From contig DATFYX010000071.1 of the NCBI GenBank assembly GCA_035314825.1, positions 1-64,000 of the forward strand: 64,000 nt of DNA, in the 5' to 3' direction. The position numbers were made by a program, and so were the translations under genes. Position 1 is the stretch's first letter. Each line of letters opens with the position of its first letter. This stretch comes from Candidatus Eremiobacteraceae bacterium. GTDB taxonomy: Bacteria; Vulcanimicrobiota; Vulcanimicrobiia; Eremiobacterales; Eremiobacteraceae. Positions 1-64,000 of the stretch are shown one piece after another. A model generated the notes under the pieces. That model saw only the letters and a program-made list of their open reading frames with translations. It was not told the origin of the DNA and ran no database searches.

Positions 1-15
1 CCCCAAACGCTTCAT
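1..15 (-). CDS. 5' end of a gene running off the left edge
   Basis: Only the first five codons (Met-Lys-Arg-Leu-Gly) lie inside the window. The start is credible because on the minus strand an AAGGAG Shine-Dalgarno sequence sits 4 bases before the ATG at 15-13. Nothing can be said about its product. Confidence 0.5.
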
Positions 16-143
16 GTTACTCCTTACGCTAAAGTACGTCTACCATACAGCCATTCATAGGCTCTAAGCGATACCCCCATATGACCGTCCTTTTCGAGCC
101 ACTGCCGGGCGATTCCGTCGTTTTGCGGGCGCTCGGCAAGCGG

Positions 144-539
144 TTAGCGCTCGCGGGCACCGTTCTGAACCGAGAGCTCCCAGCGATACCCGTCCGGATC
201 TTGAAACCACAGGCCCATATGCGGCGAGCCCGGCGATGTAGGGCCGATCTCGTTGCCGGGATCTTCCAGTTCTACGCCGTTTTTTTTCAGCATCTCGAGC
301 GCTTCGTGTAGCGCGCGCATACTGTCGAGGTAAAACGACATGTGGTCAATCGTGTCCGGATGTGGTGTGCCTTTGAAGAACCCGATGATAATTGCGTCGT
401 TCGTCAGCGCGATGGCCTCATCGGACCGGAACATTTCGTGCAGATCGAAGTTGTTGGTCCAAAACTGCGCGCTCTTCTCCGGGTCTATGACGGCAAGGCT
501 GAAATGCCAGACCGCGCCAAGTTGTACTTTCACGTCCAT
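144..539 (-). CDS. VOC (glyoxalase/bleomycin-resistance fold) family protein
   Basis: A 131-residue single-domain protein of the vicinal-oxygen-chelate fold. The N-terminal strand motif (GAVWHFSLAVIDPEKSAQFW) and the C-terminal LWFQDPDGYRWEL motif with its usual terminal acidic ligand are both visible. Such proteins bind a divalent metal and act as lyases, dioxygenases or resistance proteins; the substrate cannot be read from the sequence. I chose the ATG at 539 because the fold begins right after it and AGAGG lies just upstream, though unusually close. The frame stays open to an ATG at 599, but those extra 20 residues overlap the 3' relic of a dehydrogenase and are arginine-rich, so they are probably not coding. 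Confidence 0.75.
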   Translation of the reverse strand: MDVKVQLGAVWHFSLAVIDPEKSAQFWTNNFDLHEMFRSDEAIALTNDAIIIGFFKGTPHPDTIDHMSFYLDSMRALHEALEMLKKNGVELEDPGNEIGPTSPGSPHMGLWFQDPDGYRWELSVQNGARER

Positions 540-555
540 ACCTCTTCGTAACGCA

Positions 556-710
556 TCAAGTCGCGGCCGGTACGCGCGGATGATGCGAGCTTTCTGCACA
601 TTCGTCAGGCCCCGTCATTCCACCATCGACACGGTAGTTCGCCCCGGTTATGAACTTCGCGCGATCCGACACGAGCAGCGCGAGGGCCTCAGCGATGGAA
701 TGTACGATTC
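556..710 (-). pseudogene. C-terminal remnant of a short-chain dehydrogenase/reductase
   Basis: In the minus frame ending at the TGA at 558-556, translation gives a stretch of about 30 residues including AEALALLVSDRAKFITGANY then RVDGGMTGP. This is the characteristic end of classical SDR enzymes (last helix, then the 'ITG...VDGG' strand). Upstream, between about 710 and the end of secA, the resemblance stops, and no catalytic Tyr-Lys or Rossmann region exists. It is therefore a truncated relic directly upstream of the VOC gene, probably once cotranscribed with it. The exact upstream boundary is uncertain. Confidence 0.6.
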
Positions 711-765
711 GATTTTGCAATGACGTAGGGCTTGTGTCCCAAAACAGCCGGGCACGACTCTTTTT

Positions 766-3477
<2,712 letters not shown>

Positions 3478-3498
3478 TGGAGTGCGCTACCTTCGGGA

Positions 3499-3807
3499 CT
3501 AGACGGCAGGCGCGGCGTGGCGTTTGTCGAGCTTGCGCGTCTTGACTTTTTGGATCTGATGCTCGAGCCGGTCGCGCACCAGGTCGATCGCTGCGTCGAT
3601 GCCCTTGCTGCGCTCTTCGGCTTTGACCAGCCGATGCGGCAGATGGAGCGTCACGCCGACGATCCGCAGCTCGCGCTCCGCGCGCAGCGTCACGTGGGCC
3701 TCGAGGATGCGGTCGTAGTGGCGTGACAGGCGTTCGAGCTGCCGCTGGACATGCTCTCGAAGCTCACCTGTGACCCGTACGTTCCTGCCTCTGATGTAGA
3801 TCTTCAT
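3499..3807 (-). CDS. hpf: Ribosome hibernation promoting factor, short form (HPF/YfiA/RaiA family)
   Basis: A 102-residue protein with the beta-alpha-beta-beta-beta-alpha S30AE fold: it begins MKIYIRGRNVRVTGELREHV and has the long basic helix DAAIDLVRDRLEHQIQKVK near residues 70-90. It binds the 30S subunit and blocks the mRNA and tRNA channel during stasis. It lacks the C-terminal dimerisation domain of long HPF, so by family knowledge it may need a partner for 100S formation, or may act on 70S like YfiA. Its position immediately before secA is a common bacterial arrangement. Confidence 0.9.
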   Translation of the reverse strand: MKIYIRGRNVRVTGELREHVQRQLERLSRHYDRILEAHVTLRAERELRIVGVTLHLPHRLVKAEERSKGIDAAIDLVRDRLEHQIQKVKTRKLDKRHAAPAV

Positions 3808-3850
3808 CGCCGCCGGCTTCGAGGGTATGGTGTGTCATTTCGCATTTCGG

Positions 3851-3988
3851 TCAGTGAAAATGAAGTCCTGCCCGCAGCGCGAGCTCGTACAGCGCAAAGC
3901 CCGCAGCCGCGAGGGCCGCCACGATGAACGCGATCCGGGCGACGACGTACGGCCGCTGCGGACGCGTCTTGATGATCTGACGCTTCAC
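3851..3988 (-). CDS. 45-residue single-pass membrane protein
   Basis: A small ORF with a GTG start at 3988 that overlaps the deacetylase stop by four bases (GTGA), a typical translational-coupling arrangement. The product has a basic N-terminus (VKRQIIKTRPQRPY), one clear hydrophobic segment (ARIAFIVAALAAAGFALYEL, about residues 17-36) and a short tail. By the positive-inside rule the N-terminus should be cytoplasmic. No family is recognised. The coupling suggests a partner or anchor for the upstream envelope enzymes, but that is inference. Confidence 0.6.
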   Translation of the reverse strand: MKRQIIKTRPQRPYVVARIAFIVAALAAAGFALYELALRAGLHFH

Positions 3989-4824
3989 AAGGACACCGCG
4001 ACCGGGTCGTTGATCTGGTCGAGCGGCATGCGCTGCTGCAGCTGCGAGAGGGTGACGAACTCGAATCCCGCGCGCCGGTAGGCGGCGACGATCTGCGGCA
4101 GGGCGTCGATCGTCGCGGTCGAGCCGTTGTGCAGGAGAAAGACGGCGGGCGAGCGCGCGTGCGTGGTCACATTGTCGACGACGAACTGTGCCGTCACGTG
4201 TCTCCAATCGCCCGGATCGACATCCCAGAGCGCGACGGTCTCGCCCTGGCCGCGCGCTGCGCCGACCGTGGCGGCGTTGAAGTTGCCGTGCGGCGGGCGG
4301 AAGTACACGATGTGGCCGCCGGTCACCCGCTCGATCTGAGCTGCGCCGTCCGCCACTTCGCGCGACTGCGCATCAAACGCGAGCGTCGCCATTTCAGGGT
4401 GGGTCGAGGTGTGGTTGCCGATCTCGGTCCATCCTGCGGCGATGCGCTCCGCAAGCGCAGGCTGCTCGATCGTGTCACGGCCGATCAGGAAGAAGACTGC
4501 GGGCACATCCAACCTGTGCAACTGCGCGAGCAATGCCGGGGTCGCCACGGGATAGGGGCCGTCGTCAAACGTCAGCACCGCATACCGCGGCCGCCGCGGT
4601 GGCGAGAGCGATTCGCGCACGTCCAGCATCATGCGCTGCGCAATCGCGACGAGCGGCGGGTCGAGCACGGTCGCGCTCGGCATCGCGGGCGGCACGATGA
4701 CAGGGATCAGTTCGAGTTGGGCGTGATGCGCCCAGCGGCGTAGGCCGATGACCGCGAGCAACACGAGGATGAGGCCCGCGATCGCGAACGCGATGCGGCG
4801 TCCTTGAGATTCTCCGGTGGTCAC
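3985..4824 (-). CDS. Membrane-anchored polysaccharide deacetylase (NodB/CE4 family)
   Basis: A 279-residue protein with an N-terminal membrane anchor (about residues 11-28) and a NodB homology domain from about residue 80. The catalytic motifs are present: TFDDGP (85-90, with the general-base and metal Asp pair), HTSTH (H138 and H142 as metal ligands), and RPPHGNFN for motif 3. CE4 enzymes remove N- or O-acetyl groups from peptidoglycan or exported polysaccharides. The start is GTG, one base after the stop of the LCP gene, so the two are probably cotranslated. Together they suggest attachment and modification of a cell-wall-linked glycan. The exact substrate is unknown. Confidence 0.9.
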   Translation of the reverse strand: MTTGESQGRRIAFAIAGLILVLLAVIGLRRWAHHAQLELIPVIVPPAMPSATVLDPPLVAIAQRMMLDVRESLSPPRRPRYAVLTFDDGPYPVATPALLAQLHRLDVPAVFFLIGRDTIEQPALAERIAAGWTEIGNHTSTHPEMATLAFDAQSREVADGAAQIERVTGGHIVYFRPPHGNFNAATVGAARGQGETVALWDVDPGDWRHVTAQFVVDNVTTHARSPAVFLLHNGSTATIDALPQIVAAYRRAGFEFVTLSQLQQRMPLDQINDPVAVSL

Positions 4825-4825
4825 G

Positions 4826-6103
4826 CTATTGCGCGCGGAAGTCCCGCCCGATGACGATCTCGATGTCGCCGCCGTCGACCGTGCCGGTCGTGACGTCGGC
4901 GTCTTTGACCGGGAGGCGTTTCGCGACTTCCCCAGCGACGTTCTTGTCGACGCCGGTGACCCTGGTCTTCGGGTTGTCGAAGCTCGACGCGTTGCCGGTC
5001 GAGACGACGTTGAAGCCGCGTTGGCGCAGGTAATCGGCGAGCGCTGATGCTGCCCCGGGTTGGCCCGAGCCGTTGTGCACGATCACGTGCACCGTGGACG
5101 GATCGAATTCGTTGCCGAAGCCCGCGACGATATACTTCTGCACGACCGGGCGGCCGTTCGCGGCGTCGTAGAACAGCACGGACTCGCCGTCGGTGAAGCC
5201 CTCGAGCACCGGCAGTTGCGCGGTGTGCACCATCGCCGGCGTCTCATCGCGCAGCGCCAACGCGAGGTAGAACAGCTTGTCGTAGCTCAGATCGGTACGC
5301 ACGTTCGCCTGCACCAGGCCGATGAGCGAGGGAAGCTTGGCGAAGATCGCCGGATCCTTCATGCGCTTGACGAGATCCCCGATGACCTGGCGCTGCCGCC
5401 GCATGCGGCCGAAATCGCCTTCGGGGTCGTGGCGGAAGCGGATGTAGCCGACGGTCTGCTCGCCGTTGAGATGCTGCGGGCCCTTCTTCAGATGGATGTG
5501 CAGGTGGCCCCAGCTGTCGTCGTAGTCCATGTCTTTCTCGACGTCGACGTCGAGACCGCCGATCGCGTCTACCAAATTCTTGGTCGCGTCGATCTTCAAG
5601 ACCACGTAGTTGTCGAAGGGTGGGAAATTCAGGTTGTCGACGACCGTCTTCTCCGAGCGCAGCGGGCCCGCGTCGGCGATCGCCTCATTGATCTTGCCGT
5701 AACCGCTCTTGGGTATGTGGACCCACAAGTCGCGCGGGATCGAGACGATGCCGACCTGGTGCGAAGCGAGGTCGACGTTGACGGCCAGCATCGTGTCCGA
5801 GCGCGAGGAGCTGGTGTACATCTCGTCGCCTTGAGTCCAGTTCTCGTCGACGCCCATCACCAGCACGCGCAGCTTCGGCTTGCCGAAGATCTCAGTCAGA
5901 TCGGGCTGGGCGAGATTGAGCTCGGCCAGCGCGTTTTGCAGGCCGTGCTTGTGCTTCACGTACACCCCGAAAGATATCGCGCCGGCCACTGCGATAAGAG
6001 CGAGCAGACTCCACAAGAACACCCTACCCGGGCGCGCAGGCGGCGGCGCGCTGACGGCCGACGGCGGCTGTTGACTCGGTGGACTGACGAACTGGTCGGA
6101 CAA
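4826..6103 (-). CDS. LytR-CpsA-Psr (LCP) family glycopolymer transferase with LytR_C domain
   Basis: A 425-residue protein: proline-rich cytoplasmic N-terminus, one transmembrane helix (about residues 28-49), an LCP catalytic domain (about 75-290) and a C-terminal LytR_C domain (about 335-420, starting VHVIVHNGSGQPG). LCP hallmarks include the GVD...RSDTM segment (R101) and the SIPRDLWV segment (R124), arginines that bind the polyprenyl-pyrophosphate substrate, and YIRFRHDPEGDFGRMRRQRQ around residues 220-240. LCP proteins transfer lipid-linked glycopolymers to peptidoglycan. It lies 15 bases after rimO and one base before the deacetylase. Confidence 0.93.
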   Translation of the reverse strand: MSDQFVSPPSQQPPSAVSAPPPARPGRVFLWSLLALIAVAGAISFGVYVKHKHGLQNALAELNLAQPDLTEIFGKPKLRVLVMGVDENWTQGDEMYTSSSRSDTMLAVNVDLASHQVGIVSIPRDLWVHIPKSGYGKINEAIADAGPLRSEKTVVDNLNFPPFDNYVVLKIDATKNLVDAIGGLDVDVEKDMDYDDSWGHLHIHLKKGPQHLNGEQTVGYIRFRHDPEGDFGRMRRQRQVIGDLVKRMKDPAIFAKLPSLIGLVQANVRTDLSYDKLFYLALALRDETPAMVHTAQLPVLEGFTDGESVLFYDAANGRPVVQKYIVAGFGNEFDPSTVHVIVHNGSGQPGAASALADYLRQRGFNVVSTGNASSFDNPKTRVTGVDKNVAGEVAKRLPVKDADVTTGTVDGGDIEIVIGRDFRAQ

Positions 6104-6118
6104 CGGTGCTCCGGTTTC

Positions 6119-7534
6119 TTATGCGGGTGAGGGCACGGGACTGAGCTGGCGGGCGACGCGGTCGAAATCGGTGTGGCCGACGATGGTCGCCTCGACGAAG
6201 TCTCCTACCGTATGTTCGCCGGACAGGTAGACCAAGCCATCCACGCCCGGGGCCTCGCGCTGCGACCTTCCCACATGCGCGAGCCGCTCGCCGACGAGCC
6301 CGCGCAACGGCGACGACGCCGCTACCAGTCGCTTACCCTCGATCAAGACGTCCAAGCGTTCGCCTACCCGGCTCGAGTTGACGCGGGCGCTGATGCGCCG
6401 CTGCGTCTCCCGCGCGAGCGCGAGCCGGCGACGCTTGACGCGCTCGGCCACCTGGCCCTCGCGCTCGTACGCATCGGTGCCCTCTTCTCTCGAGTACGGG
6501 AAAAACCCGACGCGATCGAGGCGCGCGCTTTCGAGAAACGTGAGAAGATAATGAAAATGCGCTTCGGATTCGCTGGGAAAACCGACGATGAAGGTGCTGC
6601 GGATGGTCGCCGCCGGCAGCGCTTCGCGCAGCGCCGCGAACAGTTCGAGATACCGCTGCGGCTGCGGCGGCCGGTGCATCGCCTTGAGGATTTCGGGGTG
6701 CGCGTGCTGCAGCGGCATGTCGACGTATGGGACCACCTTCGACGACGCGCGCATGGCGGCGATGATCGCCGGCGTGACCGAAGTCGGATAGAGGTAGAGA
6801 ATACGGATCCAGCAGATGCCGTCGACGTCTTCGAGCGCCTCGATGAGCCGCGCCAGTCCGTCGCGCAGCCCGATGTCGCGCCCGTAGTCCGACGAGTCTT
6901 GCGCCACGAGGATGAGCTCTTTGACGCCGCCCTCCGCGAGGGCACGCGCCTCTTCGACGAGCGACGGAATCGTGCGGCTCTTGCCCACACCGCGAAGCTG
7001 CGGGATGATGCAGAACGAGCAGGTGTGATTGCATCCCTCGGAGATCTTGAGATACGCGCTGGCGCGCGGCGTGGTGACGACCCTCGGCAAGAAGCCCAAG
7101 CGCTCGACGTAGGCGTCGCGGTCCTCGAGGTGCAACGGCCGCAGCCCCGCTTCCACTTCTGCGATGATCTCGGGGATTTTCGGAAAGGCTCCGGTACCGA
7201 CGACGGCGTCGATCTCGGGAATCAGTTCGCGCAGTTGGGCGCCGTAGCGCTGTGCAAGACACCCCGCGACTATAAGCCGCTGGCCGTCGCGCTTGGCGGC
7301 CGCATATTCGAGGATCGTGTCGGTGGATTCGGCTTTCGCCGGGTCGATGAACGCGCACGTGTTGACGATGACCGCGTCCGCGTCGGCGGCGCGCGCGGTG
7401 ATCTCCCAACCCTGGCCGGCCAGACGGCCGAGCATCACTTCGCTGTCGATGAGGTTCTTGGCGCAGCCCAGGCTTGCCAGGAACGCACGGCGAGGCACGG
7501 CGCGTCGCGGCGCGCCGGCGTCAACGCGTCGCAT
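6119..7534 (-). CDS. rimO: Ribosomal protein S12 methylthiotransferase RimO
   Basis: A radical-SAM methylthiotransferase that thiomethylates an aspartate of ribosomal protein S12. In 471 residues it shows the UPF0004 domain with its own cluster cysteines (C24, C60, C92), the radical SAM motif CNHTCSFC (C168, C172, C175), and a C-terminal TRAM region. The signatures LGCAKNLIDSEVM, ISEGCNHTCSFCIIPQLRG and MPLQHAHPEILKAM favour RimO over MiaB. Its ATG overlaps the yajQ stop by one base (TGATG). Confidence 0.93.
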   Translation of the reverse strand: MRRVDAGAPRRAVPRRAFLASLGCAKNLIDSEVMLGRLAGQGWEITARAADADAVIVNTCAFIDPAKAESTDTILEYAAAKRDGQRLIVAGCLAQRYGAQLRELIPEIDAVVGTGAFPKIPEIIAEVEAGLRPLHLEDRDAYVERLGFLPRVVTTPRASAYLKISEGCNHTCSFCIIPQLRGVGKSRTIPSLVEEARALAEGGVKELILVAQDSSDYGRDIGLRDGLARLIEALEDVDGICWIRILYLYPTSVTPAIIAAMRASSKVVPYVDMPLQHAHPEILKAMHRPPQPQRYLELFAALREALPAATIRSTFIVGFPSESEAHFHYLLTFLESARLDRVGFFPYSREEGTDAYEREGQVAERVKRRRLALARETQRRISARVNSSRVGERLDVLIEGKRLVAASSPLRGLVGERLAHVGRSQREAPGVDGLVYLSGEHTVGDFVEATIVGHTDFDRVARQLSPVPSPA

Positions 7535-8025
7535 CAGCGATAGTTCACGAATTGGACGGCAAAGTCGAGCGGCATGGCCTTCACCAGCTCGATCACCTTC
7601 TGCAGATCGTCCTTGGACTTGCCGGTCACCCGGAGTTGTTCGTCTTGGATGCGCGTCGTCACTTTAAGTTTGGCTTGTTTGATCGCCTCGGTGAGCTGCT
7701 TGGCCCGCTCGGTCGCGATGCCTTGTTCGACCGTGATCGTCTGGCGCAGCGTCCCTTGCGATGCCGGTTCGGGCGTGCCGTACTTGAACGCCTTCAAAGA
7801 CACGCCCCGTTTGACGCACTTGCCCTGCAAGATGTCCACGACGTTCTTGAGCTTGAGCTCGTCGTCGGCGATGATCGTGATCTTCATCTCACCCAGCTCG
7901 ATGCTCGACTTCGAATTGCGAAAATCGAAGCGCGTCGCGATCTCGCGCTGCGCTTGGGCCACTGCATCGGCGAGGCTTTGCTTTTCCACCCGTGACACGA
8001 TGTCGAAGGAGAATTCGCTACTCAC
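7534..8025 (-). CDS. yajQ: YajQ family nucleotide-binding protein
   Basis: A 163-residue protein that matches the YajQ/UPF0234 family over its full length. It begins SSEFSFDIVSRV, has RFDFRNSKSSIEL near residue 32, and ends PLDFAVQFVNYR. The family has two ferredoxin-like domains; in Xanthomonas a member binds cyclic di-GMP, and other members bind RNA or phage factors. The role here is not determined. The GTG start lies inside the last codons of the upstream rodZ-like gene (8-base overlap), and the stop overlaps rimO, so expression is probably coupled through the block. Confidence 0.92.
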   Translation of the reverse strand: MSSEFSFDIVSRVEKQSLADAVAQAQREIATRFDFRNSKSSIELGEMKITIIADDELKLKNVVDILQGKCVKRGVSLKAFKYGTPEPASQGTLRQTITVEQGIATERAKQLTEAIKQAKLKVTTRIQDEQLRVTGKSKDDLQKVIELVKAMPLDFAVQFVNYR

Positions 8026-8854
8026 GCGGCCCGGTCGTCAGCGTGGGATCCTCGGCCGCGAACTTGCGCTCTTCCACTTGTCCATGCTGTCCCAGCGTGC
8101 CGATCGGCTTGCCGTCGATGGTGGCGTTCACGCCGCCGGCGTTGCCTGCGCGCAGCGTGATCTCATGCACGCCGTGGAAATCGCGCACCGTGCCGGCCGG
8201 CAGCGTCTCGTAGACCACGCGCTTGCCGTCGACGGTGACCGACAGCCAGCTGTCCTGCGTGAGTTGCAGCTGCAGATTCACACCGGCTTGCTTCGCCCCA
8301 TTGGCCGCACCCGCGTCGCCGCCGTTGAAGATCGCCTCGTCTTGCGGGGCCGGCGATGGCGATGTGTTGTCTTGCGCTGAGATCTGCGCGCTGTTCTGCG
8401 CGCCGCTTTGCGCTTGTTCGCGCGGCGCGGGTCCGAACGTGTAGTAGAGCACCGCGACCACGAGCAGCACCGCGAGCGCGCTCATAGCGCTTAGCAGCCA
8501 AGGGTACCATGCGGCTCGAGGCGTTTCCGCGCGTTGCGAGCGGAATGTCAGCGGCTCCGGTTCGATGAGCGCAGACACCTCGGGCGGCTGCTGTTGCTCC
8601 TGCGGCACGGATGGTGTCTGCACGGGAATGGCGGCGTCGATCTGATCGGCGATCGCAGCCGGGTCAAGCCCGACGAGCTTGGCGTAGTTGCGGATAAAGC
8701 CGCGCGCGTAGCTCGGCGGCCCGAGGCGCCGCCAATCTTCGGACTCGATCGCGTCGATGAACTCCGCGCGCAGGTGCAGCTGCCGGGCTGCTTGCACGGC
8801 CGTCATGCCGCGCTGTTCGCGCGCATCGGCTATTTGCTGACCTAAACCGGACAT
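8018..8854 (-). CDS. RodZ-like helix-turn-helix membrane protein
   Basis: A 278-residue protein with a cytoplasmic Cro/cI-type HTH domain (about residues 4-70, with the RodZ-typical YARGFIRNYAKLVGLD segment). A proline- and glutamine-rich linker follows, then a transmembrane helix (about 117-140) and a C-terminal DUF4115-like beta domain (about 195-270). RodZ links MreB filaments to the elongation machinery. No mreB is in this window, so the function is inferred from architecture. The start at 8854 is set by a GGAAGG ribosome site five bases upstream and by homology beginning there; the longer open frame to 9103 is not supported. Confidence 0.85.
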   Translation of the reverse strand: MSGLGQQIADAREQRGMTAVQAARQLHLRAEFIDAIESEDWRRLGPPSYARGFIRNYAKLVGLDPAAIADQIDAAIPVQTPSVPQEQQQPPEVSALIEPEPLTFRSQRAETPRAAWYPWLLSAMSALAVLLVVAVLYYTFGPAPREQAQSGAQNSAQISAQDNTSPSPAPQDEAIFNGGDAGAANGAKQAGVNLQLQLTQDSWLSVTVDGKRVVYETLPAGTVRDFHGVHEITLRAGNAGGVNATIDGKPIGTLGQHGQVEERKFAAEDPTLTTGPRE

Positions 8855-8964
8855 CGCACCCTTCCGGTCGCTAAGCGAGCGGAGTAGGAAAAGGACGAAA
8901 TGGATGGGGACTGGCCCGTTGCAGAGAATTGGAGAGCAATCGCACCCCTCCCTCTGTGACGTAG

Positions 8965-10134
8965 ATGACGATATCGACGCTTCCGGCATCTGAGCATTAC
9001 CAAACCTTAACCGGCCGCTGGCCGGCCGGCTTTGCGCTTGCCGCGATGAGCGGCGGGGTGGATAGCGCGGTCGCGACCGCCCTCGCGGTCGGCGGCGGCG
9101 CACAGGCCGTCGGCGTGACGATGCGCCTGTGGAGCCCGGGGGCAGGGGAGTTGTCCGAAAAGGTCCGGCAGTGCTGCGGCCCGACCGCCTACGAGGACGC
9201 CCGCCGCGCGGCCGCGCGGGCCGGGATCTCCCATTACGTCGTCAATTTCGAGGCTGCTTTCGAAGCGGCCGTGCTGGACTATTTCACCCGCGAATACCTC
9301 GAGGGACGAACGCCCAATCCGTGCGTGGCCTGCAACAATCTGGTGAAGTTCGGCGCGCTGCTCGACTTCGCGCGCGCGCTCGGCGCGGCCACCATGATCA
9401 CCGGCCACTACGTCCGCATCCGTCCGTCCGAAAGCGGCCCGCGCCTGCTGCGCGCGCTGGATCGTTCCAAGGATCAATCCTACATGCTGGCGGGTCTGCG
9501 CCCCGAGCAGCTGGGTGCTATCGTCGCTCCGCTGGGCGAGTATACAAAGGAAGCAACTCGCGCGCTGGCACGCGAGTTGGACCTCGGGGTAGGCGACAAG
9601 CCGGACTCGATGGATCTGTGCTTCGTGGACAGCGATTACCGCGGTTTCATCCTGCGCCGCTTCCCTGACGCGGCGCGACCCGGGCCGATCATGACGGTCG
9701 ACGGGCGCACCGTCGGCCGACACGAGGGCTTGCTCGCCTATACGGTCGGACAGCGCAAGGGCATACCGACCGCTGGTCAGGGCGACGGGCCCTGGTACGT
9801 CGTGCGCACGCTCGTGGCCGAGAACGCGGTGGTCATCGGACGGCGCGAGGACCTCGCACGCCGCACGATCGTGTGCAGCGCAGCGAACGTGATCGCGCCG
9901 GATGCGTTTGCTTCGGGCGGCGCGCGCGGCGTGGCGGTGTGCCGCTACCGCAGCGCACCGGTGGGCGCCACGGCCCATCTGAGCGGCGGCGCCATGGTGG
10001 TTGAGCTCGACGAGCCAGTGAGCATCGTGTCCCCTGGCCAGCTGCTCGTGTTGTACGACCCCAGCGACGAAGAAGTGCTCGCCTCGGGCATCATCGAGCC
10101 GGACGACACAACCGTAACGGCCGCCGTCTCGTAA
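8965..10134 (+). CDS. mnmA: tRNA-specific 2-thiouridylase MnmA
   Basis: This enzyme places sulfur on uridine 34 of Lys, Glu and Gln tRNAs. In 389 residues it has the PP-loop ATP-binding motif SGGVDS (29-34), the catalytic cysteine of NPCVACNN (C120) and its persulfide partner in MDLCFVDSDYRGF (C219). The C-terminal domain carries GQRKGIPTAG. The expected length is about 360-390. It is transcribed divergently from the rodZ-like gene across 110 bases and followed after 10 bases by a thioredoxin-like gene. A clear ribosome site is not visible before the ATG. Confidence 0.95.
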   Translation: MTISTLPASEHYQTLTGRWPAGFALAAMSGGVDSAVATALAVGGGAQAVGVTMRLWSPGAGELSEKVRQCCGPTAYEDARRAAARAGISHYVVNFEAAFEAAVLDYFTREYLEGRTPNPCVACNNLVKFGALLDFARALGAATMITGHYVRIRPSESGPRLLRALDRSKDQSYMLAGLRPEQLGAIVAPLGEYTKEATRALARELDLGVGDKPDSMDLCFVDSDYRGFILRRFPDAARPGPIMTVDGRTVGRHEGLLAYTVGQRKGIPTAGQGDGPWYVVRTLVAENAVVIGRREDLARRTIVCSAANVIAPDAFASGGARGVAVCRYRSAPVGATAHLSGGAMVVELDEPVSIVSPGQLLVLYDPSDEEVLASGIIEPDDTTVTAAVS

Positions 10135-10144
10135 CTCTATCATC

Positions 10145-11191
10145 ATGATCGTCGGAGCGATGGTTGCGTTCGCGGCGGCGGCCTACGCGTCGCTGCTGCC
10201 TTTCGACGGCGCTAGCGGCTGGCTGAACTCGCCGCCGCTGACGCCGGCGACGCTCGCCGGCAAAGTCGTGCTCGTAGACTTTTGGGAATACACGTGCGTC
10301 AACTGTCTCAAGACCATCCCATACGAGCGCGCGTGGTACCAGCGTTACGCGAAGTACGGCTTCACCATCGTCGGCGTCCAGACGCCTGAGTTTGCGTTCT
10401 CGGGTGAGCCGAGCAATGTCGCTGCCGCCGTCAAGCGGCTTGGCATCACGTGGCCGGTCGCGATCGACGGCCGACACGAGATCTGGGACCGCTATGGCAA
10501 CGATGCATGGCCGCACGAACTGCTCTACGATCAGCACGGCAAACTCGTCGCCGACCATGAAGGCGAAGGCGACTATCCGGTCATGGAATCGCACATCCAG
10601 CAGGCGCTGCGCGCGGAGCATCCGCGCGCGGATTTTCCCGCGCCGATGGATTACCTGGCGCAAGACCGCTACAGCAAACCCGGCGCCGTGTGCTACCGCC
10701 ACACGCCCGAGATGTACGTCGGCGATTGGCGCGGCGACGGCGTGCTCGGCAACGCACAAGGCTATCCGGCACGCGGCACCGTCACCTATGTCGATTCACC
10801 ACCGCACGAAGACGGACGTGCCTATCTTGCGGGGCCGTGGTTCCAATCGGGCGAGGCCATGGTCAACGCCCCGGGGGCGCCAGCGCCCTCGCATGTCGCG
10901 ATCGGCTATCAGGCGATCCAAGTCGTCGCGGTTCTGGCGCCGAACGGACAAGGCCCGATTCCGTTGTTCGTGCTGCAAGACGGCGCGCCGCTGGCTCGGG
11001 CAGACGCCGGATCGGACGTCCGTTTCGACGCCGGCGGGCGAGCTTTCGTGCTGGTCGACCAAGCGCGGGAATATGACCTCGTGATGAACAAACACTTCGG
11101 CCACCATGACCTCGAACTGCGGCCCGCCCATCCGGGTCTCGGCGTCTATACGTTCGATTTCGAAGCGTGCGAGGTGGGCGCGGACCGCTAG
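10145..11191 (+). CDS. Secreted thioredoxin-like (DipZ/AhpC-TSA type) protein with C-terminal beta domain
   Basis: A 348-residue protein with a hydrophobic N-terminus (about residues 4-18) and a thioredoxin-like domain containing a CVNC active site (C51, C54) in the context VVLVDFWEYTCVNCLKTIPY. This is the DipZ/TlpA-like pattern. Residues after about 160 form a second, beta-rich domain resembling the C-terminal domain of mycobacterial DipZ. It is likely exported or membrane-anchored and acts as an extracytoplasmic thiol oxidoreductase. No CcdA-type electron donor domain is fused or adjacent. It heads a compact run of overlapping genes. Confidence 0.83.
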   Translation: MIVGAMVAFAAAAYASLLPFDGASGWLNSPPLTPATLAGKVVLVDFWEYTCVNCLKTIPYERAWYQRYAKYGFTIVGVQTPEFAFSGEPSNVAAAVKRLGITWPVAIDGRHEIWDRYGNDAWPHELLYDQHGKLVADHEGEGDYPVMESHIQQALRAEHPRADFPAPMDYLAQDRYSKPGAVCYRHTPEMYVGDWRGDGVLGNAQGYPARGTVTYVDSPPHEDGRAYLAGPWFQSGEAMVNAPGAPAPSHVAIGYQAIQVVAVLAPNGQGPIPLFVLQDGAPLARADAGSDVRFDAGGRAFVLVDQAREYDLVMNKHFGHHDLELRPAHPGLGVYTFDFEACEVGADR

Positions 11192-11777
11192 CGCCGGTCT
11201 GCTCGCGCTGAGCCTGGCGGCTGCCGGCTGCACGTCCAAGCCGCCGTCGACGTACAAACCGGGCGTCGTGCCCGGCATCAGCCTCGGCCAGCTCGAGGCT
11301 TTGCTGGGAAAACCATCGAGCTCGCTGCCGTTCGCGCTGCCCGGCGGCATTCAGGCCGACATCCTCGCATTCCCCTTCGGGCAGGCGGCGCTCAAAGGCG
11401 ATAAGGTCATCACGGTGACGATCGCGAGCGACCCGTCCTACGTCGGCGCCCATGGCGTGCATCTGGGCATGCCCGAGGACCAATTGTTGAAAGCGCTTCA
11501 CGGCACCGGCGCGAAGGGGCACCGCGACGCGTATGACGTCATCGTCGGAGACATGGACACGCGCACCAAGGACTACTATGACGAGACCGGTCATGTGATG
11601 TACGAGCTTGCAGCTGCGAACGCCAACGATCCGGAGGCGCCTTTCAACGTCGTGAGCGTCAATCTCGCCGATGCGCAGGGATTGCAGTTCCTCGAAGCGG
11701 TGACCAACGCGAAAGTCTCTGGTTTGTATACCGGCCAGCATATCGACAACTTCGTGTCCGAGCCGTGGTCCCTATGA
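11106..11777 (+). CDS. Putative lipoprotein of unknown function
   Basis: A 223-residue frame that overlaps the end of the thioredoxin-like gene. It carries a lipoprotein signal: basic stretch (KRARWART), hydrophobic core (AGLLALSLAAAG) and lipobox cysteine at residue 42. The only ATG in frame (11106) gives an 86-base overlap; no closer conventional start exists in this frame, so a rare start nearer the signal cannot be excluded. The mature part contains repeated short motifs such as PGISLGQLEALLGKP and GVHLGMPEDQLLKALHG. These resemble the helix-loop 'G-M-...-v-...-lG-P' unit of SmpA/BamE-like lipoproteins, a weak similarity. It is followed by an ATGA overlap with the next gene. Confidence 0.7.
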   Translation: MTSNCGPPIRVSASIRSISKRARWARTASAGLLALSLAAAGCTSKPPSTYKPGVVPGISLGQLEALLGKPSSSLPFALPGGIQADILAFPFGQAALKGDKVITVTIASDPSYVGAHGVHLGMPEDQLLKALHGTGAKGHRDAYDVIVGDMDTRTKDYYDETGHVMYELAAANANDPEAPFNVVSVNLADAQGLQFLEAVTNAKVSGLYTGQHIDNFVSEPWSL

Positions 11778-12352
11778 GCGACGTGCAGCCCCCCGAAGCC
11801 GAAGAGTTCGGCATCAAGCTCCCGCCCAACGCGCGCCTGGCGGGCCTTGTCTTCGATGACGCGGGCGGCACCATGCGCGTCCTGTTCTCCGATGGCGGCG
11901 AGCGCGTGGTGAAGCCCGATGACATCATCGCGCTGCACGGCGCGCGCATCCGCCACGAACAAGTCGTCAGCAGCCCGCGCAAGATCAGCGGCGGCCAGGT
12001 CTTCGTCGCGGAGACCGTCGCGGGCAGCACCGGGGCCGCGGTGAGCAGCGCGACCGGCGAGCTGATCGCGACCAAAGACGTCATGCACTTCGCGATCGCG
12101 CTGCGCGCGGCCGGCGTCGGCGAGCTGTGGTACCTGCTGGCGGATTCGTTCAATTTCCGCAAAGCGCTCGGGCCTGATGCCGGCTATGCGACCGAGATCA
12201 ACTTACGGGCGCTCGTGCGCCGCCTCGCGGCTTTCGCGCCGCACGCCACGCAGGACGGGTTCTTCGCGGCGGTGCTCGGCGGCACGCAGTTGCCGCCGCC
12301 GATCAATTCGCTGATCGAGTTCTTCAAAACCGTAGGCAAGGATCTGATGTGA
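11774..12352 (+). CDS. Unrecognised protein, tandem paralogue A
   Basis: 192 residues, no signal peptide or transmembrane segment, so probably cytoplasmic. The N-terminal half looks like a small beta domain (LVFDDAGGTMRVLFSDGGERVV). The C-terminal half contains ADSFNFRKALGPDAGYATEI followed by NLRALVRRLAAFAPHA, which recurs almost exactly in the next gene. I do not recognise the family. I chose the ATG that overlaps the lipoprotein stop (ATGA); a GTG three codons earlier is also in frame. It is coupled to its paralogue by a GTGA overlap. Confidence 0.8.
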   Translation: MSDVQPPEAEEFGIKLPPNARLAGLVFDDAGGTMRVLFSDGGERVVKPDDIIALHGARIRHEQVVSSPRKISGGQVFVAETVAGSTGAAVSSATGELIATKDVMHFAIALRAAGVGELWYLLADSFNFRKALGPDAGYATEINLRALVRRLAAFAPHATQDGFFAAVLGGTQLPPPINSLIEFFKTVGKDLM

Positions 12353-12924
12353 GCGACGAATCGCGTCAGCGCGAAAGCGGCGAGCTCAGCGTCGAGATGC
12401 CGCCGCACGCCCGGCTGGCAAGCGTCGAGATCCGCTCTGACGCCAAGGCGCTTTGCGTCTGGTTCTCCGACGGCGGTGAGCGCGAGATCCCTGCGGATCA
12501 GATCGTCGGACTGTGCGGCGCGAGCATCCGCACGGAGATGATCTCGCTGGATGCCGAGCGCCACAGCCTCGGCAGCCTCATCATGGGCGCGACGACGAAC
12601 CCGCTTGGGCCGGCACGCCGTTTTCGCAATCCCGGTCCGCCGCTGTCGTCAGAAGGAGCGTCGCTGGTCTTCGCGCTGCGCACCGCCGGACCGGGCGAGC
12701 TGCTGTACATCATGGCGGATTCGTTCAACTTCCGCCAGTCGCTGGGGCCCGACGCCGGCTACTCGACCGAGATCAATCTGCGCGAATTGGCCCGGCGCGT
12801 CGCGGCGCTCGCACCGCACGCCAACCGCGACGACTTCGTCACCGCGGTCATCGGACGGGTGCCGCTGCCGGCGCCGCTTGCCTCGCTGGTGGAATTCTTC
12901 AAAGCAAACGCCGCCCTGCGATAG
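12349..12924 (+). CDS. Unrecognised protein, tandem paralogue B
   Basis: 191 residues, starting at a GTG that overlaps the stop of paralogue A. Shared features are LPPNARLA / MPPHARLA near the N-terminus, (L/W)FSDGGER, ADSFNFR, LGPDAGY, TEINLR, and the closing SLIEFFK / SLVEFFK. The central region (about residues 68-105) differs, being proline- and arginine-rich here. The retained pattern with a divergent middle suggests an old duplication with both copies under selection. They could form a hetero-oligomer. Function unknown. Confidence 0.8.
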   Translation: MSDESRQRESGELSVEMPPHARLASVEIRSDAKALCVWFSDGGEREIPADQIVGLCGASIRTEMISLDAERHSLGSLIMGATTNPLGPARRFRNPGPPLSSEGASLVFALRTAGPGELLYIMADSFNFRQSLGPDAGYSTEINLRELARRVAALAPHANRDDFVTAVIGRVPLPAPLASLVEFFKANAALR

Positions 12925-12936
12925 CGGGCGCTTGCG

Positions 12937-14019
12937 TCAGGCGGTCGCGAGCGCGAAGTCGCGCTTGTTGAAGTACGTGTCGCGCACGACGGGCTTGTAG
13001 CCCAGCTGGCGGATCGCGCGCTCCAGTTCCGCCCGATTGGCGGTATTGGTGCTGCCAGCCAGCGTCACGACCTTCTCCTCGAGGATCGTTCCGCCCATGT
13101 CGTCGCAGCCGAACATCAACCCGAGCTGCCCGAGCTTGAGTCCTGGCGTGAGCCATGACGACTGCAGGTGCGGCACGTTGTCCAGGTACAGGCGGCTGAT
13201 CGCGAGCACGCGCAGGTACTCGAGCCCCGTGGCCTCTTTGCCTTTGAGCGGCGTCTTGAACGGCACGTAGTACCATGGAATGAAGGCGGTGAAGCCGCCC
13301 ATCTCGTCCTGCAGACGGCGGATGACGTCGAGATGCTGGATGCGCTCGGCGTCGGTCTCGACCGAGCCGAACATCATGGTGGCGGTCGTCGGCATGCCGA
13401 GGCGCTGGGCGACGCGCATGACCTCGATCCAGCGGTCGTCGTCGATCTTGCGCGCAGAAATGCGTTTGCGCACGCGGTCGACCAGGATCTCCGCGCCGGC
13501 GCCCGGCAGCGACTTCAAGCCCGCCGCGCGCAGCATGACCAGCACGTCTTCGATCGACATCTGTTCGCGCTTGGCGATGCCGCAGATCTCGCTGGTCGAG
13601 AGCGAGTGGATGTCCGCCCCTGGAAAGCGCTGTCCGACCGCGCGGAACAGATCGACGTAGTACGCGATCGGCAGTTCCGGATTGACGCCGCCCTGGATCA
13701 TGATCTGAGTGGCGCCTTGATCGACGGCCCAGCGCACGCGCTCAAGCACCTGCTCGCGCGTCATCGTGTAGCCTTCAGCGTGGCCCTCTGGGCGGAAGAA
13801 CGCGCAGAACGTGCAGTGCACGTCGCAGATGTTCGTGTAGTTGATCGTCGTGTCGATCACGTACGAGACTTCGTCGCCCGGATGCAGCTGGGTGCGCCGG
13901 CGGTGGGCTGCCGCGCCGAGATCGTGCAGAGGCGCCTCGCGATAGAGCGCGATGCCTTCGTCGAGCGAGAGGCGGCCGCCGTTCGCGGCGCGCTCGAGCA
14001 GGACGTCGACGTCAGACAT
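12937..14019 (-). CDS. mqnC: Cyclic dehypoxanthinyl futalosine synthase MqnC
   Basis: A radical SAM enzyme of the futalosine menaquinone pathway that cyclises dehypoxanthinyl futalosine. In 360 residues the cluster motif CDVHCTFC lies at C65, C69 and C72, with the family-specific NYTNICDVHCTFCAFFRPEG context and a C-terminal GCDDMGGTILEEKVV segment. It overlaps the end of mqnA by 8 bases and converges on the tandem unknown genes with a 12-base gap. The menaquinone product serves as respiratory electron carrier. Confidence 0.95.
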   Translation of the reverse strand: MSDVDVLLERAANGGRLSLDEGIALYREAPLHDLGAAAHRRRTQLHPGDEVSYVIDTTINYTNICDVHCTFCAFFRPEGHAEGYTMTREQVLERVRWAVDQGATQIMIQGGVNPELPIAYYVDLFRAVGQRFPGADIHSLSTSEICGIAKREQMSIEDVLVMLRAAGLKSLPGAGAEILVDRVRKRISARKIDDDRWIEVMRVAQRLGMPTTATMMFGSVETDAERIQHLDVIRRLQDEMGGFTAFIPWYYVPFKTPLKGKEATGLEYLRVLAISRLYLDNVPHLQSSWLTPGLKLGQLGLMFGCDDMGGTILEEKVVTLAGSTNTANRAELERAIRQLGYKPVVRDTYFNKRDFALATA

Positions 14020-14869
14020 GGTAGAGCACCTGGCGGGCCGCCGGAGCGCGAAGTTCCATCGATTCGATATCGAGCACGCCGAGCGCGGCCGCCAGCGAGA
14101 CGAACGTCTTCAGACCGTTCCACGCGTCGTCGTCAAACGAATAGTTCAGCGTCTTATAGTACGATTCGTAAAATCCGGGCGGCCGTGCATGCGACGCCTG
14201 CGCCATTCGGACGACTTGCCCCATATGATCCGCACTCCAGCTGAGCGAGCCGCGCAGCGCGCTCAACACCTTCGACACGTCGCGCGGATGCTTCCTGATG
14301 AACTCCGCGGGGGCCGCCCACACCGCGTACACCATGTCGGCGCCCGTCATCTCATGCCACAGCAGACCGAGGTCATACACGTGCTCGGGCGGCGCCGTCA
14401 GAGAAGCGTCGATCGCAGCATCGCCGATCAGCAAGCATGCGCCGCCTTCTCGATAGTGCGCGAGCGGGTCGTCCGACTCGACGTACTGCACGGCGAAACC
14501 GTGCGCGCCACGGCAGATGATATCGAGCAGGGCCCGGCCGGTGGCAGAGTCCTTGGTGACGGCGACGGCAGTGCCGTCGAGCCGACGGATGGGCTGCGCG
14601 CTGATGCAGCAGATGCTCACGACCTCGCGCCGCGAGCCGATGCAGACGTCGGGCAGCATCTGCAGCTCGCGCGGGTGCTGCGCATAGAAGAATGAAGAGA
14701 TCGGGCTGATGTCGAGCGAGCCGTCCAGCAGCGAGCGGTTCAGCTCGGTCGGCACGCCTGCGCGCAGCGTACCCGGGAACGCGAGCGCGCCGGCATCGAA
14801 GGCTGCGTAGACCGGCAGATCGTTGGTGTAACTGATGCGCCCGCAGCGCACGAGGCGTTCGTCGGACAT
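14012..14869 (-). CDS. mqnA: Chorismate dehydratase MqnA
   Basis: First enzyme of the futalosine pathway, converting chorismate to 3-enolpyruvyl-benzoate. The 285-residue periplasmic-binding-protein fold has the family N-terminus VRCGRISYTNDLPVYAAFD, the segment LDGSLDISPISSFFYAQH around residue 50, and LLIGDAAI near residue 145. It sits between mqnE and mqnC. MqnD shares this fold, but the N-terminal motif and the gene neighbours fit MqnA better. Confidence 0.9.
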   Translation of the reverse strand: MSDERLVRCGRISYTNDLPVYAAFDAGALAFPGTLRAGVPTELNRSLLDGSLDISPISSFFYAQHPRELQMLPDVCIGSRREVVSICCISAQPIRRLDGTAVAVTKDSATGRALLDIICRGAHGFAVQYVESDDPLAHYREGGACLLIGDAAIDASLTAPPEHVYDLGLLWHEMTGADMVYAVWAAPAEFIRKHPRDVSKVLSALRGSLSWSADHMGQVVRMAQASHARPPGFYESYYKTLNYSFDDDAWNGLKTFVSLAAALGVLDIESMELRAPAARQVLYHV

Positions 14870-14872
14870 CGC

Positions 14873-15958
14873 TCAGGCAGGCTCGAGCACGCGGTAGAGC
14901 AGGTTGCGCCGCGTGGGCTCGAAGCCGGCCTCTTCGATCGCGCGCTTGAGGTCCGACAACGGCGTGCCCTGATCGGTCTTGCTGCCCGCGTCGCGATAGA
15001 TGCGCTGCTCGTTGTTGACCGGCCCGTCGATGTCGTCCGCGCCGAAGTTCAAGCCGAGCTGGGCCATCTTGATGCCGTAGGATATCCAATACGCCTTGAT
15101 GTGGTCGATATTGTCGAGCATGAGGCGCGAGACGGCGATGGTGCGCAAATCGTCGACGCCGCCGGTCCAACCGTACTCGTGCAGCTCGTTCTCCTCTGGA
15201 TGGAACGCGAGCGGCACGAAGCATTTGAAACCGCCGGTCTCGTCTTGCAGCTCGCGCAAGCGCGCGAGATGCTCGACGCGCTCCTCGAGCGTCTCGACGT
15301 GGCCGTACAGCATCGTGCAATTCGTCTTCATGCCGATGCGGTGCGCGACGCGATGCACCTCCAGCCACTCTTCGGCCGTCGCCTTGCGCGGGCAGACCAG
15401 GTCGCGCACGCGCTTGACGAGGATCTCCGCGCCGCCGCCGTTGAGCGAGGTGACGCCCGCGTCGCGCAGGCGCGTCAGGCCTTCCTCGTAGGAGCACTTC
15501 GCGCGCTTGCACATGTAGTCGATCTCAGCTGCGGTGAACAGCGCCAACTGGACCTGCGGGATGCGCTCGTGCATCGCCTCGATGACGGGCAACCAGAATT
15601 CGAGGCTGGTCTGCTTGGGGTCGTGGCCGCCGACGATATGCAGCTCGTCGTAATCCGCCGGTTCGGCGCACGCTTTATCGAGGATCTCCTCGGCGGTCCA
15701 GCGATACGCGCGCGGATCTTTCTCCCACGCCGCGAACGAGCAGAACTTGCAGTCCGCGTAGCAGACATTGGTCGTGTTGAGATAGCGCTTGAAGACGTAG
15801 TACGCGCGCCGCCCGTTCTTGGCGGTCCGGACCTCGTGGGCGAGCTTGCCGACCTCGTGGAACGGCGCACGCGTGAATAGGTACATGCCGTCGGCGCGGT
15901 CGAGCGGCTGGTGCGCGCGCACTTTGTCCGCGATCGCACAGAGACGAGTGTCGGGCAT
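14873..15958 (-). CDS. mqnE: Aminofutalosine synthase MqnE
   Basis: A radical SAM enzyme that adds an adenosyl radical to 3-enolpyruvyl-benzoate to give aminofutalosine. The cluster motif CYADCKFC (C66, C70, C73) sits in the MqnE context NTTNVCYADCKFCSFA, with HIVGGHDP (around residue 107) and CFVPLAFHPEENEL later. The 361-residue length is standard. It precedes mqnA by 3 bases and follows ftsK by about 50. MqnB and MqnD are not in the window. Confidence 0.95.
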   Translation of the reverse strand: MPDTRLCAIADKVRAHQPLDRADGMYLFTRAPFHEVGKLAHEVRTAKNGRRAYYVFKRYLNTTNVCYADCKFCSFAAWEKDPRAYRWTAEEILDKACAEPADYDELHIVGGHDPKQTSLEFWLPVIEAMHERIPQVQLALFTAAEIDYMCKRAKCSYEEGLTRLRDAGVTSLNGGGAEILVKRVRDLVCPRKATAEEWLEVHRVAHRIGMKTNCTMLYGHVETLEERVEHLARLRELQDETGGFKCFVPLAFHPEENELHEYGWTGGVDDLRTIAVSRLMLDNIDHIKAYWISYGIKMAQLGLNFGADDIDGPVNNEQRIYRDAGSKTDQGTPLSDLKRAIEEAGFEPTRRNLLYRVLEPA

Positions 15959-16011
15959 CGTGGCGGGCAGTTCGGCGCTGCGCGCGAGGCCGCCTGTGAC
16001 CGGCGCGCGGG

Positions 16012-18273
16012 TTACAACAGCGTCTGCGCGCGGTTCCGCGGTGCGAGAATTGTCGCAAGATTTTCCAAGTCCGCATCGCCGACCAAGATGCGGCGCGGCT
16101 TGGTCCCTTCCGCCGGCCCGACGACGCGGAATTGCTCGAGTATCTTCATCAGCCGGACCGCGCGCGGGTGTCCGATCTTCAATTCGGCCTGCAGCAATGC
16201 GACCGACGCCATCTGGCGCTCCACGATGATCCGCGCGGCGTCGAGCGCGAGCTCGTCAGCCGGTCCGCCGCCGTCGTCTTCAAGCTCTGACGGCGAGATG
16301 GCGATGCGGTTGGCCGGGTCGGCCTGCTCGCGCCAGAACTCGCACAAGCGCTCGATCTCCGGACCGGTGACCAGCGCGCCCTGGACGCGCAGCGGCTTGG
16401 GCGCGTCGATCGGCAGGAACAGCATGTCGCCTCTGCCCAGCAGGCGTTCGGCGCCTGCCATGTCCAGGATCGTGCGCGAATCGACTTGCGAGGACACCGC
16501 GAACGCGATGCGCGACGGGATATTCGCTTTGATCAAACCGGTGATGACGTCGACCGACGGGCGCTGAGTCGCGATGACGAGGTGGATGCCGGTCGCGCGC
16601 GCGAGCTGCGCGATGCGGCAGATCGACGTCTCGACGCGCGTCGGCGCGACCAGCATGAGGTCGGCGAGCTCGTCGATCGCCACCACGATGTACGGCAGGC
16701 GCTCGGCCGGACGCGCCAGGTTGAACTCTTCGATCTTGCGCACGCCGGCCTGCGCGAAGCGCTCGTAGCGCGCGTCCATCTCCTTGGTGAGCTCGTAGAG
16801 CGCGCCCGCGGCCAGCTTCGGATCGGTGATGCAATCGGCGATCAGATGCGGGATGCCGTTGTACTCGGCCAGCTCGACGCGCTTGGGATCGACGAGCAGC
16901 ATCTGCACCTGGTCGGGCGTGCACGTCGCCAGCAACGAAGCGAGGATCACGTTGAGGCAGACGCTCTTGCCCGCGCCGGTCGCGCCGGCGACGAGCAGAT
17001 GCGGCATGCGCGTGAGATCGGCGACGATCGGACGGCCCGTGATGTCTTTGCCGAGGCCGAAGTAGAGCGTGCCTTCGCCCTTGGGCACGTGGTCGAGGAT
17101 CTCGCGGATCGCGACGGTCGAGACGGCGCTGTTGGGCACCTCGATGCCGACCGCGGCTTTGCCGGGGATCGGGGCCTCGATGCGCACGCTGTGCGCGGCG
17201 AGCGCGAGCTGGATGTTGTCGGAGAGCGACTTGATGGCGCTGACCTTCACGCCGCGCCCCGGCGTGATCTCGTAACGCGTGACGCTCGGCCCCCGTTCGA
17301 TGTGCGTCACCTTGCCTGCGATGCCGAACGACGCGAGCGTCTCCTCGAGCAGCATGGCGGCGCTGGCTTCGCTCTGCACGCGCTTCTCGGGAGGATTGAA
17401 GAGCGCGAAGTCGGGCAGGCGGTAGCCGCCCTCGGACCGCTGAACGCCTCGGGGTGTCTTCGCGCGCGCTTCGGCCCGGACAGGCGGCGCGGGCTCGGCG
17501 GCCTCGAGCGTCTCGCTCGGTGGCGCCTGCGTGTCGACTGCTGACGACTGGACGGCGGCCGGCTCGATCACCACCAGTGGCTCGATGGCGTCAGCCGGCG
17601 CGGCCGCTTCTGCGGCGACCTCCGCCGATGGTTCGGTCGGCAGCGGCGCCGGCGCGTCTGGCGTCCGCGCGATTTGGCGTGATTCTTCCTCCAAGCGTCG
17701 CTCGTGTGCCGCGTCGTTGGCGTCTTTCGATCTGCGCAGCGCCTCGCGCGTCGTGTCGGCAAGCCCGCTCGCGGCGGTTGCAAGCGACGACCCGACCGAG
17801 CCGAGCACGCGCTTGAGCGAGATGCCCGTCGGCGTGACGATGCACGCGACGACGACGAAACCCAGGACGATGTTCGCACCGGCGATGCCGAACAGCGCAC
17901 TGAGCCCATGCGCGATCGCATCGCCGACCAGACCGCCTGCGCCTGCCATGCCGAAGAAACCGGCAAGGGCAAGGAACGCTCCCGCTGCACACGCGGCGAA
18001 GGCCGCCATGATCTTGGGCACGTGGATCTCGAGAAAGATGATCGATGCGATGACCGTGAGCGCGAGCACGGCCAGCCACGCCGCACCCCCGAACCATGCA
18101 TGCATGGTCGCGTTGGCCAACGCGCCGAAGACGCCGGCGCGCGGAGCGTTGATAAGCGCGATAGCGAGCAGGCCCGCCATCACGTAGAGCGCGACGCCGA
18201 GGATCTCGAAGTTCAGGGTGAGGCCCGGAAGCGGGTCCACCCGCCGCGAGCGCGCCGCCTTCGTGCGCTTCAT
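16012..18273 (-). CDS. ftsK: DNA translocase FtsK/SpoIIIE family
   Basis: A septal DNA pump that clears chromosome termini during division. About 753 residues from the preferred ATG at 18273. The N-terminus holds about four transmembrane helices (residues 20-140), followed by a charged, alanine- and proline-rich linker, then the RecA-like motor with Walker A GATGAGKS (near residue 430) and LLVDPKRVEL. The C-terminal winged-helix gamma domain (ELALDAARIIVERQMASVAL onwards) reads KOPS/SRS polarity sites. The frame is open further to a GTG at 18333, but the charged MKRTKAARSRR start fits better. Confidence 0.93.
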   Translation of the reverse strand: MKRTKAARSRRVDPLPGLTLNFEILGVALYVMAGLLAIALINAPRAGVFGALANATMHAWFGGAAWLAVLALTVIASIIFLEIHVPKIMAAFAACAAGAFLALAGFFGMAGAGGLVGDAIAHGLSALFGIAGANIVLGFVVVACIVTPTGISLKRVLGSVGSSLATAASGLADTTREALRRSKDANDAAHERRLEEESRQIARTPDAPAPLPTEPSAEVAAEAAAPADAIEPLVVIEPAAVQSSAVDTQAPPSETLEAAEPAPPVRAEARAKTPRGVQRSEGGYRLPDFALFNPPEKRVQSEASAAMLLEETLASFGIAGKVTHIERGPSVTRYEITPGRGVKVSAIKSLSDNIQLALAAHSVRIEAPIPGKAAVGIEVPNSAVSTVAIREILDHVPKGEGTLYFGLGKDITGRPIVADLTRMPHLLVAGATGAGKSVCLNVILASLLATCTPDQVQMLLVDPKRVELAEYNGIPHLIADCITDPKLAAGALYELTKEMDARYERFAQAGVRKIEEFNLARPAERLPYIVVAIDELADLMLVAPTRVETSICRIAQLARATGIHLVIATQRPSVDVITGLIKANIPSRIAFAVSSQVDSRTILDMAGAERLLGRGDMLFLPIDAPKPLRVQGALVTGPEIERLCEFWREQADPANRIAISPSELEDDGGGPADELALDAARIIVERQMASVALLQAELKIGHPRAVRLMKILEQFRVVGPAEGTKPRRILVGDADLENLATILAPRNRAQTLL

Positions 18274-18351
18274 AAGCGTGGTCTTAGCCACCGCACAGGC
18301 GTTCGAGAGCCAATCCGGGCCTTCCCCCGGCACACAGCGACTGAAGGCGGC

Positions 18352-19251
18352 TTACGCGGTCTTCGGGTCGAGCGCGTCTCGCAGCCCGTCCCCCAGCAGA
18401 TTGAAGCCCAGCACGGTGATCGAGATGGCAAGTCCGGGGAAGAGCAACGCCCAGGGCGCGTTGAGCCAGTAGTCGCGCGCGTCGTTGAGCATCGAGCCCC
18501 ATTCCGCCGTCGGCGGCTGGATGCCAAGGCCGAGATACGACAACCCCGCCGAATCCAATTCGGCCGTGCCGACGCCGAGCGTCGCCTGCACGACGAGCGG
18601 CACGGCGATGTTGGGCAGCAGATAGCGGAACAGCAGCATAGGCGTGCTGTTGCCGACCGCGCGCGCCGCCTCGACATATTCCATCTCTTTGATCTGCAAC
18701 ACCGACGCGCGCGCGATGCGCGCATAGACGGGAATGCCGACGATGCCGACCGCCAGGAAGATCTTGACGACATCGCTGACGCGCTGGTCCAGGACGGCCG
18801 AGATCGCGATCGCCAGCAAGATGCTGGGAAACGCCAGCATCACGTCCATGCCGCCCATGAGCACGGTGTCGAGCATCTTGCCCCAGTAGCCGGCGATCAA
18901 CCCGACAAGCGTGCCGATGGCCAGGCCGATGCCGACGCTGATAAAGCCGATCTCGACCGACAGCCGTGCGCCGTACAGCAGCCGCGTGTAGATGTCGCGG
19001 CCGAGCTTATCGGTACCGGCTGGATGAGCGAACGACGGCGGCAGTGTCGTGGCCGCCAGGTTCTGCGCAAGCGGATCGCGGTGCTCCGAGAGCCACGGCG
19101 CGAAGATCGCGCAGGCCGCAAGCACGACGATGATCGTCAATCCGATGAGCGCTGAGGGGCTCTTGCGGAAACGCCGCCAGGCGTCTTCGGCCACGCCGAC
19201 GTGCGGCGTCTCGATCCGGGCCTCGTCGGCCGTGAGGATCGCCTGGGACAA
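18352..19251 (-). CDS. ABC transporter permease, DppC/OppC type (orphan)
   Basis: A 299-residue inner-membrane permease of the binding-protein-dependent type. It has the OppC_N segment (WRRFRKSPSALIGLTII), HPAGTDKLGRDIYTRLLYGARLSV and the EAA loop EAARAVGNSTPMLLFRYLLP that docks on the ATPase. It resembles dipeptide, oligopeptide and nickel importers. No DppB partner, ATPase or binding protein is adjacent. The start read is TTG, 7 bases after the RNase J stop; a GTG 18 codons in is an alternative. Confidence 0.9.
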   Translation of the reverse strand: MSQAILTADEARIETPHVGVAEDAWRRFRKSPSALIGLTIIVVLAACAIFAPWLSEHRDPLAQNLAATTLPPSFAHPAGTDKLGRDIYTRLLYGARLSVEIGFISVGIGLAIGTLVGLIAGYWGKMLDTVLMGGMDVMLAFPSILLAIAISAVLDQRVSDVVKIFLAVGIVGIPVYARIARASVLQIKEMEYVEAARAVGNSTPMLLFRYLLPNIAVPLVVQATLGVGTAELDSAGLSYLGLGIQPPTAEWGSMLNDARDYWLNAPWALLFPGLAISITVLGFNLLGDGLRDALDPKTA

Positions 19252-19257
19252 CGCCCT

Positions 19258-20985
19258 CTAGACTTCCATGACGACCGGCACGATCATCGGCCGGCGTTTC
19301 GTGCGATCGTAGATGAACTTCTGCAGGCCCTTGTGCACGTGCTCACGGATCGCGGTCCACTCGGTGAGGCCTGCGCGCGCTCCGCTCTCCATGATGTCGA
19401 CCGCCGCGCGGCGGACTTCCTCGAGCACGCCGTCGCGTTCGCCCGCCTGGCCGAACGTGAAGCCGCGCGACGTGATGTACGGACCGGCAAGCACCTTGCC
19501 GTCCGAGCTGTCCACCGAGACGGTCACGACGATCATGCCGTCGACCGATAGATGCTTGCGGTCCCGCAGCACGACCTCGCCGACGTCGCCGACGCCCAAT
19601 CCGTCGACGTAGACCGGGCCGCCGTAGATCCGTCCGACCTTCTCGGCACCACCGGTCGTATATTGGACGACTTCACCGTTGTCCACGACGAAGATGTGTG
19701 AAGCTTCGACGCCGGTCTGCTGCGCGAGGCGCGCGTGCTGCACGAGCATACGGTACTCGCCGTGCACGGGCATGAAGTATTTCGGCTTGGTGAGGTTGAG
19801 CATCATGAGCAGCTCTTCTTGGCAGCCGTGGCCCGATACGTGCGCCATGCGCTGGCGGCCGTAGATGACGTCCACGCCCAACTTGAAGAGGTTGTTGATC
19901 GTGCGCCCGATGCTGCGTTCGTTGCCGGGGATGGGCGTCGCCGACAGGATCACCGTGTCGCCGCTGACGAGCTTGACGCGACGATGATCGCGAGCGGCCA
20001 TGCGCACCAACGCCGAGGTCGGTTCGCCTTGGCTGCCGGTCGTGCAGATGACCAATTTGTTCGGCGGATAGTCGTCTATCTCGTGTTCGCGGATCTGCTG
20101 GCCGGGCGCGAGCGTCAAGTAGCCGTGTTCGATCGCGATGTTCGAGACGTTGAGCATGCTGCGCCCGACGAAGCACACTTTGCGGTCGTACTTGGCGGCG
20201 GCGTCCACGGTCTGTTGGAGGCGCGGCACGTTGGAAGCGAACATGGTGACGATGATGCGCCCGTCGCAGTGCGCGAAGATGTCGTTGAAGGTCTCGCCGA
20301 CGACGCGCTCCGACGGCGTGTGGCCCGGCGTCTCGGCATTGGTCGAGTCGGAGCACAGCAGCAGCACGCCTTCTTCGCCGTACTGCGCGAGCGTGGCGAT
20401 ATCGGACGGATGGCCGTCGATCGGCGTCTGGTCGAACTTGAAGTCGCCGGTGTGGACGACCGTGCCGACCGGCGTCTGCAGCGCGATCGAACACGACCCG
20501 GCGACGCTGTGCGTGATCGAGATGAAATCCGCGGTGAACGATCCGAGATGGATCTCTTCGCCTGGCTCGACGACGTGCAGATCCGCGCGATCCAGCAGCT
20601 TGTGCTCTTTGAGCTTGCCGCGCAGCAGCGCGATGGTGACGTCGGTGCCGAACACCGGCACGTTGAGCTGGGCGAGGAAGTAGGCGACACCGCCGATGTG
20701 GTCCTCATGCGCGTGGGTCAGCAGCAGGCCGCGCACTTTGGACTTGCGTTCGAGCAAGTACGAGATGTCGTTGATGACGAGATCGACGCCGAGCATCTCT
20801 TCTTCTGGGAACTGGACGCCGGCGTCGATGACGACGATGTCGTCGTTAATCTCGTAGACGGACATGTTGCGGCCGATCTCGCCGCAGCCGCCCAGCGGAA
20901 CGACCCGCAGATACGGGCCGGTGGGGGTCTTGGTTACGCCTTCTTCGCCTTGGCGCGGCGAGAGCGCGAAATATTCATGTTGCAT
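19258..20985 (-). CDS. rnj: Ribonuclease J
   Basis: A metallo-beta-lactamase/beta-CASP ribonuclease with 5'-3' exo- and endonuclease activity, central to mRNA turnover in many bacteria without RNase E. In 575 residues it has the metal motif HAHEDH (91-96), GDFKFDQTP (motif III region), CSDSTNAETPGHTPSE, the beta-CASP segment TTGSQGEP, and the C-terminal PVHGEYRML motif. The length is slightly above B. subtilis RNase J1, with a short extension of about 20 residues at the N-terminus. Confidence 0.95.
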   Translation of the reverse strand: MQHEYFALSPRQGEEGVTKTPTGPYLRVVPLGGCGEIGRNMSVYEINDDIVVIDAGVQFPEEEMLGVDLVINDISYLLERKSKVRGLLLTHAHEDHIGGVAYFLAQLNVPVFGTDVTIALLRGKLKEHKLLDRADLHVVEPGEEIHLGSFTADFISITHSVAGSCSIALQTPVGTVVHTGDFKFDQTPIDGHPSDIATLAQYGEEGVLLLCSDSTNAETPGHTPSERVVGETFNDIFAHCDGRIIVTMFASNVPRLQQTVDAAAKYDRKVCFVGRSMLNVSNIAIEHGYLTLAPGQQIREHEIDDYPPNKLVICTTGSQGEPTSALVRMAARDHRRVKLVSGDTVILSATPIPGNERSIGRTINNLFKLGVDVIYGRQRMAHVSGHGCQEELLMMLNLTKPKYFMPVHGEYRMLVQHARLAQQTGVEASHIFVVDNGEVVQYTTGGAEKVGRIYGGPVYVDGLGVGDVGEVVLRDRKHLSVDGMIVVTVSVDSSDGKVLAGPYITSRGFTFGQAGERDGVLEEVRRAAVDIMESGARAGLTEWTAIREHVHKGLQKFIYDRTKRRPMIVPVVMEV

Positions 20986-21064
20986 GCCTTATCAGAGTTA
21001 AGGCGCGAGCGGCGCGAGGCCTGCAGTGACGGGCCTGCGCGCCCCGTTTGCCGCGACTTGTATC

Positions 21065-21583
21065 CTAAGGCGTCGCGCTCCATGTCACCGAGCTCGGTCT
21101 CCCGCGTGACGGGCTCAGCAGTTCAATCCGGCGCGACGCGCCTGGTTCGAGCGGCTCAAGTGCGACGCTGACCCGTAGCACCTCGCCATCGCTCGTTCGC
21201 AGGCGCGCGGTGAGCACCCGTGACACCTGCGCCTTCGACGCGTTGCGCACGGTCGCGCGGATGATCGGACTGCCCAAGAAATCCAACGTCACCGTCGTCG
21301 GCCCGACGAGCACCCCGCCGCCGACGTCCACCGCTGACGCGTCGGCGAACAACGGCGTTTCGGTGTGCGACTTGGCGAGGAACGCGAAGAGCATCGCTTG
21401 GCGCCGTTCGAGCATCTTGATGCGCGCCAGCCGGATGACTCGGCGCCGCAAGGCGCGCTCCTGCGCGACGGATGGACCGATCGAGAACGCCGCCAGCGGC
21501 GGCGGACGATGCGGTTTCTTCCTATAGATAGCGGGCGGCTGTGCAGCCAGCGCGCCCGCGGCCACGAGTGCGACGATGAACAT
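21065..21583 (-). CDS. Small secreted protein of unknown function
   Basis: A 172-residue product from the ATG at 21583, which starts a plausible signal peptide (MFIVALVAAGALAAQP). The mature part has a basic, arginine-rich helix (about residues 50-75) and then a beta-rich domain from about residue 85 (GGGVLVGPTTVTLDFLGSP, ATVRNASKAQVSRVLTARLR). The latter resembles an immunoglobulin-like or FxLYD-type fold, a weak impression. The frame is open to 21751 but the extra residues look non-coding. It is divergent from the exporter operon and 79 bases upstream of the RNase J gene. Confidence 0.6.
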   Translation of the reverse strand: MFIVALVAAGALAAQPPAIYRKKPHRPPPLAAFSIGPSVAQERALRRRVIRLARIKMLERRQAMLFAFLAKSHTETPLFADASAVDVGGGVLVGPTTVTLDFLGSPIIRATVRNASKAQVSRVLTARLRTSDGEVLRVSVALEPLEPGASRRIELLSPSRGRPSSVTWSATP

Positions 21584-21796
21584 GCCCTGCTCATCCCCCA
21601 CCTGCCGCGCGTCGTCAAGACTCGGCGCCGCCCCCTCAAATGCTCCACCGAAGCGGGCAAGCGCGACGTTTAGGTCACGCCGCGGGATGTGCTGCGTCCG
21701 GTTGGCGAAATCGCTCCGCCAGGACAGGCACGGAGCGGACAAATGACGCAATTATGGATGTCGGCGCCTAAGACGACGCCCGAAGGGGAGACGCAC

Positions 21797-22495
21797 GTGA
21801 GCACTCGGATATTCGTTTCTGCCGCCGCGGGCTTCGCGGCCATCGCGGCCGCCGCCGCGACGGCGCAGGCGGCGCTTCCGCCAGACGGCACCTACGATTA
21901 TTCGCTGCGCCAGGGCGACTCGGTCATCGCCACCAGCACGGTGACGGTGAGGCGCTCGGGCAGCGTCACCAGCATCCGCGAGACCCAGACGGTCAATCAA
22001 ACCGCCGTGGGCACGGTGCAGCTCACCGCCGACCTGACCGTCATCGCGGACTCGCTGACGCCGCTGTCGTTTGACGGCTCGACCATGTCGTCGGGCAAGA
22101 CGCAAGAGGTCAAATTCGCGTACTCCGGCGGCAGCGGTTATTTCATCCAGAATGGCGAGCGCTTGAGCGTGCCCGTCAAGATGATCTTTGGAACGCAGGC
22201 GATGATCGTGCAGGACCAATCGCTTGTGCTCAGCTTCCTCACCCTGCCGGCCGTGCTGCAAGCGACCAAGGCGAACAGTCTCACGGTGGCGGTGCCGACT
22301 GCCTCGCGCATCTTCGCAATCACGGTCGACCCGGCGCCGCAGAACAAACCGTCGGGCCTGCCGGCGGCCGATGTGGCGGTCGCCATAGCTTCCCCGATCG
22401 CATATTCGGTCTGGTTCGATCCGAATACGGGCGTCGTCGACGAGATCGACGTGCCCTCGCAATCGCTCGTCATCAGTTTGACCAAACATCCTTGA
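21797..22495 (+). CDS. Exported protein of unknown function, first gene of exporter operon
   Basis: A 232-residue product with a GTG start at 21797 preceded by AAGGGGAG. A signal peptide covers about residues 1-26 (FVSAAAGFAAIAAAAATAQA). The mature protein is beta-rich (DGTYDYSLRQGDSVIATSTV, FAYSGGSGYFIQ) with no recognised family; alternating short strands could indicate a lipid- or ligand-binding barrel. It ends 19 bases before the Yip1-like gene and is probably cotranscribed with the exporter genes, perhaps as a periplasmic accessory. Confidence 0.7.
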   Translation: MSTRIFVSAAAGFAAIAAAAATAQAALPPDGTYDYSLRQGDSVIATSTVTVRRSGSVTSIRETQTVNQTAVGTVQLTADLTVIADSLTPLSFDGSTMSSGKTQEVKFAYSGGSGYFIQNGERLSVPVKMIFGTQAMIVQDQSLVLSFLTLPAVLQATKANSLTVAVPTASRIFAITVDPAPQNKPSGLPAADVAVAIASPIAYSVWFDPNTGVVDEIDVPSQSLVISLTKHP

Positions 22496-22514
22496 ACATG
22501 TCTAAGGAGGGGCA

Positions 22515-23246
22515 ATGAGCAGCGCACCGGAGACGATCGCACAACCGCCTGCAGAGCAAGCCAATGGCTTCGTGACGTACCTGAAGGTCCTGTACGCGCC
22601 GGGCGAAGCGTTCGCCACGCTGGCCCGGGTGCCGACATGGGGTTGGGCTGCGGTCATCGGCATCATCTTGACGGTGCTGGGCACCATCATCGTCATGCCG
22701 GCGACGCTGCACTTCATCCACATCACCCAGGAGGCGCAGCTCGCGCAGATGAGCGCCGACAAAGCCGCGACCGCGCGCGAAGCGATGTCGAAGATCCCGG
22801 AGGCGGTCTATTCCGTGTCCGGCGTCGTCGGCGCCGTGATCGGACCGTGGATCTACTGGCTGGTCGGTGCGCTGATCTATATGATCGGCGCTGCGCTGGG
22901 CGGCGGTGAAGCGCGCTTCAAGAGCGCCTGGGTCATAGCGGTCAATCTGTACATCATCCCCGCCCTCGGCACCATCGTGGCGGGCGTCATCGTCATGCTG
23001 CGCGGCGTGGAGAACGTCAACTCATCCGCCGATCTGTACGGACTGCCGTCGCTCGCCATGTTCGTGCACGGCTCGCCCAAGCTCGCGGGGTTCTTGTATG
23101 GGTTCAACGTCGTCAGCATCTGGTTCTTCATCGTCGCCGTGATCGCGCTGGAGCAGGTCATGAAGATGGGTCGCGTTCCCGCCATCATCACGGTCGCCGT
23201 CATCGCGCTGCTCGGGGCCGGTGTGTTGGCACTCACAGCGAAATGA
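22515..23246 (+). CDS. Yip1-family membrane protein
   Basis: A 243-residue integral membrane protein with five predicted hydrophobic segments (about residues 43-65, 103-128, 140-162, 197-215, 223-241). It fits the Yip1/DUF1282-like architecture: a soluble start with YLKVLYAPGEAFATLARVPTW, then helices. Bacterial Yip1 proteins often accompany ABC exporters, but their role is unclear. AAGGAGG lies 4 bases before the ATG. Its stop overlaps the tolC-like start (ATGA). Confidence 0.75.
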   Translation: MSSAPETIAQPPAEQANGFVTYLKVLYAPGEAFATLARVPTWGWAAVIGIILTVLGTIIVMPATLHFIHITQEAQLAQMSADKAATAREAMSKIPEAVYSVSGVVGAVIGPWIYWLVGALIYMIGAALGGGEARFKSAWVIAVNLYIIPALGTIVAGVIVMLRGVENVNSSADLYGLPSLAMFVHGSPKLAGFLYGFNVVSIWFFIVAVIALEQVMKMGRVPAIITVAVIALLGAGVLALTAK

Positions 23247-24637
23247 CCGCACGCGCGCTGTTCGCTGCCGCCGCACTCGCGGCGTGGGCTGGTCCAGCTC
23301 TCGCTGCGCCGGCGCCGGCACCTGCGCCGTCCGGCTCGCCGACGCAGCCGATGACGCTGGCGCAAGCCGTCGACTTCGGCTTGGCGCACAACTCCTCAGT
23401 GCTCAAAGCCGTCGCGTCGGCCGCCGAGGCAGGCGCAACCTTGGCTACCGCGCGAGCCCTTACGCTGCCGACCGTCGCCGGCGAGCTGCAGAATCAGATG
23501 GACAAGAGCACCGGCCTTGGCCAATACGCGGTGATCGGCGTGGCGCCGGCGCCCAACTTCTCGCAGAACACCGCGGCGGTCACCGGCACCTTCAACGGCA
23601 TCAACCTCACGAACATCTACCAAGCGCGCGCTGACAAACAAGCGTACGACCAAGCCAACGAGCAGCTCTATCTGGCCCGCGAGCAGTCGATCTCGGACAC
23701 CGAAACCTCGTTCTACAAACTCGTGCAGGACCGCCAGCTCACCGAGGTCGCGGACGAGAACGTCAACTACAACCGTGCGCTGACCCAGATCGCCGAAGCC
23801 AACTACAAAGCCGGCAAGGTCGCGGGTCTGGACGAGCTCAAGGCCCAAGTCGCATACACCACCGCGCTTGAGCAGCTCGCGTCCGCCAGCGCGGACGAAG
23901 AGGATGCGCGCGAGAATCTCGCCCAGCTCATCAACGCGCCGATCGGCCAGCAGTTCGCGCTGCCGCAGGCGCCGCCCGAGCCGCCTCTCCCGAATCTCGA
24001 CCAAAAAGTGCTCGACCAGGTCGCGCTGGCGAACCGCCCGGAGATCGCGGTCGCGCAAGCGCAACTCACCAGCGCCGTGATCGCGAACTACCAAGTCGAC
24101 GCGCCCAATCGCCCGAATCTCGCGCTCAACGGGGCGTGGGGCAACCAAGTGTCTCCCACCAACAACGCGCAGTTCTACAACCAATGCGTCAGCGAAGGTT
24201 TTCCGCCGTCGTCGTGCGGACCGGGCGGTTCGCATTTCTACGAGATCTCGATCGTCTCGCAATGGACCTTGCCGTTGATCGACTACGGCACCGTCCATGC
24301 CGGTCACGCGAGCGCGCACCGGCAGATCGACGCGCAGACCACCAACCTGCTCAGCGCCAAGCAGCAGGCGATCATCGACGTCGACCAGGCCGTGCGCCGG
24401 ATACTCGTCGAGCGCCAGAACCTGACGTTGGCCACGAGCAACGTCGGAGTCGCGCGCCAAGCAGCGTTGATCTCTGCCGTGCAATACAAGGTAGGCCTCG
24501 CGACGCAGACCGATGTGGCCGCTGCGCAGCAGTCATACTTGACGGCGGCGCGCGATCTGCTCACGGCGCAAGTGGAATACGTGCTCGGCATCGTGCGCTT
24601 GAAGCTCGCGACCGGCACGCTGACAGGGGCGGTATGA
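23243..24637 (+). CDS. TolC-family outer-membrane efflux protein
   Basis: A 464-residue outer-membrane factor with a signal peptide (about residues 1-25) and two OEP repeats built of long alpha-helices. Typical segments are MTLAQAVDFGLAHNSSVLKA, LDELKAQVAYTTALEQLASA and, in the second half, VGLATQTDVAAAQQSYLTAA. It forms the trimeric outer-membrane channel for the adaptor and permeases encoded next. It is evidence for an outer membrane. Coupled to its neighbours by ATGA overlaps at both ends. Confidence 0.92.
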   Translation: MTARALFAAAALAAWAGPALAAPAPAPAPSGSPTQPMTLAQAVDFGLAHNSSVLKAVASAAEAGATLATARALTLPTVAGELQNQMDKSTGLGQYAVIGVAPAPNFSQNTAAVTGTFNGINLTNIYQARADKQAYDQANEQLYLAREQSISDTETSFYKLVQDRQLTEVADENVNYNRALTQIAEANYKAGKVAGLDELKAQVAYTTALEQLASASADEEDARENLAQLINAPIGQQFALPQAPPEPPLPNLDQKVLDQVALANRPEIAVAQAQLTSAVIANYQVDAPNRPNLALNGAWGNQVSPTNNAQFYNQCVSEGFPPSSCGPGGSHFYEISIVSQWTLPLIDYGTVHAGHASAHRQIDAQTTNLLSAKQQAIIDVDQAVRRILVERQNLTLATSNVGVARQAALISAVQYKVGLATQTDVAAAQQSYLTAARDLLTAQVEYVLGIVRLKLATGTLTGAV

Positions 24638-26064
24638 AGAAGATCTGGGCCAACACGCGCTGGCGCATCGCCATCATCGTGGCGGCGGTGCTGCTGATCA
24701 TCGGCATCGGAGTCGCCGGACGGCACGGACCCGAGGCCGTCGAGACCACGACGGTCGTGATGAAGCCGACGACGCTGACGGTGAAGCTACCGGAGAACGG
24801 CGTGCTCTCGCGACCGCAGACGACCACCATCTCCGCCGCCTCGACCGGCAATATCCAGCAGATCGGCGTGCGCGAGGGTCAACGCGTGCGCAAAGGCGAC
24901 CTGCTCATGAAGCTCGACGACCGGGAGATCGCCAGCACGGTCGCCGCCGATCAAGCTTCCGTCGCCCAAGCGCAGGCCACGCTCTCTGGCGCGCAAGCCA
25001 GGCTGGAAGCCGACATCAACGCCAAGAGCGAAGGGCAGATCTCGGGCGGCCTTGGCGCTTCATCGATCGGTCTGTCCGGCGCGTCGCAGTTGGTCCAGGC
25101 TCAGCAAACGCTGACCTCGGCGAAGCTGAGCCTGCAGACCGCGAAGGAGACGTACGACGCCGACCAAGAGCTGTACAAGATCAACGGCTTGCCGCGCCAG
25201 CAGCTCGACAAGGACAAGGCCGCCTACGATGAGGCGGTGGCCAACCAGCAGGCGGCGCAGCGGCAGTACGATCTGCTCAAGGTCCAGCTGCGCGAGACCG
25301 GCGGTCAGCTCGATTCGCAGATCTCGGCCGACCGCATCTCGCTGGCCAGCGCGCAGGCTCAGGTCGCGTCGGCCCAGGCGACGCTGGCTCTGCACTCGTC
25401 CAATCTCTCAGACACCGAGGTGCGCGCTCCGTTCGACGGCGTCATCCAGCAATTGGGCAGCGCGCCCACCACGGGTTCGACGGCGCCGCTCGCCGTCGGC
25501 GACGCGATCACGCCCGGCGAAGTGCTTTTCACCATCGCCGGCGCGGGGCCGATGGTCGTCAAGGCGCAAGTCGACGAACAGGACATCATCAACGTGAAAG
25601 TCGGCCAGCACGCGATCGTCACCGGCGAAGATTTCCCGGGCCACTCGCTGCCCGGCGCGGTCACGAACATCGCGGCGGTCGTGCTGCAAGTCAATCAAGC
25701 GGGCAACAGCGCGAAGAACGTCGAGACGACGATTTCGCTGGATCGCGATTATGCGTTCCTGCGCGCCGGCATGTCGTGCGATGTCGACATCATCACCGGC
25801 AAGGCCGACGGGGCGCTGGTCGCCCCGCTGGCCGCGATCCTTGACGACGGCGGCAAGCACTACGTGTTCGTCGTGAAAGACGGCAAAGCCGGCAAGGTCG
25901 AGGTCAGCAAGGGCCTTGCAAGCGACACGGACGTGGTGATCACCAAGGGGCTCAAGAGCGGCGACGCCGTCGCGACGACCAACGTCAAGCTGCTCAAGGA
26001 TGGCGCCAAGGTGAAGGCGACGCCGGCCGCGTCGCCGTCGCCGAGCGCATCGCCGGGCTCGTGA
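24634..26064 (+). CDS. Periplasmic adaptor / membrane-fusion protein (HlyD/MacA type)
   Basis: A 476-residue protein with one N-terminal transmembrane helix (about residues 11-28), a split lipoyl/barrel-sandwich domain (first half GNIQQIGVREGQRVRKGDLL; second half RAPFDGVIQQLG), and a long alpha-helical hairpin of about 190 residues between them with coiled-coil periodicity. A beta-barrel follows (VVKAQVDEQDIINVKVGQHA). A low-complexity Ala/Ser/Pro tail closes it. It bridges the TolC protein to the MacB-like permeases. The ATG overlaps the tolC-like stop; a longer open frame upstream is the shadow of tolC. Confidence 0.93.
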   Translation: MKKIWANTRWRIAIIVAAVLLIIGIGVAGRHGPEAVETTTVVMKPTTLTVKLPENGVLSRPQTTTISAASTGNIQQIGVREGQRVRKGDLLMKLDDREIASTVAADQASVAQAQATLSGAQARLEADINAKSEGQISGGLGASSIGLSGASQLVQAQQTLTSAKLSLQTAKETYDADQELYKINGLPRQQLDKDKAAYDEAVANQQAAQRQYDLLKVQLRETGGQLDSQISADRISLASAQAQVASAQATLALHSSNLSDTEVRAPFDGVIQQLGSAPTTGSTAPLAVGDAITPGEVLFTIAGAGPMVVKAQVDEQDIINVKVGQHAIVTGEDFPGHSLPGAVTNIAAVVLQVNQAGNSAKNVETTISLDRDYAFLRAGMSCDVDIITGKADGALVAPLAAILDDGGKHYVFVVKDGKAGKVEVSKGLASDTDVVITKGLKSGDAVATTNVKLLKDGAKVKATPAASPSPSASPGS

Positions 26065-27260
26065 AGCTCTGGGAGTTCTTCGGTGCGGCGTTCGAGACGC
26101 TGTGGGCCAACCGCGCGCGCTCGATCCTCACGATGATCGGCATCGTCATCGGCACCGCGGCGGTCATCGCGATCTTCGCGCTCGGACAAAGCGCCTCGTC
26201 TGCGATGGGTGTGACCTTGGGGATGTTCGGCGATCAAGGCATCATCATTCTTCCCGATACCGGCGCGCGCCGTCTCAAGACCGTGCAGCTGCAATGGCAG
26301 GACGTCGCGATCGTGCGAGATGCCTGCTCCCGCTGCCTCAAAGTGTTCCCGTTCTACGATGAGTTCGTCACGATCCGCTCCGGCCACACCAACGACGCCT
26401 ACGAGCTGCAGTCCGACACCGACTACATCGTCGACAAGCTGCCCATGGCGGAAGGGCGGCGCTTCACCAGCGACGACATCGATGGCGCCCGTCAGGTGGC
26501 CGATCTCTTCATGCCGGCCAAACAGCGGCTGTTCGGCGACGGACCGGCGGTCGGAAAATACGTGCGCGTCGCGGAGCGACGGTTCTTGGTCGTCGGCGTG
26601 TACGCGCCGATCAGCGCCGGCATCCTCAGCGGCGCGGCCGGCAGCGACTACACGATCAACATCCCGTACACCGCATACCACCATCTGGCGAACTCGCAGA
26701 TCACGTACCTTCAAGTCTACCCCAAACCGGGGGAATCCTCGGGCGCCGTCATCGATGACGTCGTGGGCATCCTCAAACGCGTGCACGGCTCGCGCGCCGC
26801 GTTCGAAGGCCAAGATTTCTCGCAGCAGGCGTCGATATTCCTCAGCGTTATCGCCTACGTCGCGATCGGCATCTCGGCCATCGGCTTCATCGCATTGGTC
26901 GTCGGCGGCATCGGCGTCATGAACATCATGCTCGTGTCGGTCATCGAGCGCACGCGCGAGATCGGTATCCGCAAGGCGATCGGCGCCTCGCGCCGCGACA
27001 TCATGTGGCAGTTCCTCGCTGAGGCGATCGCCATCACGCTGATCGGCGGACTCATCGGCACCCTCGTCGGCGTCGCGGTGGCGCTGGCGGCGAACTCGTA
27101 CATCGCGGGCGGCTTCGCAGGCCACGCCGGCTCGATCAACTGGTTCCCGATCCTGACGGCATCGGTCGGTTTCTCGGTGCTCATCGGTATCTTCTTCGGC
27201 ACCTACCCCGCGGCGCGCGCGGCCGGCCTCTCGCCGATCGAATGCCTGCGCCATGAGTAA
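26061..27260 (+). CDS. MacB/FtsX-type ABC permease 1
   Basis: A 399-residue permease with the type VII (mechanotransmission) layout: one N-terminal helix (LTMIGIVIGTAAVIAIFALG), a large periplasmic core (about residues 50-270) and three C-terminal helices with the motif VIERTREIGIRKAIGASRRD. It lacks a fused ATPase, which is encoded two genes downstream. The core includes a Cys pair (RDACSRCLKV, near residue 90), absent from permease 2. GTG start in a GTGA overlap with the adaptor gene. Confidence 0.92.
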   Translation: MKLWEFFGAAFETLWANRARSILTMIGIVIGTAAVIAIFALGQSASSAMGVTLGMFGDQGIIILPDTGARRLKTVQLQWQDVAIVRDACSRCLKVFPFYDEFVTIRSGHTNDAYELQSDTDYIVDKLPMAEGRRFTSDDIDGARQVADLFMPAKQRLFGDGPAVGKYVRVAERRFLVVGVYAPISAGILSGAAGSDYTINIPYTAYHHLANSQITYLQVYPKPGESSGAVIDDVVGILKRVHGSRAAFEGQDFSQQASIFLSVIAYVAIGISAIGFIALVVGGIGVMNIMLVSVIERTREIGIRKAIGASRRDIMWQFLAEAIAITLIGGLIGTLVGVAVALAANSYIAGGFAGHAGSINWFPILTASVGFSVLIGIFFGTYPAARAAGLSPIECLRHE

Positions 27261-28456
27261 GATCGCCGAGTTCATCGGTCAAGCGCTCGACGTGCTGTGG
27301 CACAACCCGATGCGCTCGCTGCTCACCATGCTCGGACTCATCATCGGCGTCGGCTCGGTGATCGCGATCCTGGCGGTGGGCGACTCGACCACCAAGACGG
27401 TGCTCAACATCCTGTCGCCGTACTCGCTCGCGTCAGCGATCGTCTTCCCGAAGCAGCAGCAGCCCGACCCGCTGCTGGCCCAGATCCGCTACGACGACGC
27501 GCTGCGCTTGAAGCGCGAGCTGACCGACGCCAAGGACGTGCTGCCGGTCATGCTGCTGCCGATGGAGACGCGCGTCAACCATCAGGACAAGACGATCCGC
27601 GTGGTGACGGCCGGCGCGGGCCAAGGGACCGACACGACACCGCTTGCGGAAGGGCGCCTTTTCGACGATCAGGATCTTTCCGCGCATCGCCGGGTGGCGA
27701 TCCTATCGGCGCAGGCCCGTCACGAGCTGCTGGGCGACGAGGGCAGCGCGATCGGGCAGCTCATACGCCTCAACGGCAGCGATTTCGAGGTGGTCGGCGT
27801 TCAAGCCCCGCCGGTCGGAGGGGGGCTGCTCAGCACTGGCCAGGCCGGGCTGATCACCGTGACGATTCCCTACACGCTGATCCCGCAGCTCGGCTACACC
27901 TATGTCTTCGGGCTCACCATCGTCGCCCCGGACAGCTCGCAGCTCACGCACGTGGCGGACGAGGCGATCGCCGCGCTCAAGCGGATCCACGGTGAGCGCG
28001 CGCAGTACGAAGAGCGCGACATCAAGCAGCTCAACGACGGCATCCAACGGGTGTTCGGCATCCTCACAGGCGTCATCGGCGTGGTCGCGGGCATCTCGCT
28101 GATCGTGGGCGGAGTCGGCATCATGAACATCATGTTGGTGTCGGTCACCGAGCGCACGCGCGAGATCGGCATCCGCAAGGCTATCGGCGCGACGCGCGGC
28201 GACATCATCTTGCAATTCTTCGTCGAGGCGCTGCTGTTGTGCCTCATCGGAGGGCTGATCGGCATGCTCATCGGGGTGGGCCTGGCCGAACTCGTCATCC
28301 ACGTGTGGGTCAAGCAGCTCACGCCGAACCTCGTGTCGTTCGCATGGGGTCCTATCATCGCGGTGTCGATCCTGTTCTCGGCCGGCGTGGGCGTGCTCTT
28401 CGGCACGTACCCGGCTGTGCGCGCATCGTACCTCAACCCGATCGAGGCGCTGCGCT

Positions 28457-28464
<8 letters not shown>
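27253..28464 (+). CDS. MacB/FtsX-type ABC permease 2
   Basis: A 403-residue paralogue of the preceding permease with the same four-helix layout: LTMLGLIIGVGSVIAILAVG at the N-terminus, a periplasmic core, then VTERTREIGIRKAIGATRGD before the last helices. It overlaps permease 1 by 8 bases and the ATPase by 8 bases. The two differ clearly in the periplasmic core, so a heterodimeric permease is likely rather than two redundant homodimers. Confidence 0.92.
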
Positions 28465-29164
<700 letters not shown>

Positions 29165-29170
29165 ACTCGA

Positions 29171-29194
29171 CGGTCGAATAAATTCGACCGCTAC
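29171..29194. repeat. Palindrome copy 2 with CTAC tail
   Basis: Arms CGGTCGAA and TTCGACCG (29171-29178 and 29183-29190) around a TAAA loop, then CTAC. It lies between the convergent ATPase and NAD(P)-binding genes, where it could work as a bidirectional terminator or RNA hairpin. Confidence 0.85.
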
Positions 29195-29200
29195 GGCGCT

Positions 29201-29815
29201 TTAGTAGGCGATCACCAGGGCTTGGTGCACGTAGTCTTTACGCGGCAGCTCGCGCACGATGAAATCCGCCACGTCGGCGCGCGACACGCGCCAGCCGCCT
29301 TTCGGGGCCTCGCCGATCGCCAGCCGGTAGGCGCCGGTGCGCGGCCCGTCGCGCATGATCGGCGGGCGCACGATCGTCCAGTCGAGACCGCTCTTGAAGA
29401 TCGCCATCTCCTGGCGCTCTTTGTCCTCGTAGACCTCGCGCAGAAATAACGGTCGGACCACCTTATCGAAGAGGAAGCCGCCTTCGATGTCGGTCGCGGC
29501 GGTGATCACGATCAAGCGCTGCACTGCGTGGCGCTTCATCGCGTCTATGATGCGCGCGATGGATTCCGAGCAGACGGGATCGCGCTGGCCCGGCCCTGGC
29601 CCGACAGCAGAGACCACCGCCTCCTGACCGGCGACTGCGGCGTCCACTGCGCCGGCATCCAACACGTCGCCGACGACTACCCGCAACTTGGGGTGGTCGG
29701 GAGCCTCCGGAAAGCGCTCCCGGACAAAGGCGGTCACTGAGTGGCCTTTCTCAAGCGCCAGCTCGACCACCAGCCGGCCCGTCCTGCCTGACGCGCCGAA
29801 AACGACTACGTTCAT
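29201..29815 (-). CDS. NAD(P)-binding protein, atypical SDR / NmrA-like
   Basis: A 204-residue protein with a complete N-terminal Rossmann motif (VVVFGASGRTGRLVVELAL, GxxGxxG at residues 8-13) and the atypical-SDR segments VVSAVGPGPGQ, RLIVITAATDIEGG and LDWTIVRPPIMRDGP. It lacks the classical YxxxK pair. Relatives include NmrA-like sensors, flavin or biliverdin reductase-like enzymes and YwnB-like proteins. The substrate is unknown. It is divergent from the heat-shock operon across about 265 bases and convergent with the exporter operon. Confidence 0.85.
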   Translation of the reverse strand: MNVVVFGASGRTGRLVVELALEKGHSVTAFVRERFPEAPDHPKLRVVVGDVLDAGAVDAAVAGQEAVVSAVGPGPGQRDPVCSESIARIIDAMKRHAVQRLIVITAATDIEGGFLFDKVVRPLFLREVYEDKERQEMAIFKSGLDWTIVRPPIMRDGPRTGAYRLAIGEAPKGGWRVSRADVADFIVRELPRKDYVHQALVIAY

Positions 29816-29856
29816 AGTTTCACCGATGCGGGTGCGCGACTGTTCGCTACGTCTCC

Positions 29857-29886
29857 TTGACCGGTTAGCACTCTCAATGCTATAGT
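29857..29886 (+). promoter_or_regulatory. Candidate sigma-70-type promoter of the heat-shock operon
   Basis: A TTGACC -35 (29857-29862) and TATAGT -10 (29881-29886) are spaced by 18 bases. The CIRCE-like operator covers the spacer and the -10, so a bound repressor would block polymerase. This leaves a leader of about 190 bases before the htrA ATG. Confidence 0.6.
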
Positions 29887-29891
29887 GCTAA
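29865..29891 (+). promoter_or_regulatory. CIRCE-like operator (HrcA binding site)
   Basis: The sequence TTAGCACTC-N9-TAGTGCTAA differs from the CIRCE consensus TTAGCACTC-N9-GAGTGCTAA by one base. The spacing of 9 is exact. CIRCE is the operator of the heat-sensitive repressor HrcA and typically sits at dnaK and groE promoters. Its place at the promoter of an htrA-dnaK-grpE-dnaJ operon makes chance unlikely. No hrcA gene is in the window. Confidence 0.88.
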
Positions 29892-29985
29892 TGCCCCAAA
29901 CATAGGATTTTCGGACCACGATATGGGACATTCAAAACCCCAGAATCGTCCCAGGAACATCCATCGGAATTTTAGGTAAAGTAAT

Positions 29986-30003
29986 GCATGGGCGGTCCCA
30001 TGC
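29986..30003 (+). other. Leader hairpin 1 upstream of htrA
   Basis: Perfect 7-base inverted repeat GCATGGG-CGGT-CCCATGC in the 5' leader of the heat-shock operon. It could affect leader stability or translation; no terminator-like U run follows directly. Confidence 0.4.
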
Positions 30004-30040
30004 GCAGGCGCGGTGACCCGCCATTTTTTCGCATTTTCGG

Positions 30041-30057
30041 CCTAGCGCAGGGCTAGG
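30041..30057 (+). other. Leader hairpin 2 just before the htrA ribosome site
   Basis: Inverted repeat CCTAGC-GCAGG-GCTAGG ending 4 bases before the AGGAG of the htrA leader. The AGGAG lies about 15 bases before the ATG, farther than usual, so a structural role at initiation (for example temperature-dependent) is possible but speculative. Confidence 0.4.
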
Positions 30058-30080
30058 TTCAGGAGTAAGAACGACGTAAA

Positions 30081-31265
30081 ATGAGTTCCCCCACACGCAA
30101 CGCGCTGGTCGTCGGCCTGGTCGGCGTTCTCGTCGGAGCCGCCCTTGTGACGAACTGGCAGAGCCTCGTCGCGCGCCATCAAACGACGGCGATCGAGCCC
30201 GTTCCAACCGTCGCATACGCGGCACCCATGCATTCCGACGATCTCGAGCAGCGCATCATCGAGGCGGTCAAGCGCGCCGAACCATCGGTCGTCCTGATCC
30301 GCTCGACGCTGCACGGCCAGCAGATCGACCCCTTCAGCCAGTTCTTCGGCGACCAAGGGCAGGGCGGCGGCGCGCCGGGCGAGCCGTTCATCGCGCACGC
30401 CTCCGGCAGCGGCTTCATCATCCGCAAGGACGGTGACACCGCGTACGTCGCCACCAACGCGCACGTCGTGTACAGCGCGGACAAGATCGAAGTGCTGCTC
30501 GCCAACGGCCGCAAAGTGCAGGCCGAAAAGGTCGGCTCGGATATCCGCTCCGATCTCGCGGTGCTGAAAATCACCGGCTCCAATCTGCCGCCGGCGCTGC
30601 CGCTGGGCGACGCCAACGCGCTGCAGCAAGGCCAGTTCGTGCTGGCGATCGGCGAGCCCGAATCGTTCCAGAACTCGGTGAGCTTAGGCATCGTCTCGGC
30701 GCTGCATCGCACTGACATCACGGCGGGCGGCGACGGCACGTTCAACATCCCGTCGATCAAGTACAGCGACCTGTTGCAGACCACGGCGCCCATCAACCCC
30801 GGCAACTCGGGCGGGCCGCTGGTCACGATCTCGGGTCAAGTCGTCGGTATCGCGGCCGTCGTCGATCCGCGCGCGCAGAACATCGGTTTCGCGATCCCGA
30901 TCAACACGGCACAGCCGATCTTGGCGCAGCTCGAGACGCACAAGACGATCAGCCACCCGTACATCGGCATCGTGATGACCTCGATGAACGATCGCATCAG
31001 CAACTACCTCGGCTATACCGGCGGAAGCGGCGTCGTGGTCACGAATGTGGTCAGCGGCAGTCCGGCCGATAAGGTCGGTCTGGCGCAAGGCGATGTGATC
31101 GTCGAGCTCAACCACGAAAAGGTGAAGGATCCGTCGGACGTCGCCAACGCGGTGGCCAAGCTCAAGACCGGCGATAAGGTCTCGCTGCTGGTCTGGCGCA
31201 AGGGTTCGCTGACGCCGTTCGACATCACGCTGGCCGATATGCCCGAGCAGCTCCCGCAGAGCTAA
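30081..31265 (+). CDS. HtrA/DegP-type periplasmic serine protease with one PDZ domain
   Basis: A 394-residue S1C protease: N-terminal membrane anchor (residues 8-23), trypsin-like domain with the triad H128 (VATNAHVV), D158 (IRSDLAVLKI) and S243 (NPGNSGGPL), then one PDZ domain (about 290-385) with TGGSGVVVTNVVSGSPADKV. With a single PDZ it resembles DegS or actinobacterial HtrA more than DegP. It removes damaged extracytoplasmic proteins. As first gene of the operon, it places envelope proteolysis under the same heat-shock promoter as the cytoplasmic Hsp70 system. Confidence 0.93.
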   Translation: MSSPTRNALVVGLVGVLVGAALVTNWQSLVARHQTTAIEPVPTVAYAAPMHSDDLEQRIIEAVKRAEPSVVLIRSTLHGQQIDPFSQFFGDQGQGGGAPGEPFIAHASGSGFIIRKDGDTAYVATNAHVVYSADKIEVLLANGRKVQAEKVGSDIRSDLAVLKITGSNLPPALPLGDANALQQGQFVLAIGEPESFQNSVSLGIVSALHRTDITAGGDGTFNIPSIKYSDLLQTTAPINPGNSGGPLVTISGQVVGIAAVVDPRAQNIGFAIPINTAQPILAQLETHKTISHPYIGIVMTSMNDRISNYLGYTGGSGVVVTNVVSGSPADKVGLAQGDVIVELNHEKVKDPSDVANAVAKLKTGDKVSLLVWRKGSLTPFDITLADMPEQLPQS

Positions 31266-31296
31266 CACATCATCATAAGGAAGCAAGAGGAACTCA

Positions 31297-33177
<1,881 letters not shown>

Positions 33178-33186
33178 GAGCGACGC

Positions 33187-33768
33187 ATGCCTGAGCTCAA
33201 CCCGACCGACGAGTTCGATTCGCTCTCGAGCGGGCCGCTGCCGGGCGTCGATCCGGCCGCGGCCGACGGGCGCGCGGACGGCGAGGCGCGGGCGCAAAGC
33301 TCGCTTTCCGATCAACTCGAACAAGCGCGTGCGCAAATAGAGGAGCTACGCAGCCTCTACATGCGCGCGCTGGCCGATTTCGATAACTACCGCAAACGCG
33401 CCGAGCGCGACATCCGGGACCTGTCCGAACGCGGACGGCGCGATCTGCTCAAACGGATCTTGCCCGTGTTGGACAACCTGGCGCGCGCGGAAGAGTACCG
33501 CGCCGCCGGAACGCCGGCAGACAAGATCGTCGACGGCGTGGTGCAGACCTCTAAGCAGATGCTGTCGGCGCTGGCGGCCGAAAAGGTCCGCCCGATCGAC
33601 GTGATCGGCAAGCCGTTTGATCCTGCGGTGGCCGAGGCCGTCGCGACGCAGCCCGCCGCGGACGGCGTCGCGGACAACACCGTGGTGGCCGAGGCTGCGA
33701 AAGGCTATTATATCGGCGACGAGGTCCTGCGCCCGGCACAAGTCGTCGTCGCCAAGAGAGACATGTAG
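33187..33768 (+). CDS. grpE: Nucleotide exchange factor GrpE
   Basis: A 193-residue DnaK exchange factor. An acidic, disordered start is followed by a long coiled-coil helix (about residues 38-85, including [19 protein letters not shown]) and the C-terminal beta domain with [16 protein letters not shown] and the closing [18 protein letters not shown]. The TAG stop is the head of a long perfect palindrome (33768-33791). Confidence 0.95.
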
Positions 33769-33791
33769 TCCCGGGCTCTCGAGCCCGGGAC
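33768..33791. repeat. Palindrome copy 3 between grpE and dnaJ
   Basis: Perfect 11-base arms GTCCCGGGCTC and GAGCCCGGGAC around a 2-base TC loop, preceded by the TGTA that with the first G forms the grpE stop TAG. It ends 9 bases before the dnaJ ATG, so a stable hairpin in the mRNA could lower dnaJ translation or protect the upstream 3' end. Confidence 0.85.
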
Positions 33792-33800
33792 CGTCTATTC

Positions 33801-34838
33801 ATGCCGCTACAATACAAAGACTATTACGAGATCCTCGGGGTTCCCAAGACCGCCACGACCAAAGAGATCAAAGCGGCCTATCGCAAGCTGGCCCGCAAGT
33901 GGCACCCGGACGTCAACCCGACCAAGAAAAAAGAGTCCGAGGAGAAGTTCAAGGAGATCTCCGAGGCCAACGAGGTCCTGAGCGACCCCGACAAGCGCAA
34001 GCGGTACGACACGCTCGGCCCGAACTGGCAGCAGCAGGCGCAGGACTACGGGTACGCAGGCCAGGGCTATCAGCCCGGCGGCGACGGCGTGCATTACGAA
34101 TTCCACGATATCGGCGCCGAGGGCGAGGGCGGCGACTTCTCCGACTTCTTCCGCACCTTCTTCAGCGACTTCAGCCCGCGCGGCGGCGGCTCTTCGTCTC
34201 GCACGTCGTCGCGCGCGTCCTCGCGCCGCGGCATTCGCGGCAACGATGCCGAGTACGGCATCGAGCTGACCCTGCGCGACGCGTACGGCGGCGGCGCGCG
34301 TCAGCTCACCGTCCAAACCCAAGCCCGCTGTCCGCGCTGCAACGGCACGGGGACGCTCAACGGCAAGCTGTGCCATGAATGCCGCGGCACGGGCACGATC
34401 AACGTCACCAAGACGCTCGACGTCACCATTCCGCGCGGGGTGCGCGACGGACAACGCATCAGGCTCGCGGGGCAAGGCGGCCTCGGATTCGGCGGCGGGC
34501 CGAACGGCGATCTCTACTTGGTCGTGCACATCGCGCACGACCCGATCTTCGAACGTCGCGGCGACGATCTGTACGAGGAGCATCCGGTCAGCGTCTATAG
34601 CCTCGTGCTCGGCGGCGAGACGACCGTGCCCACGATAGGCGGCAAGATCGACATGAAGGTTCCGGCCCTTTCGCAGAACGGCCGCGTCTTGCGCATCCCC
34701 GGCAAGGGAATGCCGAAGCTGGGCGCCGGCGGCAACGGTGATCTGTACGTGAAGCTCATGGCGGAGCTGCCCGCCAAACCCACCGAGAAGGAACGCGAGC
34801 TTTGGCAGCAGCTCGCAGAGATGGCCAAGGCACGCTGA
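33801..34838 (+). CDS. dnaJ: DnaJ-type co-chaperone with reduced zinc finger
   Basis: A 345-residue J-protein with a J domain at residues 5-72 ([23 protein letters not shown] at 35-37), a Gly/Ser/Arg-rich linker, a cysteine region and a DnaJ C-terminal substrate domain (about 200-330). Only two CxxCxGxG repeats are present (CPRCNGTG and CHECRGTG, about residues 176-197), instead of four as in E. coli DnaJ. That would allow one zinc site at most. This is natural in some DnaJ/CbpA intermediates. The stop overlaps the hspR start by one base. Confidence 0.93.
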
Positions 34839-35107
34839 TGGAGACAGGTGTGAACGCCGAGCTCTACGCGATCACCGCGGTCGTCGCGCAGTTCGAAGTC
34901 GCGCCCGAGACGCTCATCAGGTACGAACGCGCGGGGCTGCTGCGGCCGCTGCTCGTGAACGAGGTGCGCTTCTACTCAGAAGCCGACGTCGACCGGCTCA
35001 ACACCATCCGCCGCATGACCGACATCATGGGCATCAATCTCGCGGGCGTGGACGTCGTGCTGCGCCTGCTCGAGGAGATCCGGCTGCTCCAGCGCCAGCT
35101 CGAATAG
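34838..35107 (+). CDS. hspR: MerR-family heat-shock regulator HspR
   Basis: An 89-residue regulator with the MerR winged HTH (ITAVVAQFEVAPETLIRYER and SEADVDRLNTIRRMTDIMG) and the HspR-specific tail NLAGVDVVLRLLEEIRLLQ. HspR represses dnaK-type operons by binding HAIR inverted repeats (CTTGAGT-N7-ACTCAAG) with DnaK as corepressor. No clear HAIR site is visible before htrA, where a CIRCE-like site lies instead. Here the tail ends soon after the dimerisation helix, so the protein is short for the family. Confidence 0.88.
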   Translation: METGVNAELYAITAVVAQFEVAPETLIRYERAGLLRPLLVNEVRFYSEADVDRLNTIRRMTDIMGINLAGVDVVLRLLEEIRLLQRQLE

Positions 35108-35163
35108 CATCCGTCATCGGCGGATCGTCGTAGCGCTTCTACCGCTGAAGTGCGCCATGCGGT

Positions 35164-35535
35164 TCAGTTCGACGGGACGATGAATTCGACCACGGCCTGG
35201 TCCAGCGGCACATGGATCGCATTCGCCAGTTGGATCTTCACTTTGTGCGGGCCGGGCGTAAAGCCATTGATGACGATCGGCTCGTTGCTCCCATCCAACC
35301 AATGCCATGAAGCGTCATCAACGGTGACGTGGAGGTGACCGATTCGCGGAGAAACCTGGAGCGCGGCAGGGCCATACACCGGCACGATGTGCACATTCTC
35401 TGCGTAGTATTGGATAACGACCCGGCCGCCCTTGAGAGATTCTGCCAGCGGCGGATCGACGTAGATCTTGGCCGGCGCTTCGTCTTTGACCGGCTGTACG
35501 GCGGCGGCGCCGCGCACTTCTCGAACGCTCAACAT
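35164..35535 (-). CDS. DUF6130-like small protein
   Basis: A 123-residue protein with the pattern ALQVSPRIGHLHVTVDDASW, NEPIVINGFTPGPHKVKIQL and ANAIHVPLDQAVVEFIVP. I recall this as a family annotated as DUF6130 (related to DUF4399), small beta-sandwich proteins usually exported. No convincing signal peptide is seen from the ATG at 35535, so either the start is different or it is cytoplasmic here. It is divergent from the alpha/beta hydrolase. Function unknown. Confidence 0.65.
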   Translation of the reverse strand: MLSVREVRGAAAVQPVKDEAPAKIYVDPPLAESLKGGRVVIQYYAENVHIVPVYGPAALQVSPRIGHLHVTVDDASWHWLDGSNEPIVINGFTPGPHKVKIQLANAIHVPLDQAVVEFIVPSN

Positions 35536-35789
35536 GGCGGCTATAATCCTTTCGCGGTCGCGATGAAGGTCAGTCGAATTATGCTACGCCTCTATCCGCC
35601 GACGCGCAAGGGCACGCGTGTTCGCATCACGAGTCGCTTGAAAGAAATTGCAAATATCTAGTACTTATTGAGTCGCAGGTGTTCCGTATTGTGAAAAGAG
35701 AAAAACGCGACAGGTTTTCGATGCCAGCGCTGAAATACGCGACTTTCTGTGGATACTCGCAAGGCACCACGTTCCGAAAGGGGCGCACC

Positions 35790-36866
35790 ATGGATGGGGA
35801 CTTCAACCTCGACCGCCGCGGATTCTTTGGCACAGCTGCGATGACGATCGTTGCCGCCGAGCTCGGCATGCTCAAGCCCGCGAGCGCGCAGCCAGGCAGC
35901 GCTGTCGCTGCAGCTTCGGCAGGTGACGGAGGGGATCAAACCTTGCACCTCACGCCGTCTGCTCCAAAGAACACGTCGTTCGCGTCGATGAAGCAAGTCA
36001 ACGCGGGCGTTTTGAACATCGGCTACGCAGACGTCGGCCCGGCCAACGGTCAGCCGGTGATCCTGCTGCACGGCTGGCCGTTCGACATCCACGCCTACGT
36101 CGATGTCGCGCCGCTGCTGGCTCGGGCCGGCTATCGCGTGATCGTTCCGTTCCAGCGCGGCTACGGCTCGACGACATTCCTTTCGGCCGACACATTCCGC
36201 ACCGCGCAGCAATCGGTCTGCGGCGAAGACGTCGTCAACCTGATGGACGCCCTCAACATCAAGCAGGCGATCCTCGGCGGGTTCGACATCGGATCGCGGA
36301 CGGCGGCCGTCGTCGCGATCCTTTGGCCCGAGCGTGTCAAGGCGCTCGTGCTCGTGAGCGGCTACTTGATCGCCAACGTCCCAGCGAACAAGCAGCCGGC
36401 ACCGCCGAGGGCCGAATATGCCTTTTGGTATCAGTGGTATTTTTCGACGCAACGCGGCGTGCTCGGCTATACGCAGTACACCTACGATTTCAACAAGCTC
36501 GTCTGGTCGCTCCAGTCGCCGAAATGGCAGTTCACCGATGCGACCTATGACAACACAGCAGCGTCGTTCAAGAATCCCGATCATGTCGCGATGGTGATCC
36601 ACAATTACCGCTGGCGGATCGGCCTCGCGCCGGGCGATCCGAAATACGAGAGCTACGAGAACACATTGTACGCTGGTCCACCCATCACTCAACCCACGAT
36701 CACGATCGCGAGCGATTTCGATGGCGCGAATGCTCCTGGCACCGCGTACCGGAGCAAGTTCACCGGCAAGTACTCGCACCAGATCCTCAACGGCATCGGT
36801 CACGACGTGCCGCAGGAGGCGCCGCAAGCGTTTTCGGACGCGATCGTCACGGTGGCCGGCTATTAA
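35790..36866 (+). CDS. Tat-exported alpha/beta hydrolase
   Basis: A 358-residue protein with a twin-arginine signal (LDRRGFFGTAAMTIVAAELG) and a complete alpha/beta-hydrolase domain: oxyanion motif HGWPFD, GYRVIVPFQRGYGST, and a nucleophile elbow reading GGFDIGS, with Asp (about residue 165) in place of Ser. An Asp nucleophile is typical of epoxide hydrolases and haloalkane or fluoroacetate dehalogenases. The catalytic His lies in GIGHDVPQE. The start is fixed by AAAGGGG 7 bases upstream. The substrate is unknown. Confidence 0.88.
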   Translation: MDGDFNLDRRGFFGTAAMTIVAAELGMLKPASAQPGSAVAAASAGDGGDQTLHLTPSAPKNTSFASMKQVNAGVLNIGYADVGPANGQPVILLHGWPFDIHAYVDVAPLLARAGYRVIVPFQRGYGSTTFLSADTFRTAQQSVCGEDVVNLMDALNIKQAILGGFDIGSRTAAVVAILWPERVKALVLVSGYLIANVPANKQPAPPRAEYAFWYQWYFSTQRGVLGYTQYTYDFNKLVWSLQSPKWQFTDATYDNTAASFKNPDHVAMVIHNYRWRIGLAPGDPKYESYENTLYAGPPITQPTITIASDFDGANAPGTAYRSKFTGKYSHQILNGIGHDVPQEAPQAFSDAIVTVAGY

Positions 36867-36872
36867 AGAGAC

Positions 36873-38303
36873 TCATTGCGTCGGCTGCGCGTGCCAGAGC
36901 GTGATGCCCTGTGCGCCGAAACCGATGTAGTCGTAGGTGTGCGGCGACGTCCACAGTGCGATGCCGGGACGAGTGCTGATGAAGTAGCCGACCAAGGCGT
37001 CGGGCGCACGTGCCAGCATCTTGGCGTACGTGTGTCCGTGCTCGTCAGTCACCATGATCTGCGGCGTACCGTGCACCATCTGCAGCTCGGCATCGCGGAT
37101 CGAGCTCTTGCGGAAATGCACGCGCAGCGGATGCGTACGATCGTTCCAGAAATACCAGAAGCGGATGAGATTGCATGCGGCGTGACCGTAGTCCAACCGC
37201 AGTATGCCGGCCGGTAGCTTGGTGCCGTTGAGCTCGGCGTCCCCGATCGGCAGGTCTGCGAAACGAATGCCGGTCAGCGACGCGATGTCGACGGCCGCGT
37301 TCGGACAGCTGCGCAGCCGCCATGACAGCCAGTTCACGGCCTCGTTGAAATTGCTGACCGGGATGACGCGGACGCCGGGCGTATCACGGATATCGTCGTA
37401 GTTCTGCATCGGCACGAGGAAAATCGTCGCGCCTTTGCGTTTGGCGGCGATGATCTTCTGCCGCGCGCCGACGATCGGCAACACGTTGCCGTCGTCGTCG
37501 ATCACGCCGGTGCCGGCGACGCCTTCGCCGTGCGTGAGATCCGCATGCGTGAGCGTGCGATAGATCTGCAGCGCGAACATGAGACCGCTCGACCCGCCGC
37601 TTTGATACCACGGCAGCGTATAGGTCACGCCGATCGGGAGCTGGCCGATCTTCTCGAATTCGCCCAGCCTGATGCCGAATCGCGCGCGGCCGTCGATCGG
37701 CGCCGTCGTGCACCGCAACCGGAGCGCTTTGCCGCCGCGCACGACGTGGATATCAAAGGGCGATCCCAGCGGTTTCGCCTGCGCCGCGAGCGCGAGCGTG
37801 CCGGCCGCATCGATCGGCTCGCCATCCACGCTTACGAGTTGATCTCCCGGTTTGAAGCACTGAGGCTCATGTCGCTGTGGCGAGAGCGCGCCCACCGTGA
37901 AGACGTGTTTGAATTCGAAGGGCAGGCCGGCCGCGCGCGCCGCGACGATCTCCGCGCTGTGCTTGCCTTCTTCTTGCGACACGTAGCTGGAACGGATGAC
38001 GTCGAAATCGCTCATGGTGGGCGGCGCCAGCAGCGCACGCGGAACCACCTCGACGCCGGGCAAGAGCTTCGCGGCGATCACCGTCGCCGGACGCCCTGGC
38101 AATGGGATGATGGTCGTGTCGTACATCGTGCCCGGCGGCGGGCTTGCGCCGGCGACGTGCACCACGCGGTTGAGGTCTTCCGCCGCCCACGGGCCGATCA
38201 CGTAATACGGGAGCGGCCAGAATCCGAGGATGCCGGCGACAAGCGCGATCGGCACGGCTCGAACGAGGAAGCGCGCCAGCTTCTTGCGACGTTCGTCGTC
38301 CAC
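36873..38303 (-). CDS. Membrane-anchored PDZ-Lon (S16-like) protease with C-terminal extension
   Basis: A 476-residue protein with an N-terminal transmembrane helix (about residues 13-32), a PDZ domain (about 135-200, with CFKPGDQLVSVDGEPID) and a Lon-type proteolytic domain (about 205-330). The Ser-Lys dyad is visible: Ser in YQSGGSSGLMFAL (about 238) and Lys in VGARQKIIAAKRKGA (about 282), 43-45 residues apart as in Lon. The first 330 residues resemble YlbL-type proteins. The remaining 140 residues (from about 335) form an additional domain I do not recognise. No ATPase domain. Confidence 0.85.
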   Translation of the reverse strand: MDDERRKKLARFLVRAVPIALVAGILGFWPLPYYVIGPWAAEDLNRVVHVAGASPPPGTMYDTTIIPLPGRPATVIAAKLLPGVEVVPRALLAPPTMSDFDVIRSSYVSQEEGKHSAEIVAARAAGLPFEFKHVFTVGALSPQRHEPQCFKPGDQLVSVDGEPIDAAGTLALAAQAKPLGSPFDIHVVRGGKALRLRCTTAPIDGRARFGIRLGEFEKIGQLPIGVTYTLPWYQSGGSSGLMFALQIYRTLTHADLTHGEGVAGTGVIDDDGNVLPIVGARQKIIAAKRKGATIFLVPMQNYDDIRDTPGVRVIPVSNFNEAVNWLSWRLRSCPNAAVDIASLTGIRFADLPIGDAELNGTKLPAGILRLDYGHAACNLIRFWYFWNDRTHPLRVHFRKSSIRDAELQMVHGTPQIMVTDEHGHTYAKMLARAPDALVGYFISTRPGIALWTSPHTYDYIGFGAQGITLWHAQPTQ

Positions 38304-38390
38304 ACCACGCGGTTTTGCGCCGCGCGGAAGGCGACCTTCACGCGGCCCAGAACTTGACCTGACCCGCTTTCACCGGAGGCTCACGCACCC

Positions 38391-39545
38391 ATGCTGGCAC
38401 CCGAACGCAGCGCCGAAATGCTCGAAGCCGAGCAGATGATCCTCGACACCGTGCGCAAGCTCGTCAAAGAGAAGGTCGAGCCGCGCGCCGCCGAGATCGA
38501 CGCCAAAGGCGAATATCCCAAAGATCTGCGCGATCTGTTCGCCAAGAACGACCTGCTCGGCGTCGCATTGCCCGAGGAATACGGCGGTTTGGGCAGTTTC
38601 CTCACCTATGTGAAGGTCGTGGAAGAGATCTCCAAGGCCTGCGCTTCGTCGGGGCTGATCGTCGCCGTGCAGGAGCTGGGCGCGCTGCCGATCATGATCG
38701 CCGGCAATGACGCTCAGAAGAAGAAATACCTTCCCAAGCTGGCCACCGGCGAGTGGATGACGTCGTACGCGCTGACCGAGCCGACTTCGGGCTCGGATGC
38801 GGCCAACATGCGCTCCACCGCGGTGCGCGACGGCGACCATTACGTGCTCAACGGCACGAAGGTGTTCATCACCAACGTCGCAGTGGCGGACATCTGCATC
38901 TATTTCGCGATGACGAACAAGGAGCTCGGTCCCAAAGGCGCTTCTGCGTTCATCTGCCACACCGACGATCCCGGCTTCAAGCTCGGCAAGGTCGAGCACA
39001 AGATGGGCATCCGCGGCTCACCGACCAATGAGGTGGTCTTGGAGAACTGCCGCATCCCCGCCGATCGGCTGCTCGGCGAAGAGGGCCAAGGCTTCGGCAT
39101 CGCGATGAAGACGCTCGACAAGTCCCGGCCGGGCGTCGCGGCGCAGGCGCTGGGTCTGGCGCAAGGCGCGCTTGATTTCGCCGCCAAGTACTTGAAGGAA
39201 CGCGTCGCGTTCGGGAAACCGCTGTCCAAGCAGCAAGGCCTGCAGTGGATGGTGGCCGACATGGAGCTCGAGACGCAAGCCGCGCGCTTGCTGCTGTACG
39301 AAGCCGCGCGCAAGTGCGACGAAGGCGCGCCTGACGTCACCCACTGGGGCGCGCTGTGCAAGCTCAAGTGCGGCGATGTCGCGATGAGTGTGACGACCGA
39401 CGCCGTTCAGTTGCTCGGCGGCTACGGCTATATGACCGAATACCCGGTCGAGCGCATGATGCGCGATGCCAAGATCACGCAGATCTACGAAGGCACGCAG
39501 CAGATCCAGCGTATCGTGATCTCGCGAGCATTGCTGGGCAAGTAG
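38391..39545 (+). CDS. Acyl-CoA dehydrogenase 1
   Basis: A 384-residue flavoenzyme of fatty-acid or branched acyl-CoA oxidation. Family signatures are YALTEPTSGSDAANM (FAD-binding region), KVFITNVAVADI and AVQLLGGYGYMTEYPVERMMRDAKI. The catalytic base is Glu in ITQIYEGTQQIQR (about residue 363). This resembles the short-chain/butyryl-CoA group. CGGAGG precedes the ATG by 11 bases; an in-frame Met nine codons later is an alternative start. Divergent from the PDZ-Lon gene. Confidence 0.93.
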   Translation: MLAPERSAEMLEAEQMILDTVRKLVKEKVEPRAAEIDAKGEYPKDLRDLFAKNDLLGVALPEEYGGLGSFLTYVKVVEEISKACASSGLIVAVQELGALPIMIAGNDAQKKKYLPKLATGEWMTSYALTEPTSGSDAANMRSTAVRDGDHYVLNGTKVFITNVAVADICIYFAMTNKELGPKGASAFICHTDDPGFKLGKVEHKMGIRGSPTNEVVLENCRIPADRLLGEEGQGFGIAMKTLDKSRPGVAAQALGLAQGALDFAAKYLKERVAFGKPLSKQQGLQWMVADMELETQAARLLLYEAARKCDEGAPDVTHWGALCKLKCGDVAMSVTTDAVQLLGGYGYMTEYPVERMMRDAKITQIYEGTQQIQRIVISRALLGK

Positions 39546-39559
39546 CAACTTTTTGGCTG

Positions 39560-39587
39560 AGCGCGTTCAAGAGAACGCGCTACTACA
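39560..39587. repeat. Palindrome copy 4 between acyl-CoA dehydrogenase 1 and metE
   Basis: Perfect 9-base arms AGCGCGTTC and GAACGCGCT (39560-39568, 39573-39581) with loop AAGA, followed by ACTACA. It lies 15 bases after the dehydrogenase stop and 14 bases before the metE start. Confidence 0.85.
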
Positions 39588-39601
39588 AGGGGTCGTGATC
39601 A

Positions 39602-41917
39602 ATGGCGATCGCCCATAACTTAGGTTTTCCCCGCATCGGCCACAAGCGGGAGCTCAAACGGGCGCTCGAGCATTTCTGGTCGGGCCAAGCCGATGCCACC
39701 GCGCTGGCGGAGACCGCGTGGCTGCTGCGCAAGCGGCACTGGGAGCTGCAGCGCGACGCGGGTCTCGACCTGATCCCCGCCGGCGACTTCTCGCTGTACG
39801 ACCATATGCTGGACACGGCGGCGATGTTGGGCGCGGTACCCGAGCGCTACGGCTGGCACGGTGGCGATGTCGACCTCGCCACCTACTTCGCGATGGCGCG
39901 CGGCACGAACACCCAACCCGCGATGGAGATGACCAAGTGGTTCGACACCAACTATCATTATATCGTTCCCGAATTCACGCCGCGCTCTGCGTTTGCGCTC
40001 TCGAGCACGAAGCTCATCGATGAGACAAAAGAGGCGCTCGCGCTCGGCATCGTCGCCAAGCCGGTGCTCGTGGGGCCCTTCACATTCTGGCGGCTAGGGA
40101 AATGGCGCGCGGAGAACGATCGAGTAAACTCGACCGCTCCAGGGGCCGCACATCTTGCGCCGCTCGAACTCATCGATCAGATGATCCCCGTCTACGCACA
40201 GGTGCTCGGGCAGCTCAAGCGCCTCGGCGTCACATGGGTTCAGATGGACGAGCCGGCGCTTGCGCTCGATCTCCGGCCGGAGTGGTTGAAGGCCGTGCGC
40301 CACGCCTATGCGACGCTCGTCGCCGAAGGCGCGCCCAATCTGCTGCTCACGACATATTTCGACGCGGTCGACGATGTGGCGGCCGAGCTGCTCGATCTGC
40401 CGGTCGGCGGCTTGCACCTCGACCTTGTGCGCGCGCCAAAGCAGCTCGCGGCGTTCGCCAAAGCATATCCCAAGGACAAGACGCTGTCCCTTGGCGTCAT
40501 CGACGGCCGCAACGTGTGGCGCGCGGATCTCGACGCCGCGCTCAAGCTGGTCCAGCCGCTGGCGGATATGGGCGACCGGCTCTGGGTAGCCCCATCATGC
40601 AGCCTCTTGCACACGCCGATCGACCTCGATCAGGAGACCAAGCTCGACGCCGAGCTCAAGTCTTGGCTGGCCTTCTCAGCGCAGAAGCTGGGTGAAGTGG
40701 TGGCGCTCAAACGGGCGCTCGGCCCGCAGGCCGCAGAGGTCGCAGAGATCTTTACGGGAGCTCGCGGCGCGCGCCAGAGCCGGGCGACCTCCGCGCGCAT
40801 CCACGATCCCGCCGTCGAGCGCCGCGAAGCCGCGCTGGGAGACCGCGATACGCGCCGCGCGTCGGCATTTCCGACACGGCGGCTCGCGCAACGAGCGCGG
40901 CTGGACCTGCCGATGTTCCCGACGACGACCATCGGCAGCTTCCCGCAGACCAGCGCCATCCGCGAGGCGCGCGCGAAGTTCAAGAAAGGCGAGATCGACG
41001 CGGCCGAATACGACCGCCGGATCAATTCCGAGATCGCGCACGCGGTGAGCGAACAAGAGAATATCGGACTCGACGTGCTCGTGCACGGTGAGGCCGAGCG
41101 CAACGATATGGTCGAGTATTTCGGCGAGCAGCTCAACGGCTTCGCATTCACGCAACACGGCTGGGTGCAGAGCTACGGCTCGCGCTACGTCAAACCGCCG
41201 ATCATCTTCGGCGACGTCTCGCGGCCGCATCCGATGACCGTGGCCTGGAGCTCGTACGCCCAATCGTTGACGGTCAAACCGATGAAGGGCATGCTGACGG
41301 GTCCGGTCACGATCTTGCAGTGGTCGTTCGTGCGCGACGACCAGCCGCGCTCCGACACCGCGCTGCAGATCGCCCTGGCGATCCGCGACGAGGTCGTCGA
41401 CCTCGAGCGCGCAGGCATCAAGGTCATCCAGATCGACGAGCCGGCTATTCGCGAAGGATTGCCGCTCAAGCGCGCGCAGTGGGCCGCATATCTGCGCTGG
41501 GCTGTCAAGGCGTTCCGTGTGGCGTCGGCCGGCGTGCGCGACGAGACGCAGATCCACACGCACATGTGCTACTCGGAGTTCAACGACATCATCGACTCCA
41601 TCGCCGCGATGGATGCCGACGTGATCACCATCGAGTCGTCGCGTTCCGACATGGAGATCCTCGAGGCGTTCCGCGATTTCAAGTACCCGAACGAGATCGG
41701 CCCCGGCGTGTACGACATCCACTCACCGCGCGTGCCCAGCGCCGACGAGATGACGTCGCTGCTCGAGAAGGCGGCAGCCGTCGTGCCCGCCGATCAGCTC
41801 TGGGTCAATCCGGACTGCGGCTTGAAGACCCGGCGCTGGGAAGAGGTGGTGCCGGCGCTGACCCGCATGGTCGAAGCCGCCCAGCGCTTGCGCATGAGGT
41901 TCTCAGTCAAGGTGTGA
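39602..41917 (+). CDS. metE: Cobalamin-independent methionine synthase MetE
   Basis: Transfers the methyl group of methyltetrahydropteroyl-triglutamate to homocysteine. At 771 residues it aligns from the N-terminal half ([20 protein letters not shown]) through the linker to the catalytic half. The zinc ligands H654 and C656 (HTHMC) and C739 (NPDCGLKTR) are present, and [18 protein letters not shown] is intact. It is longer than E. coli MetE (753), partly through about ten extra residues (around [14 protein letters not shown], residues 173-186). The DNA encoding them contains a palindrome of the dispersed family. The frame is maintained, so the enzyme is probably functional. Confidence 0.97.
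40118..40135. repeat. Palindrome copy 5, inside metE
   Basis: Arms TCGAG and CTCGA (40120-40124, 40129-40133) with TAAA loop and outer G-C pair (one mismatched pair), followed by CGCTCCA, a decayed CGCTACA tail. The metE reading frame runs through it without a stop, since the TAA is out of frame. Confidence 0.75.
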
Positions 41918-41919
41918 TG

Positions 41920-42186
41920 TTAAGCGTGCGTGGCCAGCTGAGGTGCGAGGTGCACTCCGCTTAGATCGAGACCGCGGGCCTCTGCGATCTTCAGGAAGAC
42001 GGCGAAGTCGTGTGCGTCGCCTGAGAGCAGCTCTGCTCCGACGACCTTGCCGTCGCTGTCAACGTCTATGTTGACTTCACCGGCCGCGAACTCTTGAGTC
42101 GCCGCCACGAGCGAATCCGAGAATCGGAAGTACATCGGATCACCGACGACGCCGCTCCATTCAATCGCCTTGAGCGTTTGTGTCAT
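41920..42186 (-). CDS. DUF2283 family protein (putative antitoxin)
   Basis: An 88-residue protein whose core, GDPMYFRFSDSLVA then EVNIDVDSDGKVVGAELL, matches the DUF2283 pattern (short beta-hairpins with 'V-D-x-D-x-x-G-x-V-V-G-x-E-x-L'). DUF2283 genes often pair with DUF4258 genes and are predicted antitoxin partners. Its ATG overlaps the stop of the upstream DUF4258 gene by four bases (ATGA). It converges on metE with a 2-base gap. Confidence 0.8.
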   Translation of the reverse strand: MTQTLKAIEWSGVVGDPMYFRFSDSLVAATQEFAAGEVNIDVDSDGKVVGAELLSGDAHDFAVFLKIAEARGLDLSGVHLAPQLATHA

Positions 42187-42413
42187 GGGACCACCTCGGT
42201 TGCGGTTACCGTCCGCACGTAATAGATGTCCGGTGATTTGTGCCAGAACGTGACGCGTATCCTGCGGGTACCGATGACCTTGTACCTGTTGCGGCGCCCT
42301 TCCCGGGCTGGCAACTCCACGTCAGGAAATCTCAGGGCTTCGAGGACCTCGGCCTCGGATACCTCGCGTTGGCCCATGCGCTTGCGCGCGTGCGGATGAT
42401 ATACGATTTCCAC
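42183..42413 (-). CDS. DUF4258 family protein (putative toxin)
   Basis: A 76-residue basic protein with the DUF4258 pattern: EIVYHPHARKRMGQREVSEA (His-Ala-x-x-R-M), EGRRNRYKVIGTRRIRVTFW and a terminal YYVRTVTAT strand. The fold resembles RelE-like or BrnT-like small RNases by family knowledge. The start is GTG, set inside the palindromic promoter region. It is the upstream gene, with its putative antitoxin second, the reverse of the classical order. Confidence 0.75.
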   Translation of the reverse strand: MEIVYHPHARKRMGQREVSEAEVLEALRFPDVELPAREGRRNRYKVIGTRRIRVTFWHKSPDIYYVRTVTATEVVP

Positions 42414-42435
42414 GTGAGATCATGATATTTCTCAC
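42414..42435 (-). promoter_or_regulatory. Inverted repeat at the DUF4258/DUF2283 promoter
   Basis: GTGAGA-N10-TCTCAC lies directly upstream of the DUF4258 start, and a partly overlapping palindrome CACACGTGTG follows at 42433-42442. Their position suits an autoregulatory operator for a toxin-antitoxin pair. This is inference from symmetry alone. Confidence 0.45.
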
Positions 42436-42477
42436 ACGTGTGCCGCTATTTTCCGATTCGTAAACGATTTGCGATGT

Positions 42478-44424
42478 CTAGAAGGCGCGGTCGATGGCAT
42501 CGAGCGAGGCGGGGTTCTCGAGCGCCGATAAGTCGCCCAGATCACCGAGCTTGAGATAGCGGGCGCGCGCCACGCGGCGCATCATCTTGCCGTTGCGCGT
42601 GTGCGGCAAGTCGTCGACGAACTTCACCGCCTTGGGCGCAAGCGCTTTGCCGAGATCCTCGACCACGCGTCCGTTGAGCTCGGCGCGCAGCCCCTCGCTT
42701 TCGGTGATGTTCGGCCGCAGCACGACCAGGCACACGACCGTCTCGCCCTTCAGCTCGTCCGGCACGGAGACTGCTGCCACTTCCCGTACACCTTTGTGCG
42801 CCACGATCGCGCTCTCGTACTCAGCCGGCCCGACGCGCTTGCCCGCTACGTTGATCGTGTCATCCGAGCGGCCGTGGATGTACCAAAAACCGTCGGCATC
42901 CACGCTTGCCCAATCGCCGTGCACCCATACGTCCGGGAAGCGCGACCAGTACGTCTTCAGGTAGCGCTCATCGTCGCGCCAAAAGCCTTGCGTCATCCCG
43001 GGCCATGGCTGACGGATGACCAGTTCGCCGACCTCGGATGGCGCACTGACGAGCGATCGGCCCTCGGCATCCACGACATCGGCGTCCATTCCGAACACCG
43101 GACCGTGAAACGCGCACGGCACAAGTGCGCGCACTGGGTAGCAGCCGAGGATTCCCCCGCTGATCTCGGTGCCGCCCGAATAGTTGATGATGGGTAGGCG
43201 ACCGCCGCCGACGTGCTCGGAGAACCATCGATAAGGCTGCGGATTCCACGCTTCGCCAGATGATGCCAAGATCCGCAGCGACGACATATCGTGCTTGCGC
43301 GGCCACTCGTCGCCGTGCGACATCAAAGAACGGATCGCCGTCGGCGCGATCCCCAGATGCGTGACGCGATGGCGTGCCACAACCTCCCACAACCGATCCG
43401 GCGCCGGATAGTCGGGCGTGCCCTCGTACAGCATGATGCTCGCGCCCAACCCGAGCGCCCCGAGCACCAAGAACGGGCCCATCATCCAACCCATGTCGGT
43501 GAACCATAGCATGCGGTCGCCGACCTTCACGTCGAAGCACAGGTATTGATCGATCTGGACCTTGACCGGGAATCCCGCATGGCCGTGCACGGCGCCCTTC
43601 GGCCTGCCCGTGGAGCCGGACGTGTAGAGCAGCAAGTACGGGTCGTCCGAAGCGGTGTGCTCGGCTTCGATGAACGGCGTCTCGGCGGCGACCGTGTCGG
43701 CCCAATCGAGATCGCGGCCCTTCGTCCACCCGACCTTCGCGCCGGTGCGGGCGAACACCAAGACGCGCTTCACGCTCGGAACTTCGGCGAGCGCAGCGTC
43801 CGCCACAGCTTTCATGTCCACGGGTTTGCCGCGGCGCGAAACTCCGTCGGCTGTGAGCAGCACTTTGGCTTGCGCGTCCGCGAGCCGCGTGGCGAGCGCC
43901 TGAGCCCCATACCCGGAAAACGCCGGAACGGCAATAGCGCCGATGCGCCCGATCGCGAGCAGCGCGATGGCGGTCTCGGGCAACAACGGCATGAAGATGC
44001 CGACGGTATCGCCGCGCACCACACCCATGCGACGCAGCGCGCCGGCGAGCCGGCACACCTGCGCGAGCAGCTCGTCGAACGTGAAGCGGCGCACGGCGCC
44101 GTCCTCGCCCTCCCACGCCAGCGCGAGCTCGTTGCCTCGCCCCGCACGCACCCAACGGTCGAGGCAGTTGAACGACGCATTGTATCGTCCGCCCACGAAC
44201 CAGCGCGCGAACGGCTTGCCCCGCGAGATGTCGAGGGTTTGGGTGTAGCGCGAGAACCAGGCGAGGTCCAGCTCGGAGACCAGCTCGTGATAGAAGCGCG
44301 AGATGTCCGTGCGCGCGTACGCCCACAGCTCTTCGAGCGTCGCGCAACCCACGCGCTTCATGAAGCGCGTGAGGTTGGCATTATTGACGAATTCGGGCGT
44401 CGGGGTCCAGACGGCGTCGTTCAC
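42478..44424 (-). CDS. Acetoacetate-CoA ligase (acetoacetyl-CoA synthetase)
   Basis: A 648-residue ANL-family adenylating enzyme, activating acetoacetate with ATP and CoA. The N-terminus WTPTPEFVNNANLTRFMKRV is typical of AacS. The AMP-binding motif YTSGSTGRPKGAVHG, NYSGGTEISGGILGCYPV and the C-terminal lysine loop RNGKMMRRVARA are intact. Acetyl-CoA synthetase is less likely on the N-terminal signature. The GTG start is directly inside a palindrome and no clear Shine-Dalgarno is visible. It may serve ketone-body or polyhydroxybutyrate use with the acyl-CoA dehydrogenases in the window. Confidence 0.88.
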   Translation of the reverse strand: MNDAVWTPTPEFVNNANLTRFMKRVGCATLEELWAYARTDISRFYHELVSELDLAWFSRYTQTLDISRGKPFARWFVGGRYNASFNCLDRWVRAGRGNELALAWEGEDGAVRRFTFDELLAQVCRLAGALRRMGVVRGDTVGIFMPLLPETAIALLAIGRIGAIAVPAFSGYGAQALATRLADAQAKVLLTADGVSRRGKPVDMKAVADAALAEVPSVKRVLVFARTGAKVGWTKGRDLDWADTVAAETPFIEAEHTASDDPYLLLYTSGSTGRPKGAVHGHAGFPVKVQIDQYLCFDVKVGDRMLWFTDMGWMMGPFLVLGALGLGASIMLYEGTPDYPAPDRLWEVVARHRVTHLGIAPTAIRSLMSHGDEWPRKHDMSSLRILASSGEAWNPQPYRWFSEHVGGGRLPIINYSGGTEISGGILGCYPVRALVPCAFHGPVFGMDADVVDAEGRSLVSAPSEVGELVIRQPWPGMTQGFWRDDERYLKTYWSRFPDVWVHGDWASVDADGFWYIHGRSDDTINVAGKRVGPAEYESAIVAHKGVREVAAVSVPDELKGETVVCLVVLRPNITESEGLRAELNGRVVEDLGKALAPKAVKFVDDLPHTRNGKMMRRVARARYLKLGDLGDLSALENPASLDAIDRAF

Positions 44425-44443
44425 GGTCGAATGGGTTCGACCG
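44424..44443. repeat. Palindrome copy 6, at the acetoacetate-CoA ligase start
   Basis: Perfect arms CGGTCGAA and TTCGACCG with loop TGGG. On the minus strand the last base of the element is the first base of the ligase GTG start codon. Tail CTAC is absent. Confidence 0.8.
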
Positions 44444-44464
44444 GTGCGGACCGGCCCGCCTTCA

Positions 44465-44488
44465 CGGTCGAATAAATTCGACCGCTAC
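44465..44488. repeat. Palindrome copy 7, downstream of the S41 protease gene
   Basis: Arms CGGTCGAA and TTCGACCG with loop TAAA, then CTAC; identical in stem and loop to copy 2 fifteen kilobases away. On the minus strand it begins two bases after the protease stop TGA. It is separated from copy 6 by 21 bases. Confidence 0.85.
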
Positions 44489-44489
44489 A

Positions 44490-45920
44490 TCACTGGCCGG
44501 TCTTGCCAGGGTCTCCGCCGGCCGTCGTGCCGGGAGCAGCGGGCGGGTTGTTGCCGGCCGCGATCTGATCGCGGATGAACGACAGCGCGCGCTGCAGTTG
44601 CGCGTCGTTGAGCACATTTCCGATGTCGGCCGGCTTGACGTCGGCGACCTCGATGTCGGGTTTGATGCCGATCGTGTTGATGTCTTTGCCCGACGGCGTC
44701 AGATAGCGCGCCGTCGTGATCTTGATGGCGCTGCCATCCGGCAACGGATAGATCGTCTGCACTTCGCCCTTGCCGTAGGTCTTGGTGCCGATCAGCACGC
44801 CCGCGCCGTCGTCTTGCACGGCCCCCGCGGCGATCTCCGATGCGCTTGCCGTGTAGCCGTTGACCAGGACCACGAGCGGATGCGCTTGGACGGCCGTCGC
44901 TTCGGCGTTGATGGTCGTGAACGGCTTTTGCCGTCCGTCGATCGAGACGATCGGGCCGTCGGGGATGAACTTCGATGCGACGTCGACCGCGGCGTTGAGG
45001 TAGCCGCCGCCATTGTAGCGCAAGTCGAGGACGTAGCCTTTGACGCCGGCCTTTTGGAAGTCATCGAGCGCGCGCGTCAGCTCTTCGCCGGTGGTCGCGC
45101 CGAAAACGAGCAAGCGCACGTAGCCGACGTTGTTCTCGAGCATGCGCGCCAGTACGCTCGGTTCGTGGATGAACTCGCGCGTGATGTCCATGGTGAGATT
45201 CGCGGTTTGACCCTTGCGCTGCACCACCAACTCCACCGAGGTGCCCGGCTTGCCGCGGATCAGTTTGCTGTCATCGCCGACCGAAAGCCCTGTCGTCGGC
45301 TTGCCGTCGATGGTGAGCACGATGTCGCCCGGCATCAGTCCGGCCTTGTCCGCCGGTCCGCCGGAGATCACTTGCGTGACCAGCAGCGATTTCGTGTCCG
45401 GGTCCGTGTCGATGACGATGCCGATGCCGGGGAAGCCGCTGCCTTCGAGGTTCTGGTTGAGCGACTTGTATTCGTCCGGCGTCATGAACACGGTCCAATG
45501 GTCGTGCAGCGAATCGAGGATGCCCGCGATCGCGCCGTAGGCGATGTCCTTCTCGCCGACGGTCTTGCCGTAGTCGCGGTCGGCCGTCTGAAGCTCCTGG
45601 TTGAGCTCCGAGATGTCGGCGCTCTTGCTGCCGAGGGTGTGCAACGCCGGCAACTTGCTCGCGTCGCCGCCCTTGCTCTTGACCGTCTTCTTGATGCCGG
45701 CGACCGCACCGTCGAGCAGCGTCTGGTCGTCGACCGCCTTGAAGAACTCGGCGCCGGCGCGCAGGAAGCTATAATCGAGCATCGAGCGATTGAGGTCGTC
45801 GCCGCCGGTCGCGGCGGCAAGCGTGGCGCTCGGGCCGCTGCCCAGCAGCAGCACGCCGGCGAGGGCGGCGGCCGCAAACATCGTGAGCCGGTGGGTCGGG
45901 TGCATCTGTGTCATCTTCAT
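44490..45920 (-). CDS. S41-family C-terminal processing protease A
   Basis: A 476-residue exported protease: signal peptide (about residues 10-35), an N-terminal helical part, a PDZ domain (about 165-240, GIGIVIDTDPDTKSLLVTQV) and a tail-specific protease core. The Ser-Lys dyad lies in YTASASEIAAGAVQ (Ser about 361) and KTYGKGEVQTIYPLPDG (Lys about 386). CtpA-type enzymes trim periplasmic proteins or activate hydrolases. It starts one base after the stop of its tandem paralogue and ends in a Pro/Ala/Gly-rich tail. Confidence 0.92.
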   Translation of the reverse strand: MKMTQMHPTHRLTMFAAAALAGVLLLGSGPSATLAAATGGDDLNRSMLDYSFLRAGAEFFKAVDDQTLLDGAVAGIKKTVKSKGGDASKLPALHTLGSKSADISELNQELQTADRDYGKTVGEKDIAYGAIAGILDSLHDHWTVFMTPDEYKSLNQNLEGSGFPGIGIVIDTDPDTKSLLVTQVISGGPADKAGLMPGDIVLTIDGKPTTGLSVGDDSKLIRGKPGTSVELVVQRKGQTANLTMDITREFIHEPSVLARMLENNVGYVRLLVFGATTGEELTRALDDFQKAGVKGYVLDLRYNGGGYLNAAVDVASKFIPDGPIVSIDGRQKPFTTINAEATAVQAHPLVVLVNGYTASASEIAAGAVQDDGAGVLIGTKTYGKGEVQTIYPLPDGSAIKITTARYLTPSGKDINTIGIKPDIEVADVKPADIGNVLNDAQLQRALSFIRDQIAAGNNPPAAPGTTAGGDPGKTGQ

Positions 45921-45921
45921 C

Positions 45922-47361
45922 CTATGGATTCTTCGCGCTCAGAGCGATCTGTTTGTGCACATACTCGAGCGCGGCTTTGAGCTGCACGTCCTTGGAATCG
46001 AGTCCGACGATCTTCGGGTCCATCGGCACGGTGATGTTCGGGTCGATGCCGCGCTTGTTGATGTCGCGGCCGTTGGGCGTGACGTAGCGCGCGGTCGTGA
46101 TCTTGACCGCGCTGGAACCGGGCAGATCATAGATCGTCTGCACGACGCCCTTGCCGTAGGTGCGCACGCCGAGCAGCACGCCGACGCGGGCGTCCTGGAT
46201 CGCACCGGCGGTGATCTCCGACGCGCTGGCGGTGTACTGATTGACGAGCACGACCAGCGGGTGCGGGGGCACCGCGTCCTGGTATGCGTCTTCGGTCTCC
46301 ACTTGGCCGGCGCGGTCGATCGTCGAGACGATGGGGCCGTCAGCGATGAACTTAGACGAGACCTGGACGGCTGCGTCGAGCAAGCCGCCGCCGTTGTTGC
46401 GCAGGTCGAAGACGATGGCTTTGGCGCCTTGCTTGAACACGGCGTTCAACGCTGCCGTGACCTCTTGCTCCGAGGTATCGCCGAAATCGTAGAGCTGGAT
46501 GTAGCCGACGTCCTTGCCGATCATGCGGTACGAGACCGACGGCACGTGGATCTGCTCGCGCACCACGACGTAGGTCTTGTCGGGAGCGCCTTTGCGCGCG
46601 ACCAGCAGCTTCACCGCGGTACCGACCTTGCCGCGGATCAGGTTCATCACCGAATCAAGGTCCATCGGCTTGGTCAGGTGGCCGTCCACGCTGATGATGG
46701 TGTCGAACGGTTTGAGCCCGGCGTGCGATGCCGGCGTGCCCTCGATCGGGTTGAGGACCTCGATGTCCTTGGTCTTGGGATCCTTGCCGATATAGATGCC
46801 GATACCGCCGAAGTCGCCGCCGCGGATCAGCTCGTTCAAGCTTTGGATCTCGCGCGGGCTTAAGAACACGGTGTACGGATCGTTCAGCGAATCGAGCATG
46901 CCCGAAACCGCCGCAAACGTCATGTCATCCACGCTGGCTGCGCTCGAATACGAATCCATCGCATCGGTGAGCATCTTGTTGGCGGCCGCCGTGTCGTCTG
47001 CGAGCACGTTGTCGGCGGTCGGCAGCGCGATCACCGCGTTGACATGTTTTTGTTCGAGGAACTTCACAAGGCCGGTGCGCTCGCCTTTGAGCAGCCCTTG
47101 ATCGTCGATCGGCTTGTAGAAGTGCTCGTGGACCTTCTCCATGGAGATATCGAGGATGCTCAGGTCTTTGCCGCGGTCATCCGCGCTTGCGAGCTGGCCC
47201 CCGACCGAAAAATCGCCGCGAGCATCGCCGACATGGAACGCCAGGACCCGCGGATCGAGCGCGTTGGTCCGCTTGAGGTGGGCACGCTCGTACGCAAGCG
47301 TGAGGCCGGCGGCGGCCACGATGGCCAGCACGACGGCGATGGCGCGGCGATAGGCAGGCAC
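45922..47361 (-). CDS. S41-family C-terminal processing protease B
   Basis: A 479-residue paralogue of the adjacent protease: N-terminal membrane anchor or signal (about residues 6-24), PDZ domain (about 180-260, GGIGIYIGKDPKTKDIEVLN) and protease core with YTASASEITAGAIQD (Ser about 380) and RTYGKGVVQTIYDLPGS (Lys about 405). Both dyads are intact, so neither copy is a dead duplicate. The pair lies downstream of ftsE-ftsX-M23 on the same strand across a 151-base gap that contains a palindrome. Confidence 0.92.
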   Translation of the reverse strand: MPAYRRAIAVVLAIVAAAGLTLAYERAHLKRTNALDPRVLAFHVGDARGDFSVGGQLASADDRGKDLSILDISMEKVHEHFYKPIDDQGLLKGERTGLVKFLEQKHVNAVIALPTADNVLADDTAAANKMLTDAMDSYSSAASVDDMTFAAVSGMLDSLNDPYTVFLSPREIQSLNELIRGGDFGGIGIYIGKDPKTKDIEVLNPIEGTPASHAGLKPFDTIISVDGHLTKPMDLDSVMNLIRGKVGTAVKLLVARKGAPDKTYVVVREQIHVPSVSYRMIGKDVGYIQLYDFGDTSEQEVTAALNAVFKQGAKAIVFDLRNNGGGLLDAAVQVSSKFIADGPIVSTIDRAGQVETEDAYQDAVPPHPLVVLVNQYTASASEITAGAIQDARVGVLLGVRTYGKGVVQTIYDLPGSSAVKITTARYVTPNGRDINKRGIDPNITVPMDPKIVGLDSKDVQLKAALEYVHKQIALSAKNP

Positions 47362-47492
47362 GAGGCTAAGGGGTCCTTTCGGAGAGCGGCCTGCGGGACA
47401 GCCGCCAGACCATGTGACGAGACACTCTCATATCCTATATACGACGTTTTTCCCTGCGGAAAGTTGCATAGAAGGCGATGAGAATTCAGAAA

Positions 47493-47517
47493 CGGCCGGA
47501 TAAATCCGGCCGCTACA
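47493..47517. repeat. Palindrome copy 8, at the end of the M23 gene
   Basis: Arms CGGCCGGA and TCCGGCCG with loop TAAA, followed by CTACA. Read on the minus strand the tail supplies the TAG stop codon of the M23 gene (47515-47513). Stem differs from copies 2 and 7 by compensating changes on both arms. Confidence 0.85.
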
Positions 47518-48772
47518 GGCGCGTCATGGGATTGACGGGCACGCCGTTGACGCGGATCTCGAAGTGCAGATGCGGACCGGTCGCGTATCCGGTGGCGCCG
47601 ACCCGCGCGATCGCTTGACCGCGCGCGACGTAGAGCCCCTGCGACACCAGGATCGCCGAACAGTGCGCATACAGCGTCGACAAGCCGCCGCCGTGATCGA
47701 TGATGACGGTATTGCCGTAGCCGCCGTACCAACCGACGAAGAGCACGACGCCGTCGTCCGACGCGACGATCGGCGCGCCGTAGGGGGCGCCGATGTCGAT
47801 GCCGGTATGCATGCGGTAACCACCCAAGATCGGGTGCCAGCGCATGCCGAACGGCGAGACGACCGGCCCTTGCGCCGGCCAGATGAATCGACCTGAGCCG
47901 ATCGGCTCGTTCGGCGGCGTTTGCCCGGCGGCGATAGCCGCCGCGCGTCGTGCCTGCTGCGCGGCGAGCCGCGCGCGCGCCGCAGCGGCCGCCTCTTCGC
48001 GCTGGCGTTCGACGATCAGCTGCTGAAGCTCGGCCTCTTGGGCCGCGGTGAGATCTTCGAGCTGTTGCACGTGCTGTTGGATGACGTTTTGCTGGAGCGT
48101 CGCGGCGTAGAGCAGCTCGCGGCGGCGATCCGCCAAGCTTGAGAGCTGCCCGCGCTTGCGCTCGCGGTCGTCGCGCTGCGCATTCAAGTCGGCTTGCGTG
48201 CTTTCCAGATCGGCGACGATCGTCTGATAGCGATGCTGCTCCGTGTTGACGCGCGCGATCAGCTCGGTATCGGAACGAACGATGAAGCGCAAGAAGTCGA
48301 GCCGCTCGACGAAGTCCTCGAACGAGGTGGCGTCGAGCAGCACGTCAAGGTACGAGGTCGAGCCCTGTTCGTAGATGTCGACCATGCGCCGGTCGAGCGC
48401 GTCCGTGTGACGCTTGAGGCTGGCTTGGATGTCGGCCAGCTGCATGCGGCGCACCGCGAGGCGGCGCTCGGTCACGTCGATCGCCGACGAGAGATCGCCG
48501 ATCTCGCCCGTAACGCGAAAGATCGCGTCGTTGGTCTCGTGCAGCTGGGTGGAGATGTTCTGCACCTTGAAGTGCGCTTGGTGCAGCTGGCCGCGCGCCT
48601 GTTCCAGCTGCTGCTTGGTCTGCTCGATCTTCTGCTGGCTCTGTTTGATCTTGAGATTGATCGGGACGGGTGTCGGCGTCGGATGCGCGACTCGCGCCAT
48701 CGCGGGCGACTGCGCCGCGCCCGCGCCGGCAATCGCGATCAGAATCGCCGCCGCCCGCAGCGTGGCGCGCAT
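47513..48772 (-). CDS. EnvC-like M23 peptidoglycan hydrolase or amidase activator
   Basis: A 419-residue exported protein: signal peptide (about residues 1-28), two coiled-coil blocks (about 40-110 and 150-270, rich in Gln, Glu and Leu) and a C-terminal LytM/M23 domain (about 300-419). The metal motifs HTGIDIG, LYAHCS and HLHFEI are complete, which suggests an active endopeptidase rather than a degenerate EnvC-type activator. The ATG overlaps the ftsX stop (TGATG), so FtsEX probably controls it, as in E. coli EnvC or Gram-positive PcsB and CwlO. Confidence 0.92.
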
Positions 48773-49680
48773 CAAGCCGGGCGCAGGTACCGGCTCACCG
48801 AGAGCCAGCTGGCCAGCATGCCGACGAACGCGCCGACGAGCAGCAGTTCGAGCGCCAGATTCCCCACCGGCACGGCCGCGAGGTTCAAGGGCAAGAAGGG
48901 CAAGTCGAGCGCGAGCTTGGGGGCGAGGGTCTGGTATGCAGGCCACAGCACCAGCAGCCCGAGCAGCCCGCCGGCCAGTCCGGTAAGCAGGCCTTCGAAC
49001 ACGAACGGCCAGCGGATCGTCCAATTCGTGGCGCCGACGAGCTGCATGATCGTGATCTCGCGCTGCCGCGCGAAGACCGTAAGCCGGATCGTGTTATAGA
49101 TGATAAGCGCGGTGGCGACGAACAGCAGCGCGATCACACCCAAGCCGATGAGACCGAGCACGCGGCGCAATCCCAGCAGCCGCTCGGTCACCTTGCTGCC
49201 GTAATTGACAAACGCGACGGTCGGCTTGGCTTGCAGCTCCGTCGCCACCGCGGGCGCGTCCGCCGGATCGGCGGTGTGCACGATGAACGAATTGGGCAGC
49301 GGATTGACGTTGATCAACCCGAGGTTGACCTGGCCGGCCAGCCGCTTGCGCAGCGTCTCGAGCGCCTCTTGCTTGCTGACGAAGCGCACGTTGTCGACGC
49401 GCGGATCGGCGCGCAGCTGGCGCATCATGGTGTCGATCTCGGCGGGCGACGTCTCGTCTTTGAGGTAGACGGCCACGTCGACGCGGTTGACGACATTGGC
49501 CATGAGGAGGTTGAATGACGCGCGCCCGAACAGGAACACGCCGAGCACCACGACCGATATCGCGACCGTGCCGATCGAGGTGAGCGTCATCGCCGCATTG
49601 CGGGTGAAGTTCTGGGCGACCTCGGCCCAGAAGAACTGCGTCCTACCCCAGTCCAACGTGATACCGGCCTCGCTCCTCAT
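48772..49680 (-). CDS. ftsX: Cell-division ABC permease FtsX
   Basis: A 302-residue membrane protein with FtsX topology: one N-terminal helix (about residues 31-52), an extracellular domain (about 60-170), then three C-terminal helices (about 175-200, 225-250, 270-292). The segments [23 protein letters not shown] and [20 protein letters not shown] match FtsX. Its start overlaps the end of ftsE by 38 bases, unusually long; a later start such as the TTG at codon 9 is possible. Confidence 0.92.
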
Positions 49681-50332
49681 CGTGCGCGATGCGGCCGTGG
49701 ACCAAGCGCACCACGCGCCGGCGCATGCGGTCGACGCTCGCCTGGTTGTGCGTCGCGACGATGACGGTCGTGCCCTTGGCGTTGATGCGCGCGAGCAGCG
49801 CCATGATCTCGGCGGACGTCTCCGGATCGAGGTTGCCGGTCGGCTCGTCGCACAGCATGATGAGCGGGTTGTTCACCAGCGAGCGCGCGATCGCGGTGCG
49901 TTGCTGTTCGCCGCCTGACAACTCGTGCGGGAACATCCTGCTCTTGTGCGCGACGCCGACGAGCTCGAGCGCGCGCGGCACGCGGCGCATGACGTCGCGC
50001 GAGCTCGCGCCGGTCACTTGCAGCGCATAGGCGACGTTCTCCCAGACGGTCTTACCGCGAAGCAGTTTGAAATCTTGGAAGACGACGCCGACCTTGCGGC
50101 GCAAGAGCGGGACCTGGCCGTGCGGCAGCGTGGAGAGGCGCCAATCGTCGACGACGACATCGCCGGCGCTCGGCTGCGCCTCGCGATAGATGCACTTGAG
50201 CACGCTCGATTTGCCCTGGCCGGTGCTGCCGACGAGGAACAGGAACTCGCCCCGCGCGACGTTCAGGTTGACGTTCGAGAGCGCGTGGACGCCGTTTGGG
50301 TAGACGAGGCTGACGTCCTCAAAGACAATCAT
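49643..50332 (-). CDS. ftsE: Cell-division ATP-binding protein FtsE
   Basis: A 229-residue ABC ATPase partner of FtsX. It has FtsE-specific N-terminal MIVFEDVSLVYPNGVHALSN, Walker A GSTGQGKSS (35-43, with Gln and a second Ser in place of the more common GPSGAGKST), signature LSGGEQQRTAIARSL and Walker B MLCDEPTGNLDPETS. It transmits ATP hydrolysis through FtsX to the M23 protein. Its last residues continue 12 codons into the ftsX start region. Confidence 0.94.
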   Translation of the reverse strand: MIVFEDVSLVYPNGVHALSNVNLNVARGEFLFLVGSTGQGKSSVLKCIYREAQPSAGDVVVDDWRLSTLPHGQVPLLRRKVGVVFQDFKLLRGKTVWENVAYALQVTGASSRDVMRRVPRALELVGVAHKSRMFPHELSGGEQQRTAIARSLVNNPLIMLCDEPTGNLDPETSAEIMALLARINAKGTTVIVATHNQASVDRMRRRVVRLVHGRIAHDEERGRYHVGLG

Positions 50333-50451
50333 GCCCAGCCGTGTTCACTCTGGGCGCGCGTGTATCGCATGCTGAAACACCGGATTCGATGGGGCCGCCA
50401 AGCGGCCCTATCGGCGGGAAAGACGGGGCTGCATCCGAACCGTATCGCGCG

Positions 50452-51600
50452 ATGGATTTCGATCTTACGCCCGATCAGTTGGACGTCCAAAAGCTGTGCC
50501 GCGAATTCGCGGACGGCGAAGTCGCGCCGCATGCTGCGCGCTGGGATGAAAAGGCGGAATTCCCGCTTGAATGCGTGCGCAAGATGGCGCACTTGGGGCT
50601 GCTCGGGCTGCCGATCCCTGAGAAATACGGGGGAGCCGGCGCCGACACGGTCTCGTACGCGCTGGCGGTGATGGAGATCGGCCGTGCGGACGCCTCGGTC
50701 GGCATCACGATGGCCGCCCACGTCTCGCTCGGCACCGCGCCGTTCCTGATGTTCGGCAGCGAGGCGCAAAAGCAGCGCTATATCCCGCCGCTGGCGCGCG
50801 GCGAGCAGTTGTGGGCCTTCGGCCTCACCGAGCCGCAAGCCGGCTCGGATGCGGGCGCGACGGCGACGACCGCGCGCCTGGATGGCAGCGATTGGGTCAT
50901 CAACGGCACGAAAGCATTCATCACCAACGCGGGGACGCCCATCAGCGGGGGCGTCACGATCACCGCGGTCACCGGGGTTGGGGCGAACGGCAAGGCAGAG
51001 ATCAGCAACATCGTCGTGCCGCAGGACACGCCGGGGTACCAGCGTGCGCAGCCCTATAAGAAGATGGGCTGGCGGGCATCGGATACGCGCGAGCTATCGT
51101 TTGCGAACGCCCGCGTGCCGGAGGAAAACCTGCTGGGCGTGCGCGGGCGGGGTTTTCACCAGTTCCTCGACGTGCTCGACGGCGGGCGCATCAGCGTCGG
51201 TGCGCTCTCTGTCGGACTGGCGCAAGCCTGCTACGACGCGAGCGCAAGGTACGCGAAAGAACGCATGCAGTTCGGCTCGCCGATCTCCAAATTCCAGGCG
51301 GTGCAGTTCCAGCTCGTCGACATGGCGGTCGAGATCGAACTCGCGCGCACGGCGGTGCTCAAAGCGGCGTGGCTCAAGGACCGTGGACGCGACTTCGCCA
51401 TGGCGGCCGCTATGGCCAAGCTGAACTCGGGCGAAGTATCGCGCCGCTGCGCCAATGCCGCCGTCCAGATCCACGGCGGGTACGGCTTCATGGAAGAGTA
51501 TCCGGTCGCGCGCTACTGGCGCGACTGCAAGATCAACGAGATCGGCGAAGGGACCAACGAGGTCCAACGCATGGTGATCGGCCGGCTGCTAGGATTCTAG
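50452..51600 (+). CDS. Acyl-CoA dehydrogenase 2
   Basis: A 382-residue acyl-CoA dehydrogenase starting MDFDLTPDQLDVQKLCREFA. Signatures are FGLTEPQAGSDAGAT, AVQIHGGYGFMEEYPVARYW, and the catalytic Glu in INEIGEGTNEVQR. It has the MGWRASDTRELSF segment common in medium-chain members. The ATG at 50452 is chosen by homology; the frame opens earlier at 50341 but that part looks non-coding, and no good Shine-Dalgarno is visible. Divergent from ftsE. Confidence 0.92.
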   Translation: MDFDLTPDQLDVQKLCREFADGEVAPHAARWDEKAEFPLECVRKMAHLGLLGLPIPEKYGGAGADTVSYALAVMEIGRADASVGITMAAHVSLGTAPFLMFGSEAQKQRYIPPLARGEQLWAFGLTEPQAGSDAGATATTARLDGSDWVINGTKAFITNAGTPISGGVTITAVTGVGANGKAEISNIVVPQDTPGYQRAQPYKKMGWRASDTRELSFANARVPEENLLGVRGRGFHQFLDVLDGGRISVGALSVGLAQACYDASARYAKERMQFGSPISKFQAVQFQLVDMAVEIELARTAVLKAAWLKDRGRDFAMAAAMAKLNSGEVSRRCANAAVQIHGGYGFMEEYPVARYWRDCKINEIGEGTNEVQRMVIGRLLGF

Positions 51601-51602
51601 CG

Positions 51603-52478
51603 CTACTGGCATTGATACAGGAACGTCGTGGGCGTCATGCCCATGACTCGGCGCATGCAGCGCGCCATGTGGCTTTGATCGGCGAAACCCGCCTGCAGCG
51701 CGACCTCGCTCAGCTTGAGCATGCCGCGCGATAGCAGCTTCGCGGCGTAATCGACGCGACGCTGGATGACGTATTGATGGACGGGTGACCCGATGCTGCG
51801 CTTGAAGAGCGCCTTGAAATGCGATGCGCTCACTCCCGCGACGCGTGCCAGCTCAACGAGCGAGAGGTCCGCGCTGATGTGTTCGTCGACGTAGTCGACG
51901 ACGATGCGCAGTTGCCGACGCGTGAGGCCGTGTCTTGGCATGCCGGCAAGGGTGCGCGCGTGGCGCCGTAGCAGTCCGACGGCCAACGCCGTGCCGAGTC
52001 CGTCCGCGTAGAGTCGATCGTCCGGCTCGCCCGCCTCCAGTGTCGCCGCCAGCGCCCAACCGATATGCTCCAAGCGTGGATCTCGGATCTCGAGCCCGGG
52101 CGCGAACTGGATCCGGTCGGCGTCAAGGCCCATCGATTCAGCCGTGTCACGCATCAGCGATGGGCTGATCCGAATGGCCAAGACCGTCGCCGGGCCTTCG
52201 TCTTCCCACGAAGCCGCGTAGCCGAGCGGCACGAAATCGATGTCGCCAGACGACTGCAGCCGGCGCTTGATGGGGCTGTCGCAGCGACAAGTCGCGACAA
52301 CGGGGCTGCCGACGTGCATGCTGACATGGTGAAACGGGGCGCCGGGAACCTCGCAGAACCCGCCCGACGTGTCGTAAAGCGCAGCATCAAAACCGGTCCA
52401 CGAACGCCCGTGGCTCGACGCGCGCAGCGCGAATTGCATCTCGCTGCCGCCGCCGGCCCTGACCCACTGGCGTTCCAT
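51603..52478 (-). CDS. AraC/XylS-family transcription regulator
   Basis: A 291-residue regulator with an N-terminal sensory part of about 180 residues (unrecognised ligand-binding region) and a C-terminal AraC double HTH (about 190-290): HISADLSLVELARVAGVSAS, HFKALFKRSIGSPVHQYV and the second helix pair EVALQAGFADQSHMARCMRR. It converges on acyl-CoA dehydrogenase 2 with a 2-base gap, so the dehydrogenase is not an obvious target. Its own upstream region contains a run of eight Ts. Confidence 0.9.
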   Translation of the reverse strand: MERQWVRAGGGSEMQFALRASSHGRSWTGFDAALYDTSGGFCEVPGAPFHHVSMHVGSPVVATCRCDSPIKRRLQSSGDIDFVPLGYAASWEDEGPATVLAIRISPSLMRDTAESMGLDADRIQFAPGLEIRDPRLEHIGWALAATLEAGEPDDRLYADGLGTALAVGLLRRHARTLAGMPRHGLTRRQLRIVVDYVDEHISADLSLVELARVAGVSASHFKALFKRSIGSPVHQYVIQRRVDYAAKLLSRGMLKLSEVALQAGFADQSHMARCMRRVMGMTPTTFLYQCQ

Positions 52479-52634
52479 GCTGTTTTTTTTGCCGCGCAGC
52501 GTGGGCGGACCTGGGCGCAGGCGCCCGTCAGTTCGTACTATTGGATGTCCGAACGTGCGCGACCCTGAAAACCAACCGTGATAGTGTGGGACATGCGGAC
52601 GTGCACCAGCCCGTGGGGCACGCCCGCTCTTCTT

Positions 52635-53702
52635 CTAGCGCGTGGTGTCGACGGTGATCCCGAAACCGCTCAGCGGCGTAGTGGCATCGAAGAAGATGCG
52701 CCGGTTCGGCCACACGTTCTGGTTCCCGCTTGCGGTCGTCGCGTTGGGGAAGACGAAAACATCCGAATCGTAGACGAAGAGAATATCCCGGCCGACGTCA
52801 TACGCAAGGCCCTTGGGCTGCACGAAGTTGGTGAGCGTCTGCGAGTGGGTGGTGGAGCCGTTGAAAGTGCTCGCGGTCTTGATGACGCTGATCTGCGGCG
52901 GCGAGACCTCCGTGACGAACAAGATGTCGGAGGCCGAATTGTAGGCAAGCCCGGTGCCGTTGCCAAGGCCCAGCCCGCTGATGGCGGTGGACTGGCTCTG
53001 CGCGATGGTCGTGCCGCCCGAGAGCGCGGCTGCCGCCGTGCCAAAACCTGGGAACTTCGCGACGACGGTGCCGTTATCGGCGACGAACAAGATGTCACGC
53101 ACGCCGTCGTACAGCATCTCTTGCGGCCGCGGCGTGCCAGGCGCGGTCGCATCGGTGATGTTGAGGGTGACAAAACCGGCCGGTAGCGACGCTCCGGTCA
53201 TGCTCGGCGCGTTCGCGTACACGTCCACCGTGTTGCCCGTGTTGTGCGCGACGATCAGCAGGTGGTGCACAGCGTCATAGACGGCCGCGCCTTCCAGATT
53301 GTTCGTATCGGCGTTGGTGACGGTGAACGTCGGCAGCGTGTTATTGCGGGTGGTGGCGAGCGTCCAGATGTCAATCGAGTTGTTGGTGGTGTTGGGGACG
53401 CTCTGATTCGGATACCACAGCGTATCGCTGAGCGGATCGTAGACCACGTCCGGGTTGGCGACGTCGCTGGTGGGCAGGATCACGCTCGCGACCAGACCGC
53501 TGTTGGCGGCCGATGCGCCCATGTAGGAGCGAACGGTTTTCGACGTGGCGTCCTGTACCCAGACCGTGTCCGGTGCGATCGAGCCGCTCGGGACCGGCGT
53601 CGGGGTGGCGGTCGAGGACGTGGTGCTGTTGGAGCATCCGGCGCCAAGGGCGACCGCCAGTGTGACGGCCACGAGCACAGCATAACCAACGCGCACGTTC
53701 AT
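52635..53702 (-). CDS. Lipoprotein with YVTN/NHL-like beta-propeller repeats
   Basis: A 355-residue lipoprotein starting at the ATG at 53702: signal MNVRVGYAVLVAVTLAVALG then lipobox AGC, followed by a Ser/Thr/Pro-rich linker. Repeated blade-like units occur every 40-50 residues, with NPDVVYDPLSDTLWY, GAAVYDAVHHLLIVA, EMLYDGVRDILFVAD, GLAYNSASDILFVTE and GLAYDVGRDILFVYD. These are typical of surface beta-propellers. It is transcribed in the same direction as the TonB receptor, separated by a strong terminator hairpin. Confidence 0.85.
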   Translation of the reverse strand: MNVRVGYAVLVAVTLAVALGAGCSNSTTSSTATPTPVPSGSIAPDTVWVQDATSKTVRSYMGASAANSGLVASVILPTSDVANPDVVYDPLSDTLWYPNQSVPNTTNNSIDIWTLATTRNNTLPTFTVTNADTNNLEGAAVYDAVHHLLIVAHNTGNTVDVYANAPSMTGASLPAGFVTLNITDATAPGTPRPQEMLYDGVRDILFVADNGTVVAKFPGFGTAAAALSGGTTIAQSQSTAISGLGLGNGTGLAYNSASDILFVTEVSPPQISVIKTASTFNGSTTHSQTLTNFVQPKGLAYDVGRDILFVYDSDVFVFPNATTASGNQNVWPNRRIFFDATTPLSGFGITVDTTR

Positions 53703-53769
53703 GAAGCGGAAGATCCTCTCAATAACGGTGGAATGGCCTTGGCTTCGCTCGCCGCAGCGGCACGCCCTT

Positions 53770-53810
53770 TGAAAAATCATAGGGCCGCCGGCGTTGACTG
53801 CCGGCGGCCC
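53770..53810 (-). terminator. Rho-independent terminator of the TonB-dependent receptor gene
   Basis: A perfect 11-base stem GGGCCGCCGGC / GCCGGCGGCCC (53782-53792 and 53800-53810) with a 7-base loop. On the minus strand it is followed by CTATGATTTTT, giving a short U-rich tract. It sits 29 bases after the receptor stop. Confidence 0.8.
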
Positions 53811-53838
53811 CACGGTCGTAGGGTCCAGTTCGTGCGAC

Positions 53839-56800
53839 TTACATCTTGAACTGGACGTTGAAGGTGGCGTTGAACGGAACGACGGTACCGTTGCTTCCGT
53901 TATCGCCGGTCGCGTTCACGAAGTAGGGATACTTGAACTGCGGCTGGATCGTATCCCCAGGATTGTAGAAGTTGCCCACTGGCGGGAAGAATCCACTGCT
54001 GTTGCCATAGAGGCACCAGTGGTTGTCGTTCAACGTCCAGGGCTCTTTAGACCCGCCGCTGCAGAGGTTGACGATGTTCGCCAGGTTGAGCTGGTATGAC
54101 ACCCGAGGCGTTGCGGCATACGAGATGCCCATGTGCAAGCTGTACTGGTTCGGTTCAGTGAATGCACCGGGTTGATCGAAGTTGCCGGTGTACGGATTCG
54201 GAATCACGAGCGAACCACCGCAGGTCGTCGCGTCGGCCGCGTTGCCGCTGCCGCCGTACGGGTAGCGCGGGTCGCCGGTGACCGGCGTCGCGAGTCCTAC
54301 CTTGCTGCACGAGCTCGGATCGAAGCCGTACGTCGTCTCGGGTGCGCCGTACTTCTGCCCGCCGTGGAACTGGAAGGACGGGATGAACGCCCACTTGTCC
54401 TTCTTGTACTGGACGATGAGCGTCACGACTTCCGGCACGACGTATCCAACCGATGAGAGCTGTACGCCCACCGGAACGATGTCGTACGGCGCATACTGCG
54501 CAGTCGAGCTGAGCAGCGGTCGCGACGGGGCGTTGAAGTACGGGTTGGCGATGCCGTTCCCATCGGTCGCGAGCGCGTTGACGCCGCCGTCCGTGCCGCA
54601 CAAGCTTGTGGGGCTCGACGTCGGCACCGCACCGACGCACGCCGCGGTGAACGAGTTGTAGTGTTGGATGTCGAGGTTATCTTGCGCCAACACGGACTGG
54701 CCGTTGGGCAGCGGGTTGTACGTGATGTAGCTGTGCGTGTACGTCCACGCCAGCTGGCTGGCCCAGCCGTTGTTGTTGAAGTTGCCCATGTTGGTCAAGA
54801 ACTCGAACCCGAGATTCGTCTCGTTGCCGACGTTCAAGCCGGAGACGAACGCCTGGGTCGGAGCGATGTAGATCTGCTGGACCTGGTTGTTCGTCTTGCG
54901 CAAGAACGGCGTCAGGACGAACGACGTCTGCGTGTTCGCGAACTGGTGCTCCCACGAGAGGTCGTAGTTGTACGAGATCGACGGGCTTACGACGTGGTTA
55001 GGCGACGTGAACCCGTATTTGTAGAACAGCGAACCGAGGAGATGTTCAGGCAAGTCCTGGTCCAAGCTGTTGTACTGCTGGAACGCCGCGTTGGCCGGCT
55101 CCGAATAGCGGCCAGCGGAGAAGCGCAGCACGTCGTTCGTGCTGAACGTATACGTTCCGCCGAACCGGGGCTCGACTTCGTTGTACGTGATCTGGCCGCC
55201 ATTGGCGGTCGAGTCGGTCAGCGTCGCCGCGCTGTAGCCTGCACCCAGGGCCGAGCAGGGGGTCCCCGCCTGGAATCCCATCGTCGTCTCGTCGATGGGA
55301 TTGCCGCCGTTGACGAGCGGGTTGACGCACGCCACCGCGTTCCAAGCATTGAACCAGTACGCACGCGTTCCCGTGCCCGTCGGCGTGTAGACGAACGTAT
55401 AGATGTCATCCCGCACGCCGATGTTGAAGTTCAGACGATCGTTCGGTTTCCACGTATCTTGTGCCGAGACACCCCAAAAGCGCGGCGTCACGGTGTTGAA
55501 CGTGGCGTACGGACCGGTCTCGGTCACATACCACGCGCAGCCGCCAGGGCACCCGGCGGCGGGTACTGCCGGTATGCCGACGCCCGCGCCGAAGAAGTTG
55601 CCCATCGCTCCCATGCAGTTGGCGCCGCACGTGAAGTTGCCGAACGCGAGGTAGTTGCCGCTCAGCGCGCCGCTTCTGCTCGCCTTGAGGCAAGAGTCAG
55701 GCACGCCGGGGTTGGCTATGTTGTAGCAGATGCCGCTGGTCGGATTCGTCGCGCTGACGAGCTGCGCCGCATCGCCGCGGGCACCGGACAGCGTGTTGAA
55801 CATCTGCGTGTTGTTGTCGCGCACCGTGCTCGCCGTCGAGTACGTGCCTTCGATGTTGAGCAGGTTCTTGGGCGAGAGCTGATTGACGTAGTTGATCGAC
55901 GCGCCGCGCGTGTGCGTCCACAGCTCGTAGTCAGGGGCGAGGCCGAAGTCCAGATTATACGCCCCTTGCGGATCTTGGATGAACCACCAGGAGTAGAGGC
56001 TGTATCCGTAGATGCGCAGATACGACGATGTGCCGATGTTGTGCTGGTATTGGAGCTTGAAGATCTCCTGGCCGTTGCTGTACCCCTCGTAACTATTGCC
56101 CGGGATGTTCGTACCGGAGAACGAGGAGTTCAAGAAGGCGTTTCCTTCGTTCGGATAGGCGTAGGGCACCACTTGATTGGCGACGCCAGGGTTCGCAGCA
56201 GTGAATAGGCCGCCGACCGGCCCGGTATACTGCGCTCCCGAGTAGTAGAAGGGTTGGCCCGGGCCCTCGATGCTGCCGGGGTTGTTCGCGAAGAAGCTTG
56301 GGCCGCCCCAGTCGTTAGGTGAGTTGTAGAAATTGGTGTACAACTGGAAGGTGTCATACAGCAGCTGGATGTCGTCTTTACCGGTGTCGCCCTTGTGCGG
56401 GATGCCGAAGTGGAAGTTGAAGACGTTTTCGCGATCTTCGATGTTCTTCGGCGTGAGGATGTTGACCGGACCGAGGTAATAGCCGCCCGGTCCGACGGGG
56501 ACGCCGAGAATCGAGTTGGCGGCGTTGGCGTAGCAGAGCACGTAGTTCGACGCATTCGCGGACCCGCACTTGTGGCCGTCGCTCGCCATGTCGTACACCA
56601 GACCGTAGGTCGAGTTCTGGCTGACGCCGTTGTGGGTGTCATAGAAGTCCGGATTTTGGTTGATGATGCCCACACCGACGTAGTACGAGAAGTTGCGGTT
56701 GGGCGTCGCACCGCCGAATTCGATGCTCGCTTTGTTGTACAGGCTGGGGCCGCCGATTCCGAGATCGATGTTGCCGTATCCCGGATAGGTGCCGCTCTTG

Positions 56801-57534
56801 ATGACCTGGTTGATATAGCCCGCCAGGCCCTGGCCCTCAGCCGAGGCCGGTGCAGCGCCCGTATAGAGCTGCAGCTCTTGCTGGCCGATGGCGGAGAGAT
56901 TGGTCGACGGGTAGTTGTCGAACGACCGGTTCACCGGCACGCCGTCGAACTCGTAGCCGACCTGGTCGTAGTCGCCGCCACGGATGTTGACGGTCTGGAA
57001 CCAGCCGCTGTTGCCGGGCGGAACGTATGCACCGGGAAGCGCCGCGATGGCGGAGTAGCCTTGGTTGGCGCCGCCGCCGCCGCCGAGCACCGCGGTGCGC
57101 GCCTGCGCGGCCGAGTTGACCGAGTAGACGTTGGCAGTCGTGCCGGGCTTGATGAGGTCGGATGACGCACGCGATGTGACCGTCGCTAGAGTCTTGATCG
57201 ACGGCTTCACGACGAGCGTGAGGGTTTGCACTTGGTCCGCCAGCACGGTGACGCCGCGCTGCACGAACGTCTCGATGACGCCTTCTTTGGCCACCGTCAC
57301 GGCGTACGTGTCGGGGACCAGCGAGACGAAACCGAAGTGACCACCATTGTCGGTCGTTGTGCTTGAGGTCTGGCTGGCCGAAGACGCGGTCACCTTCGCT
57401 TGCGCGACCGGTGCGTGCGTCTGCTCGGTCAGAACCGTGCCGTCTAACCCTCCGGTAACGCCTGCCAGTGCCCATGTTCCCTGGACGAGCAATACCAAGA
57501 GAGTTAAGAAGGCAATTCTCAGCAAACCTTTCAT
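53839..57534 (-). CDS. TonB-dependent receptor with carboxypeptidase-regulatory-like domain
   Basis: A 1231-residue outer-membrane protein. Signal peptide about residues 1-24; a carboxypeptidase-regulatory-like Ig domain about 28-110 (GTVLTEQTHAPVAQAKV, DNGGHFGFVSLVPDTYAVTV); a plug domain about 135-240 containing VNIRGGDYDQVGYEFDGVPV; then a large beta-barrel with aromatic-rich strands. The layout resembles OmpA-like/Oar receptors with no visible TonB box. AAGAAGGA precedes the ATG by about 13 bases. The substrate is unknown; some barrel loops contain Cys pairs (FTCGANCMG). Confidence 0.9.
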   Translation of the reverse strand: MKGLLRIAFLTLLVLLVQGTWALAGVTGGLDGTVLTEQTHAPVAQAKVTASSASQTSSTTTDNGGHFGFVSLVPDTYAVTVAKEGVIETFVQRGVTVLADQVQTLTLVVKPSIKTLATVTSRASSDLIKPGTTANVYSVNSAAQARTAVLGGGGGANQGYSAIAALPGAYVPPGNSGWFQTVNIRGGDYDQVGYEFDGVPVNRSFDNYPSTNLSAIGQQELQLYTGAAPASAEGQGLAGYINQVIKSGTYPGYGNIDLGIGGPSLYNKASIEFGGATPNRNFSYYVGVGIINQNPDFYDTHNGVSQNSTYGLVYDMASDGHKCGSANASNYVLCYANAANSILGVPVGPGGYYLGPVNILTPKNIEDRENVFNFHFGIPHKGDTGKDDIQLLYDTFQLYTNFYNSPNDWGGPSFFANNPGSIEGPGQPFYYSGAQYTGPVGGLFTAANPGVANQVVPYAYPNEGNAFLNSSFSGTNIPGNSYEGYSNGQEIFKLQYQHNIGTSSYLRIYGYSLYSWWFIQDPQGAYNLDFGLAPDYELWTHTRGASINYVNQLSPKNLLNIEGTYSTASTVRDNNTQMFNTLSGARGDAAQLVSATNPTSGICYNIANPGVPDSCLKASRSGALSGNYLAFGNFTCGANCMGAMGNFFGAGVGIPAVPAAGCPGGCAWYVTETGPYATFNTVTPRFWGVSAQDTWKPNDRLNFNIGVRDDIYTFVYTPTGTGTRAYWFNAWNAVACVNPLVNGGNPIDETTMGFQAGTPCSALGAGYSAATLTDSTANGGQITYNEVEPRFGGTYTFSTNDVLRFSAGRYSEPANAAFQQYNSLDQDLPEHLLGSLFYKYGFTSPNHVVSPSISYNYDLSWEHQFANTQTSFVLTPFLRKTNNQVQQIYIAPTQAFVSGLNVGNETNLGFEFLTNMGNFNNNGWASQLAWTYTHSYITYNPLPNGQSVLAQDNLDIQHYNSFTAACVGAVPTSSPTSLCGTDGGVNALATDGNGIANPYFNAPSRPLLSSTAQYAPYDIVPVGVQLSSVGYVVPEVVTLIVQYKKDKWAFIPSFQFHGGQKYGAPETTYGFDPSSCSKVGLATPVTGDPRYPYGGSGNAADATTCGGSLVIPNPYTGNFDQPGAFTEPNQYSLHMGISYAATPRVSYQLNLANIVNLCSGGSKEPWTLNDNHWCLYGNSSGFFPPVGNFYNPGDTIQPQFKYPYFVNATGDNGSNGTVVPFNATFNVQFKM

Positions 57535-57697
57535 GGTTTTACAGGTTCCTTCTTAAGAGAAGCGAGTGTTGCAGATCCGCGCGCCGATTCGGACGGTGAC
57601 CCATCTTTTCAGCCGCTCGAATACTGCAAAACAGACTACACCACGAGCGGTATAGGCCTGCATGTCCCACAATTTCTTTCCTAAGGCTCCTTTAACC

Positions 57698-57728
57698 TTG
57701 CGGCCCGCCGGAGTCCGGCGAGCCGCAA
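57698..57728. terminator. Hairpin downstream of sucD
   Basis: 14-base arms with one mismatch (TTGCGGCCCGCCGG and CCGGCGAGCCGCAA) around an AGT loop, 33 bases after the sucD stop. No strong U run follows on the minus strand, so it is a probable RNA-end hairpin rather than a textbook terminator. On the plus strand it is followed by AACGGGCGTTTT. Confidence 0.5.
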
Positions 57729-57760
57729 AACGGGCGTTTTCAGCCTTTCAGTTTCGTCTT

Positions 57761-58645
57761 TTAGACGCGCGCCGGAAGGCGCATCGCCGCCGCGATGAGG
57801 GACGGAATATCGGCCGGGCTTTCAGCCACCGGAACGTTCACCGATTCGAACGCGGCGATCTTGGCCTTCGCGGTGCCTCCGCCGCCGCTGACGATCGCGC
57901 CGGCGTGGCCCATGCGCTTGCCTTCGGGCGCGGAGCGGCCGCCGATGAACGCGACCACCGGTTTCACGATCTGCTTGTCTCGGATCAGCGCCGCCGCATC
58001 TTCTTCATCCGTACCGCCGATCTCGCCAACGAGCACGACCGCGTCGGTCGCGTCGTCGCGTTCGAACGCCTGCAGGCAGTCGACGAACACCGTGCCGATG
58101 ATCGGATCGCCCCCGATGCCGACGCACGTGCTCTGGCCGATGCCGGCGCGCGTGAGCTGGTCGACGATCTCGTACGTCAGCGTGCCGCTGCGCGAGATCA
58201 GTCCGACGCGCCCGTGGCTGAAGACGTGGCCCGGCATGATGCCGGCGAGCGCTTCGCCGGGCGTGATGACGCCCGGGCAGTTCGGACCGATCACGCGCAC
58301 CGACGGCGGGATGACCGACATCACCTTGAGCATGTCGTGCACCGGAATACCTTCGGTGATGCAGATGATCAGCGCGATACCGGCATCGGCTGATTCAAGG
58401 ATCGCGTCCGCGGCGAACGGCGGCGGCACGAAGATGACGCTCGTGTCGGCACCGATCTTCGCGCGCGCTTCGCTGACCGTGTCGAAGACGTCGAACTGCT
58501 CGACGCTTTGGCCGCCCTTGCCCGGCGTGACGCCGCCGACGACGTTGGTGCCGTACGCGCGCATCCGATTCGCATGGTAGAGGCCCTCGCGCCCGGTGAT
58601 TCCCTGCACGATGACCTTGGACGCTTTGTTCAAGTAGATGGACAC
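57761..58645 (-). CDS. sucD: Succinyl-CoA synthetase alpha subunit (ADP-forming)
   Basis: 294 residues from the GTG at 58645, chosen because GGAGGGG lies 7 bases upstream and homology begins [20 protein letters not shown]. The CoA-binding domain precedes [19 protein letters not shown], and the active-site phosphohistidine lies in [17 protein letters not shown]. With the beta subunit it converts succinyl-CoA to succinate with substrate-level phosphorylation. It begins one base after the sucC stop. Confidence 0.96.
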
Positions 58646-58646
58646 G

Positions 58647-59786
58647 TCACGCCCCTCCGGCAAGCGCGACGGCCTGCTTCGCGCCCTCGTTCATCGTCTC
58701 GACGGACTTGATGCCGTTGGCCTGCAGCACCGCGCGGCCTTCCTTCTCGTTGGTGCCTGTCAAGCGGATGACGAGCTTGTCCTTGCTCCACGAACCGCCG
58801 CCGAGCGCTTCGACCAATCCCTTGGCCACTTCGTCGCCGCGCGTGATGCCGCCGAAGATGTTGATGAACAGCGATTTCACTTTGGGATCGGCGGTCACGA
58901 TGTTGACGGCTTCGCGCACGATGTCCGCCTTGGCGCCGCCGCCGACATCGAGGAAGTTCGCAGGCTCGCCGCCTGCGGCTTTGACCGCATCGAGCGTGCC
59001 CATCACGAGCCCGGCGCCGTTGCCGATGATGCCCACGTCGCCATCGAGATGGACGTACGCGAGACCGACCTTGCGCGCGCGTTCCTCGAGCGGGTCGTTC
59101 GGCAGGTCCGTCTTCCACGCTTCGAGCTCTTTGTGGCGGAACAATCCGTTGTCGTCGATGTCGACCTTCGCATCCGAAGCGATGACCCGTCCGTCTTTGG
59201 TGATGGCGAGCGGATTGATCTCGAGCAGCATCGCGCCGACGTCGAAGAACAGCTTGTACAGTTTGCCTAGGATGTCGACGAATTGACCGCTCGCTTCCTT
59301 AGGGATGTGCGCCTCTCTGGCGACCCGCCTCCCCACGAACGGCCAATAGCCCATGGCCGGGTCGATGCGGTACTTGGCGATGGCATCGGGGTGGGTGGCA
59401 GCGACTTCTTCGATGTCCATGCCGCCCATCGCCGAGGCGATGATGATCGGCCGCTTGCTCTGGCGGTCGACGGTGATCGAGAGATACAGCTCTTTGACGA
59501 TGTCGACGCGCTGCTCGATCCAGATGCGCTTGGCGATCTCACCCTTGATGTTCATCCCTAGGATCGCTGTGGCGGGCTCCACGACGTCGCGCTCATCGTT
59601 GGCGAATTTGATGCCGCCGGCTTTGCCGCGCCCGCCGATCAGCACTTGCGCTTTGACGACGCTGGGCGCCGGATTCGCGCGCATAATCGCGACGGCTTCG
59701 TCCACGGTCTGCGCCACCTTGCCCGCCGGCACTGGGATGCCGGCCGCAGCGAACAGTTCTTTGCCTTGGTATTCGAGCAGCTTCAT
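58647..59786 (-). CDS. sucC: Succinyl-CoA synthetase beta subunit (ADP-forming)
   Basis: 379 residues with the ATP-grasp N-terminal domain ([20 protein letters not shown]), [20 protein letters not shown] and the C-terminal CoA-ligase domain ([19 protein letters not shown] and [20 protein letters not shown]). It feeds the TCA cycle, matching the acyl-CoA degradation genes nearby. It is preceded on the minus strand by two palindromes that separate it from the methyltransferase. Confidence 0.96.
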
Positions 59787-59798
59787 CGTTCCTCGATC

Positions 59799-59825
59799 CC
59801 CGGGCTCAAGAGCCCGGGACTACAG
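59799..59825. repeat. Palindrome copy 9, upstream of sucC
   Basis: Perfect arms CCCGGGCTC and GAGCCCGGG (59799-59807, 59810-59818) with loop AA, followed by ACTACAG. On the minus strand this reads CTGTAGT then the stem, the same head as copy 3 at grpE. Confidence 0.85.
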
Positions 59826-59827
59826 TG

Positions 59828-59848
59828 CCGCGCTATCGCGGGACTACG
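59828..59848. repeat. Palindrome copy 10, at the methyltransferase stop
   Basis: Arms CCGCG and CGCGG (59828-59832, 59837-59841) around CTAT, then GACTACGG. On the minus strand the loop holds the TAG stop of the methyltransferase, so the last codons of that gene come from the element. It is tandem to copy 9, with near-repeat heads GGCACCGTAGTCCCG and GGCACTGTAGTCCCG. Confidence 0.7.
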
Positions 59849-60636
59849 GTGCCGCGTACGGCAAACGATCGCGCCGCGAGCGAGAATGTGCCGTCGGCCC
59901 GTTTGATGCCGAGTTGGTCGCGCAGACGTGCGGCAAGCGCGCTGCATTCGTCATCCGCCAGCGACGCGGCGTACGCGCCGGCCGGGCCTTGGCCGAGCAA
60001 GAACGGCGACCAATAGTCTTCGAACGACGCAAAGTCCATCTGGATCGCGAGATCGGCGGTGACGACGTCTGCGAGCCCCGCCTCGTTCAACAACGCGACG
60101 ATCTCTTCTTTCGTGAACGCAGCCGAGCGTTCGCCGAATCTGACGTCCTCGCGTTGGGGTCCGACCGCTCGCCAGAAGACGTCGAGCATGTCCATGCCGT
60201 TGCCCAGGTTCCACAGCGCCGCCGCGATCGTGCCGCCGGGCCGGACGACGCGGTTCAACGTGGCAAGCGCGCCGCGGCAATCCGGGATGAAATTGAGGAC
60301 CAATTGGCACAGCGCGCGGTCGAAGGAATCATCTGCAAAGCGCAGCGACGAGAGATCGCCGACTTCGAACTGGAACTGCGGCGGCACCTCGCGGCGCCGT
60401 GCGAACGCCACGTATGTCGCAGACGGGTCGATGCCGATGAGTTTCGCGCGCGGTGCGCGCGCGGCGACGGCAAGCGCGAGATTGCCGGTGCCCGATCCGA
60501 TGTCGAGAATGCGGTCGCCGTCGTGCACCTGCGCGAAATCGAGGAACAGCGGCGCGAGCTTCGCCGACCAGCGCCCCATGAAACGCTCGTAGGCGGCCGG
60601 ATCCTCGAAGTTGGCTGGCGTGCGTGCCTGCGTCAC
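59833..60636 (-). CDS. Class I SAM-dependent methyltransferase
   Basis: A 267-residue methyltransferase with motif I LDIGSGTGNLALAVAARAP (about residues 44-62), the acidic motif II IGIDPS, and motif III region ALCQLVLNFIPDCRGALATL. This UbiE/ArsM-like type acts on small molecules or quinones; the substrate is unknown. Start is GTG at 60636. The same 63 bases recur near 62331-62393 with an ATG start. Its last residues are encoded by a palindrome. It lies 196 bases before sucC in the same direction. Confidence 0.85.
   Translation of the reverse strand: MTQARTPANFEDPAAYERFMGRWSAKLAPLFLDFAQVHDGDRILDIGSGTGNLALAVAARAPRAKLIGIDPSATYVAFARRREVPPQFQFEVGDLSSLRFADDSFDRALCQLVLNFIPDCRGALATLNRVVRPGGTIAAALWNLGNGMDMLDVFWRAVGPQREDVRFGERSAAFTKEEIVALLNEAGLADVVTADLAIQMDFASFEDYWSPFLLGQGPAGAYAASLADDECSALAARLRDQLGIKRADGTFSLAARSFAVRGTVVPR
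60573..60635. repeat. Direct repeat, copy A (5' end of the methyltransferase gene)
   Basis: 63 bases identical to 62331-62393 except one mismatch (60583 versus 62341). It encodes the methyltransferase N-terminus, TQARTPANFEDPAAYERFMG. The next base differs, giving a GTG start here and ATG in copy B. Confidence 0.9.
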
Positions 60637-60697
60637 CTAGACGGCCTCACGGCTCGGCGGCTTTGCCCGAGGCGGTGGGGAGGCGCCGACTGGCACC

Positions 60698-61273
60698 TTA
60701 GGATGTGATGGTAATGGCGACTGGGTTGGACCAGGGGCTGTATATGCCCGCGGATGTGCTCGGCGACACCCCTGGCGCAACAAGTACGCGGCGCGCGACA
60801 ACCGTGTAGCGTCCTGGCTTACTCAGCGTGTAGCCCCACCACGCCGTTGGAACAAATCCCTGACTAAATTCGGAACTGGACTGAATGTCCGGAGGCATCC
60901 CCAAAGCGTACTCTGTGTCGGAAACGGTCTCTCCTGGTTGCAGCGCCCTGGGCATAACCGACCCGCTTGTGTTCAACAAGGGTCCACTTGGTCGCGTGTC
61001 AGGAGTGACAAGCGTGCCCGTGGCATCTCGTACGCTGAGTTGCGAGTCATTCTGCGGACCGGAAAAGAGTAGGCTAAGTGGCGTCCCTGATAAGTTGTGC
61101 ACGACGATCTTAACCCGGACCGTATCTCCCGCTTTGTAGGACGTCGTCTCGGGTATCAACGTAACGGCAATGCTGGCTGGCTGGGTGTAAGCAGCGGCGG
61201 CAGCCATCCAAGCCAGTGTCGCGGACGGCTGCGTCATCGCCGTAATGCTTAGAATGGTCACAAACAATTGCAT
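60698..61273 (-). CDS. Exported BsuPI-like (proteinase inhibitor-type) domain protein
   Basis: A 191-residue product from the ATG at 61273, with AAAGGAG upstream. A signal peptide covers about residues 1-30 (VTILSITAMTQPSATLAWMA...). The domain ETTSYKAGDTVRVKIVVHNL, LSLLFSGPQNDSQLSVRDAT matches the Ig-like pattern of Bacillus intracellular proteinase inhibitor BsuPI. Actual inhibitor activity is not established. The base composition seems lower in GC than that of its neighbours, in keeping with an acquired cassette. Confidence 0.65.
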   Translation of the reverse strand: MQLFVTILSITAMTQPSATLAWMAAAAAYTQPASIAVTLIPETTSYKAGDTVRVKIVVHNLSGTPLSLLFSGPQNDSQLSVRDATGTLVTPDTRPSGPLLNTSGSVMPRALQPGETVSDTEYALGMPPDIQSSSEFSQGFVPTAWWGYTLSKPGRYTVVARRVLVAPGVSPSTSAGIYSPWSNPVAITITS

Positions 61274-61305
61274 TATCGGCCTTTCTCCTTTACAGGCGAC
61301 TCGCC

Positions 61306-62013
61306 CTAGGGCAGATGTCCTGACCACTGGGGGAACGGTATGGACGTGTAGGCGTTCGGTATGGTTGCGGCGGGGTTTTGCGACCACGTCTGGCCCGACA
61401 GCGTCCAAGTTCCGCCCGACAATGTCGCCGTCCCAGACCAATTCCATGGTACGTAACCCAAGGGCACCCAAATGCTGTTCGCAATCCTCGGCTTATAGAC
61501 GAACCAAGTTTGAAACTGATCGCTACGTGAAAAGTAGCTCAGATCCCATAGAGGCTTTACGGGCGCGTCGATGTTTGACCACGTCCCATTTGCCCCCGCG
61601 AGCAGTGGCGACGACGTGTTTGCATACAAGATGTCTCCAGGAATTGGTTCGTCCAACCGGTAGGTCGACCCGGTGTTGTCCACAGGAGCCGCGGTGGGAG
61701 GCGCGGTCGAAGCCACGGTCTGTTTTTGTTTGGTCGTCAGGACCTGGATCGCACTGATGTCTCCATCCACGCCGGATGGGCCAGTCGCAACAAAGATCCA
61801 GCTTATTCCTGGCGTTCCGGGGGGCACGTCTCCGAAACTTAGCGCAAGCGCTCCGCCCTCGGAATAGGCGGCGCCGAGCTGAACGCTCCCTGTCGTTGAA
61901 GTCATCGATACGTTCGTCGGACCCAGCACATTGTAGGAAACGGGAACCGAACCTGCGCCCTGAAACGAATCGACCGTATCCCCTTGAACGTGGCCGAGAA
62001 CTTCGGCGAGCAC
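61306..62013 (-). CDS. Unrecognised protein, 3' part of a probably frameshifted lipoprotein gene
   Basis: A 235-residue frame (open, without a start, up to about 62112) beta-rich and rich in Ser, Thr, Gly and Trp: SYNVLGPTNVSMTSTTGSVQ, DISAIQVLTTKQKQTVAST, and a Trp-rich C-terminus (WVPLGYVPWNWSG, GGTWTLSGQTWS). Residues just upstream of the first Met, SSIAGNYGNASTIYV, read like real protein. The natural start is probably in the other frame at 62254, see the lipoprotein fragment. It ends 32 bases before the BsuPI-like gene start. No family recognised. Confidence 0.5.
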   Translation of the reverse strand: MLAEVLGHVQGDTVDSFQGAGSVPVSYNVLGPTNVSMTSTTGSVQLGAAYSEGGALALSFGDVPPGTPGISWIFVATGPSGVDGDISAIQVLTTKQKQTVASTAPPTAAPVDNTGSTYRLDEPIPGDILYANTSSPLLAGANGTWSNIDAPVKPLWDLSYFSRSDQFQTWFVYKPRIANSIWVPLGYVPWNWSGTATLSGGTWTLSGQTWSQNPAATIPNAYTSIPFPQWSGHLP

Positions 62014-62053
62014 ATAAATCGTGCTGGCGTTACCGTAGTTGCCAGCGATGCTG

Positions 62054-62254
62054 CTATAGATCCAGTGCAGGCTCAGGGAGCAACGGACGATGCCAGGGGA
62101 CTGCCTTGAGGCCTAGACCTGCCAGCGAGGCAACGGCGGCGGGGCGCTGGCTCGACGGAGCCGGGGGCAGTACGGGTGAGTGACTAGAACAGGCAACCGT
62201 TAACGCGGCTGCGACCAACGCGAAGAATGCGAAAAGCGATCCTCGATTTGGCAT
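62054..62254 (-). pseudogene. Lipoprotein N-terminal fragment (frameshifted)
   Basis: A 66-residue frame with a clear lipoprotein signal (MPNRGSLFAFFALVAAALTV then AC, Cys22) preceded by GGGGGGCGC. It terminates at 62054, while the adjacent frame, overlapping from about 62112, continues for about 265 codons. The two together make one plausible lipoprotein of about 300 residues if a single-base indel near 62060-62110 is assumed. Either a natural frameshift or a sequence error. Confidence 0.45.
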
Positions 62255-62330
62255 AACGAGCGCCCCCCGTCGTCTGTTAATCTAACTTGGACGCTCCGCG
62301 CCCATCGCCTCCGGCTCGGGCTTCGCCAAC

Positions 62331-62393
62331 GCCCCATGAACCGCTCGTAGGCGGCCGGATCCTCGAAGTTGGCTGGCGTGCGTGCCTGCGTCA
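62331..62393. repeat. Direct repeat, copy B, with truncated methyltransferase 5' end
   Basis: Second copy of the repeat at 60573-60635, 1758 bases away. It starts with the ATG at 62394-62392, encodes about 22 residues of the methyltransferase, then diverges near 62326. It lies 10 bases after the stop of acyl-CoA dehydrogenase 3, which is probably the original dehydrogenase-methyltransferase junction. Confidence 0.9.
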
Positions 62394-62404
62394 TCTGCGC
62401 GGTC

Positions 62405-63640
62405 TCATCCGCCGGTGGGCTTGTCGGCGCCGGGCTCGCGCGCTCCATCGGCAGCGCGTCCACCGTTGCGTTTGGGCCGGCCCGTCGAGGTGCGTTCGTC
62501 GAGCCGCCCGAGCAGTTCGCGGGCGATCACGATGCGCTGCACTTCCGACGTGCCTTCGTAGATCTCGGTGATCTTGGAATCGCGGTAGTAGCGCTCAGCC
62601 GGGAATTCGGTCGTATAACCGTAGCCGCCGAGGATCTGCACGCATTCGGCCGCATGCTTGCGCGCCGCGCTCGAGGCGAAGAGCTTGGCTTTCGACGAGG
62701 CGTCGATGCTGCTCGCACCTTGATCCTTCTGCCATGCCGCGCGATACAGCAGCAGGCGCGCAGCGTCAAGATCCATCGCCATGTCCGCGACCTTGAACGA
62801 GACCGCCTGGAAGGCGCCGATCGGACGGTCGAACTGGAAGCGATCGAGCGCGTACCGCACCGACGTATCCAGGCATGCCGACAGTATGCCGACGGCTTGC
62901 GCGGCGATCCCGAGCCGGCCCACGCTGAGGTTGGCCAACGCGATCTTGTACCCGCCTCCTTCGTCGCCCAGCAGCCGCGAGGCGGGCACGCGCGCATCTC
63001 GCAGCACCAGATCGACGGTGTCCGACGATCGGATGCCGAGCTTGTCGGTCTTGCGGCCAAGCGTGAGCCCTGGGGTGTCTCGATCGACGAGGAACGCGGA
63101 GATGCCGCGCGGCCCGGGTCCGCCGGTGCGCGCGAAGACGACGTAGACTTTGGCGCGGCTGCCGTTGGTGACCCACTGCTTGGTGCCGTTGAGGAGGTAG
63201 CTGTCGCCGTGGCGTTGCGCGCGCGTGCGCAGCGCACCGGCATCCGATCCGGCCTCCGCCTCGGTCAGCGAAAATGCGCCCAGCCATTCGCCGGCGCACA
63301 TCTTGGGCAGGTACAGCGCGCGCAGGTCCTCCGACGCGAACTGCTCGATGATACGCGTGATGAGACCGGCGTGCACGGAGACGGTGACCCCGACGCCGGC
63401 ATCGCCCTTGCTCAGCTCCTCGATCGCAAGGGCGACGCTGACCGCATCGAGTGCCGCACCGCCGTAACGCTCTGAGACCGACATGCCCATGATGCCGAGG
63501 TCGCCGAGCTTGGCGAACAACTCGGTCGGGAAGGCGCCATCTTTATCCCAGCGGCCTGCGTGCGGCGTGATCTCGCGCGCTGTGAACGCCGCGACCATGT
63601 CGCGCACGGCTCTTTGGTCGTCGGTCAATTCGAAGTTCAT
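62405..63640 (-). CDS. Acyl-CoA dehydrogenase 3
   Basis: A 411-residue acyl-CoA dehydrogenase with [58 protein letters not shown] and the catalytic Glu in [13 protein letters not shown]. It has a C-terminal tail of about 30 residues, rich in Gly, Arg and Lys, not seen in copies 1 and 2. The start overlaps the stop of the upstream hydroxyacyl-CoA dehydrogenase (ATGA), so the two likely act in one beta-oxidation step series. Confidence 0.93.
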
Positions 63641-64000
63641 GTGTACTCGTAGAAACCGCGTCCGGATTTCTTGCCGAGGCGCCCCGCCGCCACCATCTTC
63701 TTGAGCAGCGGACACGGCCGGTACTTGGGATCCGAGAATCCGTCGTAGAGCACTTGCATGATCGCGAGGCAGGTGTCGAGGCCGATGAAATCTGCCAGCT
63801 CGAGCGGCCCCATCGGGTGGTTCATGCCGAGCTTCATGACGGTGTCGATGGCCTCGGCGCTGCCGACGCCTTCCATGTGCGCGTAGATCGCTTCGTTGAT
63901 CATCGGCATGAGGACGCGGTTGCTCACGAAGCCCGGGAAGTCATTGACCTCGACCGGCGTCTTGCCGAGCTGTTCGGCGAGCAGTTTTGTGGACGCATAC
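63637..64000 (-). CDS. 3-hydroxyacyl-CoA (3-hydroxybutyryl-CoA) dehydrogenase, C-terminal part
   Basis: The last 120 residues, open to the right edge. It reads [40 protein letters not shown] and [20 protein letters not shown], matching the 3HCDH C-terminal domain. The NAD-binding half lies outside the window. It oxidises 3-hydroxyacyl-CoA in beta-oxidation, or acts on acetoacetyl-CoA in the reverse direction. ATGA overlap with acyl-CoA dehydrogenase 3. Confidence 0.93.

Follow-up and report, generated by a model that had tools for sequence, protein, structure and literature searches.

A probable insertion with long target duplication between an acyl-CoA dehydrogenase and a methyltransferase gene in a Candidatus Eremiobacteraceae genome

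The window (the whole stretch of 64,000 nucleotides analysed, from contig DATFYX010000071.1 of a Candidatus Eremiobacteraceae bacterium) carries on its minus strand an acyl-CoA dehydrogenase gene (acd), a repeat copy (copy B), an inserted segment, the other repeat copy (copy A), a methyltransferase gene and the succinyl-CoA ligase genes sucC and sucD, in that order. The features are as follows.

62405..63640, minus strand: acd, the 5' flank, identified by Pfam Acyl-CoA_dh_1/N/M
62312..62407, minus strand: copy B of the repeat (core 62331-62393), comprising the acd stop, an ATG and the first 22 methyltransferase codons, followed by decay
60650..62311, minus strand: insert between the copies, 1662 bp, GC about 0.60, absent from relatives
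62054..62254, minus strand: N-terminal piece of orfB with a lipoprotein signal peptide and a lipobox-like LTVAC, from translation
61306..62100, minus strand: orfB relic, about 260 C-terminal aa, in a different frame from its own start, from the family alignment
60698..61273, minus strand: orfA, an intact open frame for a 191-aa exported protein whose N-terminus is signal-like and which has an Ig-like domain
60550..60649, minus strand: copy A of the repeat in its gapped extent (core 60573-60635), from BLAST and alignment
59833..60636, minus strand: full-length class I SAM methyltransferase gene with a GTG start, its 5' end being copy A (Pfam Methyltransf_11, 7.5e-21)
58647..59786, minus strand: sucC, succinyl-CoA ligase beta subunit, the 3' flank, identified by tblastn

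The first-pass annotation had described a 63-base direct repeat with one mismatch, and the alignment bears this out: 60573-60635 and 62331-62393 match at 62 of 63 positions, at an offset of 1758. Extended over the start codons and adjoining bases, this core reaches 69 nt with 3 mismatches, and gapped BLAST pairs 60550-60649 with 62312-62407 (100 nt, 87% identity, 122 bits); the longest exact run common to the copies, read directly from the sequence, is 52 nt. Copy A opens the complete methyltransferase gene with a GTG codon (60634-60636), the counterpart of which in copy B is an ATG (62392-62394). Copy B lies beside acd and keeps register with the methyltransferase for 22 codons, also in agreement with the earlier description; it then shows a 4-nt deletion, matches at 12 of 14 further bases and loses all similarity near 62312, a decay as expected of a dead methyltransferase 5' fragment.

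The repeat occurs at these two sites only in the 2.55-Mb assembly. A survey of local direct repeats (at least 50 nt, at least 83% identity) recovered the window repeat alone from a 312-kb sample of the source genome, two repeats from 400 kb of other Eremiobacterota and six loci from 983 kb of other phyla, most of the remaining repeats being paralogous genes or intergenic repeats. A chance origin of the window repeat is excluded.

The segment between the copies had been described as holding two exported-protein genes, which is true of orfA and only partly of orfB. Family alignment of orfA shows conserved W-G and G-Y motifs, and its Pfam and PDB matches are weak (MG2/BsuPI/arrestin-like); profile searches of the PDB gave weak matches alone, to Ig/arrestin-like proteins and lysenin. 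The two pieces of orfB lie in different frames in the translation of 61306-62254, and the genome profile match contains an in-frame TAG. Full-length homologues of orfB have 544, 561 and 532 aa and a lipobox-like N-terminus like that of the window piece, and the C-terminal piece aligns with them from about residue 300. To judge from these alignments, orfB is a frameshifted and internally deleted relic of an Eremiobacterota lipoprotein of about 550 aa, from which about 220 residues are gone. Single-sequence AlphaFold models had a mean pLDDT of 39 (orfA) and 35 (orfB) and were set aside. Searches for counterparts of orfB in plasmids and phages gave no match, and an origin from either was rejected. 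No integrase, transposase or recombinase was found in 60650-62311 among the ORFs or with Pfam, NCBIfam, PHROGs and PADLOC, nor was a tRNA found at the insert or inverted repeats at its ends, and neither scans for terminators and promoters nor folding of the insert ends yielded a signal above shuffled sequences.

A contiguous acd-methyltransferase-sucC order, proposed earlier as the state to be sought in relatives, is present in G001, a genome of the same genus, in which acd (1807-3045 of locus L046) and the methyltransferase gene (3042-3830) share the overlap ATGA and are directly followed by sucC. This empty site was compared at the gene level, the divergence of the methyltransferases (57% amino acid identity) barring a base-by-base junction. 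The acd of the window is 85–86% identical to its orthologues in G001 and G002, and that of G002 is nearer to that of G001 (91%). By tblastn, sucC is 77–94% identical to its orthologues in G001, G002, G006 and G005 and 73% to that of G003; all of these stand behind acd or acd-methyltransferase. In G002, G006, G005 and G003, sucC comes after acd without a methyltransferase gene. In G002 (contig C13, L047, 5087-5123), where acd adjoins sucC and the methyltransferase gene is missing, the slot can be seen to vary independently of the insertion. The arrangement of the window was also looked for across the lineage, and the insert is missing at this place from all five relatives compared (G001, G002, G003, G005 and G006). 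On this comparison, the 1.66 kb between the copies is a lineage-specific insertion, since G001 has dehydrogenase, methyltransferase and sucC genes contiguous and without an insert.

The methyltransferase of the window has that of G001 as its sister (SH-aLRT 99), which means that the gene already stood in its slot before the insertion. It evolves fast: its identity to the G001 sequence is 57%, compared with 84% in the case of acd and 93% in that of sucC. The duplication greatly postdates the divergence from G001, because the repeat core is 98% identical while the methyltransferases of the congeners differ by 43%; it is probably a fairly recent change.

The insert had also been thought to hold foreign genes of different composition. 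Its GC content (0.596) is indeed nearly the lowest among all 1.69-kb stretches of the window, and its genes have a GC3 of 0.64–0.66, against 0.81–0.87 in acd, the methyltransferase gene, sucC, sucD and the gene for a TonB-dependent receptor. The step from composition to foreignness is not supported, however: the orfA and orfB families have a GC3 of 0.54–0.64 in G001, G002, G013 and G026, even though acd has a GC3 of 0.81 in G001 and G002, and one homologue, in G104, has a GC3 of 0.75. Low GC3 is therefore a mark of these families more than of any particular donor, and composition is no proof of a recent foreign donor; as these lipoprotein families have low GC3 in most hosts examined, it is a poor mark of recent foreign origin for them. 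The insert may have come by transfer within the genus or by movement within the genome.

The two insert families were counted in 149 genomes of the phylum and are present in 18 and 23 of them. orfB and orfA are adjacent, with orfB first, at nine places: once each in the source genome, G001, G021, G026, G052, G091 and G112, and twice in G115. The contexts of the pairs, compared by blastp of called ORFs (an all-against-all tblastx was dominated by noise), are mostly unrelated; G021 and G026, which belong to one genus, have a neighbour in common. Since orfB and orfA adjoin elsewhere too, and in mostly unrelated contexts, the insert is one patchy module rather than two random genes. The module pairs a 550-aa lipoprotein, which has a conserved W-rich C-terminal domain, with an exported Ig-like protein encoded after it. 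It is an unnamed module (window 60698-62254; L078, L079, L082 and L190-L194), and several of its orfB copies are broken. In G002, an IS3-type transposase-like fragment was recognised by eye near an orfB homologue (L087, about 5244-5423).

The locus is best explained as an insertion with long target duplication, a class known elsewhere in bacteria, rather than as a novel type of mobile element. A single insertion of an orfB-orfA fragment with target duplication into an acd-methyltransferase-sucC operon is given a probability of about 0.6. This reading builds on the observed repeat, the empty arrangement in the congener, the lack of a mobility gene in the insert and the decay of both orfB and copy B; the single event and the recombination pathway are inferred. 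The ancestral operon would have been acd-methyltransferase-sucC, and a fragment of about 1.66 kb with orfB-orfA would have entered the acd/methyltransferase junction in the lineage of the source genome, in one event that duplicated about 70–100 bp of the target, either by a staggered break and fill-in or by homology-anchored illegitimate recombination of incoming linear DNA. A copy would thereby have been left on either side, copy A starting the intact methyltransferase gene and copy B forming a dead 5' fragment after acd, and the methyltransferase gene would be placed behind the inserted genes and uncoupled from the translation of acd.

The earlier account, by contrast, had the junction duplicated and the genes captured thereafter. 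Such a tandem duplication of the acd-methyltransferase junction, with foreign genes captured later and independently between its copies, would yield an identical final anatomy, but it requires two events for a pattern that the known class produces in one, and the intermediate, a repeat without an insert, is present in none of the relatives examined. It is accordingly held to be quite unlikely, and one insertion is preferred as the simpler reading. That account had also noted a similarity of about 40 bases between the flank of copy A and the 3' end of acd, which proves to be suggestive only: without gaps, 24 of 45 positions are identical in register, where 14.4 would be expected (p about 0.002 by shuffling), and the distance from TGA to start codon is equal in the two, whereas a gapped local alignment of the flanks does not reach significance (p 0.13–0.23). 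That the acd 3' end was duplicated as well is thus weakly supported, and the identity of the flank (53%), set against that of the core (98%), counts against the favoured reading if both belonged to one shared duplication. Either the similarity is due to chance, in which case a simple target duplication suffices, or the repeat copies are of mixed origin. A real similarity would make the flank much more diverged than the core and would speak for a donor with a junction of its own, acquired by single crossover. In such a Campbell-type event, a circle or DNA from a related strain, with a diverged acd-methyltransferase junction and orfB-orfA, would have recombined to leave hybrid copies. The near-identical core between less similar flanks on either side and the equal TGA-start distance in copy A would both be accounted for, but a donor joining such a junction to orfB-orfA was found nowhere and the flank similarity hardly exceeds chance, so that this course of events is rather improbable. 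A 36-nt match (86%) of the copy A flank (60650-60685) to the coding sequence of an IclR-type regulator elsewhere in the source genome (C1, 85488-85523) was set aside as probably due to chance.

Genomic islands of the SXT/prfC-like kind insert at the 5' end of a gene, keep the complete target coding sequence and have direct repeats at both ends, as the window does. The repeat could, by analogy, be the attL/attR of a site-specific integrative element remnant at the methyltransferase 5' end, one that left the target gene intact, possibly with a replaced 5' end, and supplied the new GTG start. The window differs from such islands in its length of only 1.66 kb and in having no integrase or other mobility gene, and the ends of the insert have no inverted repeats. 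Moreover, a second copy of the supposed element is absent from the genome, the repeat sequence is used nowhere else in it, no other orfB-orfA pair lies at the start of a methyltransferase gene, and a comparable flanking repeat stands within contig reach of no other pair except that of contig C298 in G115. An integrative element is therefore very improbable, and an IS element or composite transposon was rejected, as the insert has no transposase and its ends have no inverted repeats. The metagenome-assembled genome is in 89 contigs, and two strains or loci might have been misjoined via the repeat. This is unlikely because the exact repeat is just 52 nt long, below the usual read size; the copies differ, moreover, at 3 of 69 positions, the orfB-orfA pair is present just once and the contig runs 14 kb past the window.

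Insertion with long target duplication was reportedly described by Nobusato, Uchiyama, Ohashi and Kobayashi in 2000. It resembles the window in that a gene-sized insert lies between long direct repeats of the target, in the uninterrupted site of a relative (here G001, at the gene level) and in the lack of transposase, integrase and terminal inverted repeats. According to the passages on this class in three later papers, it is known from H. pylori (Nobusato et al., 2000, cited in PMC1643837, PMC3031569 and PMC4978471), and a restriction-modification system is frequent as its cargo without defining it (PMC1643837, PMC3031569, PMC4978471). In place of such a system, the window has an exported Ig-like protein together with the relic of a lipoprotein. 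Homology-assisted illegitimate recombination is a source of variable segments (PMC2884548) and, as homology-facilitated illegitimate recombination, has been discussed for transformable bacteria (PMC2884548, PMC3784515). What it shares with the window is the gain of foreign DNA at a single locus, and in this pathway only one end of that DNA is homologous to the host; it differs in that the candidate host anchor of the window is the weak acd-tail similarity by copy A.

The locus is a clean and fairly recent case, in a poorly studied phylum, of gene insertion with a long target duplication and without any hallmark of a mobile element, and it offers one junction at which to ask how genes lacking a transposase move. 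For the organism the consequences are probably minor: the insertion breaks up an operon, and of the genes brought in one is already dead.

Two loci elsewhere can be set beside it. In L093, from a Bryobacterales genome, positions 7685-7756 repeat the 3' end of a DedA-like gene (9453-10025) as a 72-nt copy, with the partner at 9451-9519, and the 1.69 kb between the copies comprises a homologue of the window methyltransferase and another ORF. The anatomy appears similar to that of the window; the methyltransferase homologue in the cargo is a coincidence of little weight, as the surveyed loci were fetched with that gene. In contig C298 of G115 (L195), duplicated gene ends of 499 nt (the 3' end of a gene; 3769-4267 and 8027-8524) and 71 nt (a fragment; 4878-4948 and 11171-11241), with 87% identity, surround an orfB-orfA pair and other genes; the locus is a mosaic, more complex than the window, and reaches the contig end. 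It is very doubtful that the orfB-orfA pair is a minimal unit that spreads in Eremiobacterota with no recombinase of its own, duplicating target gene ends of 70–500 bp as it settles, with the window and C298 as two instances.

A further sequence, GGCGAAGCCCGAGCCGGAGGCGATGG, was tried as the boundary of an interspersed repeat on account of its REP-like look and was rejected, as it is single in the window and occurs nowhere else in the genome. Near-identical palindromic stretches of 26 nt with a CCCGGGCTCTTGAGCCCGGG core, possibly a REP-like element, lie in the gap between the methyltransferase gene and sucC (59799-59824) and at 33764-33789, and CGGGACTACAGTGCCGCG, which occurs twice 24 bases apart, adjoins the palindromic stretch.
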